Translations under genes and position numbers: made by a program
The notes under the pieces: model-generated
Databases searched by the model: none
Told to the model about the DNA's origin: nothing
What the model saw: only the letters and a program-made list of their open reading frames with translations
Shown: positions 1 to 64,000 of the stretch, one piece after another
How the letters are laid out: each line of letters starts with the position of its first letter
Numbering within the stretch: the first letter of the stretch is position 1
NCBI GenBank assembly: GCA_040371205.1
Contig: AP031382.1
Location: 3,407,562 to 3,471,561, forward strand
Reading direction: 5' to 3'
Length of the DNA: 64,000 nucleotides
DNA from: Rhodanobacter sp.
Lineage (GTDB): Bacteria > Pseudomonadota > Gammaproteobacteria > Xanthomonadales > Rhodanobacteraceae

Positions 1-483
1 ATCGGCTTCCTCTACGCCGGCCTGATGATCGACAAGCAAGGCAACCCCAAGGTCATCGAATTCAACGTGCGCTTCGGCGATCCGGAGACGCAGCCCATCA
101 TGCTGCGCCTGAAGTCGGACCTGGTGGAGCTGGTCGAAGCCGCACTGGACGGCGAGCTGCGCCGCACCCGCGCGCAATGGGACGCGCGCCCGTCCATCGG
201 CGTGGTGATGGCCGCCGCCGGCTACCCCGGCAAGGTGCGCAGCGGCGACGTGATCCACGGACTCGACGGCGACTTCGGCGCGGACGCCAAGGTGTTCCAT
301 GCGGGAACCAAGCTCGATGCCGAAGGCCGCGCGACCACGGCCGGCGGCCGCGTGCTCACCGTCTGCGCGCTGGGCAAGGACATCGCCGCGGCCCGCGAAA
401 CGGCCTACGAAGCGGTAGCGAAGATCCGCTTCGAGGGGGCGTTCTGCCGGCGCGACATCGCGCATCGGGCGCTGCACCGCTGA
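1..483 (+). CDS. purD: Phosphoribosylamine-glycine ligase (GAR synthetase), C-terminal part
   Basis: The last 160 residues of an ATP-grasp ligase that joins phosphoribosylamine and glycine in purine synthesis; the gene is cut by the window edge. The fragment opens with GFLYAGLMID and carries the FNVRFGDPETQ metal/ATP segment typical of PurD, then the C-terminal domain with VVMAAAGYPG and GGRVLTVCALG. The family is about 430 residues long, so roughly the first 270 are missing. It ends in TGA at 481-483. Nothing in the visible part looks damaged. The family assignment rests on these motifs. Confidence 0.93.
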   Translation: MGFLYAGLMIDKQGNPKVIEFNVRFGDPETQPIMLRLKSDLVELVEAALDGELRRTRAQWDARPSIGVVMAAAGYPGKVRSGDVIHGLDGDFGADAKVFHAGTKLDAEGRATTAGGRVLTVCALGKDIAAARETAYEAVAKIRFEGAFCRRDIAHRALHR

Positions 484-615
484 GGGCCATGCGCCGCGCC
501 TGCCCAGCCTGTGCGATCCGCCAGCAGGGAGGTTGCACGCCACGACCCATTCGACGCCGTTGCGCGCGACGGCCGAAGCTTGCTCGCAGCGGAAGCAGGC
601 GACGGCAGGATTCGT

Positions 616-652
616 GCGAGCATGCAGGCAACCTGCATGCCTGCATGCTCGC
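616..652. repeat. Perfect 15-bp inverted repeat between purD and phzF
   Basis: The left arm GCGAGCATGCAGGCA (616-630) is exactly complementary to the right arm at 638-652, with a 7-nt loop (631-637). There is no T-run on either side, so it is not a standard intrinsic terminator. It could end purD transcription with Rho, stabilise the mRNA, or be a REP-like element. It ends 22 nt before the next start codon. Confidence 0.75.
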
Positions 653-674
653 GCTACGGGAGATTCGCGATCCG

Positions 675-1559
675 ATGAACGCCATGCGCACCGTGCGCTT
701 CCACCAGGTCGACGTGTTCAGCGCCGTGCCGTTCAAGGGCAACCCGCTCGCGGTGGTGTTCGACGCCGACGACCTCGATACCGCGCAGATGCAGGCCATC
801 GCGCGTTGGACCAATCTGTCCGAAACCACCTTCCTGCTGGCGCCCAGCGATGCGGAGGCGGACTACCGCGTGCGCATCTTCACCACCGGCGGCGAGTTGC
901 CGTTCGCCGGGCATCCCACCCTGGGTACCGCGCATGCCCTGCGCGCCAGCGGCTACCGGCCGCGCCGGCCGGGTCGGCTGATCCAGCAGTGCGGGGTAGG
1001 CCGGGTGGAGCTGAGCGAGCGCGCACCCGACCGCTGGGCCTTCGCGGCGCCGCCGGCGCGCATCGTGCCGCTGCCGGCCGAGCAACACGCCTTGCTGGTC
1101 CGAGCGCTGGGCAGTGACGCCGTCGACCTGGATGCCACCCCTTGCACGGTCGACAACGGTGCGCCGTGGCTGCTCGTGCGCATGAACACGGCCGACGACT
1201 GCCTGGCGCGGCGGCCCGACGATGCCCTGCTCGCCGCGGCGACCCGTGCGGCCGGCACTCACGGCGCGGCCATCTACGGACCGCATGCCAGCGGCGGCCC
1301 CGCCGATTTCGAGATGCGCTGCCTGATGACCGGCGGCGACTTCGGCTTCGGCGAAGATCCGGTCACCGGCAGCGCCAACGCCGCGCTGGCCTGCCTGCTG
1401 GAAGCGCAGCGACGTCGCCCTGCAGCGCGTTACACGGTGCGCCAGGGCACGGTCTTGCAGCGCGACGGCCGCGTGGCGATCGACCACGACCCCGACGGCC
1501 GCATCTGGATCGGCGGCGATTGCGTCACGGTGATCGAGGGCCGCTTCCGCTGCCCCTGA
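675..1559 (+). CDS. PhzF family isomerase/epimerase-like protein
   Basis: A 294-residue protein of the PhzF family, which shares the diaminopimelate-epimerase fold and includes the isomerase of phenazine synthesis. Family hallmarks: FHQVDVFSAVPFKGNPLAVV at the N-terminus, NLSETTFLL with the catalytic-type glutamate, FAGHPTLGTAHAL, and EDPVTGSANAAL near the C-terminus. The ATG at 675 is chosen because GGGAGA lies about 12 nt upstream; an in-frame ATG at 684 is the alternative. No phenazine genes are nearby, so the substrate is unknown. It converges on eda with a 16-nt gap. Confidence 0.88.
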   Translation: MNAMRTVRFHQVDVFSAVPFKGNPLAVVFDADDLDTAQMQAIARWTNLSETTFLLAPSDAEADYRVRIFTTGGELPFAGHPTLGTAHALRASGYRPRRPGRLIQQCGVGRVELSERAPDRWAFAAPPARIVPLPAEQHALLVRALGSDAVDLDATPCTVDNGAPWLLVRMNTADDCLARRPDDALLAAATRAAGTHGAAIYGPHASGGPADFEMRCLMTGGDFGFGEDPVTGSANAALACLLEAQRRRPAARYTVRQGTVLQRDGRVAIDHDPDGRIWIGGDCVTVIEGRFRCP

Positions 1560-1575
1560 CCGCGCCGGCCGCCGT

Positions 1576-2220
1576 TCAACGCAACGCCGCCGCCTCGCGC
1601 GCCAGTCGTTCGATGCCGGCCCAATCGCCGGCCACGAGCTTGTCCTTGGGCGTGAGCCACGAACCGCCCACGCAGACGACGTTGGGCAGCGCGAGGAAAT
1701 CCAGCGCGCTGGCGAGGCTGATGCCGCCGGTGGGGCAGAAGCGCAGTTGCGGCAGCGGGCTGGCCCAGGCGCCGAGCAGTTTCGCGCCACCGACCGGCAC
1801 CGCCGGAAACAGCTTGAGGTGCCGGTAGCCGCGTTCGAGCAGGCTCATCGCCTCGCCCGCGGTGGCCACGCCGGGCAAGAGCGGCAACGCGTTGGCGTCG
1901 GCGGCATCGAGCAATTTCGGCGAGACGCCGGGCGACACCGCGAAGCGCGCGCCGGCCTGGCGCGCGGCCTCCAGCTGCTGACCGTCGAGCACGGTGCCCA
2001 CGCCCACCACCGCGCCTTCCACTTCGCTGGCGATGGCGCGGATCGCGTCCAGCGCCACCGGCGTGCGCAGGGTCACCTCGATGCTGCGGATGCCGCCCGC
2101 GACCAGCGCGCGCGCCATCGGCACGGCATGCGCCAGTTCGTCGATGATGACCACCGGCACCACGGGTGCCAGCGCGAGGATGTCGGCCAGTTGTTGCTGC
2201 TTGGTTGCTTGTGTGGTCAT
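1576..2220 (-). CDS. eda: 2-dehydro-3-deoxy-6-phosphogluconate (KDPG) aldolase
   Basis: A 214-residue class I aldolase that splits KDPG into pyruvate and glyceraldehyde-3-phosphate, the last step of the Entner-Doudoroff pathway. The sequence shows IEVTLRTP with the catalytic glutamate, VGVGTVL, FAVSPG and HLKLFPA, whose lysine forms the Schiff base, then CPTGGIS for phosphate binding. Length fits the family. It lies 24 nt downstream of edd on the same strand and closes a zwf-pgl-edd-eda operon. Confidence 0.96.
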
Positions 2221-2244
2221 GGAACGGCTCGCGTGGGGACGGGA

Positions 2245-4089
<1,845 letters not shown>

Positions 4090-4117
4090 GACACGATTCC
4101 GACGATCAGGAAGGGAA

Positions 4118-4233
4118 GCGAGCCAGGGATGGCTCGCCCGCGCATCAGGCGCTTTGCGCCTGATGCGGCGGAGCCCGATCCGGGTTTGACCCGGATCGGG
4201 CGAGTCCAGCAAGGGCAGAAGCCCTTGCTGGAC
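4118..4233. repeat. Four consecutive perfect hairpins in the pgl-edd gap
   Basis: Four back-to-back inverted repeats lie within 116 nt. H1 4118-4137: 7-bp stem GCGAGCC, 6-nt loop. H2 4141-4167: 12-bp stem CGCATCAGGCGC, loop TTT. H3 4173-4201: 13-bp stem GCCCGATCCGGGT, loop TTG. H4 4204-4233: 13-bp stem GTCCAGCAAGGGC, loop AGAA. All arms pair perfectly. None is followed by a clear T-run. Position between cotranscribed genes suggests RNA processing or stability control, or stacked REP-like elements. Confidence 0.9.
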
Positions 4234-4281
4234 ATCAGGCACGGCGCTCCAGGCTCTGAAGCACCATGTCTGCAGGGATTT

Positions 4282-4986
4282 CTAAGGACTCCAATAAACA
4301 TCCAACGGCACCGCATCCTGCTGCACCACGCAGCGGACCGGATATGCCTTCGCCGACTGCGCGCCCTGCTCGACATCCGCCAGCAAGTTGCGCTTGCCTG
4401 CGCCGCACAGCAGCAGGTACAGCGCGCGGGTATCGAGCAGCACCGGCAGGCTCAACGTGATGCGCGGCTCGCCGGCGCCCGCCGCGCGCATCGGCCACAC
4501 CTTGGCCGTGCCGTGCGGATCGGTGGCTTCGGCGAGATGGTCGCCGCCGGGGAAGAACGAAGCGGTATGGCCGTCGTCGCCCATGCCGAGCAGCACCACG
4601 TCGAACGGTGCGGGCAACGCGGCGATGCGCGCCTCGGCCTCGGCCAGGCCTTCTTCCGGCGTGGCGGCGCCGGTGTAGAGCGGCACGAAGTCCGCGGCGG
4701 CCGCCGCGTTCTGCAGCAAGACGGACTTCACCAGCCTCGCGTTGGAACGGTCGTCGGTGTCCGGCACCCAGCGCTCGTCCACCAGGGTGACGGTGACCGC
4801 CGCCCAGTCCAGCGCCTCGTTCGACAAGCGGGCGAAGAACGCCTTGGGCGTGCTGCCGCCGGATACCGCGATCACCGCGCGGCCGCGTGCCGCGATGGCC
4901 TCGCGCAGTTGAGCGGCGACCTTGCCGGCAAGCGCCCCGGCCTGCGCGCCGGCATCGGCGAAATCGTGCGTGATGAGGTTGGACAT
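4282..4986 (-). CDS. pgl: 6-phosphogluconolactonase (DevB type)
   Basis: A 234-residue lactonase of the glucosamine-6-P isomerase-like DevB/Pgl family. It hydrolyses 6-phosphogluconolactone made by Zwf to 6-phosphogluconate. Motifs are AVSGGSTPKAFF, LVDERWVPDTD and LLGMGDDGHTASFFPGG, all typical of Pgl. It starts 11 nt after the zwf stop on the same strand, consistent with translational coupling. The 192-nt gap to edd contains the four-hairpin array. Confidence 0.94.
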   Translation of the reverse strand: MSNLITHDFADAGAQAGALAGKVAAQLREAIAARGRAVIAVSGGSTPKAFFARLSNEALDWAAVTVTLVDERWVPDTDDRSNARLVKSVLLQNAAAAADFVPLYTGAATPEEGLAEAEARIAALPAPFDVVLLGMGDDGHTASFFPGGDHLAEATDPHGTAKVWPMRAAGAGEPRITLSLPVLLDTRALYLLLCGAGKRNLLADVEQGAQSAKAYPVRCVVQQDAVPLDVYWSP

Positions 4987-4997
4987 GGATCAGGCTC

Positions 4998-6464
4998 TTA
5001 CTCGTTGTCCTCGTGCCAGGTGCGGCCGTCGCGCTCGATCAAGGCCACGGCCGCGCTCGGGCCCCAGCTGCCGGCGGCATAGGGACGCGGCGCCTCGTTG
5101 ACGGCGGCCCACGCGGCGAGGATGGGGTCGGCCCAGCGCCACGCGGCTTCCACTTCGTCGCGGCGCATGAACAGCGTGGGGTTGCCGCGCACCACGTCGA
5201 GCAGTAGGCGTTCGTAGGCGTCAGGCTGCGCCACGCCGAAGGCCTCGGCGAAACTCATGTCCAGCGGCACGTGACGCAGGCGCAGGCCGCCGGGGCCGGG
5301 ATCCTTGATGGTGAGCCACAGCTTCACGCCTTCGTCCGGCTGCAGGCGCAGCACCAGGCGGTTCTGCGCCAGCGGGCCGACGCCGGCGCCGAAGATCGAA
5401 TGCGGTACCGGCTTGAACGCCACCACGATCTCCGACACGCGCTCGGGCAGGCGCTTGCCGGTGCGCAGGTAGAACGGCACGCCGGCCCAGCGCCAGTTCT
5501 CGATCTCGGCCTTCAACGCCACGAAGGTTTCGGTGTCCGACTTCGCGCCTTCCAGTTCGTCGAGGTAGCCGGGCACCGACTGGCCTTCGGCCACGCCGGC
5601 GCGGTACTGGCCGCGCACGGTGAGCTGGCCGGCGTTGCTGTCGTCAATGCGCTTGAGCGAGCGCAGCACCTTGAGCTTTTCGTCGCGCACCGCGTCGGGC
5701 GACAGCGAGGCCGGCGCTTCCATCGCCACCATGCACAGCAGCTGCAGCAGGTGGTTCTGCACCATGTCGCGCAGCGCGCCGGCACGGTCGTAGTAGCCGG
5801 CGCGGCGGCCCAGGCCCAGCGTCTCGGCCACGGTGATCTGCACGTGGTCGATGTGGCTGGCGTTCCACAGCGGCTCGAACAGCGCGTTGCCGAAGCGCAG
5901 CGCCAAGAGGTTCTGCACCGTTTCCTTGCCGAGGTAATGGTCGATGCGGTAGGTCTGCGATTCGGCGAACACCTTGCCCACCGCGTCGTTGATGCGGTTG
6001 GCGCTGGCGAGGTCGCGGCCGATGGGTTTTTCCAGCACCACGCGCGAGTGTTCGCCGTTGAGGCCGCACTCGCCGAGCCGGCGGCAAATGTCCTCGAACA
6101 ACTCGGGCGAGGTGGACAGGTAGAACACGCGGATGTGCGCGGGCTGTTCGCCGATCAGCGCGGCGAACGCGTCCCAGCCCTCGTCCTTGCGCGCGTCCAG
6201 CGGGCGGTAGAACACCTGCTGCAGGAAGGCATCGACCTTCGCCGCATCGGCGCCCTTGCCGGCCAGCGATTCGCGCAGCTGGGCGCGGTAACCGTCGTCG
6301 TCCAGCGGCTCGCGGGCCACGCCCACGATGCGGCTGCCGGCCGGAATCTGGCCGTCGGCGTAGCGATGGAACAGCGCCGGCAACAGCTTGCGCAGGGCGA
6401 GATCGCCGGTGCCGCCGAAGATCACCAGGTCGAACGGATCGACCGTCTGGAAAGTAGCCGTCAC
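4998..6464 (-). CDS. zwf: Glucose-6-phosphate 1-dehydrogenase
   Basis: A 488-residue NADP-linked dehydrogenase, first enzyme of the Entner-Doudoroff/pentose-phosphate entry. The nucleotide-binding GGTGDLALRK is at residues 17-26, and the active-site block RIDHYLGKE lies near residue 180. A GTG start at 6464 is preferred: it gives the family length (491 in E. coli) and has AGGTGA just upstream. The frame continues upstream for 43 codons, through the promoter/operator zone. It is divergent from the GntR gene, whose intergenic region carries TGGT repeats. Confidence 0.95.
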   Translation of the reverse strand: MTATFQTVDPFDLVIFGGTGDLALRKLLPALFHRYADGQIPAGSRIVGVAREPLDDDGYRAQLRESLAGKGADAAKVDAFLQQVFYRPLDARKDEGWDAFAALIGEQPAHIRVFYLSTSPELFEDICRRLGECGLNGEHSRVVLEKPIGRDLASANRINDAVGKVFAESQTYRIDHYLGKETVQNLLALRFGNALFEPLWNASHIDHVQITVAETLGLGRRAGYYDRAGALRDMVQNHLLQLLCMVAMEAPASLSPDAVRDEKLKVLRSLKRIDDSNAGQLTVRGQYRAGVAEGQSVPGYLDELEGAKSDTETFVALKAEIENWRWAGVPFYLRTGKRLPERVSEIVVAFKPVPHSIFGAGVGPLAQNRLVLRLQPDEGVKLWLTIKDPGPGGLRLRHVPLDMSFAEAFGVAQPDAYERLLLDVVRGNPTLFMRRDEVEAAWRWADPILAAWAAVNEAPRPYAAGSWGPSAAVALIERDGRTWHEDNE

Positions 6465-6521
6465 ACGATCACCTCGATGCGGGGGAATGGCAGGCCGTGG
6501 GGTCGCGGCCCGTTCCGCGAC

Positions 6522-6656
6522 GATAGTACCAGTGGGATACCACGGCAAGCACCGCCCTGCATACGAATTCATGTGCCCGCTTCGAGCGGTCATTTACGGG
6601 TTCCGTGCGAAATGGACGTCCAGACCGCTTGCGGCCAATGGTTTGCTATTGGTATC
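6522..6656. promoter_or_regulatory. Divergent operator region between zwf and the GntR gene
   Basis: Two pairs of direct repeats face outward. On the minus strand, toward zwf, TGGTATCCCAC is followed by TGGTACTAT (plus-strand span 6522-6543). On the plus strand, toward the regulator, TGGTTTGCTAT is followed by TGGTATC (6639-6656). In both pairs the TGGT units start 11 bp apart. TGGTAT half-sites resemble those of HutC-type GntR regulators (NagR/DasR). Binding is inferred, not shown. Confidence 0.5.
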
Positions 6657-6664
6657 TTGCATGG

Positions 6665-7417
6665 ATGGAAACCGCCCTGGCCCGCGAATACCGCCGCATC
6701 TGCCGCGACCCGTCCAGCCATCAGCCGCTGGCCTACCTGCGCTTGCGCAGCGCGATCCGCAACGTGGTGGAACAGCGCGCCATCGAGCCGGGGCAGGCGT
6801 TGCCCAGCGAACGCGACCTGTCGCAGGCGCTCAAGCTCTCCCGCGTCACCGTGCGCAAGGCGATCGCCGGACTGGTCGAGGAAGGCCTGCTCACCCAGCG
6901 CCACGGCGCGGGCACCTTCATCGCCGAACGCATCGTCAAGCCGATGTCGCGGCTGTCCAGCTTCACCGAGGACCTGCGCGACCGCGGCCTGCGGCCGCGC
7001 TCGGAGTTCTTCGAGCGCAGCGTGGGCGAGGTGACGCCGGAGGAGGCGATGGCGATGAACCTCTCGCCCGGCTCGCTGGTGGTGCGGCTGCACCGCGTGC
7101 GCTACGGGCAGGACGAGCCGCTGGCGATCGAGCGCACCGTGGTGCCCGCCAACGTGCTGGCCGACCCGATGCAGGTGCGCGATTCGCTGTACGAGGTGCT
7201 GGAGTCGCTGGGCTGCCGCCCGAAGCGCGCCTTGCAGCGCCTGCGCGCGGTGTCGCTGAACGCGCACCAGGCGCGCCTGCTGCACGTGGCCGCCGGCAGC
7301 GCCGGGCTCAACATCGAGCGGCGCAGCTTCCTCGACGACGGCCGCGTGGTCGAGTTCACCTGCTCCTGGTACCGCGGCGACATCTACGACTTCGTCGCCG
7401 AACTGCACGCCGACTGA
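6665..7417 (+). CDS. GntR/HutC-family transcriptional regulator, probably for N-acetylglucosamine use
   Basis: A 250-residue regulator. Residues about 30-85 form the winged helix-turn-helix (LPSERDLSQALKLSRVTVRK, then a wing with GAGTFIAE). The rest is a UTRA ligand-binding domain, with paired FTEDLRDRGL and AIERTVVPA segments. The ATG at 6665 begins METALAREYRR; an in-frame ATG at 6605 would add 20 unlikely residues. It lies 24 nt upstream of the SIS-domain deaminase and nagA, so a phosphorylated amino sugar is the likely effector. The divergent zwf promoter may also be its target. Confidence 0.88.
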   Translation: METALAREYRRICRDPSSHQPLAYLRLRSAIRNVVEQRAIEPGQALPSERDLSQALKLSRVTVRKAIAGLVEEGLLTQRHGAGTFIAERIVKPMSRLSSFTEDLRDRGLRPRSEFFERSVGEVTPEEAMAMNLSPGSLVVRLHRVRYGQDEPLAIERTVVPANVLADPMQVRDSLYEVLESLGCRPKRALQRLRAVSLNAHQARLLHVAAGSAGLNIERRSFLDDGRVVEFTCSWYRGDIYDFVAELHAD

Positions 7418-7441
7418 CCCCCTTCCCCACACGAGAGAGCC

Positions 7442-8473
7442 ATGCACGCCAGCGACACCCTGATGTTCCGCGAAGCGCACGAATCCGCCGACGTGGTGGC
7501 CCGCCAGTTCGCCGCCAACGAACGCGTGGTGACCGAGCTCGCCGATGCGCTGCGCGCGCAGCCGCCGCGCTTCATCGTCACCTGCGCGCGCGGCAGCTCC
7601 GACCATGCCGCCGCTTACGCGAAATACGTATTCGAGACCCAGCTCGGCATCGTCACCGCCTCGGCCTCGCCTTCGATCACCTCGGTGTACGCCGCGCCGC
7701 AGCAGTGGGAGGGCGCGCTGTTCATCGGCATCTCGCAGTCGGGCAAGAGTCCCGACCTGGTGCGCAACGCGCAGGCCGCCAAGGCCGCCGGCGCGCGCGT
7801 GGTGGCGATGGTCAACGTGGAAGATTCGCCGCTGGCGCAGATCGCCGACACGGTGATCCCGCTGCATGCCGGCCCGGAGCGCAGCGTGGCCGCCACCAAG
7901 AGCTACCTCGCCGCGCTGGCCGCGATCCTGCACCTGTGCGCGCGCTGGCACGGCGACGCCAAGCTGATCGCCGCGCTGGAAGCCTTGCCCGACGCATTGC
8001 GCAAGGGCTGGGACGCGGACTGGTCGGCGCTGACCGACGGCCTGGTCGACGCGCACAACCTGTTCGTGGTCGGCCGCGGCTTCGGCTTCGCCGCCGCGCT
8101 GGAAGCCGCGCTGAAGTTCAAGGAAACCTGCGGCCTGCACGCCGAGGCGTTCAGCGCCGCCGAGGTGAAGCACGGCCCGATGGCCTTGGTCGGGCCGCAC
8201 TTCCCGGTGCTGTGCTTCGCGCAGGACGACGATACGCTGGACAGCACGCTGGCCGTGGCGAACGAGTTCCGCGGCCGTGGCGCACAAGTACTAGTGGCCG
8301 CGCCGGGCCGCAGCGGCGAAGGCTTCCTGCCGCTCGCCGCCGGCCTGCCGGCCATCTGCACGCCGCTGCTCACCATCCAGAGTTTCTACCGTGCCGCCAG
8401 CGCGCTGGCGCTGCGCCGCGGCTTCAACCCCGACGTGCCGCCGCACCTCAACAAGGTCACTGAAACCGTGTGA
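7442..8473 (+). CDS. SIS-domain glucosamine-6-phosphate deaminase (NagB-II type)
   Basis: A 343-residue protein with two SIS (sugar isomerase) domains, related to the isomerase half of GlmS but lacking the glutaminase half. Motifs include CARGSSDHAAAYAKY, IGISQSGKSPDLV and AEVKHGPMALV. Such proteins next to nagA replace the classical NagB deaminase and convert glucosamine-6-P to fructose-6-P plus ammonia. An AgaS-like role is possible, but the GntR-SIS-NagA order favours GlcNAc catabolism. The ATG at 7442 follows a purine-rich GAGAGAG site. Confidence 0.87.
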   Translation: MHASDTLMFREAHESADVVARQFAANERVVTELADALRAQPPRFIVTCARGSSDHAAAYAKYVFETQLGIVTASASPSITSVYAAPQQWEGALFIGISQSGKSPDLVRNAQAAKAAGARVVAMVNVEDSPLAQIADTVIPLHAGPERSVAATKSYLAALAAILHLCARWHGDAKLIAALEALPDALRKGWDADWSALTDGLVDAHNLFVVGRGFGFAAALEAALKFKETCGLHAEAFSAAEVKHGPMALVGPHFPVLCFAQDDDTLDSTLAVANEFRGRGAQVLVAAPGRSGEGFLPLAAGLPAICTPLLTIQSFYRAASALALRRGFNPDVPPHLNKVTETV

Positions 8474-8508
8474 GCGCGCGGAACTCCGCGGCCCAAGGAA
8501 GGGCCGCA

Positions 8509-8539
8509 CGTTGGCCATCCGCCGCGCGGATGGCCAACG
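8509..8539. repeat. 14-bp perfect hairpin between the deaminase gene and nagA
   Basis: The arm CGTTGGCCATCCGC (8509-8522) pairs perfectly with 8526-8539 around a 3-nt loop. It has no T-tract. The core GGCCATCCG resembles palindromes near 46450 and 61200, so it may belong to a dispersed repeat family. It sits inside a 134-nt gap in an apparent operon. Confidence 0.75.
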
Positions 8540-8607
8540 GAGCAACGGCTTTGCTTTGCCAATTGCTGCGTGACGCCTCATTTCCTCTTTGCGCCGATGC
8601 CCAAGCC

Positions 8608-9747
8608 ATGACCATCGCCCTCACCCACGCCCGCGTCCTCACCGCCCACGGCTGGCGCGACGATCTCGCCGTGCTGGTCGAGGCCGAACGCATCGCCGCC
8701 TTGCTGCCGCACGGCCATCCCGCCGTGCGCGCCGCGCAGGTGCAGGATCTGGCCGGCGCGCTGCTGGTGCCGGGCTTCATCGACACGCAGGTGAACGGCG
8801 GCGGCGGCGCGCTGTTCAACGCCGCGCCCACCGCGGAAACCATCCGCACCATCGGCGCCGCGCACCGCCGGTTCGGCACCACCGGTTTCCTGCCCACGCT
8901 CATCAGCGACAGCGTGGACACCATGCGCGCTGCGCTGGCCGCGGTGGAGCAGGCCTTCGACGACGGCGTGCCGGGCCTGCTCGGCATCCATCTGGAAGGC
9001 CCCTACCTCGCGCCCGAACGCAAGGGCGTGCACGACCCGAAGTGGTTCCATGTGCCGGGCGAGGAAGAACTCGCCCTGCTCTGCGCGCCGCACCGCGGCG
9101 TGCGGCTGGTGACGCTGGCGCCGGAGCGCGTGCCGCACGATGTGATCGCGCGGCTCGCCGCCGCCGGCGTGATCGTCAACGCCGGCCACACCGCCGCCGA
9201 CCACGCCACCGTCCGCGCCGCATTGGCCGCGGGCGTGCGCGGCTTCACCCACCTGTTCAACGCGATGACGCCGCTGGGCAGCCGCGAGCCCGGCGTGGTG
9301 GGCGCCGCGCTGGACGATCCCGGCAGCTGGTGCGGCATCATCGTGGACGGCCACCACGTGCATCCGGCCAGCCTGCGCAACGCCGTCGCCGCCAAGCCGC
9401 GCGGCAAGACACTGCTGGTCACCGACGCCATGCCGCCGGTGGGCGCGGATTCCCCCGAGTACGTGCTCAACGGCGAAACCATCGTCGTGAAGGACGGCAT
9501 CTGCCAGACCGCGGACGGCGTGCTGGCCGGTTCCGCGCTGGACATGGCCGCCGCCGTGCGCAACAGCGTGGCGATGCTCGGCCTGCCGCTGGACGAAGCG
9601 GTACGCATGGCCAGCACCTACCCCGCCGACTTCCTCGGCCTCGGCGCCAGCCACGGCCGCATCGCGGTCGGCTACCGCGCCGATCTCGTGGCGATGGACG
9701 CCGACTGCAAGGTGCAACGCAGCTGGATCGACGGCCGGTCTTCGTAG
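8608..9747 (+). CDS. nagA: N-acetylglucosamine-6-phosphate deacetylase
   Basis: A 379-residue amidohydrolase (E. coli NagA 382). It removes acetate from GlcNAc-6-P to give glucosamine-6-P for the SIS deaminase upstream. Visible landmarks are PGFIDTQVNGGGG, GIHLEGPYLAPERKG with the metal-binding glutamate, VNAGHTAADHA, HLFNAMTPLGSREPG, VDGHHVHP and LLVTDAMPPVG with the catalytic aspartate. The ATG at 8608 gives the family start; an earlier in-frame ATG would add a non-conserved tail through the hairpin. Confidence 0.95.
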   Translation: MTIALTHARVLTAHGWRDDLAVLVEAERIAALLPHGHPAVRAAQVQDLAGALLVPGFIDTQVNGGGGALFNAAPTAETIRTIGAAHRRFGTTGFLPTLISDSVDTMRAALAAVEQAFDDGVPGLLGIHLEGPYLAPERKGVHDPKWFHVPGEEELALLCAPHRGVRLVTLAPERVPHDVIARLAAAGVIVNAGHTAADHATVRAALAAGVRGFTHLFNAMTPLGSREPGVVGAALDDPGSWCGIIVDGHHVHPASLRNAVAAKPRGKTLLVTDAMPPVGADSPEYVLNGETIVVKDGICQTADGVLAGSALDMAAAVRNSVAMLGLPLDEAVRMASTYPADFLGLGASHGRIAVGYRADLVAMDADCKVQRSWIDGRSS

Positions 9748-9814
9748 GCCGGCCCGCGCAAGGCGGCGGGGATTGGTCCCTCCCGTTCGACCATGTCATG
9801 AAAGGCGTGGTTTC

Positions 9815-9860
9815 TATACATCTCGCCAAAACCTGTATAAAAAATGGCAAAATCTATACA
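9815..9860 (+). promoter_or_regulatory. AT-rich promoter zone with three TATA-type repeats before the Fic gene
   Basis: TATACA (9815-9820), TATAAA (9836-9841) and TATACA (9855-9860) recur every 19-21 bp. They are separated by the similar segments GCCAAAAC and GGCAAAATC. The block is clearly richer in A+T than its surroundings. Any of the TATA boxes could be the -10 of the Fic gene; the repetition may also serve as a binding site. The role is inferred. Confidence 0.4.
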
Positions 9861-9894
9861 CGTTGAGATGGCTTGATAAGGAAACGGCCCAGAC

Positions 9895-10971
9895 GTGAAC
9901 AGTTTGCCCTCCCTGCCAACGCTGGAAAGTCTTGATGCGACACGGTTCGAGACCCCAGCCATTCTCAAGCGGCTGGTCACAGCCCACCGTCGGCTGGCCG
10001 AATTCAAAGGCGTGGCTGCCTCCATGCCCAATCAGAACATCCTGCTCAGTACGCTGGGCTTGCAGGAAGCCAAGGACAGTTCCGAAATCGAAAACATCGT
10101 CACCACCCATGACGAACTGTTCCGTGAAGCGGCGCAGGACACGGCTGCCGGGCCTGCCGCCAAGGAAGTCGCACGCTACAACCGTGCCCTGCGCGTCGGT
10201 TTCGACGCCGTGCGCGGTTCAGGTCTGCTCACCGGCAATCACATCCTCGAAATCCAATCGGCGCTGGAGAAAAGCCGTGCCGGCTACCGCAAGGTTCCCG
10301 GCACGGTGTTGAAGAACGGCGTGGGCCACGTGGTCTATACCCCGCCTGCGCCGGATAGCCTGCCGATGCTGATGTCCAGCCTGGAACAGTTCATCAATGA
10401 CGATGAACGGTTCGAAGCCGACCCGCTCATCAAGATGGCGCTGATCCACCATCAGTTCGAAAGCATCCATCCGTTCTACGACGGCAACGGCCGCACCGGA
10501 CGCATCGTCAACGTGTTGTACTTGGTCAAGCAAGGCTTGCTGGACACGCCGGTGTTGTACCTCAGCCGCGCCATCGTGCGCAGCAAGGCCGATTACTATC
10601 GTTTGCTGCAATCCGTGCGCGAACACGGCCACTGGGAGCAATGGGTGTTGTACATGCTGGGCGTGGTGGAGCGCACGGCCACCGATGGCATCGCCACCAT
10701 CCAAGCCATCAAGGCCGCGCTGATGGACTACAAGCATCGCATCCGCGCTGGGCATCGGTTCTACAGCCAGGATCTGATCAACAACTTGTTCTCGCACCCT
10801 TATACCAAGATCGAGTTTCTGCAACAGGATCTGCAGGTGTCGCGCCTTACCGCCGCACGGTATCTGGATGCGCTGGCCGCCACCGGCTTCGTGCGCAAGC
10901 GCCGAATCGGTCGTTCCAACTACTACATCAACGAATCCCTTTTCCGCATCCTGACCGGCGAGGCGTCGTAA
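9895..10971 (+). CDS. Fic-domain AMPylase with built-in inhibitory helix and C-terminal winged helix
   Basis: A 358-residue class II Fic protein. The catalytic motif HPFYDGNGRTGR is complete at residues 192-203. The N-terminal inhibitory motif S-x3-E-N occurs as SSEIEN at residues 62-67, so the enzyme should be auto-inhibited. The last ~90 residues look like a winged helix-turn-helix (VSRLTAARYLDALAATGFV). Fic enzymes transfer AMP from ATP to hydroxyl side chains; the target is unknown. Start is GTG at 9895 with AAGGAA 11 nt upstream. Its composition is less GC-rich than its neighbours, suggesting transfer. There is no separate antitoxin gene. Confidence 0.9.
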   Translation: MNSLPSLPTLESLDATRFETPAILKRLVTAHRRLAEFKGVAASMPNQNILLSTLGLQEAKDSSEIENIVTTHDELFREAAQDTAAGPAAKEVARYNRALRVGFDAVRGSGLLTGNHILEIQSALEKSRAGYRKVPGTVLKNGVGHVVYTPPAPDSLPMLMSSLEQFINDDERFEADPLIKMALIHHQFESIHPFYDGNGRTGRIVNVLYLVKQGLLDTPVLYLSRAIVRSKADYYRLLQSVREHGHWEQWVLYMLGVVERTATDGIATIQAIKAALMDYKHRIRAGHRFYSQDLINNLFSHPYTKIEFLQQDLQVSRLTAARYLDALAATGFVRKRRIGRSNYYINESLFRILTGEAS

Positions 10972-10972
10972 G

Positions 10973-10995
10973 GAGCACGCAGCCCGTGCTCCTAC
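10973..10995. repeat. REP-like hairpin after the Fic gene
   Basis: AGGAGCACG pairs with CGTGCTCCT around CAGCC, directly after the Fic stop codon. The minus strand reads TGTAGGAGCACGGGC, which resembles the TGTAGGAGC core of REP elements known in Pseudomonas and Xanthomonadales. It may also act as a terminator, but it has no T-run. Confidence 0.5.
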
Positions 10996-11045
10996 AAAAC
11001 GCATCCAGCCGTCCAAACGCCGCGACCTGCTAGACTGCGCGCCGT

Positions 11046-11247
11046 CCAGGTGTCCCGACGGCGTTCGCCAGAGGGATGAAACGGGAAGCCGGTGCGCGGT
11101 GTTTCACCGCAAGTCCGGCGCTGCCCCCGCAACGGTAAGCGAGCAACACGCGCGGCCAACGCCACTGTGTCCGACGACATGGGAAGGTGCCGCGCATGAC
11201 GGCAAAAGCGTCGTCGCCCGCAAGCCCGGAGACCGGCCCGGACATGA
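11046..11247 (+). ncRNA. Cobalamin (vitamin B12) riboswitch
   Basis: The conserved aptamer blocks appear in order: GGTGTCCC at the 5' end, GGGATGAAACGGGAAGCCGGTG, GTCCGGCGCTGCCCCCGCAACGGTAAG, CACTGTGTCCG, GGGAAGG, and the B12 box AAGCCCGGAGACCGGCC (11222-11238). Block two is quoted here only by its family pattern and lies at about 11073-11094. A TAGACT -10 box preceded by TGC lies at 11031-11036, just upstream. A hairpin with arms GGCCGGAC/GTCCGGCC at 11269-11290 follows and may be part of the expression platform. It should repress the BtuB-like receptor when B12 is plentiful. Confidence 0.93.
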
Positions 11248-11381
11248 CTGCTGGCTCGCGGTGGGCGAGGCCGGACAGACGCGTCCGGCCCCGCCGTGCC
11301 TGCCTGTTCCCGCGCCGATCCTGCCGCCTCCGGCCCATTGAACGCTGAGCCGTGCGCGGGTGCGCGGCCGAGGAACCCGAC

Positions 11382-13292
11382 GTGAAAAAGACCTTGCTCG
11401 CCGCAGCGCTGCTGTGCTGCTTCGCCACCGCCCATGCCGCCGACCAGGGCGGCGCCAGCACGCTGGATCCGGTGGTCGTCACCGCCACGCGCACCGCGGT
11501 CACCGCCGATGACGCGCTGTCGTCGGTCACCGTGATCACCCGCGCCGACATCGAGCGGTTGCAACCGGTGTCGCTGATCGACCTGCTCGCCGGCCTGCCG
11601 GGCATCAACCTCACCCAGAGCGGCGGCATCGGGCAGACCAGCTCGCTGTTCCTGCGCGGCACGAATTCCACGCACACCCTGGTGCTGGTGGACGGCGTGC
11701 GCATCGGCTCGGTCACCGCGGGCCTGGCCTCGCTGGAGCAGATCCCGGTGGAGCAGATCGAGCGCATCGAGATCGTGCGCGGCCCACGCTCCAGCCTGTA
11801 CGGCGCCGACGCCATCGGCGGCGTGATCCAGATCTTCACCCGCCACGGCCAGGCCGGCGGCGGCGTCGCGCCGTCGCTGAGCGTGACCGCGGGCAGCCAC
11901 GGCCTGTTCGGCAGCGAGGCGGGCCTGTCCGGCGGCGACGCGCACGCCTGGTACAACCTCAGCCTCGGCGGCGAATACACCAGCGGTTTCCCCGGCTGCA
12001 AGATGGGCGCGGCGGAAGCGTTCGCGGGCTGTTTCGTGGACGACCCGCGCGACGACGCCTACCGCAACTGGAACGGCGCGGCCAACGCCGGCTACCGCTG
12101 GGACAACGGCACCGAGCTGGCCTTCACCTGGCTGCGCAGCAAGAACGACGTGGAGTACGCCGGCAGCCCCTACGGCGGCAACGACGCGGTCAACGAGCAG
12201 CGCGTGGCCGGTGCACGCCTGAGCTTCTCGCCGCTGGAAGCGTGGAAGGTCACGTTGAACGCGGGCCAGAGCAAGGACCTCGCCACCACCTACTACCAGG
12301 GCACGTACTACGGCGCGTACTACCCGCTGGCGCAGACCGGCTACTCCAACTCGCGGCGCAACCAGGCCTCGTGGCAGAACGACATCGCGCTGGCCGCGAA
12401 CCAGCTGCTGACGGTGGGCGTGGACTGGCAGCAGGAGCACGTCGCCAGCAGCACCGGCTACCTCGCCGACCAGCGCGACGACACCGGTGCCTATGCCCAG
12501 TACCAGGGCACGTTCGGCCGCAACGAAGTGCAGTTCTCCGCACGCCGCGACCACGACCAGCAGTACGGCGACCACGACACCGGCGCGGCGGCCTGGGGCT
12601 ACCACTTCGACCAGGGCCTGCGCGTCTACGCCAGCTACGGCACGGCCTTCCACGCGCCGACCTTCAACGACCTGTACTACCCGCCCTATTACGGCATCCC
12701 CTCGGCCAACCCCGACCTGAAGCCGGAGAAATCGCGCAGCGCCGAAATCGGCGTGGCGCAGCAGTCGGGCACGTGGAACTGGGGCCTGAGCGCCTACCAG
12801 ACCCGGATCGACGACCTGATCCTGCTCGACCCCAGCCAGAACTACGTGCCGTTCAACGTCAGCAAGGCGCGCATCCGCGGCGTGGAAGGCCAGGCCGGTG
12901 CGAACCTCGACGGCTGGCAGTTGCAGGGCTATCTCACGCTGCAGCAGCCGAAGGACGTCGGCAACGCCGCCGCGGACGCCAACAGCGGCAACCTGCTGCC
13001 ACGCCGTCCCGAGCGGATGGCGCGCATCGACCTCGACCGCCGCTTCGGCGCGTTCGGCGCCGGCGCCACCTGGTATGCCGCGGGCCACAGCTACGACGAT
13101 GCCGCCAACACGCATCGCCTCGGCGGCTACAGCACGCTGGCGCTGCGCGCGAGCTGGCACTTCGCGCCGGACTGGCAGGTCGAAGCCAAGCTGGCCAACG
13201 CCTTCGACCGCGACTACGAGACGGTGTACTACTACAACCAGCCGGGCCGCACCTGGTACCTGACCCTGCGTTACAGCCCCGCCGCGCACTGA
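11382..13292 (+). CDS. btuB: TonB-dependent vitamin B12 receptor (BtuB family)
   Basis: A 636-residue outer-membrane receptor. The GTG start at 11382 has GAGGAA 7 nt upstream and gives the signal peptide VKKTLLAAALLCCFATAHA. The TonB box region LDPVVVTATR follows. The plug domain includes LRGTNSTHTLVLVDGVRIG and IEIVRGPRSSLYGADAIGGVI; the rest is a beta-barrel with NPDLKPEKSRSAEIG. The riboswitch directly upstream supports cobalamin as substrate. The chain ends in SPAAH rather than the usual terminal aromatic residue; RY lies just before that tail. Confidence 0.93.
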   Translation: MKKTLLAAALLCCFATAHAADQGGASTLDPVVVTATRTAVTADDALSSVTVITRADIERLQPVSLIDLLAGLPGINLTQSGGIGQTSSLFLRGTNSTHTLVLVDGVRIGSVTAGLASLEQIPVEQIERIEIVRGPRSSLYGADAIGGVIQIFTRHGQAGGGVAPSLSVTAGSHGLFGSEAGLSGGDAHAWYNLSLGGEYTSGFPGCKMGAAEAFAGCFVDDPRDDAYRNWNGAANAGYRWDNGTELAFTWLRSKNDVEYAGSPYGGNDAVNEQRVAGARLSFSPLEAWKVTLNAGQSKDLATTYYQGTYYGAYYPLAQTGYSNSRRNQASWQNDIALAANQLLTVGVDWQQEHVASSTGYLADQRDDTGAYAQYQGTFGRNEVQFSARRDHDQQYGDHDTGAAAWGYHFDQGLRVYASYGTAFHAPTFNDLYYPPYYGIPSANPDLKPEKSRSAEIGVAQQSGTWNWGLSAYQTRIDDLILLDPSQNYVPFNVSKARIRGVEGQAGANLDGWQLQGYLTLQQPKDVGNAAADANSGNLLPRRPERMARIDLDRRFGAFGAGATWYAAGHSYDDAANTHRLGGYSTLALRASWHFAPDWQVEAKLANAFDRDYETVYYYNQPGRTWYLTLRYSPAAH

Positions 13293-13302
13293 TGCGCGGA
13301 AG

Positions 13303-13331
13303 CGTCCGCGGCCGCCAGAGGGCCGCGGACG
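13303..13331. terminator. Hairpin between convergent btuB and phospholipase D genes
   Basis: CGTCCGCGGCC (13303-13313) pairs perfectly with 13321-13331 over a 7-nt loop. It occupies most of the 43-nt gap between two convergent genes, so a bidirectional terminator is likely, though the T-run is weak (GGTTTC on the plus side). Confidence 0.5.
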
Positions 13332-13335
13332 GGTT

Positions 13336-15225
13336 TCACAGGATGCCCTTCACCCCGGCCCCGAACGCGGTGATCAAGCGCGTGTAGATCAACTTCGGCG
13401 AGAGCGCCACGTCGGGGAAGTCGCCCACCGGCGTGTAGCACTGCCGGAACTTCGGGTTGTCGGGAGCGAGCGGGGCGCAACCGGGCTTGATCTCGTAACT
13501 GGTGGCGTAACGGAACGGCCAGAGGTCGAACAGCGGCAGGTGCGAGGAAAGATCGCCGATGGCGAGGCTGATGTTGCCGAGCACCGGGATGGTGGGTTCG
13601 CGCCTGGCGATGGTCCAGGCGTTCTGCGGCAGGGTGTCTTCGAGGATGGAGTCGCGCACCTCGCTGGCGAAGCGCGGGTCCTGCACGATAACCCCGGCCT
13701 CGGTGTTGTAGTGATCCGAGCGCGGGTCGAAGTTGTGCGAGCCGACCATCGCGAAACTGTCGTCCACCACCATCGACTTGGCATGCAGGCTGTAGCGCCG
13801 GCCGCTGCTGTGCAGGGGCGCGGGGCGGTTGCGCTTGCCGTGGCTGCCAAACAGGCCAGGATGACGCTCGTTGCCGGGAAAGCGGCGGCGCGGCTTGCTT
13901 GCCGCGGCGATCGGCGTGCCGGCGGGGCCGTCGTCCTCGGCTTCGTTGGCTTCCTCGAAGGCCTCCTCGGCGCTCTCGGCGTGCGGCTTGAGTTCGTGGA
14001 TCTGGAAGCCGAATTGGGTGAGATAGCGGCGGCGGTGCTTGTAGGAGAGCGCGTAGACCGCAAAGGCGTCGGTAGCGGCCAGCGAGTTGGTGGAGACGAT
14101 GATGGTCGGCGGCGGCTTCTGCCGGTGCAGGCGCTTGAAGATGGTCTGCGCGCGCCGGCTCATCACGAGGTAGGGCGTCTGCAGCACCACTTCGTGCTTG
14201 GCGCCGGCGACCATGTTCATGAGGTGGGCGGTGAGTTCGCGGGCGCTGCGCTTGTGCGGATCGTCGGTCTTGGCCGGCAGGTCGCTGAAGTAGTTCACCT
14301 TGCTCACGCGCAGGGTGTCGTCGCCGATCCACGCGGCCAGCCAGTCGGGATCTTCCGCCTCGGCCTGCACGCGCGCGACACGTGCGGGGTCGGTGTAGTG
14401 CGGCGCGGGCCAGGTGGGCGGCGCGGTGTCGCTGCGGATGCGCCGGTTGACGTCGCGCAGGCGGATCAGGGGCACCGAGCGCTTGTGGTTCCAGAACAGC
14501 GCGAAGCTGTCGGCCATTTCCCTGCCCACCGGGCCGCCAACCATCACCTCGCGGTCGAGGTAGTCGAAGTCGGGGTCCCAGTTGAAGTAGCGGTTCTGGT
14601 AGTTGCGGCCGCCGGTGATGCCGATGGTGTCGTCCACCAGCAACAGCTTGTTGTGCATGCGCTGGTTGAACTTCATGAAGCAGCACACCACGCCGGCGGC
14701 GAATTCCAGCGGCGGCGTCTGCGCGTCGTGGAACGTCGGGTTGTACAGCTTCACCTCGAGGTTGGGGTTGACGCGGGCCAGGCGGTCGAGCAGCGCGAGG
14801 TCGTCGAAGGAGAACAACTGGTCGGCAAGGATGCGCACCTTCACCCCGCGCCGCGCCGCGCGCACCAGCTCGTTGAGCATCAAGGTACCCAGGTCGTCCT
14901 CGTCCCAGATGTAGGTCTGCACGTCGATGCTGTGCCGTGCGGCGCGGATCAGGCTGATGCGCGCCGCCAGGGCGGCCTCGCTGTCGTCGAGCAGGACCAC
15001 GGTGTTGACCGGGTGATCCGGCGTGGAGTCGGCCAGCGCCTGCCGCGCGGCGGCCAGCAAGGGCGACGGCTGCGCGCAATGGTCGGCCTGGTGGCAGGTG
15101 TCCGCGCGGTCGGGGCTGGCGGCGACGATGGCGCTGGCTTCGCGCAGCTGGGCGCGGCTCAGCGCGCAGCCTTGCAGCAGCACGGCGGGCAACAGGAGCA
15201 GGGGCAGTAACCAGCGAAGCGACAT
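13336..15225 (-). CDS. Phospholipase D family lipoprotein (cardiolipin synthase-like)
   Basis: A 629-residue protein with two HKD motifs: HNKLLLVDD from residue 191, followed by GGRN, and HAKSMVVDD from residue 481, followed by GSHN. Both are intact, so phosphatidyl transfer or hydrolysis activity is expected. The N-terminus MSLRWLLPLLLLPAVLLQGC ends in a lipobox with Cys20, so it is probably a periplasm-facing lipoprotein. A charged, low-complexity insert (about residues 415-470) precedes the second HKD. It is last in a minus-strand run with sixA and a ParA-like gene. Confidence 0.88.
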   Translation of the reverse strand: MSLRWLLPLLLLPAVLLQGCALSRAQLREASAIVAASPDRADTCHQADHCAQPSPLLAAARQALADSTPDHPVNTVVLLDDSEAALAARISLIRAARHSIDVQTYIWDEDDLGTLMLNELVRAARRGVKVRILADQLFSFDDLALLDRLARVNPNLEVKLYNPTFHDAQTPPLEFAAGVVCCFMKFNQRMHNKLLLVDDTIGITGGRNYQNRYFNWDPDFDYLDREVMVGGPVGREMADSFALFWNHKRSVPLIRLRDVNRRIRSDTAPPTWPAPHYTDPARVARVQAEAEDPDWLAAWIGDDTLRVSKVNYFSDLPAKTDDPHKRSARELTAHLMNMVAGAKHEVVLQTPYLVMSRRAQTIFKRLHRQKPPPTIIVSTNSLAATDAFAVYALSYKHRRRYLTQFGFQIHELKPHAESAEEAFEEANEAEDDGPAGTPIAAASKPRRRFPGNERHPGLFGSHGKRNRPAPLHSSGRRYSLHAKSMVVDDSFAMVGSHNFDPRSDHYNTEAGVIVQDPRFASEVRDSILEDTLPQNAWTIARREPTIPVLGNISLAIGDLSSHLPLFDLWPFRYATSYEIKPGCAPLAPDNPKFRQCYTPVGDFPDVALSPKLIYTRLITAFGAGVKGIL

Positions 15226-15332
15226 GAACGATGGGATGGGCGGGGCGTCTTGCCCCGATGGCAGCCTGCCTTGAGACAGGATCGAAGAGGGTTCGTTCGC
15301 CGCCGGCCGGCGGCCGACGGCGACGGGTGAAT

Positions 15333-15806
15333 TCAGCGCGGCGACCAGAACGCGTCCAGCCGGGCGCAGGCCGGTTCCAGCGGGCTGCCCAGGTGGAGCA
15401 CCGCCAGGCCGCCCGGCGGCATGCCGCGGAATTCGTCCGAGCGGCCTTCCACCAGCAGCGCGACCAGCCGCTCGATGCCGGGATTGTGGCCCACCAGCAT
15501 CACCGTGCCGGCGTCGGCGTGCTGGTCGAGCAGGGCCAGCAGCTCGCCGGGTGTGGCGTCGTAGATCTCGCCGGCTTCCTGCGGCGAAGGCGCGCCGCCC
15601 AGCGCGGCCAGCGCCAGTTGCGCGGTTTCCATGGTGCGACGGGAAGGCGAACACAGCACGCGCTGCGGTCGCGCGCCATGGCTGGACAGCCAGGCGCCGG
15701 CATCCTGCGCCTCGCGCCTGCCGTGCTCGCTCAACGGCCGTTGGCGGTCATCGCCACTCTCGGCGGGCAAGGCTTCGGCGTGGCGCAGCAGGATCAGTTC
15801 GTGCAT
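15333..15806 (-). CDS. sixA: Phosphohistidine phosphatase SixA-like protein
   Basis: A 157-residue member of the histidine phosphatase superfamily, close to SixA in length (161 in E. coli). The catalytic RHG-type motif reads LILLRHAEA with His9, and the second histidine lies in VMLVGHNPGIE. PSRRTMETAQ is the conserved central segment. SixA removes phosphate from phosphohistidine in phosphotransfer proteins. The ATG at 15806 is the only sensible start. It follows the ParA-like gene by 35 nt on the same strand. Confidence 0.88.
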   Translation of the reverse strand: MHELILLRHAEALPAESGDDRQRPLSEHGRREAQDAGAWLSSHGARPQRVLCSPSRRTMETAQLALAALGGAPSPQEAGEIYDATPGELLALLDQHADAGTVMLVGHNPGIERLVALLVEGRSDEFRGMPPGGLAVLHLGSPLEPACARLDAFWSPR

Positions 15807-15841
15807 GGAAAACTCCGTGGAAAAGGGGTGGCGTGGCGCGT

Positions 15842-16477
15842 TCAGGCGGTCTGGCGCTTGATCCAGCGCAGCAACGGCTTCCAGTCTTCCTGGTGGCTGC
15901 GCACCTGCTCGGACTGGTAATCGAAGATGCCCTTGCCGAGCGAGGCGAGCAGCACATAGGCCTGGCTGTCGCGCAACTGGGCGACGATGGGGAACGGCGA
16001 TTCGGCGGCGAGCTGCTCCACCGCGTCCTGGCTGGCGTGGGTCCAGGGCTTGAGCCGGTTGGCCACCAGCGCCACCGGCAGCTTGCCGCTCTTGATGCGC
16101 TTGATCGACTGCAGTTCGCCGAGGAAATGCAGGGTCGCGTCGAGGTCGAAGCGGGACGGCAGCACCGGCACCAGCAAGACGTGGGCGATCTCCAGGAAGG
16201 GCTCCAACTCGCGCTCGCCGACGCCGGCCGGGGTGTCGATCAGCAGTTGCCGGGTGTCGGCGGGCACTTTCTGCAGCGCCTTGCGGCTGCCTTCCAGCCC
16301 CAGCACGCCGGGCACGTTGTCGGGCCGGCGTCCGGCCCAGCGGTAGCTGGAGCCCTGGCGATCGGCATCCGCGATGGCGGTGTTCTGCCCGGCCTGCGCC
16401 CAATGCGACGCGAGTTGCGTCACCAGCGTGCTCTTGCCGCAACCGCCCTTGCTGCTTGCCACCAGCGTCGTAAGCAT
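15842..16477 (-). CDS. ParA/MinD-like partition ATPase (orphan)
   Basis: A 211-residue deviant Walker ATPase. KGGCGKST at residues 10-17 carries the ParA-type signature lysine, ADADRQGSS is the A' region and LLIDTPAG the Walker B. It is shorter than the chromosomal ParA at 40345-41181 and has no ParB partner nearby. Such orphan ATPases position cellular cargo such as chemosensory arrays or polar proteins; the cargo here is unknown. It lies between an unknown secreted protein gene and sixA in one orientation. Confidence 0.85.
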   Translation of the reverse strand: MLTTLVASSKGGCGKSTLVTQLASHWAQAGQNTAIADADRQGSSYRWAGRRPDNVPGVLGLEGSRKALQKVPADTRQLLIDTPAGVGERELEPFLEIAHVLLVPVLPSRFDLDATLHFLGELQSIKRIKSGKLPVALVANRLKPWTHASQDAVEQLAAESPFPIVAQLRDSQAYVLLASLGKGIFDYQSEQVRSHQEDWKPLLRWIKRQTA

Positions 16478-16525
16478 GGGACACCTCGTCGCGAAGGTTG
16501 GCGCAAGCCTAACTGCTATGGGCGA

Positions 16526-17584
16526 TCAAGGGGAGTGTGCCGACTCGTCGTCGCCCGGCGCGGCATCGGGCGACGACGGCTGCCAGCTGCCGGGCGCGGT
16601 GAGCGCGATGCCGCGCGCGCGCAGCACGGCGGTGATCTGGCTCATCTCGGTGCCGCCCTGGCCGGCGGTGGCGAGCAACAGCCGGGCCAGCGCGGGGTCG
16701 TCCTGCGCGCGCAGCGCCAGCTGCGAGTAGTTCTGCACCTGCCAGGTCAGGTCGCGGCGTTGCTGCCGCGCCTGCGCCTGTTCGGCGGCATCGCCCAGCG
16801 TTTCGTCCAGATGCAGGCCCAGCGAGCGCGCCAGCGGACTGGAGCCCCACTCCAGCAGTTTGCCCAGCTTGCGGCAGTCGGCCTTGAGCGAAGCATCCTT
16901 GTCGGCGCCTTCGCACAGCTGGGCCACCACCGGCAAGGCGGGCCGCGGCTGCAGCCGCGCGTTGGCCAGCACGATCAGCGCCTGGACGCCCGCCGGGCCG
17001 CTGGCGTCCAGCGTGGCCGGAGGCGGCGGCAACGTGCCCACCACGCTGGCCAGCGCGGCGAGGCTGCGGCCGGTGTAGTCGTCGTAGAGCTTGCTGGCGG
17101 CGGCCTTGGCGAGGTCGGCACGGGCCGCCCCGGATTTCATGTCGCGGGTGTCGACGTCGAGCTTGAGCAGCCAGACCGCGGCGTTGTCCGGCGCCTGCTC
17201 GGTGAGCTTGCGCAGCGCGGTCGCGTTGGGGCAGGCGTCGCCCTTAACGTCGCAATCGGCAAGCCGCGCCCATTGCACGGCCGGGCCGGCATCGCTGGCC
17301 TCGGCGGCACGGTTGATCAAGGCGTGGAAGCTGCTGGTCTTTGGCTGCTTCGGCAAGGGGCGGGCCAACAGGGCCGCGCCCAGCAATGGCTGCGCTTCGA
17401 CACGCAGCGCCAGCACGCTGACCAGGTCGCGCTGGAACGCTTGCAGCGCCTGTCCGCGCACCTGCGCGGCCGTGGCCGGCGACGGAGACGAGGCAGCGGC
17501 CGGCGGGTTCGCGCCAGCGGCCGCCGCTACCGTCGCGGCCAGCGACAGCGCGCCGGCCAGGGTGAGGCAATGCCATCCACGCAT
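16526..17584 (-). CDS. Secreted or periplasmic protein of unknown function
   Basis: A 352-residue protein beginning MRGWHCLTLAGALSLAATVA, a clear signal peptide, followed by an Ala/Pro/Ser-rich linker. The rest is alpha-helical and leucine/alanine-rich, resembling degenerate TPR-like repeats, with cysteines in LADCDVKGDACPN and LCEGADKDASLKADC that may form disulfides. I do not recognise a defined family. The ATG at 17584 is chosen for the signal sequence; an upstream extension is possible. It starts a minus-strand run with the ParA-like gene and sixA. Confidence 0.7.
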   Translation of the reverse strand: MRGWHCLTLAGALSLAATVAAAAGANPPAAASSPSPATAAQVRGQALQAFQRDLVSVLALRVEAQPLLGAALLARPLPKQPKTSSFHALINRAAEASDAGPAVQWARLADCDVKGDACPNATALRKLTEQAPDNAAVWLLKLDVDTRDMKSGAARADLAKAAASKLYDDYTGRSLAALASVVGTLPPPPATLDASGPAGVQALIVLANARLQPRPALPVVAQLCEGADKDASLKADCRKLGKLLEWGSSPLARSLGLHLDETLGDAAEQAQARQQRRDLTWQVQNYSQLALRAQDDPALARLLLATAGQGGTEMSQITAVLRARGIALTAPGSWQPSSPDAAPGDDESAHSP

Positions 17585-17758
17585 CAGGTGCTCCAGCAGT
17601 CGCAAGAACCGCCAGCTTAGCGGCCGCGCCTTGAGGATGCTCTGAACGGTTTCTGAGCCGCGGGCCGCGGCGGCGAGCCCGCGCGGGGCCGGGTTGCTAG
17701 GATGGCCGTCCGATTGCGCGCATGCGCGCAGCACCCATCGCAGGGGGCGAAGACCGTC

Positions 17759-17953
17759 GTGGACCATTTCTCGAACTTTGCCAGCGGCGCGCCGTGGTTC
17801 GCCGGCTGGGGCACGCTGGCGCTCATCAACGCGGGGCTGGCACAGGGCAAGAACCGCAGCGGCCTGCTGTGGTTCCTGCTGTCGCTGCCGTTCGGCCCGC
17901 TGGCGACCCTGGTGCTGGTGCTGCTGCCCAAGGTGCGCGCCAAGCTGTTCTGA
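17759..17953 (+). CDS. Small two-segment membrane protein
   Basis: A 64-residue protein with two hydrophobic stretches (WFAGWGTLALINAGLA and LLWFLLSLPFGPLATLVLVLL) and a basic tail. The GTG at 17759 has AGGGGGC about 11 nt upstream; an in-frame ATG at 17702 would add a non-hydrophobic lead. The KNRSG...FGP pattern is typical of small hypothetical proteins in this order. Function unknown. It converges on speE with a 6-nt gap. Confidence 0.5.
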   Translation: MDHFSNFASGAPWFAGWGTLALINAGLAQGKNRSGLLWFLLSLPFGPLATLVLVLLPKVRAKLF

Positions 17954-17959
17954 GCGGTT

Positions 17960-18814
17960 TTATTCGCCCAGCGCCTCACGCATGAATTCCGGCTGCGCCA
18001 GCGCGGCCTTGTGGATGTCGGCGTTGTAGTACTTCGTCGGGAAGTTCTTGGCCGAGGCGCCGCGCTCGCGGAAGCCGCTGAGGTCGCCGCCCTTGCGCGC
18101 CATGGTGCAGCTCCACCAGCCGGTGGGATAGCAGGGCTGCGGGAACGGCAGGGTCTTCACCGCGCTGAAGCCGGCGGTGCGCATCGCCGCGCGCATCGAC
18201 TTGATCAGTTCGATGTGCGCCAGCGGCGATTCGCTCTGCTGCACCAGCAGGCCGCCGTGGCGCAGCGCCTTGTGGCAGCTGGCGTAGAACGCGGCGTTGA
18301 ACAGGCCTTCGGCCGGGCCGACCGGATCGGTCGAGTCGACGATGATCAGGTCCAGCGACTCCGGCTCGGCCTCGGCCATGTACTTGATGCCGTCGATGAA
18401 CAGCAGCTCGGCACGCGGATCGTTGTTCGACTCGCACAGCTCGGGGAAGTACTGCTCGGCCAGGCGGGTGACGCGCTCGTCGATCTCCACCTGCACCGCG
18501 TGCTCCACTTCCTCGTGCTTGAGCACCTCGCGGAGCGTGCCGCAGTCGCCGCCGCCGATGATCACCACGCGCTTGGCGCGCGCATGGGTGAACAGCGCAG
18601 GGTGGGTCATCATCTCGTGGTAGAGGAAGTTGTCGCGGCCGGTCAGCATCACGCAGCCGTCGATCACCATCAGCTTGCCCCAGTCGGTGGTCTGGTGGAT
18701 CTCGATGGTCTGGAACGGCGTCTTTTCCGCGTGCAGCAGTTGCTCGGTGCGGAAACCGATGGAGGAGCCGGAAGCCTGGTGGGCCTCGGTGTACCAGCTG
18801 ATCTGCTGCGACAT
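17960..18814 (-). CDS. speE: Spermidine synthase
   Basis: A 284-residue aminopropyltransferase that makes spermidine from putrescine and decarboxylated S-adenosylmethionine. Family landmarks are WGKLMVIDGCVMLT, YHEMMTHPALFTH, VIIGGGDCGTLREVLKH and IIVDSTDPVGPAEGLF with the catalytic aspartate, then CYPTGWWSCTMA. Length fits (E. coli 288). AGGAACACCC precedes the ATG. It is divergent from speA, the arginine decarboxylase that feeds putrescine synthesis, so the two share a 212-nt regulatory region. Confidence 0.95.
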   Translation of the reverse strand: MSQQISWYTEAHQASGSSIGFRTEQLLHAEKTPFQTIEIHQTTDWGKLMVIDGCVMLTGRDNFLYHEMMTHPALFTHARAKRVVIIGGGDCGTLREVLKHEEVEHAVQVEIDERVTRLAEQYFPELCESNNDPRAELLFIDGIKYMAEAEPESLDLIIVDSTDPVGPAEGLFNAAFYASCHKALRHGGLLVQQSESPLAHIELIKSMRAAMRTAGFSAVKTLPFPQPCYPTGWWSCTMARKGGDLSGFRERGASAKNFPTKYYNADIHKAALAQPEFMREALGE

Positions 18815-18850
18815 GGGTGTTCCTGGGTCGGACGCGAAGTTTGGCCGCCT

Positions 18851-18886
18851 ATTGTAGCCGAGCCGTCGCGGATGGGCTGTTACAAT
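18851..18886. promoter_or_regulatory. Divergent speE/speA promoter region with mirrored TACAAT boxes
   Basis: ATTGTA at 18851-18856 is a minus-strand TACAAT, suited as the -10 of speE with a leader of about 30 nt. TACAAT at 18881-18886 is a plus-strand -10 for speA with a leader of about 135 nt. The two are mirror images, 24 bp apart, flanked by GCC and GGC. No good -35 is visible for either. The assignment is by pattern only. Confidence 0.4.
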
Positions 18887-19026
18887 GCCGCTTCCGGCCC
18901 GCCCAGCGCGCCGGCTGGTGCGATCGGCCCCGCGGCGTGCGAGGCTTCCGGCCCTTCGTGCTCATTCGCGTCAAGGCTCGCCGCTGCGACGACATGCCCT
19001 TTCCGTTTGCACAAGGAGACATTCCC

Positions 19027-20925
19027 ATGTCGAAGCCCTGGACTGTGGCCGATGCCCGCCACACCTATGCCGTAGCCCACTGGGGCGACGGCTACGTCGA
19101 CGTCGATGCGGCCGGCGACATCGCGATACGCCCGCACGGCGCGCGCGGCCCGGCGCTGTCGCTGCCGGCCATCGTGGAGCGCGCCCGCGGCGAAGGCCTG
19201 CGCTTGCCGCTGCTGGTGCGCTTCCCCGACATCCTCGCCGACCGCCTCGCGCGCCTGCAGGCGGCGTTCGCCAAGGCCATCGGCGAGTGGAACTACGCGG
19301 GCGGCTATACGGCCATCTACCCGATCAAGGTGAACCAGCAGCGCGGCGTGGCCGGCGAACTGGTGGCCGCGGGCGCGGAAGGCTTCGGCCTGGAGGCCGG
19401 CTCCAAACCCGAACTGATGGCGGTGCTGGCGATGGCGCGGCCCGGTTCCATCGTGATCTGCAACGGCTACAAGGACCGCGAATACATCCGCCTGGCGCTG
19501 ATCGGCAAGAAGCTCGGCCTGCGCGTGCACATCGTGATCGAGAAGCTGTCCGAGCTCGACCACGTGTTCGCCGAAGCGAAGGCGCTCGGTGTCGAGCCCT
19601 TGCTCGGCGTGCGCGTGCGGTTGGCCTCCATCGGCGCCGGCAAGTGGCAGAACACCGGCGGCGACAAGGGCAAGTTCGGGTTGTCGCCGGCGCAAACGCT
19701 TGCCTTGATAGAACGGCTGGAAGCGGCCGGGCTCAAGCACACGCTGAAGCTGCAGCACTTCCACATGGGCTCGCAGATCTCCAACGTTCGCGACATCGCC
19801 AACGGCATGCGCGAGGCTTCGCGCTACTTCGTCGAGCTGTCGCGGCTGGGCGTGCCGCTGGAGATCGTCGATGTGGGCGGCGGCCTGGGCGTGGACTACG
19901 AAGGTTCGCGCTCGCGCAGCCACAACTCGATCAACTATTCCATCGAGCAGTACGCCGCCACCATCGTGCAATCGCTGGCCGAGGCGGCGGACGCGGCCCA
20001 TCTGCCGGCGCCGCACATCCTCACCGAGGCGGGCCGCGCGATGACCGCGCACCACGCCGTGCTGGTGGTCAACGTCAGCGAGGTGGAGGAGGTGCCGCAA
20101 GGCGCGATCCCCGCGCCAGGCAACGACGAGCCGGCCGTGCTGCGCCGCCTGCGCGAGGTACACGCCGAACTCGATGCGCGCCCCGCGCTGGAATTGTTCC
20201 ACGAGGCCCAGCACCACCTCGCCGAAGGCCAGGCGCTCTATGCGCTGGGCCAGCTCGCGCTGGCCGACCGCGCGCACCTGGACGACATGTACTACGCCAT
20301 CGCCAATGCGGTGCGCGCCCGCCTGCTGCCCGGCGAGCGCTCGCATCGCGCTGCGCTGGACGAGCTGGACGAGAAGCTGGTGGACAAGTATTTCGTCAAC
20401 TTCTCGGTGTTCGAGTCGGTGCCGGACATCTGGGCGATCGAGCAGATCTTCCCGATCGCGCCGATCGCGCGGCTGGACGAGCAGCCCACGCGGCGCGGCG
20501 TGATCGTCGATCTCACCTGCGACTCCGACGGCCGCATCGACCACTACGTGGACGCCGAAGGCGTGGACGTCTCGCTGCCGCTGCACGCGCTCAAGGACGG
20601 CGAGAGCTACCGCCTCGGCATCTTCATGGTCGGCGCCTACCAGGAGACGCTGGGCGACATCCACAACCTGTTCGGCGACACCGACGCCGTGAACGTGCGC
20701 GTGGACGGCGACGGCTGGATGTTCGCGCACAAGCGCCGCGGCGACACCACCGACCTGATGCTGGACTACGTGGGCTACGACCTCACCGCGCTGCGCGCCA
20801 GCTACCGCGAGCGCATCGCCGCCGCAGGCGTCGCCGGCAGCGAGGCCGAGGCGCTCTACGCCACGCTGGACGGCGGCCTCACCGCCTACACCTATCTCGC
20901 CGACGACGTGCGCCGCAACGCCTAG
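19027..20925 (+). CDS. speA: Biosynthetic arginine decarboxylase
   Basis: A 632-residue PLP-dependent decarboxylase (E. coli 658) that converts arginine to agmatine for polyamine synthesis. The PLP lysine is Lys101 in YPIKVNQQ. Other hallmarks are GLEAGSKPELMAV, HFHMGSQISN, VDVGGGLGVDYEG and LTCDSDGRIDHYVD. The ATG at 19027 has AAGGAGA at ideal distance. Its TAG stop overlaps the TAG of ntrC on the other strand in the tetranucleotide CTAG. Confidence 0.96.
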   Translation: MSKPWTVADARHTYAVAHWGDGYVDVDAAGDIAIRPHGARGPALSLPAIVERARGEGLRLPLLVRFPDILADRLARLQAAFAKAIGEWNYAGGYTAIYPIKVNQQRGVAGELVAAGAEGFGLEAGSKPELMAVLAMARPGSIVICNGYKDREYIRLALIGKKLGLRVHIVIEKLSELDHVFAEAKALGVEPLLGVRVRLASIGAGKWQNTGGDKGKFGLSPAQTLALIERLEAAGLKHTLKLQHFHMGSQISNVRDIANGMREASRYFVELSRLGVPLEIVDVGGGLGVDYEGSRSRSHNSINYSIEQYAATIVQSLAEAADAAHLPAPHILTEAGRAMTAHHAVLVVNVSEVEEVPQGAIPAPGNDEPAVLRRLREVHAELDARPALELFHEAQHHLAEGQALYALGQLALADRAHLDDMYYAIANAVRARLLPGERSHRAALDELDEKLVDKYFVNFSVFESVPDIWAIEQIFPIAPIARLDEQPTRRGVIVDLTCDSDGRIDHYVDAEGVDVSLPLHALKDGESYRLGIFMVGAYQETLGDIHNLFGDTDAVNVRVDGDGWMFAHKRRGDTTDLMLDYVGYDLTALRASYRERIAAAGVAGSEAEALYATLDGGLTAYTYLADDVRRNA

Positions 20926-22301
20926 CGCCGACGCTCCCGCGAGGCGCCCAGCTTGCGCGTGAGCGTGTTGCGGCCCACGCCCAGCGCCATGGCGGCGTTC
21001 TGCCGGTGGCCGTCGTGCGCGGCCAGCGCCGCTTCCAGCAACACGCGATCCAGCGTTTCGCGGGCGCGGGCATGGATGTCGGCTTCGCCGTCGGCCAGCG
21101 CCTGCGTGGCCCAGGCGCGCAAGGCGTCGCTCCAGTCGCCCGCGATGCCCGGCGACGGCGAAGCGCCGAGATCGGCAGGCAGGATCTCCGCGCCGGGGGC
21201 GATCACGGCGAGGCGGCGGCAAAGATTCTCCAGCTCGCGCACGTTGCCAGGGAAATCGCGCTGCGCCAGCGCCTTCAGCGTGGCCTTGGCGTAGCGCTTG
21301 GGCGCCAGCTTGAGTTCCTGCGCGGCGACGGCCAGGAAATGCTGCGCCAGCAGGGGGATGTCGGTGCGCCGTTCGCGCAGCGACGGCAGCGCGATGCGCA
21401 CCACGTCGAGGCGGTGCTTGAGGTCGGCACGAAATTGTCCGCCGGCCACGCGCGCATCGAGGTCCTGGTGGGTGGCGGCAATGATGCGCACGTTGCAGCG
21501 GATCAGCTCGCGCCCGCCCACGCGGTAGAACTCGCCGCCGGCCAGTACGCGCAGCAGGCGCGTCTGCAGGGCCAGCGGCATGTCGCCGATTTCGTCGAGG
21601 AACAGCGTGCCGCCTTCGGCCTGCTCGAAGCGCCCGGACACGCGCCGTGTGGCGCCGGTGAAGGCGCCGGCCTCATGACCGAACAGCTCGCTCTCGAGCA
21701 GGTCGGCGGGAATCGCCGCGGTGTTGAGCGCCACGAAGGGCCGCTCGCGCCGCGCGCTTTCCTCGTGCAGCGCGCGCGCCACCAACTCCTTGCCGGTGCC
21801 GGTTTCGCCGGTGACCAGCACGTTGAGGTCGCTGGCCGCCACGCGACCGATCAGGCGGAACACTTCGCGCATCGCCGCGCTCTCGCCGAGCAGCGCATGC
21901 GTGGGCGCCGGTGCCGGCGCGGCCGGCGCGGCGGACCGCTCGCGGTCGGCCAGCACGCGGCGCACGGTGGCCACCGCCTGGTCGAGGTCGAAGGGCTTGG
22001 CGAGGTAATCCGCCGCGCCGGCGCGGTAGGCCGCGGCGGTGGTGGCCACGTCGGTGAACGCGCTCATCACGATCACCGGCCCGATGCCCTGCGACTGCAG
22101 CTCTTCGAGCAAAGCCAGCCCGCTTTCGCCGGGCATGCGCACGTCGGTCAGCAGCAGCGCCGGGCGCGACTTGCGCATGGCGGCGCGCACCGCGTCCGCC
22201 GCGTCGAACTCGCGTACCGCGAGGCCGGCGTCGCGCAATGCCGCCGCCAGCACGAAGCGCACGCCGCGGTCGTCGTCGGCGATCCAGATGTCGTTACCCA
22301 T
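20922..22301 (-). CDS. ntrC: NtrC-like sigma54-dependent response regulator
   Basis: A 459-residue regulator with three domains: receiver (1-115) with phospho-acceptor Asp53 in [12 protein letters not shown]+ ATPase with Walker A GETGTGKE (165-172) and the sigma54 contact loop GAFTGA (212-217); and a C-terminal Fis-type helix-turn-helix ([20 protein letters not shown]). Domain order and length fit NtrC (E. coli 469). It overlaps the upstream ntrB gene by 8 nt. glnA is not adjacent, unlike in enterobacteria. Confidence 0.93.
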
Positions 22302-23304
22302 GCGCACGCTCCAGCGGCAGGTACAGCGAAAACACCGTCTCGCCCGGCCGGCTGGCGCAGCGCAGCTCGCCGCCGTGTTCGCGGGCGATTTCGCGCGACA
22401 GCGCCAGGCCCAGGCCGGTACCGTCGGCACGGCCGGAGACCAGCGGCTCGAACAACGTATCGTGCAGCTCCGCGGGCACGCCGGGACCGTCGTCGATCAC
22501 GTCCACGCGCAAGGCGCTGCGCAGCATCCGCGCGCCTGCGCGCACGCCGTGCTCGGCGCGCGTGCGCAGCACCAGCGTGCGTGCGCCGGCCTCCACCGCG
22601 TTGCGCGCTAGGTTGAGCAGCACTTGCTGCAGCCGGTCCGCATCGCCGCGCACGTCGGGCAGGCTGGGATCGTAGTCGTGGCGCAGCCGCGGCGGCCTGG
22701 GCTCGGCCTGCAGCAGCTCGCTCAGGCGGTCGAGCAATTGATGGATGCCCACCGCACCCAGCCGTGCGGCGCCGTCGTGGTGCAGCAGCCGGTTCGCCAG
22801 CGCGGCGAGGCGATCCGCCTCGTCGATGATCAAGCCGGCCAGCGCCTGCAACTCCGCGCCATCGACGCGGCGCTGCAACAGCTGCGCCGCGCCGCGCAGG
22901 CCGGCCAGCGGATTCTTCACTTCGTGCGCAAAGCCGCGCAGCGTGGCGGACAGCGGCGACACGTTGCGGGAACGCTCGGTCAACGCATGCACTTCAACCC
23001 GCAGCCCGCCTTCGCCGTCCGGTTGCAGGCCGACGTCGGCTTCGATCGTGCGTTCGTCGAGCGTGCTGAGCGTGGCCTCGCGCAATTGCACGAAGCGCGA
23101 CTCCTCCAGCGCGCGCTGCGCCTGCGCCAGGTCGCCGGTTGCGCACAGCCACAGCGCCAGCGGCTGGCCGGCCGCGCCGCGCATGCCGCTGCCCAGCAAC
23201 TCCGCCAGCGCGCCATTGAGCCAGCGCACGCGCAGGCCGGCATCGACCGAAGCCACCCCGGTCGCCAACTGTTCCGCCCACGCCTGCCATGCCTTGTCAT
23301 GCAT
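22294..23304 (-). CDS. ntrB: NtrB-like nitrogen-sensing histidine kinase
   Basis: A 336-residue soluble kinase: N-terminal PAS-like domain (1-115), dimerisation/phosphotransfer helix with His127 in GFAHEVKNPLAG, and an ATPase domain with NLARNAVEAGA, DDGPGVP and GTGLGLALSREIA. No membrane segments, as in NtrB (349 in E. coli). It should respond to PII and phosphorylate the NtrC homologue encoded directly downstream. The ATG at 23304 fits the family; the frame opens further upstream toward the tRNA. Confidence 0.92.
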   Translation of the reverse strand: MHDKAWQAWAEQLATGVASVDAGLRVRWLNGALAELLGSGMRGAAGQPLALWLCATGDLAQAQRALEESRFVQLREATLSTLDERTIEADVGLQPDGEGGLRVEVHALTERSRNVSPLSATLRGFAHEVKNPLAGLRGAAQLLQRRVDGAELQALAGLIIDEADRLAALANRLLHHDGAARLGAVGIHQLLDRLSELLQAEPRPPRLRHDYDPSLPDVRGDADRLQQVLLNLARNAVEAGARTLVLRTRAEHGVRAGARMLRSALRVDVIDDGPGVPAELHDTLFEPLVSGRADGTGLGLALSREIAREHGGELRCASRPGETVFSLYLPLERAHG

Positions 23305-23358
23305 TGCACCATCATGGAACGCGCGCCCAAGTGGTGCAATAGCGGGAATGCCCTGATC

Positions 23359-23431
<73 letters not shown>

Positions 23432-23637
23432 ATGAAGGCACCGCCCATGGCGTGGCGGGTTGTGCATGGTAGCGGGAGGGCCAGATATGCGCCAAGCGGA
23501 TGGCGTTGCCATGCGAGCGAACGGCAGCGTGCCGACCTGGCCGCAAACATGCGGGGCTGAGCTTGATCGCATGCCAACGCCCTTGTACGGGCACATGCGT
23601 TGCGGGCGCGCACCGCCATCGTTCGATGCGACTTTTC

Positions 23638-23688
23638 TTGCTTGCGCCAAAGGCTGGGCGTATAGTTACGCGTAACGTTACGCCTAAC
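23638..23688 (+). promoter_or_regulatory. Promoter with tandem 12-bp palindromic operators upstream of the DUF2170 gene
   Basis: A -35 TTGCTT (23638-23643), a 17-bp spacer and a -10 TATAGT (23661-23666) form a good sigma70 promoter. Overlapping the -10 and running over the start site are two head-to-tail 12-mers: GTTACGCGTAAC (23665-23676, a perfect palindrome) and GTTACGCCTAAC (23677-23688, one mismatch). A tandem palindrome at this place is typical of repression by a ribbon-helix-helix protein. Confidence 0.65.
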
Positions 23689-23709
23689 CTATGTGCAGGA
23701 AATCAATCC

Positions 23710-24312
23710 ATGGCCGGTAGCAGGCATCTCAGCCCGGGCGCGAAGCGGCAGAAGGCCCTGCGCGAACGGATGAGCACGATGGGCATGACGATTCCACGCA
23801 TCTACATGTCGGCGGACGAGCAGGCGATGGTGCGGACCCTCCTGCGCCATTGCCGCGGCGAGCGCACCGAACAGTTGATCGCGGGCATGGATTTTTCGCG
23901 CACGCACGCGAAGTGGACTGCGCCGCAATTGTTCGAGGCGCTCCAGGCGGATACCGCCCGGCACGATGCGCTGGCCGACATCCGCCTCGAGGGCATGCCG
24001 CCGGCCGTCGAACTGGCGCTGGCGCGCTACGGCCGGCAGCCGGTGCGGCTGAGCGTGAACGACGAGGAGATTTTCGTGACGACGGTGCTTTGCCGGAAGG
24101 GCGCGGTGAAACAACCGGCGCGCTTCAACGAGGCCTGCCTTCGTCTGGGGCCGACGCTGCCACTGTCAAACGTGGGGCTGGTCGGCAATGACTACATCCT
24201 GTACGGCCAGCTCTCGGCGCATTCGCCGCTGGCCAACATCGTCGAGGAACTCGACGTGTTGGGCCGCAACGCGGCGGAATCGCTGAACGCGCTGTCCGCA
24301 CTGATTCGCTGA
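23710..24312 (+). CDS. YjfI/DUF2170 family protein with predicted ribbon-helix-helix N-terminus
   Basis: A 200-residue protein. The first ~55 residues are basic and contain MTIPRIYMS, a short strand, followed by the helix ADEQAMVRTLLRHCR; this looks like a ribbon-helix-helix DNA-binding unit. Residues about 90-200 match DUF2170 (YjfI) with LPLSNVGLVGNDYILYGQLSA and NIVEELDVLGRNAAESLNAL. The ATG at 23710 has CAGGAA upstream. YjfI proteins occur with PspA-like and membrane-stress genes; function is not established. The tandem operator at its own promoter suggests autoregulation. An SPFH protein gene follows after 250 nt. Confidence 0.7.
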   Translation: MAGSRHLSPGAKRQKALRERMSTMGMTIPRIYMSADEQAMVRTLLRHCRGERTEQLIAGMDFSRTHAKWTAPQLFEALQADTARHDALADIRLEGMPPAVELALARYGRQPVRLSVNDEEIFVTTVLCRKGAVKQPARFNEACLRLGPTLPLSNVGLVGNDYILYGQLSAHSPLANIVEELDVLGRNAAESLNALSALIR

Positions 24313-24515
24313 GGCGTGCTGCCATGCTTCGCTCCACTCTCGAGTACCCGACAGGCTGCCCCGCCGTGCATGGCGCAAGGCACCTGAAACCACGGGCGCA
24401 CGGCACGGGATAACCGCCCGCTCCCCTTGCAACGACTTTATCCGCCGACGGCCCGTGCCGTCGCGACGGACGCGCGCCCGCGACCGAACGCGGACGACGC
24501 GCCCCCCTTCCACGC

Positions 24516-24538
24516 TTGCCCGGCGCCGTGCCGGGCAA
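24516..24538 (+). other. Leader hairpin 25 nt before the SPFH gene
   Basis: TTGCCCGGC (24516-24524) pairs perfectly with 24530-24538 around a 5-nt loop. It lies just upstream of the AAGGA-type ribosome-binding site of the flotillin-like gene. It could be a terminator-like attenuator or an mRNA stabiliser. The rest of the 250-nt gap after the DUF2170 gene shows no gene or clear promoter. Confidence 0.4.
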
Positions 24539-24562
24539 CTCCCTACACAAGGACTTGCCATC

Positions 24563-26557
24563 ATGACCTGGCTCATAGCGACGGCGGCTGCCGTCATCGT
24601 GCTCGCGCTGCTGGTGTATGCCTCCAACGCCATCGTCTACATCCCCAATGACCGCGTCGGCATCGTCGAGCGGCTGTGGGGCGCGCCTTCGCTGTCCGAA
24701 GGGCTGATCGCCCTGAAGGGCGAGGTGGGCTTCCAGCCGCAGGTGCTGCGCGGCGGCCTGCATTACTTCTTCCCGTTCCAGTACCGCGTGCACAAGGAGG
24801 ATCTGGTCACCATCCCGCAGGGCGAAATCGGCTACGTGTTCGCCCGCGACGGCAAGGATCTGGCCGACGGCCAGGCGCTGGGCCGCAACGTGGACGGCGG
24901 CATCGTCGACGTCGCGGCGTTTCTGCGCGGCGGCGGCCAGAAAGGCCCGCAACGCACCATCCTGCGCGAGGGCACCTATGCGCTGAACTTGGCGCAGTTC
25001 GCCATCATCACCGCCAACCGCGTGCATGGCCTGCTGCTGTCGCGCGAGGAGGCCGACACCATCGCCAAGATGGGCGCGGTGCTGAACGAGCGCCGCGGCT
25101 TCTCGCCGGTGGTGATCGTCAGCGGCCAGGCCCGCGGCGGCACCGAAGACACCACCAACGACTTGCTCGGCGTGGTCACCGTGCACGATGGCCCGGTGCT
25201 GCCGCCGGACGAGATCGTGGCGCCGCGCGTCGGCCAGGACCCGACCAACGTGGCCACGTTCCACAACAACTTCCAGAACATCGACGCGTTCCTGCGCGCC
25301 GGCGGCAACCGCGGCTGCCAGCACCAGGTGCTGGTGGAAGGCACGTATTACATCAACCGGCTGTTCGCGACGGTGGACTTCATTCCCAAGACCGTGGTGC
25401 CGGTGGGCTCGGTCGGCGTGGTCGTGTCCTACATCGGCCGCACCGGCGCGGACCGCTCGGGCGAGGGCTATTCGCACGGCGAGCTGGTCGACAACGACTG
25501 CCGCGGCGTGTGGAAGGAGCCGCTGCTGCCCGGCAAGTACGCGTTCAACACCTACGCCGGCAAGATCCAGCTGGTGCCGACTACCAACTTCATCCTCAAG
25601 TGGATGCCGGAGGTGACCGACCTGCACAAGTTCGACGAGAACCTCACCGAGGTCTCGCTGATCACCAAGGATGCGTTCGAGCCGCTGCTGCCGTTGTCGG
25701 TGGTGGTGCACATCGACTACCGCAAGGCGCCGCTGGTGGTGCAGCGCTTCGGCGACATCAAGCGGCTGGTCGACCAGACGCTGGACCCGATGGTCAGCGC
25801 GTACTTCAAGAACATCGGCCAGACCAAGACGCTGATCCAGCTGATCCAGGACCGGGCGGCGATCCAGATGCAGGCCGGCGAGGAGATGAAGGAACGTTTC
25901 GCCGCCTACAACCTGGAGCTGCAGGAGGTGCTGATCGGCACACCGCACGGCAGCGCCGGCAACGCGTCCGGTGCGCGCATCGACACCATCCTCAACCAGC
26001 TGCGCGACCGCCAGGTGGCGATCGAGCAGGTGGCCACCTACGAACTGCAGGAGCAATCGGCGGTGAAGGAGCGTTCGTTGCGCGAGGCCCGGGCCACCAC
26101 CGACATCCAGGCCGAACTGACCAACTCGTCGATCCAGATCGCGATCAAGAAGAACGTCGGCGAGGCCGCCGTGGTGGAAGCCAACAAGCGCGCCGAGGTG
26201 ATCGGCATCAACGCCGACGCCGAACGCCGCCGGCTCACCGCCGAAGGCGACGGCAAGGCCTCGGCGATCGCCGCGGTCGGCAAGGCGGAAGCCTCGGCGA
26301 TCCAGGCCAAGTCGCAGGCGCTGACCGGCGAAGGCGCGCGGCTGCAGCTGATCAACACGCTGGGCTCGCAGTTCGCCGAGGCGATCCGCGACGGCCAGAT
26401 CGCCATCGTGCCGAAGATCGCGCTGGGCGGCGAAGGCGGCGGCCAGGGCATCGGTTCGCTGATCCAGCTGGCCAGCTCGCTGCTGGCCGAGCAGGCGGAC
26501 GCCGGACTCGCCGACGCCAACGTTCGTCCGGCAGCGGGAAACAGCGCACAGGCTTGA
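24563..26557 (+). CDS. Flotillin-like SPFH/band-7 membrane protein
   Basis: A 664-residue protein. It has an N-terminal membrane segment (TWLIATAAAVIVLALLVYA), an SPFH domain opening with IPNDRVGIVERLWG, and a second SPFH-like region around residues 280-420. A long charged coiled coil rich in Ala/Glu (about 480-600) includes EANKRAEVIGINADAERR and AEGDGKASAIAAVGKAEA. A Gly-rich C-terminal tail follows. Flotillins scaffold ordered membrane microdomains. It is longer than typical YqiK. AAGGA precedes the ATG. The DUF2170 gene upstream on the same strand suggests a joint membrane-stress role. Confidence 0.85.
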   Translation: MTWLIATAAAVIVLALLVYASNAIVYIPNDRVGIVERLWGAPSLSEGLIALKGEVGFQPQVLRGGLHYFFPFQYRVHKEDLVTIPQGEIGYVFARDGKDLADGQALGRNVDGGIVDVAAFLRGGGQKGPQRTILREGTYALNLAQFAIITANRVHGLLLSREEADTIAKMGAVLNERRGFSPVVIVSGQARGGTEDTTNDLLGVVTVHDGPVLPPDEIVAPRVGQDPTNVATFHNNFQNIDAFLRAGGNRGCQHQVLVEGTYYINRLFATVDFIPKTVVPVGSVGVVVSYIGRTGADRSGEGYSHGELVDNDCRGVWKEPLLPGKYAFNTYAGKIQLVPTTNFILKWMPEVTDLHKFDENLTEVSLITKDAFEPLLPLSVVVHIDYRKAPLVVQRFGDIKRLVDQTLDPMVSAYFKNIGQTKTLIQLIQDRAAIQMQAGEEMKERFAAYNLELQEVLIGTPHGSAGNASGARIDTILNQLRDRQVAIEQVATYELQEQSAVKERSLREARATTDIQAELTNSSIQIAIKKNVGEAAVVEANKRAEVIGINADAERRRLTAEGDGKASAIAAVGKAEASAIQAKSQALTGEGARLQLINTLGSQFAEAIRDGQIAIVPKIALGGEGGGQGIGSLIQLASSLLAEQADAGLADANVRPAAGNSAQA

Positions 26558-26613
26558 ACCCGCACCGGGCCGGGGCCGCGGTGATCCGGCAGCGGGAGCG
26601 GCACGGCAAGTAC

Positions 26614-26645
26614 GCACAGGCCGGACAGGAATGCCCGGCCTGTGC
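26614..26645. terminator. Hairpin between convergent SPFH and cytochrome b561 genes
   Basis: GCACAGGCCGG (26614-26624) pairs perfectly with 26635-26645 around a 10-nt loop, in the gap between two convergent genes. A bidirectional terminator is likely, though neither side has a strong T-run. Confidence 0.5.
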
Positions 26646-26677
26646 GCAGCGGCCCGCGGAACCGTGTGGACGGCGCG

Positions 26678-27244
26678 TCAATCCGGCTTCGCGTCCGCCA
26701 GCATGCGTTTCAGCACGCCGTCCTTGATGGCGTAGTGGTGGTACAGGGCGACTGCGGCGTGCAGTCCGGCCAGCACGACGATGGTCCAGCCGACCACGTC
26801 GTGCAGGTTGCCGAAGGTATGCGACAGGTCCCGGCGGCGCTCGCTGGCGAAGCGCCACGGGAACAGCCCGAAGAACTGGAACGTTTCGGCCTGCGCCCAG
26901 CGCCAGGCGATGCCGAGGATCACCTGCGCCGCCAGCAGCAGGTAGAGCAGGTGATGCATGGCCTTGGCCGCGACGCCCTGGAGGCCTTCCACGGCCAGCG
27001 GCAACCGGCGGCCCCGCGTCATGCGCCAGCCCAACCGCAGCACCAGCACCACGGCCAGCACGATGCCCAACGAAATGTGCAGCGACTCCATCGGCTTGCG
27101 CACGTCGCGGGGAAAGAAGTCCCAAACCATGGCCAACGCGAAAAGCACGACCACCAGCACCGCGGTGAGCCAGTGCAGGACGATGGTGGCGCGGTCGTAG
27201 CGTGGCACCGTAGTGTTTGCCGCATCAGTGGATGACATGTGCAT
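26678..27244 (-). CDS. Cytochrome b561 family protein
   Basis: A 188-residue membrane di-heme cytochrome with four hydrophobic helices. Heme-ligand histidines are seen in ATIVLHWLTA (helix 1), MESLHISLGIVL (helix 2) and HDVVGWTIVVLAGLHAAVALYHHY (helices 3-4). The ending LKRMLADAKPD is typical of bacterial YodB/CybB proteins. They pass electrons between quinol and other membrane carriers, or to superoxide in CybB. The ATG at 27244 or the in-frame ATG two codons later could be the start. Confidence 0.9.
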   Translation of the reverse strand: MHMSSTDAANTTVPRYDRATIVLHWLTAVLVVVLFALAMVWDFFPRDVRKPMESLHISLGIVLAVVLVLRLGWRMTRGRRLPLAVEGLQGVAAKAMHHLLYLLLAAQVILGIAWRWAQAETFQFFGLFPWRFASERRRDLSHTFGNLHDVVGWTIVVLAGLHAAVALYHHYAIKDGVLKRMLADAKPD

Positions 27245-27384
27245 GTGGCCTGGAAGTTGGATGGCGTATGTCCGGCTGGGCGCTGCGCGGGCTTCGGCAC
27301 GTTGCCGGCGGCCCGCATTGCATGCTAGCCGGCGAAGCTTTGGCGCTTCTGAGCCGCACGGGGGTGCATTCCGCCCGCCGGAAA

Positions 27385-27414
27385 CGACGACGGCCGCTTG
27401 CGCGGCCGTCGTCG
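27385..27414 (-). terminator. rpoD terminator
   Basis: A 13-bp perfect stem (CGACGACGGCCGC and its complement) with a 4-nt loop. Read on the minus strand it lies 25 nt after the rpoD stop and is followed by TTT. This is a good intrinsic terminator for rpoD. Confidence 0.75.
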
Positions 27415-27438
27415 GCATTCCGTCCCGGCGCCGCGGAA

Positions 27439-29310
<1,872 letters not shown>

Positions 29311-29342
29311 TCACCGACCGCCGCAGGGTTCAAGAACCGGAC

Positions 29343-29348
29343 ATTATA
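29343..29348 (-). promoter_or_regulatory. -10 box of the rpoD promoter
   Basis: The minus strand reads TATAAT, a perfect -10, 33 nt before the rpoD start codon. At a 17-bp spacing the -35 would be GGTCAA, which is weak. The predicted leader is about 26 nt. Confidence 0.55.
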
Positions 29349-29456
29349 GCGATGTGCTGCTTTTTTGACCAGATTTCAAGTCCGGAAAAATCCCCGCGGG
29401 GGACGCAAAAATCGCGCCAGATCGAGGGCTTGCGCCGCACTTGATGCAAGGCACCG

Positions 29457-29897
29457 TCAACCGGTGTCGAGCCGGAAGGTCACCGGCCCGTCGTTGACCA
29501 GACTCACCACCATATGGGCGCCGAAGCGCCCGGTTTCCACCTGCGGGTGCGCGGCGCGCGCCAATTCCAGCAAGCGCTCGAACCAGCGCCGGCCGTGTTC
29601 GGGCGGCGCCGCGCCGGTGAAGCTGGGACGCATGCCGGAACGGGTATCGGCGGCAAGGGTGAACTGGCTCACCAGCAGCAGGCCGCCGCCGGTATCGGCC
29701 AACGAGCGGTTCATCTTGCCGGCGGCGTCGCCGAACACGCGATAGCCGAGCAACCGTTGCAGCATGCGCTGCGCCTCGCGCTCGCCGTCGTGCGGCTCCA
29801 CCGCCACCAGGGCAAGCAGCCCGGCATCGATGGCCCCCACGGACTCGCCATCGACCTCGACACGGGCGGACAGCACACGCTGGATCAGGGCGATCAT
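29457..29897 (-). CDS. dtd: D-aminoacyl-tRNA deacylase
   Basis: A 146-residue protein (E. coli Dtd 145) that hydrolyses D-amino acids mischarged on tRNA. The start [18 protein letters not shown], the block [21 protein letters not shown] containing the active-site segment, and [11 protein letters not shown] at the C-terminus match the family closely. The ATG at 29897 is the family start. It stands alone between rpoD and a damaged VOC gene. Confidence 0.95.
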
Positions 29898-30006
29898 GTC
29901 GACTCCGCGACGGGGGCGCACAGCATAGCGAAGAACCGCGGTACGGAGGCTACGGCAGGCGCCGCCAGCGCGCGATGCGGAGCGTGGCGTCGCTTGCCGG
30001 CGCACC

Positions 30007-30261
30007 TCACTTCCTGGCATCACCCACGGGCATCCCGGCCGGATCCATCCCCATCGCGCCCCAGATGCGGCCATCGGGTTCAGCCATGTCGCGGCCGTGC
30101 ATGAAGCCGTGATCCTCGACCGGGTGGATGTCGGCGGCGCTGCCGTTGGCGGCCGTGGTGTCGGTAAAGGCAGCATGGTTCACGAAGCCGAGCGCCTTGT
30201 GAAAGGCGACCAACGCATCGAGGCCGGTGGCGGGCAGGTTCATCAACATTGCTTTCTGCAT
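30007..30261 (-). pseudogene. VOC/glyoxalase-fold protein with internal deletion
   Basis: An 84-residue frame whose start (MQKAMLMNLPATGLDALVAFHKALGF) and end ([29 protein letters not shown]) both match a common family of VOC proteins of about 130-140 residues. The two halves are joined directly around [13 protein letters not shown]. About 50-60 central residues, including the middle metal/substrate strands, are missing without loss of frame. One beta-alpha-beta unit pair cannot form, so it is probably non-functional. Family recall supports the comparison; no alignment was run. Confidence 0.65.
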
Positions 30262-30443
30262 GGCGGTTCTCCGGCGGATACGAGGACGGCAACCGGGACG
30301 TCGTCCGGTCGTCGACGAGCGGCAAGGAATCATGTCGACACTTCCGGGCGATTCTTGATGCGTCTGGCGCGCCTTCTTGCGAAGGTCGCGTGAACGCGCA
30401 CGCAGTCGGGGGTGCAGGCATGGCGATCCCTTACACTGGACGG

Positions 30444-31328
30444 ATGCGTGCCGACATGTACCTGATCTACCTCCTGCTGCGCCTGCTCGCCCTGCTGCCG
30501 CTGCGCGCGCTGCATGCCGCGGGCGGCCTGCTGGGCCGCATCGCGCTGGGACGGCACACGCGTACCGCGCATCACGTGGCGGTGAACCTCGCCGTCGCAC
30601 GGCCGGGGCTCGACGAAGCCGCGCACGCCGCGCTGCTGCGCGATGCACTGGCCGAGAGCGGCAAGTCGGCCACCGAGATCATCAAGATCTGGGGCTCGGG
30701 CGCCGAACGTGCGCTGCGGCTGGTGCGCGAGGTGCGCGGCGAAGCCCTGTTCGACGCCGCGCTGGCTTCGGGCAAGGGCGTCATCATCGCCGCGCCGCAC
30801 CTGGGCTGCTGGGAACTGCTCAACTACTGGCTGTGCCGCAAGACGCCGATGGCGATCCTGTACCGGCCGCCGCGCATCGCCGCGATGGAAGGCCTGCTGC
30901 GCAAGGTGCGCGGCGCACTGGCGCCGGAGCAGGTGCGCGCCGAGGGCGCCGGCGTGCGCACGCTCTACAAGCGGCTCGCCGCCGGCGGCACGGTGGGCAT
31001 CCTGCCCGACCAGAAGCCGCGCGCGGGCGAAGGCGAGATCGCGCCGTTCTTCGGCCGCGACGCGCTGACCATGGTGCTGTTGCCGCGACTCGCCGCGCGC
31101 ACCGGCGCTACCGTGTTGTACGCCTTCGCCGAGCGCCTGCCGCGCGGCAGCGGCTATCGCATCCACTTCCTGCCCGCGCCGGACGGCCTGGCCGACGCCG
31201 ATCTCGCCACCGCCTGCGGCGCGCTCAACCGCGGCGTGGAGGCCTGCGTGGCGCTGGCCTTCACCCAGTACCAATGGCAGTACAAGCGCTGGTCCGCGCA
31301 CGGGCTGGTCAGCCCATACGACGACTGA
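30444..31328 (+). CDS. LpxL/HtrB-type lipid A acyltransferase family protein
   Basis: A 294-residue acyltransferase of the LABLAT family that adds secondary acyl chains to lipid A. It has an N-terminal hydrophobic anchor (MYLIYLLLRLLALLPL), the catalytic H-x4-E in PHLGCWELL, ILYRPPR, and GILPDQKPRAGEGEIAPFFG. Start choice: ATG at 30444 (MRADMYLIY) or in-frame ATG at 30456. A TACACT -10 at 30432-30437 lies only 7 nt before the first ATG, which suggests a leaderless mRNA. The exact acyl donor cannot be told. Confidence 0.88.
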   Translation: MRADMYLIYLLLRLLALLPLRALHAAGGLLGRIALGRHTRTAHHVAVNLAVARPGLDEAAHAALLRDALAESGKSATEIIKIWGSGAERALRLVREVRGEALFDAALASGKGVIIAAPHLGCWELLNYWLCRKTPMAILYRPPRIAAMEGLLRKVRGALAPEQVRAEGAGVRTLYKRLAAGGTVGILPDQKPRAGEGEIAPFFGRDALTMVLLPRLAARTGATVLYAFAERLPRGSGYRIHFLPAPDGLADADLATACGALNRGVEACVALAFTQYQWQYKRWSAHGLVSPYDD

Positions 31329-31361
31329 CGCAACGCTTGCGCCGGCGAGTTTCCGCGCCGC

Positions 31362-33128
31362 CTACGGATGGAACGGCCAGAACACCGGGATCAGCCACAT
31401 CGACAGCGCGCAGAACAACGCGATCAGCGGGATGCCCACCTTCATGAAATCGGTGAAGCGGTAGCCGCCGGCGTAATACACCATGGTGTTGGTGGGGTAG
31501 CCCACCGGCGTGGCGAAGGAGGTGGCGGCGGCGAAAGCCACGGCAACCACGAACGGCCGCGGGTCGGCGTGCATCGCATGCGCCACGCTGGTGGCGATGC
31601 CGACCATCAGCACCACCGACGGGTTGTGCCCCATCAATTCGGTGAGCAGCGCGGTGAGCAGGTACACCATCAACAGCGCGGCCAGCGGGCCGTGGTCGCC
31701 GATCAGATGCATGCCGGCATGGACCACGGCGTGCGACAGGCCGGTTTTCTCGATCGCCGTGCCCAGCGGCAGAATCGCGCCGAGCAGCACGATGATCTTC
31801 CAGTCCATGCCTTCGTAGACGTCCTTGCGGCCGAAGCAGCCGGTCAACGCCATCGCCGCCGCGCCGCAGATCGCGGCCACCGGAATCGGCAACCAGCGCA
31901 GGCCGGACACCACCACCACGCCGGCCATGATCGCCGCCGCCACGATCGCCTTGCGCGACATGCGCCGCGCATCGTCGCGCTCGCTCAGCACGATGAAGGC
32001 GTCGTCGCCGCGCAACTGCGGCATGTTGTCCTCGTCCACCAGCACCAGCAGCACGTCGCCCACCGCGAGGCTGGTGTCGCTGAGCTTGTCGCGCAGCACC
32101 TGGCCGCGGCGATGGATGGCGAGCACCACCGCGCCGGGCCGGCGGCCGAGGTCGGTCTCGGCCAGCTGGCGGCCTTCGGCCAAGCTGGCCGGCGCCACCA
32201 TGATCTCGGCGAGCACGCGCGGATGGTCGACATCGCGCACATAGCGGCTCTCCGGCGCGTTCTGCAGGTGGGCGCGACGCTGGAACTCCACGATCTTTTC
32301 CCAATCGCCGCGCACCAGCAGCACGTCGCCGGCCTCCATCTGCTGCGAACGCGGCGACCACATGCGCCGCTCGCCGCGCAGCAGTTCCAGCGGATAGACG
32401 CCGTAGCGTTCGCCCAGTTGCGCCTCGCCGATGCTCTTGCCCAGCAGCGGCGACTGCGCGGTGAGCGCCAGCTCGGTGACGTACTTGCCGATCTCCACTT
32501 CCTCGATCTCGTTCGCCTCGATGTGGCGCGGCAGCAGCCAGCGGCCCACCAGCATCAGGTACGCGATGCCGGCCACCGCGAGCAGCACGCCCATGCCGGT
32601 GAACTCGAACACGCCGAAGCCGGGCAGGCCGTTTTTCTGCGCCAGCGAATCGGCGAGCAGGTTGGACGAGGTGCCGATCAGCGTGCACACGCCGCCCATC
32701 TGCGCGGCATAGGCCATCGGCATCAGCACGCGCGCCGGCGAAGTGCCGGTGCGCTGGCACACGCGCAGCGCCAGCGGCAGGAAGGTGGCGACCAGCGCGA
32801 TGTTCTTCACGAAGGCGCCCAATGGCGCGATCGCCAGCATCAGCGCGAGCGTGAGCAGCCATGGCCGGCGGATGCGCATCAGCAGGCGGCTCAGCGGCTC
32901 CAGCATGCCGGAGCGCTCGATGCCGATGCTGAGCGCGAACATCGCCGCGACCGTCACCGTGGCCTCGTTGCTGAAACCCGACAGCGCTTCGCCGGGACTG
33001 ACGATGCCAAACATCACCAGCACCGCGAGCACCAGCAGGGCCACCAGGTCGATGCGCAGTTTCTCGCTGGCGAACAGCGCCATCGCCACCACGATCACGG
33101 CCACCACCGCCCAGGCCTGCCAGCTCAT
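31362..33128 (-). CDS. SLC13/DASS family anion transporter with two TrkA-C domains
   Basis: A 588-residue inner-membrane carrier with about 11-12 hydrophobic segments. The halves are split by two cytosolic TrkA-C (RCK_C) domains around residues 205-370. Family signatures are FVKNIALVATFLPLAL, GTSSNLLADSL in the first half and ATSFATPVGYPTNTMVYYAGGY in the second. These proteins move dicarboxylates, sulfate or other anions with sodium or protons; the substrate here is unknown. The ATG at 33128 is chosen because the MSWQAWAVVAV helix follows directly. Confidence 0.88.
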   Translation of the reverse strand: MSWQAWAVVAVIVVAMALFASEKLRIDLVALLVLAVLVMFGIVSPGEALSGFSNEATVTVAAMFALSIGIERSGMLEPLSRLLMRIRRPWLLTLALMLAIAPLGAFVKNIALVATFLPLALRVCQRTGTSPARVLMPMAYAAQMGGVCTLIGTSSNLLADSLAQKNGLPGFGVFEFTGMGVLLAVAGIAYLMLVGRWLLPRHIEANEIEEVEIGKYVTELALTAQSPLLGKSIGEAQLGERYGVYPLELLRGERRMWSPRSQQMEAGDVLLVRGDWEKIVEFQRRAHLQNAPESRYVRDVDHPRVLAEIMVAPASLAEGRQLAETDLGRRPGAVVLAIHRRGQVLRDKLSDTSLAVGDVLLVLVDEDNMPQLRGDDAFIVLSERDDARRMSRKAIVAAAIMAGVVVVSGLRWLPIPVAAICGAAAMALTGCFGRKDVYEGMDWKIIVLLGAILPLGTAIEKTGLSHAVVHAGMHLIGDHGPLAALLMVYLLTALLTELMGHNPSVVLMVGIATSVAHAMHADPRPFVVAVAFAAATSFATPVGYPTNTMVYYAGGYRFTDFMKVGIPLIALFCALSMWLIPVFWPFHP

Positions 33129-33268
33129 GCGCGGATTCCGGTGCGTGCGGTAGGCGGCTTCGGCTGCATCGACTTCACTCTTGCGATCCAGACTGCATGC
33201 TACGCGACGGCGCAGCACGCGCAAACCGCACACGCGACGTCCACCGCGCTTCGGTACACAATGCAGGG

Positions 33269-34198
33269 ATGAACACGCCGCACTCCATTGAAGCCGAACC
33301 CGAAGCCGCAGCGCAGCCGGCCACCGTCGCCCTGGCGCTGGGCTCCGGCGGCGCCAAGGGGCTGGCGCACATCGGCGTGATCGAGGAACTGGAAGCCCAG
33401 GGTTACCGCATCGCCGCCATCGCCGGCAGCTCGATGGGCGCCCTGATCGGCGGCATCCACGCCGCGGGCAAGCTCGACATCTACCGCGACTGGGTCTGCT
33501 CGCTGGCGAAGTTCGACGTGCTCAAGCTGGTGGACTGGAGCTTTTCGGGCGGCGGCCTGATCAAGGGCGAAAAGATCATCGGCACGCTGCGCGCGCTGGT
33601 CGGCGACGCCATGATCGAGGAGCTGCCGCTGGCGTTCACCGCGGTGGCGGTGGACATCGACCGCGAGCGCGAGGTGTGGCTGTCGAACGGCTCCCTGTTC
33701 GATGCGATCCGCGCCTCCATCGCCATTCCCACCGTGTTCCGCCCGCACCACATCGGCGGCCGTCGACTGGTCGACGGCGGCTTGCTCAACCCCGTGCCGG
33801 TGACGCCCTTGATCCGCGAAACCGCCGACTACCTGATGGCGGTGAGCGTGGACGGCGTGGCCGTGCATACTTCGCCGACACCACCGGCCGAGGCGACGGC
33901 GGCGGACGACACGCCGGGCTACCGCCGGCGCGTCGGCGCCCTGATCAACCGCCTGATGCCGCATGCCGGTAGCCACGACGCGACACGCGAACCGGGTGCG
34001 CTCGAACTGCTCGCGCAGTCGATGGACCTGATGCAGGCCAACCTGGCGCGGCTGCGCCTTTCCGCCTACGAGCCCGACCTGCTGATCCAGCTGCCGCGCA
34101 ACATGGCCACCGCCTACGAGTTCTACCGCGCCCGCGAGTTGATCGAACTGGGCCGGCAACAGGCGCGCGAGGCGTTGGCGCATTGGCCGCGCCGCTAG
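33269..34198 (+). CDS. Patatin-like phospholipase (RssA type)
   Basis: A 309-residue lipid acyl hydrolase. The oxyanion loop GSGGAKG is at residues 25-31, the nucleophile Ser55 in GSSMG, and the dyad aspartate in LVDGGLLNPVP. An N-terminal Ala/Glu-rich tail of about 18 residues precedes the domain. The C-terminal helical region ends ARELIELGRQQAREAL. The ATG at 33269 has a TACACA box only 9 nt upstream, so translation may be leaderless. Its TAG stop overlaps the stop of the opposite DUF488 gene in CTAG. Confidence 0.9.
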   Translation: MNTPHSIEAEPEAAAQPATVALALGSGGAKGLAHIGVIEELEAQGYRIAAIAGSSMGALIGGIHAAGKLDIYRDWVCSLAKFDVLKLVDWSFSGGGLIKGEKIIGTLRALVGDAMIEELPLAFTAVAVDIDREREVWLSNGSLFDAIRASIAIPTVFRPHHIGGRRLVDGGLLNPVPVTPLIRETADYLMAVSVDGVAVHTSPTPPAEATAADDTPGYRRRVGALINRLMPHAGSHDATREPGALELLAQSMDLMQANLARLRLSAYEPDLLIQLPRNMATAYEFYRARELIELGRQQAREALAHWPRR

Positions 34199-34563
34199 CG
34201 CGGCCCGTGCGTGCGCAGCCAGTTCTCCAGGTAGGACTTCAGCACCAGCGCGTTGTTGTGTTCCTCGTCGCGCGCGGCATAGAGCAGGGTGAGCGGATGC
34301 TTGGCGGCGCGCTCGGCGAGCGGGCGCCAGTGCTCGCCGCGCTTGTCCAGCTCGCCGGCATAGCGCTGGCGGAATCCTTCCCAGCGCGAGGGATCGTGGC
34401 CGAACCACTGGCGCAGCGCGGCGGACGGCGCCAGTTCCTTGATCCACAGGTCGAGCGGCACGTCGTCCTTCTTCAGGCCGCGCGGCCACAGGCGGTCGAT
34501 CAGCACACGGTAGCCGTCGGATTTCGCCGGCGGCTCGTAGACGCGTTTCACGGCGATGCTCAT
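34195..34563 (-). CDS. DUF488 family protein (YeaO-like)
   Basis: A 122-residue protein with the DUF488 signatures VLIDRLWPRGLKK, WIKELAPSAALRQWFGHDP and LLYAARDEEHNNALVL. The family is widespread and its biochemical function is not established. CAGGGAG lies upstream of the ATG, and a minus-strand TATGCT box sits further upstream. It is convergent with the patatin gene and overlaps its stop codon. Confidence 0.9.
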   Translation of the reverse strand: MSIAVKRVYEPPAKSDGYRVLIDRLWPRGLKKDDVPLDLWIKELAPSAALRQWFGHDPSRWEGFRQRYAGELDKRGEHWRPLAERAAKHPLTLLYAARDEEHNNALVLKSYLENWLRTHGPR

Positions 34564-34630
34564 GCACGCAACTCCCTGCAGGGAATGCGTTCCAGCATAC
34601 GCCCGCGCCATCGCGCAGGCGCGGCGCGGG

Positions 34631-35347
34631 TCAGAGTTCCTCGACCCGCGTCACCTTGCCCCGGCGCATCAGCCACGCCACGCCGCGCAGGTCGGCCAGG
34701 CCCACCCACAGGCGGTCGAGCATGCCGTACTTGGACACGCCCGCGGTGCGCGGGCGATGGCCCACCGGCACGCTGGTGCTCTGGAAGCCGGCGCGCTTCA
34801 CCAGCGCGGGCAGGTAGCGGTGCATGTGGTCGAAGTAGGGCAGGCGCAGGAACACCTCGCGCTCGAACAGCTTCAGCCCGCAGCCGGTGTCGGGCGTGGC
34901 GTCCTTCAGCATGCGCGAGCGCACCGCGTTGGCGATTTTCGAGGAGATCCGCTTGTTGAAGCTGTCGCGCCGCGTGGTGCGCCAGCCGGCGAACAACTTC
35001 ACCCCGGGCGCGGCGCCGTCGCGGGCGGCGAGCAGCTTCGGGATATCGGCGGGATCGTTCTGGCCGTCGCCGTCCAGCGTGGCGATCCACGCGCCGCGCG
35101 CCGCGCGCACGCCGTTCCACACCGCCGTGCTCTGGCCGCTGCGGGTGACGTGGTGCAGCACGCGCAATTCCGGATGCTGCGCCTTCTGCGCGGCCAGCAC
35201 CGCGCGGCTGTCGTCGCTGGAATCGTCGTCGACGTAGACCACCTCGTAGTCGACCTGGCCGCGCAGGGCAGCGGCGATTTCGGCAAGCAGCGGCGGGATG
35301 TTGTCGCGCTCGTTGAACACGGGGACGACGACCGATAATTGCGGCAT
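34631..35347 (-). CDS. Family 2 glycosyltransferase (dolichyl-phosphate mannosyltransferase-like)
   Basis: A 238-residue GT-A enzyme. The nucleotide-sugar fold is clear: LSVVVPVFNERDNIPPLL, VYVDDDSSDDS, and TLDGDGQNDPADIP with the DxD-type metal site. GVSKYGMLDRLWVGLADL follows near the C-terminus. There are no long membrane segments, so it is a soluble or peripheral enzyme acting on a polyprenyl-phosphate acceptor or on lipid A-linked sugars. It is divergent from the bufferin operon; no functional link is evident. Confidence 0.85.
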   Translation of the reverse strand: MPQLSVVVPVFNERDNIPPLLAEIAAALRGQVDYEVVYVDDDSSDDSRAVLAAQKAQHPELRVLHHVTRSGQSTAVWNGVRAARGAWIATLDGDGQNDPADIPKLLAARDGAAPGVKLFAGWRTTRRDSFNKRISSKIANAVRSRMLKDATPDTGCGLKLFEREVFLRLPYFDHMHRYLPALVKRAGFQSTSVPVGHRPRTAGVSKYGMLDRLWVGLADLRGVAWLMRRGKVTRVEEL

Positions 35348-35445
35348 GGGCGGGCCTTTCAGGGAAACGGGCGCCGCGCGCGGCGGCGAGCGCGCAGTTT
35401 AATGCCTCGCGGCGCAGGCCGCCGAAACGGTGATGCCGACCCCGT

Positions 35446-35476
35446 TGTAAGGAAATCCGCGCCCGCCGGGTCATCT
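35446..35476 (+). promoter_or_regulatory. Putative ECF-type promoter of the bufferin operon
   Basis: TGTAAGGAAAT at 35446-35456 resembles ECF -35 elements, and TCATCT at 35471-35476 lies 14 nt later as a candidate -10. No convincing sigma70 promoter is seen in the 169-nt gap. The predicted leader is about 37 nt, with GGGAGA before the bufA ATG. An ECF sigma and anti-sigma pair lies just past the end of the operon. Inference from pattern and context. Confidence 0.4.
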
Positions 35477-35516
35477 CCCGCAGCCGGAATCGTCCGGCAT
35501 CCACGGGAGAACCCCC

Positions 35517-35807
35517 ATGCAAGCCCAGACCATCCTCAGCTCCGCCCTGCTCAGCCTGATCGCCGCCGGCGCGCTGGGCGCCGCCAGCACCGCCCACGCC
35601 GCCGACAAGATGGGCGCGCAGGCGACCCAGAAGTGCTACGGCGTCAATGCCGCCTACAAGAACGACTGCCAGTCGCCCGGCCACTCCTGTGCGGGCCAGG
35701 ACAGCAAGGCGCGCGATCCGCAGGCTTTCGTGGCGGTGCCGACCGGCCTGTGCGCCAAGCTCGAAGGCGGCTCGCTGACGGCCGGCACGATGATGAAGAA
35801 GAGCTGA
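35517..35807 (+). CDS. bufA: DUF2282 bufferin precursor peptide
   Basis: A 96-residue exported precursor. Residues 1-28 form a signal peptide ending in STAHA. The mature part has four cysteines at positions 40, 51, 58 and 79 in the DUF2282 pattern (QKCYGVNAAYKNDC, HSCAGQDS, FVAVPTGLC, KLEGGSL). Bufferins are ribosomally made peptides whose cysteines an MNIO enzyme converts to thiooxazole-type groups that bind copper. The MNIO, DUF2063 and DoxX genes follow, so the assignment is strong by family and context. Confidence 0.9.
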   Translation: MQAQTILSSALLSLIAAGALGAASTAHAADKMGAQATQKCYGVNAAYKNDCQSPGHSCAGQDSKARDPQAFVAVPTGLCAKLEGGSLTAGTMMKKS

Positions 35808-35810
35808 TCC

Positions 35811-36692
35811 ATGCCTTCGCCACGCGCTTCGCGTGCGCAGCCGATCCCGACCTCGGTCGGGATCGGGCTGCGGCCGCCGCACTTCGGCCATGTGCTGGAG
35901 CAACGCCCGGCGGTGCCGTTCTTCGAGCTGCACAGCGAGAATTTCTTCTGTGCGGGCGGGACGCTGTGGGATGTCTTCGATGCGGTGCGCCGCGACTATC
36001 CGGTGAGCCTGCACGGCGTGGGCCTGTCGCTGGGCTCGGCCGATCCGCTGGATACCGCGCATCTCGCCGCGCTGCGCGAACTGGTGCGCCGGGCCGAACC
36101 GGGTCTGGTGTCCGAACACGTGTGCTGGGGCGCCATCGGCGGCCGCCACTACAACGACCTGCTGCCGCTGCCGTACACCGAGGAAGCGCTGGACCTGATG
36201 GTCGCGCGCGTGACCCAGCTGCAAGAAGCGCTGGGCCGCCGCGTGCTGGTGGAGAACGTCTCCAGCTATATCCACTTTACCCATTCGAGCATGCCCGAAT
36301 GGGAGTTTCTCGCCGCGCTCGCCGCACGCAGCGGCTGCGGCCTGCTGCTCGACGTCAACAACGTGTACGTCAACAGCGTGAATCATGGCTTCGACGCGCA
36401 ACGCTACATCGCCGGCATCCCCGCCGCCGCGGTGGGCGAGCTGCACCTGGCCGGCTTCACGCGCAAGCAGGGCCTGGGCGGTGCGCTGCTGATCGACTCG
36501 CACAACCGCCCCGTCGATCCCGCCGTGTGGTCGCTCTACGGCCGCACGCTCGCGCACACCGGAGCGAAGCCCACCCTGATCGAATGGGACCAGGACTTGC
36601 CCGAGTTCGCCGTGCTGCAGGACGAGGCGCGCCGCGCCGCGGAATACCTGGATGAACATGCCGACCACCACCTCGCCGCCGTCGCTGGCTGA
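35811..36692 (+). CDS. bufB: MNIO (DUF692) multinuclear iron oxidase, bufferin maturase
   Basis: A 293-residue TIM-barrel iron oxidase. Metal-ligand segments are VPFFELHSENFF, VSLHGVGLSLGS, VSEHVCWG, VLVENVSSYIHF, GLLLDVNNVYVN and GELHLAG, with LIEWDQDLPEF late in the barrel. These His/Glu/Asp motifs match DUF692. The conserved fold begins at VGIGLRPPHFG, so the first ~16 residues are extra. They are encoded by DNA with a perfect 12-bp palindrome (35841-35866), so translation may truly begin downstream. It should modify cysteines of the bufA product with help from the DUF2063 protein. Confidence 0.92.
   Translation: MPSPRASRAQPIPTSVGIGLRPPHFGHVLEQRPAVPFFELHSENFFCAGGTLWDVFDAVRRDYPVSLHGVGLSLGSADPLDTAHLAALRELVRRAEPGLVSEHVCWGAIGGRHYNDLLPLPYTEEALDLMVARVTQLQEALGRRVLVENVSSYIHFTHSSMPEWEFLAALAARSGCGLLLDVNNVYVNSVNHGFDAQRYIAGIPAAAVGELHLAGFTRKQGLGGALLIDSHNRPVDPAVWSLYGRTLAHTGAKPTLIEWDQDLPEFAVLQDEARRAAEYLDEHADHHLAAVAG
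35841..35866. repeat. 12-bp palindrome inside the 5' coding region of the MNIO gene
   Basis: CCGATCCCGACC (35841-35852) pairs perfectly with 35855-35866 around two bases. A second small hairpin (CACGCG, CTT, CGCGTG) lies at 35821-35835. Together they encode the non-conserved N-terminal tail of the MNIO protein. The sequence resembles hairpin H3 in the pgl-edd gap (GCCCGATCCGGGT). Confidence 0.8.
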
Positions 36693-37467
36693 GTTGCAGC
36701 ACGCGTTCGCCGCCGCCATCGTCGACGGCGGCGCGCCCGCGCTGGAACCGTGGATCGCCGTGCGCGGCATCGCGCCGGCCGCGCGCCTGCGCATCTACCG
36801 CCACGCGAACCTCGCGATCCACGTCGACGCGCTGGCCACCAGCTTTCCCACGCTGCAGCGCCTGCTCGGCGCAGAATGCTTCGACGGCCTCGCCACGCGG
36901 CATGCCGCGTACCGCGGCCATCGCAACGGCAACCTGCAGGACTACGGCACCGATTTCGCGGACTTCCTCGCCGACCAGCCGGAGACCGCGGCGTGGCCGT
37001 GGCTGGCCGACGTGGCGAAACTGGAATGGCTGCGCCAGCAGGTTGCTCTCGCCGCGGACGAAGCCTCCGCCGACGCCTGGGCCTTGCTCGCCGCCTTCGC
37101 CGGCGCGGGCCACGATCCCCGCCTGCGGCCTTGCGTGCGCGTGCTTTCTTCCGCATCGGCCGTGCTGGACCTGTGGCGCTACGGGCAAGCGGCCGACGAC
37201 ACCGGCAACGAGGCGGCATTCGATCCCGCCGCGCCGCAATCCGTGCTGCTGTGGCGCGAAGGCGGGCAGGTCGCGATGTGCGAGATCGCGACCGCACAGG
37301 CCGCGTTCGTGTCCGCGTTGTTGCGCGGGGTTTCGCTCGACCTGGCGCTCGAAGCCGCCCGTTCCGCCGACGCGCACGCTGCACCCGAAATGCTGCTCTC
37401 CCCGCTGCTCGAACACGCGTTGTTCGCCGCGTGCTCCCTCCCTTCAACCCTCGAGGAATCCGCATGA
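36652..37467 (+). CDS. bufC: DUF2063 bufferin-partner protein
   Basis: A 271-residue protein. The N-terminal DUF2063 domain shows LQHAFAAAIVDG, RLRIYRHANLAIHVDALATSFPTL and ARHAAYRGHR-like segments, and the C-terminal part is a variable winged-helix-like region. In bufferin/oxazolin systems this protein is thought to present the precursor peptide to the MNIO enzyme. It overlaps the MNIO gene by 41 nt and the DoxX gene by 4 nt (ATGA), which points to tight coupling. Confidence 0.88.
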   Translation: MNMPTTTSPPSLAELQHAFAAAIVDGGAPALEPWIAVRGIAPAARLRIYRHANLAIHVDALATSFPTLQRLLGAECFDGLATRHAAYRGHRNGNLQDYGTDFADFLADQPETAAWPWLADVAKLEWLRQQVALAADEASADAWALLAAFAGAGHDPRLRPCVRVLSSASAVLDLWRYGQAADDTGNEAAFDPAAPQSVLLWREGGQVAMCEIATAQAAFVSALLRGVSLDLALEAARSADAHAAPEMLLSPLLEHALFAACSLPSTLEESA

Positions 37468-37970
37468 ACACCGCCTTCGCCATGGATCGCTGGTCGCGCC
37501 TCAGCGCGCGGCTGACCATGCTCACCCCGCTGGCCCTGCTGCTGTTTCGCCTGTTCGTGGCGCTCGCGTTCTGGCGCGCCGGCGTGGTGAAGTGGGACGA
37601 CCCCACCGGCACCGCCTACCTGTTCGACAACGAATACCACGTGCCCCTGCTGGCGCCCGCGCTGGCCGCCACGCTCGCCACCTGGACCGAGCTGGTGCTG
37701 CCGTGGTTCCTCGCGCTCGGCCTCGGCACCCGCGCGGTCGCCGCGGTGCTGTTCGTCTACAACATCGTCGCCGTGGTCTCCTACCCCGCGCTATGGCCGA
37801 ACGGCTTCTGGAATGGCCTGGCGGGCGGCGACTTCAACGACCACAAGGCCTGGGGCCTGATGCTGCTGGCGCTGGTGGCGCTTGGCGGCGGAAAGGCCTC
37901 GCTGGACTGGCTGCTACGGCGCATGTTCCATCGCCGCGCCGCACCGGTTGCGATGATTCGCGAGGGCTGA
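37464..37970 (+). CDS. DoxX family membrane protein of the bufferin operon
   Basis: A 168-residue inner-membrane protein with four hydrophobic segments. DoxX features are LFVALAFWRAGVVKWDDPTGTAYLFDNEYHVP, LPWFLALGLGTRAVAAVLF and DHKAWGLMLLALVALGG; the first is described by its key residues W, K and D rather than as a strict motif. DoxX proteins close many DUF2282-DUF692-DUF2063 operons and may supply redox equivalents or help export. It overlaps the DUF2063 stop by ATGA and ends the operon. Confidence 0.88.
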   Translation: MNTAFAMDRWSRLSARLTMLTPLALLLFRLFVALAFWRAGVVKWDDPTGTAYLFDNEYHVPLLAPALAATLATWTELVLPWFLALGLGTRAVAAVLFVYNIVAVVSYPALWPNGFWNGLAGGDFNDHKAWGLMLLALVALGGGKASLDWLLRRMFHRRAAPVAMIREG

Positions 37971-37983
37971 GGCGCGCCCGACC

Positions 37984-38013
37984 GGCCCGAACCCGGATGC
38001 GCCGGGTCGGGCC
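37984..38013. terminator. Imperfect hairpin after the bufferin operon
   Basis: GGCCCG-A-ACCCGG pairs with CCGGGT-CGGGCC around a 5-nt loop, with a single bulged A. It follows the DoxX stop by 13 nt in the convergent gap to the anti-sigma gene. It lacks a T-run. Its core resembles the palindromes at 4173-4201 and 35841-35866. The rest of the 194-nt gap shows no gene. Confidence 0.45.
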
Positions 38014-38164
38014 GATCCATGCGGCTGCACCTTCAACGCTGGCCGCGTGCAAGGCAGGCTAAAGCTGGGCGGATTGGCTGCGGACGCTCAGGACGCTTGC
38101 GTTGCCGCAGGCGTCCTTCGATGCGATCCGGTACGGGTCGTCCGCGGCGGCCTCGTGCCGCGTC

Positions 38165-38935
38165 TCAAGGCGCCAGCCGTCCGGGTCCCGCATCCGTGCC
38201 GCCGCTTTTCGCGGTAGGCGTGCGGCCCTCGCCGTCGATCGCGATCCGCCAGTCGCTGGCCACCGCGTCGAAGTGCGGCGTACCGGCGCGGTCGGTGAGC
38301 ATCACCAGGGTGCCATGGGCCAACGGCACGATGCGGCCGCGCCAGCCGTCGCGGCGGAAATCGCGGACACGCGCCACCTGCGTGCGCGGCAGGTAGAGCA
38401 CGGCCACCGGCGTGCCGTCCACCCGGCTGACCAGGTGCACGGTCTTGTACGGGCCGACCGGGCAGTCGTGCACGTAGGTGACGTCGCGGGGCGCGGGGCC
38501 GCGCAGGCTGACGCCGCGCGCCGCGAAACCCTCCGCGATGGCGGGCGCACCGATCGGTTGGACGAGATCGAACGAACGGATTTCGCCCGGCATGTGCGCC
38601 ACCGCCAGCGCGGGCAACGAGTGCGCCTCGAACTGGCGCCATGCATAGCCGCCACCGCCGAGCGCGAGCAGCAACGAAGCGGCCAGCGCGAAGGCGACAT
38701 GACGGCGGCGGCGCACGGCCTGCCGGCGCTCGCCGGTGGCCTGCGCCAGCAGCACGCGGTCGGCGAGGCCGGCGGGCACGGGCACGGTCAGCGCCGCGTG
38801 CAATTCACGCTCGAAGGCGCGGGCGCGTTCCCACGCGGCCGCGCAGGCGGCGCATTCGTCGCGATGCGCGAGCAGTTCGGGATCGCGCGTCTGCGGCTCG
38901 GCGCCGAGCCGGCGGCGGAACTCAAGACAGTCCAT
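38165..38935 (-). CDS. Zinc-finger type transmembrane anti-sigma factor
   Basis: A 256-residue protein. The N-terminal cytosolic part has a ZAS-type zinc motif HRDECAACAAAW (H-x3-C-x2-C) near residues 25-35. One membrane helix lies at about 80-98 (HVAFALAASLLLALGGGGYAW), followed by a periplasmic domain. The ATG at 38935 has a perfect GGAGGT 5 nt upstream and starts inside the sigma gene, a 14-nt overlap that implies coupling. It should hold the ECF factor until a signal arrives. Confidence 0.85.
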   Translation of the reverse strand: MDCLEFRRRLGAEPQTRDPELLAHRDECAACAAAWERARAFERELHAALTVPVPAGLADRVLLAQATGERRQAVRRRRHVAFALAASLLLALGGGGYAWRQFEAHSLPALAVAHMPGEIRSFDLVQPIGAPAIAEGFAARGVSLRGPAPRDVTYVHDCPVGPYKTVHLVSRVDGTPVAVLYLPRTQVARVRDFRRDGWRGRIVPLAHGTLVMLTDRAGTPHFDAVASDWRIAIDGEGRTPTAKSGGTDAGPGRLAP

Positions 38936-39467
38936 GCTGGACCTCCGCACGACCGCCCTGCAGGATCGATTTCAGCTTTTGGCGCGCGCGAAACAGCTGG
39001 GTCATCACCGCGCCGGGCTGCTGGCCCATTTCGGCGGCGATTTCCTCGCAGCTCATGCCGCCCAGCACCTGCAGCAGCAGCGGTTCGCGATATTTGAGCG
39101 GCAACTTCGACATGGCTTCACGCAATTCGGCGGCGTCGCCGTGACGCTCGGGGCTGGCCCAGGAGGCGTCTTCAGCGAGATTGTCGTCCAGCTCGACGGT
39201 ATCCATCGACTTGCGCTCGTGCAGGCGCGCGTGCTCGCGGCGCAGGATGGTCAGCAACCAGGGTTTGGCGGATTCGGCTTCGCGCAAGGCGTCGAGGCTT
39301 TTCCACGCGCGCAGCAGGGTTTCCTGCACCAGATCCTGGGCCAGCGCGTCCTGCCCGCACAACCAGTAGGCGTAGCGGTACAGGTCGCCGGCATGCGCGC
39401 GGGTCAGCGCTTCGAATTGTCGCTGTCGGGGATTCACGACCAAGGAGACCGGGCCGAAGCGCTTCAT
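38922..39467 (-). CDS. ECF (sigma70 family) RNA polymerase sigma factor
   Basis: A 181-residue sigma factor with only regions 2 and 4. Region 2 has DLYRYAYWLCGQDALAQDLVQETLLRAWK and KPWLLTILRREHARL; region 4 has LPLKYREPLLLQVLGGMSCEEIAAEMG, VMTQLFRARQKLK. The ATG at 39467 has a weak ribosome site, and a GTG some 11 codons later (VNPRQRQFEAL) is an alternative. It lies 14 nt after parB and overlaps its anti-sigma gene. The neighbouring bufferin operon is the most likely target. Confidence 0.92.
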   Translation of the reverse strand: MKRFGPVSLVVNPRQRQFEALTRAHAGDLYRYAYWLCGQDALAQDLVQETLLRAWKSLDALREAESAKPWLLTILRREHARLHERKSMDTVELDDNLAEDASWASPERHGDAAELREAMSKLPLKYREPLLLQVLGGMSCEEIAAEMGQQPGAVMTQLFRARQKLKSILQGGRAEVQHGLS

Positions 39468-39481
39468 CTTTCAACCCGTCG

Positions 39482-40342
39482 TCAGCGCAGCTTGCCGAGG
39501 ATGCCTTCCAGTTCGTCGTTGCTGTGGTAATGGATCACCAGCTTGCCGCGGCCGCCGCTGGCGGTGGCCAGTTCGACGCGGGTGGCGAAGCGCTCGGCCA
39601 GCTCGCGTTCCAGCGCGGCGATGTTGGGATCCTGCGCGGGGGCGCGCTTGGCCTTGCCCTTGGGCGCGGCCTGGGCGCGGCGGGCGGCGTCCTCCAGTTC
39701 GCGCACCGACCAGCCCAGCGTCACCGCCTGGCGGGCGAGCTGCACGGCGACGGATTCGTCGAGGGTGAGCAGGCAGCGCGCGTGGCCCATCTCCAGCTTG
39801 CCCTCGTCGAGCAGCTTCTTGATCGGCTCGGGCATCTCGGTGAGGCGCAGCAGGTTGGACACCGCGGCGCGCGAGCGGCCGACCGCTTCGGCGGCCTGCT
39901 GGTGGGTGAGGTCGAAGTCCTCGATCAGGCGCTTCAGCGCGTCGGCTTCTTCCAGCGGCGTGAGATCCTGGCGCTGGATGTTCTCGATCAGCGCCATCGC
40001 CGGCACCGCGACTTCCGGCACCTCCTTCACCAGCGCGGGGATCTCGGCGAGCTGGGCACGCTGGGAGGCGCGCCAGCGGCGCTCGCCGGCGATCAGTTCG
40101 TACTGGTGCTTGCCGATGGCGCGCACCACCACCGGCTGGATCAGGCCCTGCGCCTTGATCGAGGCGGCCAGCTCGTCCAGCGCTTCGTCGTTCCAGTGCC
40201 GGCGCGGCTGGTACTTGCCGGGCTGGATCTGCTGGATCGGCAGGGTGCGCAGCTCGCCTTCCTGTTCCAGCACGGGCGCGGCGGCGCCTTCGCCGCCCAA
40301 GAGCGCGTCCAGCCCGCGGCCCAGTCCTCGTTTCTTTGCCAT
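39482..40342 (-). CDS. parB: Chromosome-partitioning protein ParB (Spo0J)
   Basis: A 286-residue DNA-binding CTP switch that loads at parS sites. It has the start MAKKRGLGRGLDALLG, the CTP-binding block GERRWRASQRAQL, and the ALIENIQRQDLTPLEEA helix. The helix-turn-helix LTHQQAAEAVGRSRAAVSNLL and a C-terminal dimerisation domain follow. Only 2 nt separate it from parA. No perfect parS was noticed in the window. Confidence 0.97.
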   Translation of the reverse strand: MAKKRGLGRGLDALLGGEGAAAPVLEQEGELRTLPIQQIQPGKYQPRRHWNDEALDELAASIKAQGLIQPVVVRAIGKHQYELIAGERRWRASQRAQLAEIPALVKEVPEVAVPAMALIENIQRQDLTPLEEADALKRLIEDFDLTHQQAAEAVGRSRAAVSNLLRLTEMPEPIKKLLDEGKLEMGHARCLLTLDESVAVQLARQAVTLGWSVRELEDAARRAQAAPKGKAKRAPAQDPNIAALERELAERFATRVELATASGGRGKLVIHYHSNDELEGILGKLR

Positions 40343-40344
40343 GT

Positions 40345-41181
40345 TCAATCCTGGTGTTGGGCGTCCAGCGCCTCGTCCAGCGCGGCGGTCTCTTCCGCCT
40401 CGTGGTGCGCCGCCTGCAGCCCGCGTTCGCGGCGGATGATCTCGCCGGCGAGGCCGATGTAGGCGATCGCGCCGCGCGAGCTGCGGTCGTACAGGTGGAT
40501 CGGCTGGCCGTGGCTGGGCGCCTCGGCAAGGCGGATGTTGCGGGGAATGATCGAGCGCAGCACCTTGTCGCCGAAGTGCGCGGTGAGCTGCGCCGAGACT
40601 TCGTTGCCGAGGTTGTTGCGCACGTCGTACATGGTGCGCAGCAGGCCTTCGATCTCCAGCTTGGGATTCAGGCGCTGGCGCACCGCCTTGACCGTTTCCA
40701 GCAGGCTGGAAAGGCCTTCCAGCGCGAAGTATTCGCACTGCACCGGAATCAGCACGCCGTCCGCCGCGGTGAGCGCGTTGAGCGTGAGCAGGTTCAGCGT
40801 GGGCGGGCAGTCGACCAGGATGGTGTCGTAGCGGCCGGCCGCGGGGGCCAGCTGCTCCTTCAGGCGATGCTCGCGCGCCAGCGTGTCCATCAGCTTCAGC
40901 TCGGCGGCGGTGAGGTCGCCGTTGCCGGGCAGCAGGTCGTAGTGCGCCTCGGTGGCGACCGCGGCCTCGGCGACGGTGGCTTCCTCCAGCAGCACCGCGC
41001 AGCCGTTGGGCCGCGCCGCGTGCTTGTCCACGCCGGAGGCCATGGTGGCGTTGCCCTGCGGGTCGAGATCGACGAGCAGCACGCGGCGCTTCGCCGCGGC
41101 CAGCGCCGCTGCGAGGTTCACTGCCGTGGTGGTCTTGCCGACGCCGCCCTTCTGGTTGGCGACAGCGATGATGCGTGCCAT
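40345..41181 (-). CDS. parA: Chromosome-partitioning ATPase ParA (Soj)
   Basis: A 278-residue Walker ATPase: NQKGGVGKTTTAVNLAA (deviant Walker A at 10-18), LLVDLDPQGNAT and TILVDCPPTLNLLTLNAL (Walker B). It works with ParB to segregate the origin region. It is longer than and distinct from the orphan ATPase at 15842-16477. A C-terminal tail rich in Glu, His and Ala is extra. It lies downstream of rsmG, the usual rsmG-parA-parB order near origins. Confidence 0.97.
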   Translation of the reverse strand: MARIIAVANQKGGVGKTTTAVNLAAALAAAKRRVLLVDLDPQGNATMASGVDKHAARPNGCAVLLEEATVAEAAVATEAHYDLLPGNGDLTAAELKLMDTLAREHRLKEQLAPAAGRYDTILVDCPPTLNLLTLNALTAADGVLIPVQCEYFALEGLSSLLETVKAVRQRLNPKLEIEGLLRTMYDVRNNLGNEVSAQLTAHFGDKVLRSIIPRNIRLAEAPSHGQPIHLYDRSSRGAIAYIGLAGEIIRRERGLQAAHHEAEETAALDEALDAQHQD

Positions 41182-41238
41182 GTCGTCGTTTTCGTGTGCC
41201 GAAAGGGGGCCTAGATTAGCAGGCCGGGCAGGTCGGGT

Positions 41239-41874
41239 TCAGCGACCGGCGCGAGCGAGCACCACCAGGCTGCGCTCGGCGTCCAGCCCGGGCACCGCCA
41301 GGGTGTGAATGCCGCGCACCGCGAAGGCCGGCGGCACGCCGGGCAACTCCTCGTCCGGTGCCTTGCCCTTCATCGCCAGCCAGATGCCGTCCGGCGCCAG
41401 CAGGTGGCCACCCCAGCCGAGCATGTCGGCGAGGCTGGCGAAGGCCCGCGCGGTGATGCAGTCGAAGGCGCCTTCCACGTCTTCCACCCGCGACTGCACG
41501 GCGCGCACGCCGTCGAGCTTGAGCGCGCGGATCGCCTCGCGCAGGAAGCGCACCTTCTTGCCGTTGGAGTCCACCAGCAGGATCTGCCGACCCGGCGCGG
41601 CAATCGCCAGCACGATGCCGGGCAGACCGGGGCCGGTGCCGAGGTCGGCCAGCGTCTCGCCCTGGACGAAAGGCAGGATGGCCAGGGAATCGAGCAGGTG
41701 GCGGGTGACCATCTCCGCCGGGTCGCGGACCGCGGTGAGGTTGTAGGCCGCATTCCAGCGTTCCAGCAGGGCCTGGTAGTCCAGCAGGCGCTCCACCGCA
41801 TCCGCCGGCAAGGCGAGGCCGAGCGCGGCGATGCCCTGTTCCAGGCGGGCTTGCAGGGTGGCGCGGGAGGTCAT
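41239..41874 (-). CDS. rsmG: 16S rRNA (guanine-527-N7)-methyltransferase
   Basis: A 211-residue SAM-dependent enzyme that methylates G527 of 16S rRNA. It shows LLERWNAAYNLTAVRDPAEMVTRHLLDSLA as the N-terminal family block, DLGTGPGLPGIVLAIA as the SAM site, LLVDSNGKKVRFL, and ITARAFASLADML. Length matches RsmG. It is directly upstream of parA-parB. mnmG, its usual partner elsewhere, is absent here. Confidence 0.95.
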   Translation of the reverse strand: MTSRATLQARLEQGIAALGLALPADAVERLLDYQALLERWNAAYNLTAVRDPAEMVTRHLLDSLAILPFVQGETLADLGTGPGLPGIVLAIAAPGRQILLVDSNGKKVRFLREAIRALKLDGVRAVQSRVEDVEGAFDCITARAFASLADMLGWGGHLLAPDGIWLAMKGKAPDEELPGVPPAFAVRGIHTLAVPGLDAERSLVVLARAGR

Positions 41875-41981
41875 GCGGGGTCCTGTAAGGCGAGAGTCGG
41901 GCGGGCAGTATCAGGTGTCGCCCGGAAAAAAGCGCGGGCGGCGAGTTGTTGCCTTGTGCGGCGCGGGCGCCCCAGAACGCG

Positions 41982-42003
41982 AAAACCCGCCGGACGGCGG
42001 GTT
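41982..42003 (-). terminator. Terminator of the small SPFH gene
   Basis: On the minus strand AACCCGCC, loop GTCC, GGCGGGTT, then TT. An 8-bp stem with a T-run, 29 nt after the stop of the SPFH gene and before rsmG. A good intrinsic terminator. Confidence 0.75.
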
Positions 42004-42031
42004 CGACTCGCGGATGCCTGTGCGTGGCGGC

Positions 42032-42487
42032 TCAGGCGGCGGCCAGCTCCAGCTCCACCCGGGTCACCATCATGCCGCGCTCGCGCAGGGTGCCGTTGAG
42101 GGATTGCTTGACGCACACGCCCAGATCGCGGCGGTCGACGTGAACCTCGCCGCGCAAGGCCTGCTGCGCACCGCGGCGTATCAGGTCGTTGACCTGGTCG
42201 ATCACGGCGTCCGCGCGCTCGGGCTCGAGCACCTGCCAATACACGGTGCCGCGCAGCTCGCGGGCTTCGTCCAGCGGTTCGGCCAGCTGCAGGGTCTGCC
42301 CGGTCAGGTCGATCTTGTGCGCCACACGCTCGCGCCACGGCAGGATCAGATGCGTGCCTTCCGACAACACCCGCACCAGCTTGCCGCCGCGATAGAGGCT
42401 GTAGACCTGCCCGGTCGGCACGCGGCGCACCGCGCCGGCGATGAGCAGGACGGAGAATAGAGGCAGCAAGATCAACAGCGTATTCAT
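42032..42487 (-). CDS. Small SPFH/band-7 domain membrane protein
   Basis: A 151-residue protein: an N-terminal membrane helix (NTLLILLPLFSVLLIAGAV), then a truncated SPFH domain opening with RRVPTGQVYSLYRGGKLVRVLSEGTHLILPW and ending in RDLGVCVKQSLNGTLRERGMMVTRVELELAAA; these are described by region, residues about 20-150. It lacks the long coiled coil of flotillins such as the one at 24563-26557. Role unknown, probably membrane quality control. The ATG at 42487 fits the membrane helix start. Confidence 0.75.
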   Translation of the reverse strand: MNTLLILLPLFSVLLIAGAVRRVPTGQVYSLYRGGKLVRVLSEGTHLILPWRERVAHKIDLTGQTLQLAEPLDEARELRGTVYWQVLEPERADAVIDQVNDLIRRGAQQALRGEVHVDRRDLGVCVKQSLNGTLRERGMMVTRVELELAAA

Positions 42488-42576
42488 GGCGTTCAACAAC
42501 AATGGTTTGCGTGTTTTTCCTGGAACAAATCGCAGCTTTGGATTGCAGCCGTATGAGTCAACAAGGGTTAACTGAC

Positions 42577-42605
42577 ATTTAACGACAAAACAGGAGGCTT
42601 GACAA
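42577..42605 (-). promoter_or_regulatory. Promoter of the small SPFH gene
   Basis: On the minus strand TTGTCA (-35, 42600-42605) and TTAAAT (-10, 42577-42582) are 17 bp apart. The surrounding 100 bp are unusually AT-rich for this window. The predicted leader is about 80 nt. A hairpin (AGTCGCCA and complement, 42604-42630) lies further upstream. Nothing else is seen in the 293-nt gap to the pirin gene. Confidence 0.55.
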
Positions 42606-42780
42606 GTCGCCAGCCTCATGGGTTGGCGACTCTGTTCAGGAAATCGACGCGGCACGACCCGGCTTGAGGCCGCAGCAAGGCCATTCCCGTGACGGGCTTC
42701 ACGGTTTCGGAGGCTTTTCGCCCGCCTCGCCTGCCTGGACGGTCCGTTGCGCTCGGAAAGGAGGACAGGGACGCGGGCGC

Positions 42781-43626
42781 TCAGAACTTGCCGGCGCGGA
42801 AGTCGGCGATGGCCTCATGGATCTGTTCGGGCGTGTTCATCACGAACGGGCCGTAGCGCGCCACCGGTTCGGCCAGCGGCCGGCCCGCGACCAGCAACAC
42901 GCGCGCCGGCGCCTCGCGGCCGCCGATGCGCACGCTCTCGCCCGGCGACAGCACGGCCAGCTCGCTGCGCGCCAGCATTTCGCCGGCCACCTGGGCATCG
43001 CTGCCGTCGAACACGTAGGCGAAGGCGTGGTGGCCTTCCGGCAGCGGGATATCCACCTGGGCGCCCGGTTCCACCGCGATGTCCAGGTACACCGGCGCGG
43101 TGACGATGCCGGCCACCGGCCCGGTGGCACCGGCCAGCTCGCCGGCGATCACCTTCGCCGTCACGCCGTCGGCCGGATGCACCACGGGGATGCGCTCGGG
43201 GCCGATGTCCTGGTAGCGCGGCGCGGTCATCTTGTCGCTGGCCGGCAGGTTCACCCACAGCTGGAAGCCCCACATCAGGCCGTTCTCCTGCTGCGGCATC
43301 TCCGAATGCAGGATGCCGCGGCCGGCGGTCATCCACTGCACGCTGCCCGGCACCAGGTCGCCGCGGTTGCCGTGGTTGTCGCCGTGCTGCATGTGGCCGG
43401 CCAGCATGTAGGTGACCGTCTCGAAGCCGCGGTGCGGATGCTCGGGGAAGCCGGCGATGTAGTCGTCGGCACTGTCGGAACGGAACTCGTCCAGCAGCAG
43501 GAAGGGATCGAGCATGTCCAACCCGGGCTGGCCGATGATGCGCTTGAGCTTCACGCCCGCGCCGTCGGCGGTGTCGGTGCCGCGGATGCGGCGGAGGATG
43601 CGGCGGAGGATGCGGCGTTCGCTCAT
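42781..43626 (-). CDS. Pirin family protein
   Basis: A 281-residue double cupin. Family motifs are KRIIGQPGLDMLDPFLLLDEFRS, FPEHPHRGFETVTYMLAGHMQHGDN with the metal histidines, VQWMTAGRGILHSEMPQ and LWVNLPASDKM; they lie in the first 150 residues. Bacterial pirins include quercetinases and regulators of central metabolism; the substrate is unknown. The N-terminus reads RRILRRILRR because of a 12-bp DNA duplication (43591-43602 and 43603-43614). Confidence 0.92.
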   Translation of the reverse strand: MSERRILRRILRRIRGTDTADGAGVKLKRIIGQPGLDMLDPFLLLDEFRSDSADDYIAGFPEHPHRGFETVTYMLAGHMQHGDNHGNRGDLVPGSVQWMTAGRGILHSEMPQQENGLMWGFQLWVNLPASDKMTAPRYQDIGPERIPVVHPADGVTAKVIAGELAGATGPVAGIVTAPVYLDIAVEPGAQVDIPLPEGHHAFAYVFDGSDAQVAGEMLARSELAVLSPGESVRIGGREAPARVLLVAGRPLAEPVARYGPFVMNTPEQIHEAIADFRAGKF

Positions 43627-43741
43627 GGCGGTGCTCCGGTGCGTGGATGACGCCAAGATGCGCGCGCGCGGTCCCTAATCCAAGCACGACGGCGGGAACG
43701 CATCGTTCCGTCGGCGCGACGATGCCGAACCATTGAGCCGG

Positions 43742-44485
43742 CTACAGCCAGCGGAACGCACGGCGCAGCTCCGCTACGCCGCCGTCCAGATAACAGCGGC
43801 CGTGGGCGAGGATCACTCGCTGCGGGCGCCAGCCCATGATGCGCTCGAAGCAGGCACGTGCCGCGGCGCGGTCGCGGAAGGTAAGGCGCATGTCCAGCGG
43901 CGCCTTGCCGTCGGGATCGAGCACGCCGCCCAACCTGGCGATCCAGCGCATCGCCATACCCAACCTGGCGGCCTCGAAGTTCTCGATCAGGTCGGTGAGG
44001 ATCAGGGTGGCGCTGGCGCGGTGCAGGAACACCACCTCCTCGATCGCGCGGCTGCCACGGAAATGCAGCTGGTCGAGATCGGCGGCCCAGGCCGGCTCCG
44101 GCGCATCGCCGAGATCGGCGTCGAAATCGACCTGGATTTTCTGGCCCGCCGCGCGTTCGCGCACGCCGGGCGAGGCCCAGGCGACGGCCTCGGGATAGCG
44201 CCGTTTCCACGCGGCAATGTGCGTGTAGTGCAGCTTGTTGGGCGAGAGCAGGTGACGCACTGGACCCAGCGCGTCGATCGCGGCGAACAGCGCCGGATCG
44301 GGTGCCACCGGCGAGTGGCACCACAGGCCGCCGTCGCCCAGCTGCACGACGGTCATCCGCGTGGGGAACGGCACGCCAGCGCCCAACACAGCCATGCGCA
44401 CGACGGGACCGTCGACGATCCACAGGCCCGATGCGACCGGCTTCAGGACATGGATCGGTTGGTAGAGCGGAGCGGCGGCGTTCAG
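43742..44485 (-). CDS. DUF4336 metallo-beta-lactamase-like protein
   Basis: About 247 residues. The DUF4336 pattern is clear: [24 protein letters not shown] at the start, [30 protein letters not shown] and [12 protein letters not shown] at the end. It has the metallo-beta-lactamase-like fold but no canonical HxHxDH. The start is uncertain: no ATG or GTG in frame precedes the conserved PLYQPI. A CTG at 44485 has GGAGG 8 nt upstream, and a TTG lies further back. The first in-frame ATG (MAVLGAG) would cut into the fold. Confidence 0.75.
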
Positions 44486-44514
44486 ACCAGCATCCTCCCT
44501 GCTCCGCTGCGCTT

Positions 44515-45201
44515 TCAGTGCACCCAATGACCGCTGCGCTGGCGCGGCGCCGAGCCCTCGTGGACTTCGGGTTCGCTGTGCCGCTGCACCATGGCCTCCA
44601 GTTCGGCCTCGGTGACCGGCTTGGCCTGCCAGTACTGGCCGACCGCGTCGAGCACGGCGGGGATCTGCGCGAGGCAGTCGTCGTATTCCTCGTCGCTGAG
44701 TTTCTCGAACTCGGCCTCGGCGCTGAGCACACCGTCGTCCACCGCCAGCGCCATCACCGGGCCGAGCAGTTCCATCAGCTGCGGATCGTCGGCGAGGCGG
44801 CCTTCCCACAGCGCGGCGCGCAGGTCGATGCCGCGGCTGAAACCCTCGCACCAGCCGGCGGCGGAGAGCGCGGGGCCAAGCTCGGTGTCGATTTCGCCGA
44901 GGATGGGCTCGTAGGCATCCACGTCGAGCTCGGCGCTGATCGAGTCGTTGAGCTTGGCCAGCAGCGCCAGCACGCGGTTGCCCTCGGCTTCGTCGTCGAA
45001 GGGCTCGTGCAGCACCTCGGGCAGCCATTCGTCCGGCAGCACCTGCAGCGGGCCGATCACCAGCGCGCTGAGCAGGCCGTGCACGCCGTCCAGCAGCAGG
45101 CGTCCGTCGCCCTCCTGCACGTGGGCGCGCAGGTAGCGGTCCAGTTCGTCGAGCTCCTCGTCGGTGAGCGAACTCGGCCAGTCGGTCTTGCTTGTGTTCA
45201 T
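44515..45201 (-). CDS. UPF0149/YecA family protein
   Basis: A 228-residue acidic helical protein. [62 protein letters not shown] and [15 protein letters not shown] match UPF0149. The C-terminal SEC-C zinc tail of some members is absent. Function unknown. Its ATG overlaps the exonuclease III stop by ATGA, so it is probably coupled to it. Confidence 0.85.
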
Positions 45202-45977
45202 TCGATATCCAATTCGAGCGTCACCGGCGTGTGGTCGGAGGGTCGCTCCCAGCGACGCGGTTCGCGGTCGATCGCCGCGCCGACGGCGGCGGGTTTCAGG
45301 ACTTCGCCGAGCAGGATCAGGTCGATGCGCAGACCCATGTTGCGCCGGAACGCCGCCTGCCGGTAGTCCCACCAGCTGAAGTGCCCGCCCTCCGGCTGGA
45401 ACAGGCGGAAGCTGTCGTGCAGGCCGAGATCCGCGATGGCCTTGAGCGCGGCGCGCTCGGGCGGCGAGCAGAGGATGTCCTCGCCCCATGCGGCGGGATC
45501 GTGCACGTCGCGGTCGTCCGGCGCGATGTTGAAATCGCCCAGCACCACGAGCTTCGGGTGGCGCGCGATCTCGCCGGCGAGGAACTCCCGCACGCGTTCC
45601 AGCCAGTGCAGCTTGTAGGCGTACTTCTCGTCGCCCACCGCCTTGCCGTTGACCACGTAGAGGTCGACGATGCGCAGGCCGCCCACGCTGGCGGCGAGGA
45701 TGCGCCGCTGCGGATCGTCCAGGCCCGGGATGTCGGTGACCGGGTCGGCGAAATCGCCCAGCGCCTCGCGCGCCAGGATCGCCACCCCGTTGTAGGTCTT
45801 CTGCCCGGAAAACACCGTGCGGTAGCCCGCCGCGGCAAGCTCGGCGACGGGAAACTTCGCGTCCTCCAGCTTGGTTTCCTGCAGCGCCACGATGTCCGGC
45901 CGGGCGTCCGCCAGCCACTGCAGCAGCTGCGGCAGGCGAACCTTCAGCGAGTTCACGTTCCACGAGGCGATCTTCAT
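45198..45977 (-). CDS. xthA: Exodeoxyribonuclease III
   Basis: A 259-residue AP endonuclease of the EEP fold. Catalytic motifs are [70 protein letters not shown] and [12 protein letters not shown] at the C-terminus. It incises DNA at abasic sites and trims 3' blocks. A minus-strand TACAAT lies at 45984-45989, 7 nt before the ATG, pointing to a leaderless transcript. Confidence 0.95.
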
Positions 45978-46101
45978 GCGCGCATTGTAAGGGATGCCTC
46001 AAGGCTGAACCGCCAGGGCTGCCAGCCGTCGCAGCGGCCGTTTTCCGTGTATGCTCGCGGTGGCAAGAGCCGGGGAGGACTCGGATTTCCTGCTCCATGT
46101 T

Positions 46102-46128
46102 GCGGCCGGGCGCCTTCGCCCAGGCCGC
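46102..46128 (+). other. Stem-loop in the cold-shock gene leader
   Basis: GCGGCC-GGGCG, loop CCTT, CGCCC-A-GGCCGC forms a long stem 30 nt upstream of the cold-shock ATG. A TATGCT box at about 46049 would give a leader near 100 nt. Long structured leaders are usual for cspA-type genes and can act as cold-responsive RNA switches. Function inferred. Confidence 0.45.
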
Positions 46129-46157
46129 GATTCATTCATGTTTCAAAGGTATGTGTC

Positions 46158-46367
46158 ATGTCGGAACGTCAGAGCGGTACGGTCAAGTGGTTCAACGACG
46201 CCAAGGGCTTCGGCTTCATCACGCCGGAAAGCGGTGAAGACCTGTTCGTGCATTTCCGCGCGATCCAGGGCAACGGCTTCAAGTCGCTGCAGGAAGGCGA
46301 GCGCGTCACTTTCGTCGTCACCAAGGGCCCGAAGGGCCTGCAGGCCGAGGAAGTGCAGAAGGCCTGA
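46158..46367 (+). CDS. Cold-shock domain protein (CspA family)
   Basis: A 69-residue OB-fold RNA/DNA chaperone. RNP1 reads KGFGFITPE and RNP2 reads DLFVHFRAI, with the start [14 protein letters not shown] and the end [13 protein letters not shown]. All aromatic nucleic-acid contacts are present. The ATG at 46158 follows AAAGGT. It stands alone with its own leader hairpin and a strong terminator. Confidence 0.96.
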
Positions 46368-46395
46368 GCCTTCGGCACTCCGCCGCCTCGAAAAG

Positions 46396-46418
46396 CCCGC
46401 CGCAAGGCGGGTTTTTTT
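46396..46418 (+). terminator. Terminator of the cold-shock gene
   Basis: CCCGCC, loop GCAA, GGCGGG, then seven T. A short GC stem with a long T-run, about 30 nt past the stop. A textbook intrinsic terminator. Confidence 0.9.
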
Positions 46419-46436
46419 GTGGGTCCTGCGATGAAA

Positions 46437-46464
46437 GTCAAACGTGCAGCCGTCCATGGCCGCA
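46437..46464. repeat. Dispersed TCAAACG-palindrome element, copy 1
   Basis: TCAAACG (46438-46444) followed by the imperfect palindrome GCAGCCG-TCCA-TGGCCGC (46446-46463). It aligns along about 33 bp with the element at 61184-61212, including the left flank. It lies just after the prlC stop. Confidence 0.5.
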
Positions 46465-46473
46465 CGCTTCGCT

Positions 46474-48534
46474 TCACTCCAGCAGGCCGTGGCTGCGCAG
46501 CAAGGCTTCCGGCTCCGGCTTTCTTCCACGGAAAGCCACGAAGCTTTCCAGCGCGGGGCGGCTGGCGCCCACGGAAAGCACTTCGCGTCGGAAACGCGCA
46601 CCGATGGCAGGGTCGATCACGCTGCCGGTTTCCTTCGCCGCATCCTCGAACGCGCCGAAGGCGTCGGCGCTGAGCAGTTCGGCCCACAGGTAGCTGTAAT
46701 AGCCCGCCGCGTAGCCGCCCGCGAAGATGTGCGAGAACGCATGCGGGAAGCGCTGCCACGCCGGCGGATGCAGCACCGCCACGTGTTTGCGCGCCTGCTC
46801 CAGCACGTCCAGCGCGCGGGCGCCCTGCGCGGGGTCGTAGCCGAGGTGCAGGCTGAAGTCGAACAGGGCGAATTCCAGTTGGCGCACCAGGAACAGGCCG
46901 GCGTGGAAGTGCCTCGCGGCCAGCATGCGCTGGAACAGTTCCTCGGGCAGCGGCTCGCCGGTCTGCCAGTGGCGCGCGAACAGGTCCAGCGCCTCGCGGT
47001 TCCAGCCGAAGTTCTCCATGAACTGGCTGGGCAGCTCCACCGCGTCCCACTCCACGCCGTCGATGCCGCCGATCGAGGGCAGGGCGATCTCGGTGAGCAG
47101 GTGGTGCAGGCCGTGGCCGAATTCGTGGAACAGGGTGAGCACGTCGTCGTGGGTGAGCAGCGCCGGGCGACCCTCGGTGGGCGGTGCGAAGTTGCAGGTG
47201 AGGAAGGCCACCGGCAGGTGCTTTGCATCGCCATCGTCGAAACGGGCGCGGCAGACGTCCATCCACGCGCCGCCGCGCTTGCCGTTGCGCGCATAGAGGT
47301 CGACGTAGGCGCCGGCGAACACGCGGCCGTCGGCGTCCATCACGTCGTAGTAGCGCACGTCGGGATGCCACACGTCGACGCCGTCGCGGGCGGCCAGCGT
47401 GATGCCGTAGAGCTTGCGCACGATGGCCCACAGGCCGTCGATCACCGCGGGCAGCGCGAAGTAGGGCTTGAGCTGTTCCTCGTCCAGCGCGTAGTTCTGC
47501 TGGCGCAGTTTTTCGGAGGCGTAGCCCACGTCCCAGGATTCGAGGTTGTCGAGCTTGAGTTCGTCGTGCGCGAACTGGCGCAGCGTGGCCAGCTCGCGCT
47601 GCGCCACCGGCCTGGCGCGCTTGCCGAGGTCGTGCAGGAACTCCATCACCTCGGTCGGCGAGCCGGCCATCTTGGTGGCCAGCGATTCTTCCGCCGCGTT
47701 GGCGAAGCCGAGCAGCTGCGCGGCTTCGTGGCGCAGCGCCATGATCCGCTCGATGCGCGCGGAGTTGTCGTACTTGCCGGCGTGCGGACCCTGGTCGGAG
47801 GCGCGCGTCTGGTAGGCCCAGTACACGCGCTCGCGCAGGCCGCGGTTGTCGGCATAGGTGAGCACGGCCTGCACGCTGGGCTGCTTCAGCGTGACCAGGT
47901 AGCCGTCCAGCTCCTGGTCCCTGGCGTACTGGCGCAGCACCGCGAGGCCGGACTCGGGGATGCCGGCGAGGTCGCGCTCGTCGGTGACGTGCTCGTGCCA
48001 GGCGTCGGTGGCGTCCAGCACGGCATTGGAGAATTCGGTGGAAAGCCTGGACAGCTCCACGCCGATCTCGCGGAAGCGCGCGCGCGCGGGCTCTTCCAGC
48101 GAGACGCCGGAGAGCTTGAAGTCGCGCAGCGCGTGTTCCACCAGCGCGCGCTCGGCGCGCGGCAGCGCGGCGAAGTCCGGCGCATCCGCCACCGCCTGCA
48201 CGGCGGCGCAGAGATCGCGGTTCTGGCCCTGCGCGATGGCGTGTTCGGTGAGCTTTTCCTCGGCCGGGCCGTAGGCTTCGCGCAGTGCGGGGCTGTCGGC
48301 CACCGAATGCAGGTGCGACACCGGCGCCCAGGCGCGGGCAAGGCGCTGGCCCAGCCGCTCCTGCGCCAGCATCACGTGCGCGAAATCGCGCGGCGCGCCG
48401 GGGGCGACGAGCGCGATGACGGCCGCCTCGTCGTCGGCCAGGATGGCGTCGATGGCCGGCGCGACGTGTTCGGGGCGGATGCGGGAAAACGCCGGCAGCG
48501 CATCGTCGGCCAGCAGCGGATTGTCTTGGTTCAT
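46474..48534 (-). CDS. prlC: Oligopeptidase A (M3 family metallopeptidase)
   Basis: A 686-residue cytosolic zinc peptidase (E. coli PrlC 680). The zinc motif is FHEFGHGLHHLL near residue 470. Other signatures are PDVRYYDV, GGAWMDVC, VAFLTCNFAPP, PSQFMENFGW and FSHIFAGGYAAGYYSYLWAE close to the C-terminus. It degrades short peptides, including signal-peptide remnants. The ATG at 48534 gives the family start MNQDNPLLADDALPAF. Confidence 0.96.
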   Translation of the reverse strand: MNQDNPLLADDALPAFSRIRPEHVAPAIDAILADDEAAVIALVAPGAPRDFAHVMLAQERLGQRLARAWAPVSHLHSVADSPALREAYGPAEEKLTEHAIAQGQNRDLCAAVQAVADAPDFAALPRAERALVEHALRDFKLSGVSLEEPARARFREIGVELSRLSTEFSNAVLDATDAWHEHVTDERDLAGIPESGLAVLRQYARDQELDGYLVTLKQPSVQAVLTYADNRGLRERVYWAYQTRASDQGPHAGKYDNSARIERIMALRHEAAQLLGFANAAEESLATKMAGSPTEVMEFLHDLGKRARPVAQRELATLRQFAHDELKLDNLESWDVGYASEKLRQQNYALDEEQLKPYFALPAVIDGLWAIVRKLYGITLAARDGVDVWHPDVRYYDVMDADGRVFAGAYVDLYARNGKRGGAWMDVCRARFDDGDAKHLPVAFLTCNFAPPTEGRPALLTHDDVLTLFHEFGHGLHHLLTEIALPSIGGIDGVEWDAVELPSQFMENFGWNREALDLFARHWQTGEPLPEELFQRMLAARHFHAGLFLVRQLEFALFDFSLHLGYDPAQGARALDVLEQARKHVAVLHPPAWQRFPHAFSHIFAGGYAAGYYSYLWAELLSADAFGAFEDAAKETGSVIDPAIGARFRREVLSVGASRPALESFVAFRGRKPEPEALLRSHGLLE

Positions 48535-48634
48535 GGCAGGCTCCTTGTCGCCGGAAGCGTGGCGAGCGCCTTCCGCGAAATCAAGCGCCGCCGCCTCGAC
48601 CTCATCCTCACGGCAAGGGCGTAGCATCGGCGCC

Positions 48635-50356
48635 ATGCTGCCAAACGACTTGGTCGACCTGATCCGCCGGACCGCGATCTTCGCGCATTTCGACGATGCG
48701 AAGATCGCCATGCTCGAACGACGGATGCAGTGGCTGTGCCTGCCCGGCGGGCAATACCTGTTCAAGGCGGACGAGCCGGCCGAAGCGCTGTACCTGCTGC
48801 GCAGCGGCAGCCTCGGGGTGTTCGACGGCCCCACCACCCTCATGCACCAGCTGTCGGCCGGCGACTGCGTGGGCGAGATCAGCCTGCTGTCCGGCGGCAA
48901 CCACCACCTGTCGGTACGCGCGCTGCGCGACTGCGAACTGCTGCGGCTGGATGCCGCCGCCTTCGAGGCGCTGGTCGAGCACCACCCCACCACGATGCTG
49001 GCGGTGGCGCGCACCGCCACCTTGCGCCTGCTGCAGAACACCCGGCGCACGCCCTCGCCCAACCGCCCGCGCAGCTTCGCCCTGCTGCCGCTGGATGCCG
49101 GCGTGCCGGCGCGCGCGCTGGCGCAGCAGCTGGCCACGGCGCTGCAGGAGCTGGGCAGCTGCATGGTGGTGGATGCCGAGCTGGGCAAGGGCCGCGGCAG
49201 CGACTGGTTCGCCGAGCGCGAGGCCTGGGCGCGGTTCGTGATCTACCTGGACGACAGCGGCGACCCGGTATGGCGCCGCCGCTGCCTGCGCCAGGCCGAC
49301 GTGCTGCTCTTGCCGGTGCTGGCCACGCAGGCGGCCCGCCCCTGGCCGGAGGCCGAACCGATCCATCCCGCGCGCGCCTGGCACCGCCCGCGCCACCTGC
49401 TGCTGCTGCACGAGGAACGGCCGATCCGCCCCGGCGTGGCGCAGCAATGGCTTGCGCAATTCAACGGCGAGCTGTCGCACCACCATGTCCGCGACGAGGG
49501 CGACATCCCGCGCGTGGCGCGGCTGATAACCGGCCATGGTCGCGGACTGGTGCTGGCCGGCGGCGGCGCGCGCGGACTGGCCCACCTGGGGGCGATCAAG
49601 GCGCTGCGCGATGCCGGCCAGCCGTTCGACGCCATCGGCGGCACCAGCATCGGCGCGATCATCGCGGCCGGCGTGGCCAGCGACTGGGACACCAGCACCA
49701 TGCTGCGCCGCTACTTCGAGGCCTTCGTGCGCCGACGCCCGCTGTCGGACTGGACGCTGCCGCTGGTGGCGCTGACCCGCGGCGCGCGCACCAGCCGCAT
49801 GCTGCGCGAATCCTTCGGCGAGATCGGCATCGAGGATCTGCCGAAGCCGTTCTTCTGCGTCTCCACCAACCTTTCCGGCGTGCCGCGGGCGGTGCACCGG
49901 CGCGGCCCGCTGTGGCTTTGGCTGCGCGCCTCCAGCGCCATCCCCGGCGTGCTGCCGCCGGTGCTGCACAACGGCGAGGTGCACGTGGATGGCGCGCTGG
50001 TGGACAACCTGCCCACCGACGTGATGGTGGCCGACGGCATCGCCCACATCACCGCGGTGAGCATCCACGGCGAGTTCGCCCCGCATGCCGGCACCGAGGA
50101 AGTGGCCACCCCGCCGTGGTGGCGCCTGCTGCTGCAACAGCACCGCGGCCCGCGCTGGCCGGGGCTGGTCTCCACCCTGGCCCGCGCCACCATGGTCAAC
50201 AGCGGGGAAACCAGCGAACTCTGCCGCGCGCTGTCGCACCGGCTGATCACGCCATCGCTGGAGCACGTGGGCCTGCTGGACTGGAAAGCCTGGCGGCGCG
50301 CGGTGGACGCCGGCTACCGCGCCACCCTGCGCGTGCTGGAAGCCGAGCGCCATTGA
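48635..50356 (+). CDS. NTE-like patatin phospholipase with cyclic-nucleotide-binding domain
   Basis: A 573-residue protein in three parts. Residues 15-130 are a cNMP-binding domain (GDCVGEISLLSGG). Residues about 145-300 are a degenerate P-loop-like region without a Walker lysine. Residues 304-560 are a patatin domain with GGGARG (309-314), nucleophile Ser338 in GTSIG, and the dyad aspartate in HVDGALVDN (DGA in place of DGG). This is the layout of bacterial neuropathy-target-esterase homologues, lysophospholipases at the membrane. TAGCAT lies 8 nt before the ATG, so the mRNA may be leaderless. Confidence 0.9.
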   Translation: MLPNDLVDLIRRTAIFAHFDDAKIAMLERRMQWLCLPGGQYLFKADEPAEALYLLRSGSLGVFDGPTTLMHQLSAGDCVGEISLLSGGNHHLSVRALRDCELLRLDAAAFEALVEHHPTTMLAVARTATLRLLQNTRRTPSPNRPRSFALLPLDAGVPARALAQQLATALQELGSCMVVDAELGKGRGSDWFAEREAWARFVIYLDDSGDPVWRRRCLRQADVLLLPVLATQAARPWPEAEPIHPARAWHRPRHLLLLHEERPIRPGVAQQWLAQFNGELSHHHVRDEGDIPRVARLITGHGRGLVLAGGGARGLAHLGAIKALRDAGQPFDAIGGTSIGAIIAAGVASDWDTSTMLRRYFEAFVRRRPLSDWTLPLVALTRGARTSRMLRESFGEIGIEDLPKPFFCVSTNLSGVPRAVHRRGPLWLWLRASSAIPGVLPPVLHNGEVHVDGALVDNLPTDVMVADGIAHITAVSIHGEFAPHAGTEEVATPPWWRLLLQQHRGPRWPGLVSTLARATMVNSGETSELCRALSHRLITPSLEHVGLLDWKAWRRAVDAGYRATLRVLEAERH

Positions 50357-50379
50357 ACGCCGCCGCTAGAATGGCCGGC

Positions 50380-50910
50380 ATGAAGCCATTGCGCACCTAC
50401 AAGGGCATCGCCCCCGTCCTCGGCGAACGCGTCTACCTCGACCCCGCCGCCACCGTGATCGGCGACGTGGCGCTGGGCGACGACGCGTCGGTCTGGCCCG
50501 GCGCGGTATTGCGCGGCGACGTGAACTACATCCGCGTGGGCGCGCGTACCAACATCCAGGACGGCGCCATCGTGCACGTGGCGCATGCCGGCCCCTACGG
50601 CCCAGGCTACCCCTGCCTGATCGGCGCGGACGTCACCATCGGGCACGCCGCGGTGGTGCACGCCTGCACCATCGAAGACGGCTGCCTGATCGGCATGCAC
50701 GCCAGCGTGCTCGACGGCGCGGTGGTGAAGCGGCACGGTTTCGTCGGCGCCGGCGCGCTGATCCCGCCGGGCAAGGTGGTGGGCGAACGCGAGCTGTGGC
50801 TGGGCAATCCCGCGAAGTGCGTGCGCGTGCTCAGCGACGCGCAGGTCGAGCAACTGATGTACTCCGCCGCGCACTACGTGCGGGTGAAGGACGATTACCT
50901 CGCGGGCTGA
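50380..50910 (+). CDS. Gamma-class carbonic anhydrase-like hexapeptide protein
   Basis: A 176-residue left-handed beta-helix protein of the YrdA/gamma-CA family. Repeats run from AATVIGDVALGDDASVWPGAVLRGD to LIPPGKVVGERELWLG. Three metal histidines are placed in IVHVAHAG, IGHAAVVHAC and GMHASVL. TAGAAT (50367-50372) lies 8 nt before this ATG; an in-frame ATG at 50371 falls inside that box and would add MAG. Zinc or iron binding is expected; anhydrase activity varies in this family. Confidence 0.92.
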   Translation: MKPLRTYKGIAPVLGERVYLDPAATVIGDVALGDDASVWPGAVLRGDVNYIRVGARTNIQDGAIVHVAHAGPYGPGYPCLIGADVTIGHAAVVHACTIEDGCLIGMHASVLDGAVVKRHGFVGAGALIPPGKVVGERELWLGNPAKCVRVLSDAQVEQLMYSAAHYVRVKDDYLAG

Positions 50911-50916
50911 GCGCCC

Positions 50917-51465
50917 TCACTGCGGCGCGTGCGCCTGGTTCGCGGCCATCGCGGCGGCTTCCGCGGCGTGCTTGCGGCCGAGCAGCGCGCGCTGGGCGTC
51001 GAGGTAGCCGCCGAGCAGGGCCAGCCGGTAGTTGCTGGCGCTCAGCTCGTCGTGCGCCGGGTCGTAGCGGTAGTTGCCGGCATCGTAGGCGCGCAGCAGC
51101 TGCAGTTCGCGCTGCGCATCGTCGAGGTCGCCGGCGGCGATGCGGTGTTCCACGTCCGAACACGCCGGCTTGAACATCTCGCGCAGGGCATCCAGCGCGG
51201 TGGTGTTGCCCGGTTCGAGCTGCAGCACGCTGAAGTAGAACTCGAACGCGTTGCTGCCCACCGGCGCCACGAGGCGGCCGTCGCGCTGCGCGTCGGCGGC
51301 GAGGCCGAGCAGCACGTGCACGCCGCTGTCGTCCGAAGACGGCGACGCTGCCATCGCGGCACGGGCATTCCAGTGCCACCAGCCGCCGCCAAGCAGCAGG
51401 ATCAAGGCCAATGCGCCGCCCAGCCAGAGCGGGCGGCGCGGTAAGAACGAAACGAGACTTTGCAT
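50917..51465 (-). CDS. Membrane-anchored protein with TPR-like region, unknown function
   Basis: A 182-residue protein: one N-terminal membrane helix (PLWLGGALALILLLGGGWW) and an outer helical part. LAADAQRDGRLVAP and NAFEFYFSVLQLEPGNTTALDALREMF resemble the DGRLVAP...LDPxN TPR-like region of TonB-associated proteins in this order, but there is no TonB C-terminal domain. It may be a helper of the cell-envelope or secretion machinery. It converges on the carbonic anhydrase gene by 6 nt and lies upstream of no clear partner. Confidence 0.65.
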   Translation of the reverse strand: MQSLVSFLPRRPLWLGGALALILLLGGGWWHWNARAAMAASPSSDDSGVHVLLGLAADAQRDGRLVAPVGSNAFEFYFSVLQLEPGNTTALDALREMFKPACSDVEHRIAAGDLDDAQRELQLLRAYDAGNYRYDPAHDELSASNYRLALLGGYLDAQRALLGRKHAAEAAAMAANQAHAPQ

Positions 51466-51490
51466 GAGATCCGCACCTGGCCCAGACCGC

Positions 51491-51522
51491 GGTCGCGGCC
51501 GACCCGAAGGACGGCCGCGACC
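51491..51522 (-). terminator. Hairpin after the PNGase A-like gene
   Basis: GGTCGCGGCCG (51491-51501) pairs perfectly with 51512-51522 around a 10-nt loop, about 50 nt past the stop of the amidase gene on the minus strand. It has no T-run, so a Rho-aided stop or an mRNA stabiliser is possible. Confidence 0.5.
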
Positions 51523-51570
51523 GGGGCGGCAAGCTAGCGGCGCATCATGTCAACGCCATGACCTGCATGT

Positions 51571-53316
51571 TTACCAAGGCAGCGGGTTGTCGCCCTGGTA
51601 CGGCGAGCCGTCCGGATGGCTGAACCAGTACACGCCGTTCTGCCCGCCCGGGCAGCCCTTGCCCGTCGCATACGCGGTGACCGCGCCCGCCGCCGAAGCG
51701 ACGTCGGTGCGATAGCAGCCGCCCAGCGAATCGCGGTAAGCGAAGCGCTGCGAACTGGCCTGGCCGCTGTGCCCGGTGAAGTTGCCGCTGGCGTCGAAGT
51801 CCAGCGTGTCGGCGCTGCTCACCGTGTTGTCCACCTTGTCCGCATACAGCGGGAAGGCGGCGAAGCCGACGGAACGGTCCAGCCGGTAACCCTGCTGCAC
51901 CGTGGTGGCGGCCGTGATGCTGCCGTCCGCGGCCACCTGCTGGTTGTAGTCGAGGTGGAAGGGATAACGCACGCGCTGCGTATACGACGCGCCGTCGCTG
52001 CTGCGGCTGGTACCGTCCATCGAGGTGAGCTGGTCGGTAACCTGGCGATAGGTGCTGTCGTTGATGGTGAAGGCCTGCGTGTCGGCAAAGGCCACGGTCT
52101 GCTCCACCGTGTTCCACACGCGGCCGTGCGCGGTGTCGACGTAGCCCTGGATGCTGAAGCGGCGCGAAAGCTTCGTGGTGATGTCGCCGTTGCCGCTGCC
52201 GTCCAGCGTGCTGCCGATGGTCGGCACGGGCGCCTGGCCGGCCAGGGTGTTGCGCGTCACGCTGCCGCTGACCTGCCGGCTGCGCGGATCCTGGTAGACC
52301 AGCAGGGTCGCCGCCGTGGAGAAGTAGTTGCTGGCGCCGGCCACGCTGACCGCCACCGTGTGCTGCGCGCCGTCGCTGAGCACGCCGGCGAACGGGCTGA
52401 GGTCGACCCGGTACGGCATGAAGTTCAGCGTCTGCACGCCGGTCACCGGCCGCCACAGGTAGGGGTCGATGCCGCCGGTGTAGATCCACGGGTATACCGG
52501 CGCCACGCCGGCGGGCTGGCCGTCGATGCTCACCTCGGCCTCGCGGAAATTGCCGCCGCCGCACTCCTCCACCTGGCTGGCGTACTGGTCGGGCACGCAG
52601 GTGTACCAGAACTCGTCGGCGTTCTGGCTCTGCGCAAATACGTCGAGGTAGGCGTGCACCACATTGCGCGGCAGGGTCAGCGTCTTAGACAGCTGGTCGG
52701 TGGAGGTGGAGAGATTGGTGACGCTGCCCACCGGATCGCTGCCCAGCGGGATCACCTCGTCGGGCACGCGCGGCGCCGGTGCGCGCGCCGAGGCCGGGTA
52801 GAACAGCAGTTTCGCGCTGCCGTGGATCACGCCGGTGTAGGTTCCGTTCACCAGGTTCCACAGGATCGCCTGGCCCTGCCCCGCGTTCTGCAGCAGCGCG
52901 CTGTAGTCGGTGAGGTCGCGTTCCACGTGCCAGCTCGGTCCCACCGTGGACGAAGGCTCTGCGGTGGTGCCGAAGTACAGGTTCACGCCGCCCAGCCAGA
53001 TCGAGGCGGTGCGGTCGTACTGGCGGCCCGCGTTCACCGAGAAATCCGCCTCCAGCACCACCTTGGCCCAATGCGTGCCGCAGCCGCTGGGCGGTGCGTA
53101 GCTGTAGGGACGCGTGCCGAAATCGTTGAACACATCGTCCTGGAACAGCTGCACCACGCAGGGCTGGCCCGGCGGGCGCGGCACCGTCGGGTCGGCGGTG
53201 GTCACGTTGGTCGAACCGACCGGACTACCGCCGGTTCCGGCGGCGAAGGCGTTGCAGGCAAACCACGACAGCCCGGCCATGGCCAGGCAGCAACTCAACT
53301 TTCCCATGCGCAGCAT
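51571..53316 (-). CDS. Secreted PNGase A-like N-glycan amidase
   Basis: A 581-residue exported protein. The ATG at 53316 has GAGGGG upstream and opens a signal peptide ending NAFAAGTGG. The body follows the plant/fungal peptide-N-glycosidase A layout: CVVQLFQDDVFNDFG, YAPPSGCGTHWAKVVLEADF, GRQYDRTASIWLGGVNLYFGTTAEPS, YTGVIHGSAKLLFYPA, NADEFWYTC, FREAEVSIDGQ and WIYTGGIDPYLWRPVTG, all in family order. Such enzymes release whole N-glycans from glycoproteins. A host-glycoprotein or fungal-glycoprotein scavenging role is likely; activity is not proved. Confidence 0.82.
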   Translation of the reverse strand: MLRMGKLSCCLAMAGLSWFACNAFAAGTGGSPVGSTNVTTADPTVPRPPGQPCVVQLFQDDVFNDFGTRPYSYAPPSGCGTHWAKVVLEADFSVNAGRQYDRTASIWLGGVNLYFGTTAEPSSTVGPSWHVERDLTDYSALLQNAGQGQAILWNLVNGTYTGVIHGSAKLLFYPASARAPAPRVPDEVIPLGSDPVGSVTNLSTSTDQLSKTLTLPRNVVHAYLDVFAQSQNADEFWYTCVPDQYASQVEECGGGNFREAEVSIDGQPAGVAPVYPWIYTGGIDPYLWRPVTGVQTLNFMPYRVDLSPFAGVLSDGAQHTVAVSVAGASNYFSTAATLLVYQDPRSRQVSGSVTRNTLAGQAPVPTIGSTLDGSGNGDITTKLSRRFSIQGYVDTAHGRVWNTVEQTVAFADTQAFTINDSTYRQVTDQLTSMDGTSRSSDGASYTQRVRYPFHLDYNQQVAADGSITAATTVQQGYRLDRSVGFAAFPLYADKVDNTVSSADTLDFDASGNFTGHSGQASSQRFAYRDSLGGCYRTDVASAAGAVTAYATGKGCPGGQNGVYWFSHPDGSPYQGDNPLPW

Positions 53317-53436
53317 GCAATTTCCCCTCGCGTGGTGGGTCCGCTCGCAGGCTTCGGCGATCTTGCCCGAAGGCCCGGCACGGACCCGGTCATCCCCCTG
53401 TACGGACGATGCTGGCACCGGCGTTTTTAGACGGGG

Positions 53437-54264
53437 TCAAATGCCCGCGCGCAACGCCCGGTACACCGGTTCGGTGTCGGGCCGCTGGCCATGCCAGAGC
53501 CCGAAGGCTTCGGCGGCCTGTTCCACCAGCATGCCGAGGCCGTCCCAGGCATGACGCGCGCCGGCCGCCTTCGCCCAGGCGATGAAGTCGATCGCCGCGG
53601 CGCCGTAGGCCAGGTCGTAGCAAAGCGCGCGCGCGCCCACCAGCGACATCGGCAGTTTCAACCCATGGCCGAGCACGCCGGCCGAAGTGGCGTTGAGGAT
53701 CAGGTCGTAGCTGCCGAGGTCGGCGAGGTCGTCCCAGTAGCGGGTGTGCACGCGCGCCGGCTCGCCGATGGCATCAGCCAGCGCGTCGGCGGTCTCCGGG
53801 GTGCGGTTGACGATGGTCAGCGTCTGCACGCCGGCGTCCATCAGCGACCATGCCGCGGCGCGCGCGGCGCCGCCGGCGCCGAGCAGCAGGGCATCGTGGC
53901 CGCGCAGATCCACGCCGTGCCGCTCGGTGAGATCGCGCACCAGGCCGGCGCCGTCGGTGTTGTGCGCGGCCAGGCGGCGGTCGGGCAGGCGGGTGAGCAC
54001 GTTCGCGGTGCCGGCGCGGGTGGCCGCCGCGCTGCGTTCGTCCGCCAGCGCGAAAGCGGCGCCCTTGTGCGGCAGGGTGACGTTGGCGCCCCTGCCGCCG
54101 TCGAAGAACGCATGCACCGCTTCGGCGAAGGCCGCCGGCGCCGCGTCGATGGTGCGGTATTCCAGCGCGATGCCGAATTGCCGCGCGAAGTCCTGGTGGA
54201 TGCGCGGCGACAGCGAATGCGCGACCGGGTGGCCGAACACGGCGAACTGGGCAGGCTGGCTCAT
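53437..54264 (-). CDS. aroE: Shikimate dehydrogenase
   Basis: A 275-residue NADP enzyme of aromatic amino-acid synthesis. Motifs are [34 protein letters not shown] with the catalytic lysine, [12 protein letters not shown] with the aspartate, [12 protein letters not shown] as the NADP loop, and IVNRTPETA. The ATG at 54264 has CAGGAGCA upstream, and a minus-strand TACAAT lies at 54289-54294. It precedes the PNGase gene on the minus strand in the direction of transcription. Confidence 0.96.
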
Positions 54265-54415
54265 GCGGTGCTCCTGAAAGGGTCGGCCATTGTAAGAGCC
54301 CGCCCGCAAACCCGAAGCAGGCCGCACGCGGAAATCGCGGGCGGCTCCGCCGCGCGTCGCAGGCCGTGAGATGGACCGCCCGCATGCTGCATCCATCGAC
54401 CGCGAGGAAGCCGCC

Positions 54416-54652
54416 ATGCGCCGCACTGCCACCGATCCCGCCCGCCACGAACGCCTGCTGGCCATCGCCCTGTCGTGGCTGGCCATCGGCGGCAGCCTGC
54501 TGCTCACCACCCTGGTGCCGGCGCACACCGCATGGCTCGGCTGGGGGCCGCTGGTGTGGCTGCTGCTGGCGCCGCTGGCGCTGCTGCTGATCCTCGAACC
54601 GGAATCGCCGCGCCGCCTGCTCGCGGCGCGCCGCCGGCGGCGCCGTTACTGA
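54416..54652 (+). CDS. Small membrane protein of unknown function
   Basis: A 78-residue protein with two hydrophobic helices ([21 protein letters not shown] and [20 protein letters not shown], by region about residues 12-55) and a strongly basic C-terminus ([13 protein letters not shown]). The ATG at 54416 has GAGGAAG 8 nt upstream; an in-frame ATG at 54371 adds 15 residues without a good ribosome site. I do not recognise the family. It stands between aroE and the ATP-grasp gene. Confidence 0.5.
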
Positions 54653-54715
54653 TACCGGGTTTCCATCTGGCAGTGGAAAGGCCGGTCGCCGCAGGGACGC
54701 GGCGGCCGGTTCATC

Positions 54716-56200
54716 TCAACGGCCGGCGCCCTGCCGCTTCAGTTCCATGCGGCGCAGGAATTCGCGCATCACGCGCAGGTACAACTCCTCGCCCAGGCAT
54801 TCGTCCTCGACGCCCGCGTCGATGGACGGGTTGTCGTTCACCTCGATCACCACCGGCTTGTCGCCCACGCGCTTGATGTCCACGCCGTACAGGCCGTTGC
54901 CGACGGCCTGGGTGGCCTTGAGCGCCAGCTTCACCACGTCGGGTGGCGCGTTCTCGATAGGCAGGGTTTCCGACTCGCCGGTTTTCGACGCGCCTTTCGC
55001 GCCGTGGTTGTAGATCTGCCAGTGGCCGCGCGACATGAAGTACTTGCACGCGTACAGCGGCTCGCCGTTGAGCACGCCGATGCGCCAGTCGAATTCGGTG
55101 TAGACGAACTCCTGCGCCAGCAGCAGCGCGCTGTGCTGGAACAGTTCCGCGGTGGCCTTGGCCAGCGCGGCTTCGTCTTCTACCTTGACCACGCCGCGCG
55201 AGAACGAACCGTCGGGAATCTTCAGCACCAGCGGGTAGCCGAGTTTGACGGCGACCTCGCGCAGGCCCTTCGTGTCGTCGCGGTAGAGGATCTCGGTGCG
55301 CGGCACGGCCAGCTTGCGCGACACCATCAGGTCGTTGAGGAAGATCTTGTTGGTGCAACGCAGGATCGAGGCGGGGTCGTCGATCACCACCATGCCTTCC
55401 TTCTCCGCGCGATGCGCGAAGCGGTAGGTGTGGTTGTCGCTGGCGGTGGTCTCGCGGATGAACAGGCCGTCGTATTCGGCGAGGCGCTGGTAGTCGTTCT
55501 TGCCGATCGGATCGACTTCGATGCCCAACTCCTTGCCGGCGGCGACGAAGGCCTTCTGCGCCCGCTTGTTCGACGGCGGCATCGCCTCGTGCGGATCGAC
55601 CAGCATGGCGACGTCGTAGCGGAACTGCTTGCGCGCCTTGGGTTTGCGCCACAGCTTCTTGCTGAAGCGGTCGAGTTCCTCGGCGAAGGCGTCTTCCTGC
55701 GCACCGTCCAGCGTGTGCAGGCCTACCGGCTTGATCGCACTGACCTGCCACACGCGGTCGCGCTCGAACTCGATGCGCAGCAGCGGGCAGGGGAACATCT
55801 CGAACACCTGCCGCGCCAGATCCTGCAGCGCCGGCTGCGAGGTCTGGCCGAAGTAGACGAGGGTGCCGAAATCGGTAGTGTCGCGCCCGCCCGCAGGGAG
55901 AAAGTGCGTGAGCTTGGTGTTGAGATCCTCGATCTCCAGGCCGTACAGCGAACGGCGGCGCAAGTCGTTCACCGTGCGCACCGACGGCATCACCTTGTGC
56001 CCGCGCGCCTCGGCCAGCAGCGACACGTAGTAGCCGGTGCCGAGGTATTTGTAGCTGCGGCAGAGGTTGATGACGTGGGTGCGCTCGTCGTCGACGCCGA
56101 CGGCCTCGCGCAGGTAGTCCGCGGCGGTGACCACGTCCGCGGACGGGTAATACACGCCCCAGTCGGAAGCTTTTTCGACCACGATGACCAGACGGGCCAT
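54716..56200 (-). CDS. RimK-like ATP-grasp ligase with N-terminal RLAN domain
   Basis: A 494-residue protein. Residues 1-~150 are an RLAN-type domain (VIVVEKASDWGVYYPSADVV, VINLCRSYKYLGTGYYVSLLAEARGHKVMPS, by region). Residues ~230-490 are the ATP-grasp part with DGLFIRETTA, ILRCTNKIFLNDLM, YPLVLKIPDGSFSRGVVKV, AQEFVYTEFDWRIGVL and VVIEVNDNPSIDAGVEDE carrying Mg ligands. RimK-like ligases add amino acids to peptide or protein ends. This subfamily usually neighbours a GNAT, as here, and was proposed to make or modify peptides; the substrate is unknown. Confidence 0.86.
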   Translation of the reverse strand: MARLVIVVEKASDWGVYYPSADVVTAADYLREAVGVDDERTHVINLCRSYKYLGTGYYVSLLAEARGHKVMPSVRTVNDLRRRSLYGLEIEDLNTKLTHFLPAGGRDTTDFGTLVYFGQTSQPALQDLARQVFEMFPCPLLRIEFERDRVWQVSAIKPVGLHTLDGAQEDAFAEELDRFSKKLWRKPKARKQFRYDVAMLVDPHEAMPPSNKRAQKAFVAAGKELGIEVDPIGKNDYQRLAEYDGLFIRETTASDNHTYRFAHRAEKEGMVVIDDPASILRCTNKIFLNDLMVSRKLAVPRTEILYRDDTKGLREVAVKLGYPLVLKIPDGSFSRGVVKVEDEAALAKATAELFQHSALLLAQEFVYTEFDWRIGVLNGEPLYACKYFMSRGHWQIYNHGAKGASKTGESETLPIENAPPDVVKLALKATQAVGNGLYGVDIKRVGDKPVVIEVNDNPSIDAGVEDECLGEELYLRVMREFLRRMELKRQGAGR

Positions 56201-56406
56201 GTCACCACCCAGAGCTTCGGTTGCGGACACGCCCGGCATGCAGGCGGCGGAAGGCGCGCAGTGTGGCACAGCGCGGCCGCGGCCCGGCCCGCGGCACTGA
56301 ATCGCCGCTAAGCGCCCGCGCGGCTCCGATTGCCGCACCGCCGACCGGCCACTACAGTCCGCCCGGTTTGTCGCCGCGCGCGTCCGATATAAGGAGATCC
56401 ATCGCC

Positions 56407-56868
56407 ATGCCGCCTGCCAACGTGCGCGTCCGCTCCGCCGAACTCTCCGATCTCGACGACCTGGTGGCGCTGGAAGAACACAGCTTCACCAGCGACCGCC
56501 TGAGCCGCGCGCAGTTCCGCCGCCATCTCGACAGCGAAAGCGCCAAGGTACTGGTGGCCAGCACCGGCCCGCACCGTTTCCTCGGCACCGCCGTGGTGTT
56601 CTTCCGCAAGCGCAGCAAGGTGGCGCGGCTGTATTCCATCGCCACCCATCACGCCGCGCGCGGGCAGGGCGTGGGCACGGAGCTGCTCGACGCGGTCGAA
56701 CGGCTGGCGCAACGCCGGCGCTGCCGCGCGCTGCGGCTGGAAGTGCGCGCCGACAATGCCGGCGCGATCCGCCTGTACGAGCGTCTCGGCTACCGCCGGC
56801 TCGCCGCGCTCGCGAAGTACTATGAAGACGGCGCGGACGGCTGGCGGTACGAGAAGCCGCTGGACTGA
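56407..56868 (+). CDS. GNAT acetyltransferase paired with the RLAN ATP-grasp gene
   Basis: A 153-residue RimI-like N-acetyltransferase: VRSAELSDLDDLVALEEHSF at the start, the acetyl-CoA loop HHAARGQGVGTELL, RLEVRADNAGAIRLYERLGYRRL near the end and YYEDGADGWRYEKPL. The ATG at 56407 has AAGGAGA upstream. It is divergent from the ATP-grasp gene across 206 nt. In related loci the GNAT is often fused to a C39-like peptidase; that part is missing here, and no peptidase gene follows. Confidence 0.87.
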   Translation: MPPANVRVRSAELSDLDDLVALEEHSFTSDRLSRAQFRRHLDSESAKVLVASTGPHRFLGTAVVFFRKRSKVARLYSIATHHAARGQGVGTELLDAVERLAQRRRCRALRLEVRADNAGAIRLYERLGYRRLAALAKYYEDGADGWRYEKPLD

Positions 56869-56926
56869 AACCGCGCGCGCGACGCTTGACCGGTCATCGG
56901 TGTCACAAGCAACGGCGAGACCTGCG

Positions 56927-57016
56927 ATGCCCTTTCTCCTGCATCTGCGGCACCACTGGCCGCTGGCGGTTGCGCTCGCCGTGCTGTTCGGCTCGTACTG
57001 GCTGGCCACGCCGTGA
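56927..57016 (+). CDS. Possible 29-residue membrane peptide
   Basis: A 29-codon frame encoding MPFLLHLRHHWPLAVALAVL and a short tail, which would be one membrane helix after a basic lead. It lies 58 nt after the GNAT stop on the same strand. The ribosome site (GAGA) is weak. It may be a real small membrane protein or chance. Confidence 0.25.
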   Translation: MPFLLHLRHHWPLAVALAVLFGSYWLATP

Positions 57017-57037
57017 ACGGCGCCGCCGTTGCAGCCG

Positions 57038-57727
57038 TCAACCGCCCAGCGGCGAGCTGATGCGCAGCCCGGTGGCCGCGTCGGGCCGCGCCACCAGTGC
57101 GCCGGTGCGCGAAAGGCTCAGGCTGTAGTGGCCGCCATCGACCAGCGGCAGGAAGGCGCCGCTGCCATAGACCGCGTCCACCATCGGCAGTGCACGCGGG
57201 TAGCGCCGGTGCAGGTCGAGCAGGTCGAAGCGGTCGGCGGAACCCAGCGCGACCACGGTACGCGGCGCGTTCTGCTCCTGCGTGACGTCGTCGTAGCGGC
57301 CGTCGATGCGGTCGAGGCGATACAGCGGCGGCAGGCCGGCGAGCACGGCCGGCAGCTTCCACTTCAGCACCACCGCTTCGACGCGCCAGTCGTCGCCGTC
57401 CAGCTGCACCTGGCGCGTGGCGCCGTCGGGCCAGTTCATCACGACCAGCCAACGCTGCGGCGAGAGGATGTGCGCGTCGATCTGCACGATCGGGGTTTCC
57501 TCGCCGAGCAGGCGGTAACCGCGCAAGGCCCAGCCGCCGATCCCGCAAAGCACGCTGAGCACGAGGCACGCCGCGCACAGCAGCGCATGCCAGGCGGCTG
57601 CCAGTCTGGCGCCGCCATCGAGGCGGCGGCGCAGCAGCACCAGTTGCAGCAGGCAGCACAGCAGCAGCACCGCGGCCAGCGCCAGCAGCACGGTGGCGGG
57701 CAAGCGCAACAGCTCGATCAGGTTCAT
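57038..57727 (-). CDS. Membrane protein of unknown function (Xanthomonadales family)
   Basis: A 229-residue protein with two N-terminal hydrophobic stretches (residues about 8-32 and 44-68) and an exported domain of about 150 residues. Features include VVMNWPDGATRQVQLDGDDW, VVLKWKLPAVLAGLPPLYRLDRIDGRYDD, FDLLDLHRRYPRALPMVDAVYGSGAF and LSLSRTGALVAR, here cited by region. The family is often annotated vaguely as a transport-related protein; I cannot support that. The ATG at 57727 starts a membrane helix. Confidence 0.6.
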   Translation of the reverse strand: MNLIELLRLPATVLLALAAVLLLCCLLQLVLLRRRLDGGARLAAAWHALLCAACLVLSVLCGIGGWALRGYRLLGEETPIVQIDAHILSPQRWLVVMNWPDGATRQVQLDGDDWRVEAVVLKWKLPAVLAGLPPLYRLDRIDGRYDDVTQEQNAPRTVVALGSADRFDLLDLHRRYPRALPMVDAVYGSGAFLPLVDGGHYSLSLSRTGALVARPDAATGLRISSPLGG

Positions 57728-57832
57728 CGGGATTTCCGCGGGAGGGGCGCGCGCATGATAAGAGGTCGGGGCCGGTCCATGGTCTCGGCGCGGAATGCCT
57801 GAAACCGCGAAACGGCTTCCCGGCTCGCTCGC

Positions 57833-57838
57833 TATACT
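57833..57838 (+). promoter_or_regulatory. -10 box of the lptM-dapF operon
   Basis: TATACT at 57833-57838, 32 nt before the lptM ATG. No clear -35 is visible at 17 bp. It is the best promoter candidate for the lptM-dapF-DUF484-xerC group. Confidence 0.45.
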
Positions 57839-57869
57839 GCGGCGTCACGTTTCCCACGGGTGTCCGATC

Positions 57870-58058
57870 ATGCGCCGTCTGTTGCTGCCGCCGCTTTGCC
57901 TCATGGCCGCCGTGCTTGCCGGCTGCGGCAACAAGGGCCCGCTGTACCTGCCGAACAATCCCAATCCGCCGGTCTACGTGCCGCCGGCGAAGACTCCGCC
58001 GGCACCGTCCAATGCGCAGTCGGCGCCGGCGCCGGCAAGCAGCGCCGCCACGCACTGA
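57870..58058 (+). CDS. lptM: LptM (YifL) lipoprotein
   Basis: A 62-residue lipoprotein. The signal sequence MRRLLLPPLCLMAAVLAGCG ends in a lipobox with Cys19, followed by the LptM signature GNKGPLYLP. A Pro/Ala/Ser-rich tail completes it. LptM helps the LptDE lipopolysaccharide translocon mature with correct disulfides. Its place directly before dapF is conserved in many gammaproteobacteria. Confidence 0.9.
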   Translation: MRRLLLPPLCLMAAVLAGCGNKGPLYLPNNPNPPVYVPPAKTPPAPSNAQSAPAPASSAATH

Positions 58059-58067
58059 ACCGCGCCG

Positions 58068-58901
58068 ATGCTGCGCTTCTCCAAGATGCACGGCCTGGGC
58101 AACGATTTCGTGCTGCTCGACTGCCGCACGGCGCCGTTCGCACTGGACGAGGCCGGCATCCGTGCGCTGGCGGACCGGCGCACCGGCGTGGGCTTCGACC
58201 AGTTGCTCAGCGTTGAACCGGCGCGCGATCCGAGCTGCGCGTTCTACTACGGCATCTGGAACACCGACGGCTCGCCGGCGGCCCAATGCGGCAACGGCGT
58301 GCGTTGCGTGGCCGCCTGGCTGCACCGCGCCGGCCACCTGGCGGTGGACGAACCGGTGCGGCTGGAAAGCCCGTCCGGCCCGGTCACGGTGCGCCTGCGC
58401 TCCGCGCACGAAGTCACCGTGGACATGGGCGAACCGCAGTTCGCGCCGGCGCGGATTCCGTTCGACGCCCCGGCCGAGGCGCCGCACTACGCCATCGAAG
58501 CCGCCGGCGCGCGTTTGCGCATCGGCGCGGTGTCGATGGGCAATCCGCATGCCGTGGTCATGCTGGACGAGCTGGCCGCCGCCGATGTGGAACACCTGGC
58601 CCCCGCGCTCACCGCACACGCGCGCTTCGCCGAGGGCGCGAACGCCGGTTTCGTCGAACGCCTCGGCCGCGACCGCATCGCGCTGCGCGTGCACGAACGC
58701 GGCGTGGGCTGGACCCAGGCCTGCGGCACCGGCGCCTGTGCCGCCGTGGCCGTGTTGCGGCGGCGCGGCGAGGTGGACGAGCAGGTCCGCGTGGACCTTC
58801 CCGGCGGCACGCTGCGCATCGCCTGGCCGGGTCCCGGCCACACGCTGTGGATGACCGGCCCGGCCGCGTTCGCCTTCGAGGGCGAATGGCCCCTCGATTG
58901 A
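58068..58901 (+). CDS. dapF: Diaminopimelate epimerase
   Basis: A 277-residue cofactor-free epimerase (E. coli 274) that makes meso-diaminopimelate for lysine and peptidoglycan. The catalytic cysteines are Cys74 in AAQCGNGVRC and Cys219 in TQACGTGACA. KMHGLGNDFVLLD at the start and SMGNPHAVV in the second half are also family marks. It lies 9 nt after lptM. Confidence 0.97.
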   Translation: MLRFSKMHGLGNDFVLLDCRTAPFALDEAGIRALADRRTGVGFDQLLSVEPARDPSCAFYYGIWNTDGSPAAQCGNGVRCVAAWLHRAGHLAVDEPVRLESPSGPVTVRLRSAHEVTVDMGEPQFAPARIPFDAPAEAPHYAIEAAGARLRIGAVSMGNPHAVVMLDELAAADVEHLAPALTAHARFAEGANAGFVERLGRDRIALRVHERGVGWTQACGTGACAAVAVLRRRGEVDEQVRVDLPGGTLRIAWPGPGHTLWMTGPAAFAFEGEWPLD

Positions 58902-58955
58902 TCGAACCGCGCGTCCATCGCACACTCGCCGCATGACCGCCGCAGGAAACCGCGC

Positions 58956-59642
58956 ATGAACGCCCCCTTGTCCGACGACACCATCGACGCCGTCGCCGTC
59001 GCGGCCTACCTCAAGCGGCACCCGTCCTTCCTCAACGACTACCCCGAGCTGGCCGCGCAACTCACCATGCCGCGCGAGCAGGGTTCGGTCGCCTCGTTGG
59101 CCGCGTACCAGCTGCAGCAGTTGCGCGACAAGAACGCCGAGCTGGAACATCGCCTCGCCGAACTCACCACCATCGCCGCCGACAACCAGAAGCTGATGGA
59201 ACGCGTGCATGCGCTCACCGTGGCCTTGCTGCGCGCGAACACGCTCGAGGTGACCACGCGTACCCTGATCGCCCGGCTCAACGAGGATTTCCACACCGAA
59301 CTCGTGCGCCTGCTGCTGTTCGGCCGCCATGCCGACCTGCCGCGCTCGGACTGGCTGCGCCAGGTCGGCGGCGGTGCGACGGAGCTGCCCGAGCTGGCCG
59401 ACGTGTTGCAGCGGCACGAACCGCTCTCCGGCCGTTTCTCGGCCGAGAAGCTGGCGCAGCTGTTCGGCGACGAGGCGCCCACCATCCGTTCGGCGGCGCT
59501 GATACCGCTGGGCGAGGCCGGCATCCTCGCCATCGGCAGCCACGATGCGGACCGCTTCCAGCCCGGCATGGGCACGCTGTTCCTGCGGATGATCGCCGCC
59601 ACCGTCACCGCCGCCCTGGCGCGCGCACGGGATCTCGCCTGA
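58956..59642 (+). CDS. DUF484 family protein
   Basis: A 228-residue protein: VAAYLKRHPSFLNDYPELAAQLTMPREQGSVASLA at the start (by region), a coiled-coil segment (QLQQLRDKNAELEHRLAELT), and a GAF-like C-terminal half with IPLGEAGILAIGSHDADRF. DUF484 genes sit between dapF and xerC in many gammaproteobacteria. Function unknown; a link to cell division or recombination is only suggested by position. Confidence 0.9.
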   Translation: MNAPLSDDTIDAVAVAAYLKRHPSFLNDYPELAAQLTMPREQGSVASLAAYQLQQLRDKNAELEHRLAELTTIAADNQKLMERVHALTVALLRANTLEVTTRTLIARLNEDFHTELVRLLLFGRHADLPRSDWLRQVGGGATELPELADVLQRHEPLSGRFSAEKLAQLFGDEAPTIRSAALIPLGEAGILAIGSHDADRFQPGMGTLFLRMIAATVTAALARARDLA

Positions 59643-59649
59643 GCCGGGC

Positions 59650-60534
59650 ATGAGACCGCAGCTACAGGTCGACGCCTGGCTCGCCCGCCTCGCCGGCGAG
59701 CGGCAGGCTTCGCCGCACACGGTGGACGGCTACCGCCGCGACCTCGCCAAGCTCACGGCGTGGATGGAAGCGCAAGGCATCGCCGGCTTCGACGCCCTGG
59801 AGCCGAACCGCCTGCGCCAGTTCGTCGCCACGCAGCACCGCGCCGGCCTCTCGCCGAAAAGCCTGCAGCGCCTGCTTTCCTCCTGCCGCAGCCTGTTCCG
59901 CCAGCTCAGCCGCGAAGGCGCGCTGGCGCACGATCCGCTGGCCGGCGTGCGCGGCCCCAAGGTGCATCGCAAGTTGCCCGTGGTGCTGGACGTGGACGAA
60001 GCCGCCACGCTGGTGGAATCCGGCGGCGACGGCGCCCTCGCGCCGCGCGACCGCGCGATGCTGGAGCTGTTCTATTCCAGCGGCCTGCGCCTGTCCGAAC
60101 TGGTCGGCCTGCGCTGGGTCGACCTCGATCTCGACGGCGGCGAAGTGCGCGTGCTGGGCAAGGGCCGCAAGACGCGCATCGTGCCGGTGGGCCGCCATGC
60201 CGTGGCCGCGCTGCGCACGTTGGGCGCGACCATCGGCATGACGCCGGAATCGCCGGTGTTCCGCGGCCGCGGCGGCGCGGCGATCAACCCGCGCACCGTG
60301 CAGATGCGGCTGCGCAAGCTCGCGCTCGCCCACGGCTTCGCCAAGCACGTGCATCCGCATCTGCTGCGGCACACCTTCGCCAGCCACATGCTGGAATCCT
60401 CCGGCGACCTGCGCGCGGTGCAGGAGCTGCTCGGCCACGCCGACATCGCCACCACGCAGATCTACACGCACCTGGATTTCCAGCACCTGGCCAAGGTCTA
60501 CGACGCGGCGCATCCGCGGGCTCGGAAAAAGTAA
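59650..60534 (+). CDS. xerC: Tyrosine recombinase XerC
   Basis: A 294-residue site-specific recombinase that resolves chromosome dimers at dif with XerD. Catalytic residues are all present: Arg147 (SGLRLSEL), Lys171 (GKGRKTR), His237 and Arg240 (HLLRHTF), His263 (LGHAD) and Tyr272 (IYTHLD). The N-terminal SAM-like domain covers residues 1-95. Position after DUF484 supports XerC rather than XerD. Confidence 0.95.
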   Translation: MRPQLQVDAWLARLAGERQASPHTVDGYRRDLAKLTAWMEAQGIAGFDALEPNRLRQFVATQHRAGLSPKSLQRLLSSCRSLFRQLSREGALAHDPLAGVRGPKVHRKLPVVLDVDEAATLVESGGDGALAPRDRAMLELFYSSGLRLSELVGLRWVDLDLDGGEVRVLGKGRKTRIVPVGRHAVAALRTLGATIGMTPESPVFRGRGGAAINPRTVQMRLRKLALAHGFAKHVHPHLLRHTFASHMLESSGDLRAVQELLGHADIATTQIYTHLDFQHLAKVYDAAHPRARKK

Positions 60535-60611
60535 GCGGGCCGGTCAGGCCCTACCCGCATTGAAGCTCCGGCCATCCGGCCCCATGTCGTGCGCTCAACC
60601 CTGGAGCTCTC

Positions 60612-61148
60612 ATGGAACCCTTCCACGCCACCACCATCGTCAGCGTGCGCCGCAACGGCAAGGTCGTGATCGGCGGCGACGGCCAGGTCACGCTGGGCAA
60701 CATCGTGGCCAAGGCCAATGCGCGCAAGATCCGCCGCCTCGGCCGCAACGCCGACGTGCTGGCCGGCTTCGCCGGCGCCACCGCCGATGCCTTCACCCTG
60801 TTCGAACTGTTCGAGCAGAAGCTGGACAAGCACGGCAACAACCTCACCCGCGCCGCGGTGGAGATGGCCAAGGAATGGCGTACCGACCGCCGCCTCGGCC
60901 GCCTCGAGGCGATGCTGGCGGTGGCCGACAAGGAGGCTTCGCTGCTGATCTCCGGCAACGGCGACGTGCTGGAGCCCGAGCACGGCCTGATCGCGATCGG
61001 TTCCGGCGGCCCCTACGCGCAATCCGCCGCACTGGCGCTGCTGGAAAACACCGAGCTGGATGCGCGCAGCGTGGTGGAGCGCGCGCTGAAGATCGCCGGC
61101 GACATCTGCATCTACACCAACCACAACACCACGATCGAAGAGCTTTGA
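60612..61148 (+). CDS. hslV: ATP-dependent protease subunit HslV
   Basis: A 178-residue proteasome-like peptidase. The nucleophile is Thr7 in [11 protein letters not shown], so a short six-residue propeptide MEPFHA must be removed. [26 protein letters not shown] and [18 protein letters not shown] are conserved. The chain ends [14 protein letters not shown], as in E. coli HslV. It acts with HslU encoded 120 nt downstream. Confidence 0.97.
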
Positions 61149-61183
61149 GCGCACGGCTTTTGCGATCGTCCCTGATCGCGAAG

Positions 61184-61212
61184 ATCAAACGGGCGGCCAT
61201 CCGTGGCCGCAC
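61184..61212. repeat. Dispersed TCAAACG-palindrome element, copy 2
   Basis: TCAAACG (61185-61191) followed by GCGGCCA (61193-61199), loop TCCG, TGGCCGC (61204-61210), a perfect 7-bp stem. It lies between hslV and hslU and closely matches the copy at 46437-46464, flank included. Confidence 0.55.
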
Positions 61213-61268
61213 TTTCCACCCAAAGCCGCATCCTGGCGTTGCAGCTTTTCCACACACCTGACGCCCCC

Positions 61269-62609
61269 ATGTCCGAACTGACCCCCCGCGAAATCGTCAA
61301 CGAACTCGACCGCTACATCGTCGGCCAGCACGACGCCAAGCGCGCCGTGGCGGTGGCGCTGCGCAGCCGCTGGCGCCGCATGCAGCTGGCGCCCGAGATG
61401 CGCAACGAGATCACGCCGAAGAACATCCTGATGATCGGCCCCACCGGCGTGGGCAAGACCGAGATCGCGCGCCGCCTCGCCACGCTGGCCAACGCGCCGT
61501 TCGTGAAGGTGGAAGCGACCAAGTTCACCGAGGTGGGCTACGTGGGCAAGGACGTGGAATCCATCATCCGCGACCTCGGCGACGTGGCCTACAAGCTCAC
61601 CCGCGAGCAGGCGATCAAGCGCGTGCGCTCGCAGGCGGAAGACCGTGCCGAGGACCGCATCCTCGACGCGCTGCTGCCGCGCCGGCAGGCACCCAGCGAC
61701 TGGAGCCAGGACGTCCCGTCCACGCCCGCCATCGACAGCGACACCCGCCAGAAGCTGCGCAAGCAGCTGCGCGATGGCACGCTGGACGAGCGCGAGATCG
61801 AGCTGGACTTCGCCATGAACGTCGGCGTGGAGATCATGTCGCCGCCCGGCATGGAGGAGATGGGCGCGCAGCTGCGCCAGATGTTCCAGAACCTCGGCGG
61901 CGCCAAGACCCAGCACCGCAAGCTGGCGATCAAGCTGGCGCGCCCGATGCTGATCGAGGAGGAAGCCGGCAAGCTGCTCAACGACGAGGAGATCCGCGCG
62001 CTGGCGGTGGAAGCCGCCGAACAGAACGGCATCGTCTTCATCGACGAGATCGACAAGGTGGCGCAGCGCAGCGACTACGGCCACTCCGGCGTCAGCCGCG
62101 AAGGCGTGCAGCGCGACCTGCTGCCGCTGGTGGAAGGCTCCACCGTCTCCACCAAGTACGGCCCGCTGAAGACCGACCACATGCTGTTCATCGCCTCGGG
62201 CGCGTTCTCGCTGGCCAAGCCCTCCGACCTGATCCCCGAGCTGCAGGGCCGCCTGCCGATCCGCGTGGAACTGAGCGCGCTGTCGGTGGACGACTTCAAG
62301 CGCATCCTGCGCGAGCCGCACAATGCACTGACCAAGCAATACGTGGCCCTGCTGGGCACCGAAGGCGTGGGCCTGGAGTTCACCGATTCCGGCATCGACC
62401 GGCTGGCCGAAGTGGCCTTCCAGGTGAACGAGCGCACCGAGAACATCGGTGCCCGCCGCCTGCACACCGTGATGGAACGGCTGCTGGAAAGCATTTCCTA
62501 CGAGGCTGCAGACAAATCCGGCGAAAAATATGTGATCGACGCCGAACAGGTAGACAAGAGTCTTGGCACGCTGGTGCGCGACGAAGACCTGAGCCGCTAC
62601 ATCCTCTGA
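61269..62609 (+). CDS. hslU: ATP-dependent protease ATPase subunit HslU
   Basis: A 446-residue AAA+ unfoldase (E. coli 443). Walker A is GPTGVGKTE from residue 57, the pore loop region has GYVGKDVES, and Walker B is IVFIDEIDK. An I-domain spans about 110-240, and the C-terminus ends DLSRYIL, the tail that docks into HslV. The ATG at 61269 gives [20 protein letters not shown]; an upstream in-frame ATG at 61203 lies in the repeat and is unlikely. Confidence 0.97.
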
Positions 62610-62732
62610 GCCCACCGCAGCACGAAGTGCGCCGATCTTTGCATTAGGCGCATTTTGCATGCCTTTTCGCCGAAGATGACTGAAAACATCCCCTGAACAA
62701 GCCTTCGCGGCCGCTCTGCTAAAATGCCTGCC

Positions 62733-63347
62733 ATGGCAAAGATTCTCGAGTTCAAGACCAACGGCCTGCGCGCCCAGCTGCGCGAGGCGCAGGAACAGCA
62801 AACCATGGTGCGCCTCTGGCGCGCCGAGCTGGAGCACGGCAGCTTCTGCGGTTACGTGGGCGGCGTGGGCAGCGAGTTCGTGCTGCTGTGGGTGGTCGGC
62901 GACGGCATCACCGAAGACGGCATCTACGTGATGCGCCACCGCGACATCACCGAGCTGGAGTCGCCGGAACGCCACCATGCCTTCATGGCCAAGGCGCTGG
63001 CGCTCAAGGGCATTGCCCCGCGCCTGCCGCAGAACTTCCCGCTGGATTCGATCCGCGACGTCGTGAAGGCCGCCGGCGCGATGTCGCCGGTGATCGCCGT
63101 GCACGTGGACTCCGAGGAAGAGGAGGAGGTCTGCTACATCGGCCGCCTCGCCAGCCTCGACGAGGACGGCTTCTACCTGCAGGAACTCAGTCCCGACGCG
63201 GAATGGATGCGCCAAGCCTCGTTCTTCGCCTGGGACGAGGTCTCCACGCTCAGCATCGGCGACGGCTACGCCCAGTCGCTGCTCGCCGTGGCCGGCCCGG
63301 CGCCGGCGCTGGAACCGGGCGACACCGGCATCGGCCACATGCACTGA
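62733..63347 (+). CDS. Conserved hypothetical protein
   Basis: A 204-residue soluble protein with no signal peptide. Visible features: MAKILEFKTNGLRAQLREAQ helix, a beta-rich middle (FCGYVGGVGSEFVLLWVVGDGI, by region), an acidic run SEEEEEVCYIGRLASL, and FFAWDEVSTLSIGDGYAQSLL. I do not recognise a named family; the pattern suggests a small beta-barrel/SH3-like fold. TAAAAT (62720-62725) preceded by TGC is 8 nt upstream of the ATG, so the transcript may be leaderless. An in-frame ATG at 62724 falls inside that box. Confidence 0.65.
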   Translation: MAKILEFKTNGLRAQLREAQEQQTMVRLWRAELEHGSFCGYVGGVGSEFVLLWVVGDGITEDGIYVMRHRDITELESPERHHAFMAKALALKGIAPRLPQNFPLDSIRDVVKAAGAMSPVIAVHVDSEEEEEVCYIGRLASLDEDGFYLQELSPDAEWMRQASFFAWDEVSTLSIGDGYAQSLLAVAGPAPALEPGDTGIGHMH

Positions 63348-63369
63348 GTCCCCCATCGGCATGCAACGA

Positions 63370-63405
63370 AACGCCCGCCATTGCCCGGCGGGCGTTTTCG
63401 TTTCA
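63370..63405 (+). terminator. Terminator after the 62733 gene
   Basis: AACGCCCGCC pairs with GGCGGGCGTT around ATTGCCC, followed by TTCGTTT. A strong GC stem with a T-rich tail about 25 nt past the stop codon. A good intrinsic terminator. Confidence 0.85.
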
Positions 63406-63451
63406 GGGGTCGAACGGATCGGGGCTTCATTCTGCGCATCGTCGGTAAACC

Positions 63452-63490
63452 CGGTGCCGCCAGCCCCGTTAGCAGGCTGGCGGCACCGGT
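63452..63490. repeat. 15-bp perfect hairpin before the Spy-like gene
   Basis: CCGGTGCCGCCAGCC pairs with GGCTGGCGGCACCGG around a 9-nt loop. It has no T-run. It lies about 45 nt upstream of the next ATG, so it may be in the leader of that gene or be a REP-like element. Confidence 0.65.
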
Positions 63491-63533
63491 ACGACATCCC
63501 TTGCGCGATCCACGCCTGCCACGGAGATTCCCC

Positions 63534-63974
63534 ATGCACACTCGCCCATTGCGATTGACCGTCTGCGCCCTGGCGCTTGCCTTGCTGGTGGCCGCACCGT
63601 TCGGCGCTGCATCGGCACAGGACGGCACGCCTGCCGCCGGCGATACGGCGACCGCACCGCGCCACTTGCCCGACCCGCAAAAACAGGCGCATCGGCTGGC
63701 GAACAAACTCGGCCTCGATGCCGACCAGCAGTCGAAACTGGCCGCGATCCTGAGCGATCGCCAGCAGCAGGTCGCCGCCCTGCGCGCCGACAGCTCGCTA
63801 TCGAAACCCGACCGCAAGACCAAGCTGCTCGCTGTCCGCCAAGGCAGCGAAAGCCAGATACAGGCGCTGCTCACACCCGCCCAGCAGCAGCAATACGCGC
63901 AGCTGCAGCAGGCCATGAAGGCGCGCCGCCAGAGCCGGCAGGCATCCGGCGCGACTCCGCCCGACAGCCACTAA
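63534..63974 (+). CDS. Periplasmic Spy/CpxP-like helical protein
   Basis: A 146-residue exported protein. The signal peptide runs to about residue 29 (LALALLVAAPFGAASAQ). The mature part is charged and helical: KQAHRLANKLGLDADQQSKLAAILSDRQQQVAAL (by region, 49-82) and LLTPAQQQQYAQLQQAMK with an LTxxQ motif, as in Spy/CpxP-type chaperones and stress sensors. The ATG at 63534 has GGAGATT upstream. Family assignment is by pattern, not by strong identity. Confidence 0.65.
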   Translation: MHTRPLRLTVCALALALLVAAPFGAASAQDGTPAAGDTATAPRHLPDPQKQAHRLANKLGLDADQQSKLAAILSDRQQQVAALRADSSLSKPDRKTKLLAVRQGSESQIQALLTPAQQQQYAQLQQAMKARRQSRQASGATPPDSH

Positions 63975-64000
63975 TCCGGCGCGCACGCCGTTCGCGCGCT

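Follow-up and report, generated by a model that had tools for sequence, protein, structure and literature searches.

A putative autorepressor joining an UrfF/MazE-like N-terminal domain to DUF2170, with paired palindromes at its own promoter, in Rhodanobacter and its relatives

Introduction

YjfI/DUF2170 proteins are relatives of CesT/Tir encoded beside PspA, with band-7/flotillin partners in some operons and a separate ribbon-helix-helix (RHH) gene as the last gene of some YjfI/DUF2170-PspA operons (PMC11237479). BacA of Pseudomonas aeruginosa (PA3732/PA14_16140; NCBI model NF050185; structure 8q8o) belongs to the bac operon, and PA3732 was given as a 16 kDa protein in 2008 (PMC2587700). Loss of bacA raised the downstream operon products 6.1–13.5-fold in proteomics, and BacA was proposed to regulate its own operon negatively through protein-protein contacts; a sigma-54 promoter was also proposed by the same authors (PMC10948618). 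Contact between BacA and BacB, the PspA of this operon, was described in that work as well, and the AlphaFold2 interaction probability of the pair is 0.981 (PMC13092808).

The locus described here lies in a 64,000-nt stretch of Rhodanobacter sp. DNA (the window) and encodes a DUF2170 protein with an additional N-terminal domain (NTD), followed by a gene for an SPFH protein. By analogy, it resembles the psp operon of Escherichia coli, where a membrane-stress protein, PspA, feeds back on its operon's regulator by inhibiting the sigma-54 activator PspF. The window protein, which is not homologous to PspF, differs in that it would repress a promoter of the sigma-70 type. Compared with the operons of PMC11237479, the putative DNA-binding part is fused to DUF2170 here, and SPFH is present without PspA. 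BacA shares with the window protein the DUF2170 domain, the CesT-type fold and a negative effect on its own operon, proposed here as well, whereas no DNA-binding domain or operator has been described for it, its annotated mass is 16 kDa, it was crystallised without an NTD, and its partner gene is the pspA-like bacB instead of an SPFH gene. In PMC10948618 and PMC11237479, the relevant open-licence papers that mention DUF2170, no description of a DNA-binding domain or operator was found. The first-pass annotation knew of no account of DUF2170 as a DNA-binding regulator; negative regulation of its own operon had already been suggested for BacA, through protein contacts (PMC10948618).

Organization of the locus

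The NTD-DUF2170 gene (YjfI/BacA type, plus strand) extends from an ATG at 23710 to the stop at 24312, encodes 200 aa and is the only DUF2170 gene in this genome. Residues 68–196 (23911–24297, plus strand) match the DUF2170 profile (PF09938, YjfI/BacA) with 85 bits against a cut-off of 27 (E 5e-24), and residues 1–67 have no match in Pfam, DNA-binding families included. The AlphaFold model reaches a pLDDT of about 90 over most of the C-terminal domain, for which Foldseek gave 8q8o (BacA) as the top match (E 3e-10), together with 3kxy, CesT, YbjN and type III chaperones. This CesT/BacA chaperone fold, proposed here to be a partner-binding sensor, is common to the ExsC/CesT/SycE-type secretion chaperones and the YbjN family. 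Unlike the ExsC/CesT/SycE-type chaperones, the window protein carries the extra NTD, and no type III secretion context was seen.

Upstream of the gene, a -35 element TTGCTT (23638–23643, plus strand) and a -10 element TATAGT (23661–23666, plus strand) were read directly from the window, with a spacer of 17 bp. Two putative operators, to which no strand is assigned, follow head to tail with a gap of 0. Operator 1, GTTACGCGTAAC (23665–23676), is a perfect palindrome whose first two bases are also the final two of the -10 element, and it is kept upstream of NTD-bearing homologues; operator 2, GTTACGCCTAAC (23677–23688), is one base off a perfect palindrome. The two 12-mers overlapping the -10 had been pointed out by the first-pass annotation, and their positions, orientation and overlap were all confirmed. 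The promoter has 8 of 12 consensus bases and was not called by a strict consensus scan, although the same -35/-10 arrangement is retained in relatives, the close ones keeping TTGyNN at 16–17 bp from TATAGT. Neither 12-mer has a further match at 0–1 mismatch in the window, and the tandem pattern RTTACNNSTAAYRTTA, with at most one mismatch, occurs at a single place on both strands of the 3.48 Mb genome (one contig). A wider regulon of tandem sites in this genome was rejected on this count.

A tRNA-Met (CAT) gene (23358–23432, minus strand) lies between an NtrB-like gene and the NTD-DUF2170 locus. According to their translations, which were read only, the genes at 20922–23367 (minus strand) are NtrC- and NtrB-like two-component genes, and an arginine-decarboxylase-like gene (18817–20925) lies beside them.

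The N-terminal domain

About 60 residues precede DUF2170, with a conserved core of about 45 residues that consists of a basic helix Q-x3-R-x-R-[ML]-x3-G, an extended segment and a helix. In the window protein, this proposed DNA-binding part covers residues 9–57 (23734–23880, plus strand), and its extended segment reads MTIPRIYM. AlphaFold models of the window protein and of one Rudaea homologue agree on a helix, a low-confidence extended segment and a helix; the strand region has a pLDDT of about 50–70, and the monomer models form no strand there. The second helix of the RHH pattern is not evident in sequences outside the window's group.

Regarding the family of the NTD, the NCBIfam model UrfF (NF041430, "plasmid repression protein F") matches it in 20 of 21 members (best 7e-7), and hmmscan gave weak matches to the MazE-like antitoxin family (PF11455) in 10 of 21 (best E 0.003); these matches fall below the curated cut-offs. 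Alignment with hhalign to one Azospirillum MazE-like antitoxin gave P 2e-7 and a score of 35, where the highest of 100 shuffles reached 18, and a weak collinear alignment to CopB/RepA2, the IncF copy-number repressor, gave P 0.01, above 100 column-shuffled decoys. None of the RHH families of Pfam matched the NTD, and hhalign against Arc/CopG/NikR/Mnt returned a probability of 0.1%, without a significant match. On the basis of these similarities and of the missing Arc/CopG/NikR/Mnt match, the NTD is classed as a putative DNA-binding domain of small size, akin to UrfF and the MazE-like antitoxins and possibly to RHH proteins. UrfF and the MazE-like antitoxins have the same R-x-R-[ML]-x3-G basic helix, extended segment and helix, but they are stand-alone small proteins without a chaperone fusion.

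The N-terminus had initially been likened to an RHH repressor. Its relationship to DNA-binding repressors (UrfF, MazE-like) holds, whereas a match to RHH profiles does not. Canonical RHH membership was rejected as a profile-based assignment, Arc/CopG/NikR/Mnt having given no support, and as a structure-based one, the PDB holding no relative of the NTD. An RHH fold is plausible, and the upstream sites, which are conserved, appear to be operators of the kind expected for RHH proteins, namely tandem short palindromes.

Co-occurrence of the N-terminal domain and paired palindromes

Homologues were taken from 99 relatives, the GTDB contig collection, a class-wide sample and several orders; Pseudomonas was represented by plasmid copies, P. 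aeruginosa lying outside the class and order samples. A site was defined as TTACNNGTAA with no more than one mismatch, located in the 260 nt that precede the domain; distinct sequences were counted. L096, whose N-terminus YRRRLREQGLVKKEVW was missed by the automated NTD pattern, was counted as NTD-bearing by sequence reading. At least one site was found upstream of all 37 NTD-bearing homologues, which come from six gammaproteobacterial families, and two sites were found in 35 of the 37 (L094 has a single weak one). Among 68 NTD-less homologues, one site, a weak one, occurred once and two sites never; the counts are not independent, many of the NTD-less (Xanthomonas) and many of the NTD-bearing sequences being closely related. 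Mononucleotide shuffles of a locus yielded two sites in no more than a few percent of trials. Absence of the repeat pair from orthologues had been set beforehand as a refutation test of the proposal, and orthologues retain the pair.

The relatives that align over the N-terminus have the paired arrangement just upstream in 18 of 18 cases, at a spacing of 11–13 bp, with one copy decayed in L014 and L015. The spacing of the sites is 12–13 bp in Rhodanobacteraceae and 21–26 bp in other families, and the palindrome varies by lineage with its symmetry and pairing kept (GTTACGCGTAAC, GTTACGTGTAAC, ATTACATGTAAT, CTTACATGTAAG, ATTACTAGTAAT). In 33 of 38 loci, the promoter with the best score contains the sites, and several loci of other families have one site in the spacer of a TTGACA-(16–18)-TATA box. 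A conserved NTD, paired palindromes, their strict co-occurrence and their position over promoters are thus features of the family. The site tracks the NTD, and neither the DUF2170 domain nor the downstream pspA, as NTD-less homologues located before pspA do not have it.

The Pseudomonas plasmids pQBR103 and pPma4326F encode full-length proteins annotated as YjfI family, with three sites each, in an operon with PspA, DUF2491, DUF350, DUF1190 and glutathionylspermidine synthase; these operons are of the YjfI/DUF2170-PspA kind (PMC11237479). The plasmid copy of P. psychrotolerans was considered as a truncated annotation, which was rejected, as it has neither an NTD nor sites. No relatives were found in phages.

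In pspA-type Rhodanobacteraceae, VARQV strands go with an outer G.C pair (GTTAC...GTAAC), and strands in which this R is replaced by Q, Y, H, E or I go with 5' ATTAC. This correspondence between strand residue and outer base covers few lineages and is only suggestive, a hint of possible specificity. Separately, a TGTGATTGTGTAAC/TGTGTAGCA element lies about 20–35 nt before the tandem operators in L006, L007, L008, L013, L015 and L034–L037; the operator motif does not account for it, and it may include the -35.

The SPFH gene and the exchange of partners

The adjacent SPFH/Band_7 gene (24563–26557, plus strand) encodes 664 aa. It adjoins the NTD-DUF2170 gene in all eight genomes of the window's group and is missing from nearly all other genomes, which bears out the earlier suggestion of a link to a membrane-maintenance gene. 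Within the group, the SPFH protein is 84–95% identical and the regulator 54–83%. The gap between the two genes is 250 nt here and 92–311 nt across the group, and no TTACNNGTAA was seen in it. A hairpin TTGCCCGGC/GCCGGGCAA (24516–24538, plus strand) just before the SPFH ribosome site recurs in L006, L034 and L035; its Luteibacter equivalent is followed by a T-run and is terminator-like. The hairpin with the T-run suggests attenuation or a separate SPFH transcript. Possible control of the SPFH gene by the NTD-DUF2170 protein is suggested by position only.

Most relatives precede pspA, and SPFH holds that place in the window's group. No PspA (PF04012) match was found in this genome; PspA is absent from six of the eight genomes of the group and is encoded away from the NTD-DUF2170 locus in the other two; one of these has it next to a further DUF2170 gene that lacks the NTD. 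The sister group has pspA directly after the regulator gene, and a DUF2491-like gene follows. Since pspA is next in the sister group and SPFH in the window's group, the regulator and operator seem to have persisted through a change of effector from PspA to SPFH. SPFH homologues in two Rudaea genomes were considered as trans targets and were rejected, having no TTACNNGTAA upstream. Both gene types are found in genome G057: alongside NTD-DUF2170 with SPFH, it has a DUF2170 gene that lacks the NTD and is accompanied by pspA and a potassium-channel-like gene (C1:2980504 and C1:316084; L004 and L027).

Relationship to BacA

The crystallised BacA chain (8q8o) has 146 residues, aligns from window residue 68 on and is without the NTD; therefore, the structural work on BacA could not have seen this domain. 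The NCBI BacA model NF050185 has 206 positions with the NTD included, and it aligns to window residues 11–197. The window protein scores 83.6 bits, under the curated equivalog cut-off of 300, which makes it a relative of BacA but no orthologue as NCBI defines the term. For other family members, the alignment spans model positions 2–204 and scores about 290 bits. P. aeruginosa BacA thus seems to belong to the NTD-bearing regulator family. The simplest reading is that native BacA is longer than annotated, the NTD being left out by the annotated start and, in consequence, from the crystallised chain; the proposed sigma-54 site, upstream of the annotated bacA start, might then be inside the coding sequence. 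If this is correct, BacA would start about 60 codons 5' of the 16-kDa annotation, and TTACATGTAA is predicted in the new upstream region.

Proposed mechanism and alternatives

As a whole, the findings are probably best explained by NTD-DUF2170 acting as a one-protein autorepressor whose NTD would bind TTACNNGTAA pairs. The NTD, probably as a dimer, would bind each palindrome, and two dimers on neighbouring sites would lie over the -10 or the -35/-10 spacer and thereby keep the gene itself from being transcribed. Where genes are packed, the block would extend to the membrane-maintenance gene or genes behind, PspA in most relatives and SPFH here. Binding and repression by the NTD are strongly indicated by the sequence comparisons. 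The C-terminal CesT-like DUF2170 domain would probably bind the product of the downstream gene and in this way monitor the system; repression would be modified by free PspA or SPFH and lifted under membrane stress. That the domain reads free PspA or SPFH, with membrane stress as the signal, is put forward tentatively from the predicted BacA-BacB contact and the CesT fold.

The palindromes could instead serve a different transcription factor, encoded elsewhere, the NTD having another role such as protein contact. Their GTTAC/GTAAC halves do resemble LacI/GntR-type targets, yet the sites accompany the NTD and are lacking before NTD-less homologues that precede pspA, the only tandem in this genome is at the NTD-DUF2170 gene itself, and the relatives of the NTD are plasmid repressors and antitoxins, which makes a separate factor unlikely. 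Activation or dual regulation from the same operator is quite improbable: one of the two sites is upstream of the -35 in BacA-type loci, a position that activators also use, but both sites overlap the -10 or sit downstream of it in the window's group, and loss of bacA raises, rather than lowers, the operon products (PMC10948618), which fits autorepression. It is very unlikely that DUF2170 regulates solely through contacts of its chaperone domain, as published for BacA, with the repeat as a by-product; the CesT/ExsC-like fold and the predicted and reported BacA-BacB contact (PMC13092808, PMC10948618) agree with such contacts, which leave the NTD and its strict pairing with the palindromes unexplained.

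Transcription of the SPFH gene alone, outside the autoregulated unit, is compatible with autorepression of DUF2170 and has a considerable chance, though somewhat below even, of being correct. The intergenic gaps, the recurring hairpin with its Luteibacter T-run and the lack of a visible TTACNNGTAA in the gap agree with it, while the constant adjacency of SPFH in the window's group and its rarity elsewhere argue for a common unit. The autorepressor reading can be broadened, with a chance somewhat below even, to a broad gammaproteobacterial family of chaperone-fused repressors, including start-corrected BacA, that would read PspA or SPFH via the CesT-like domain and act directly on paired TTACNNGTAA at their own promoters, with the effector swapped from PspA to SPFH.

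Implications and stand-alone relatives

If this broader reading is correct, membrane stress would be handled by a switch made of one protein, in contrast to PspF and to two-component control. A concrete operator code is now proposed for the switching of YjfI/BacA-PspA operons, and a putative DNA-binding domain appears to have been overlooked in the published annotation and crystal structure of BacA. Together with the apparent natural swap of PspA for SPFH, they would make it possible to examine the binding to DNA, the sensing of partners and the function of SPFH one by one, using short DNA and a single protein.

Stand-alone versions of the NTD were found in L130 (62 aa) and L131 (67 aa); in both, once reverse-complemented, the match is at 1501. 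Behind the L130 gene lie genes similar to those of RelE- and HigA-type toxin-antitoxin systems. GTAAC palindromes (GGTAACATATTACC, GGTAACATATAACC) lie just upstream in both L130 and L131.
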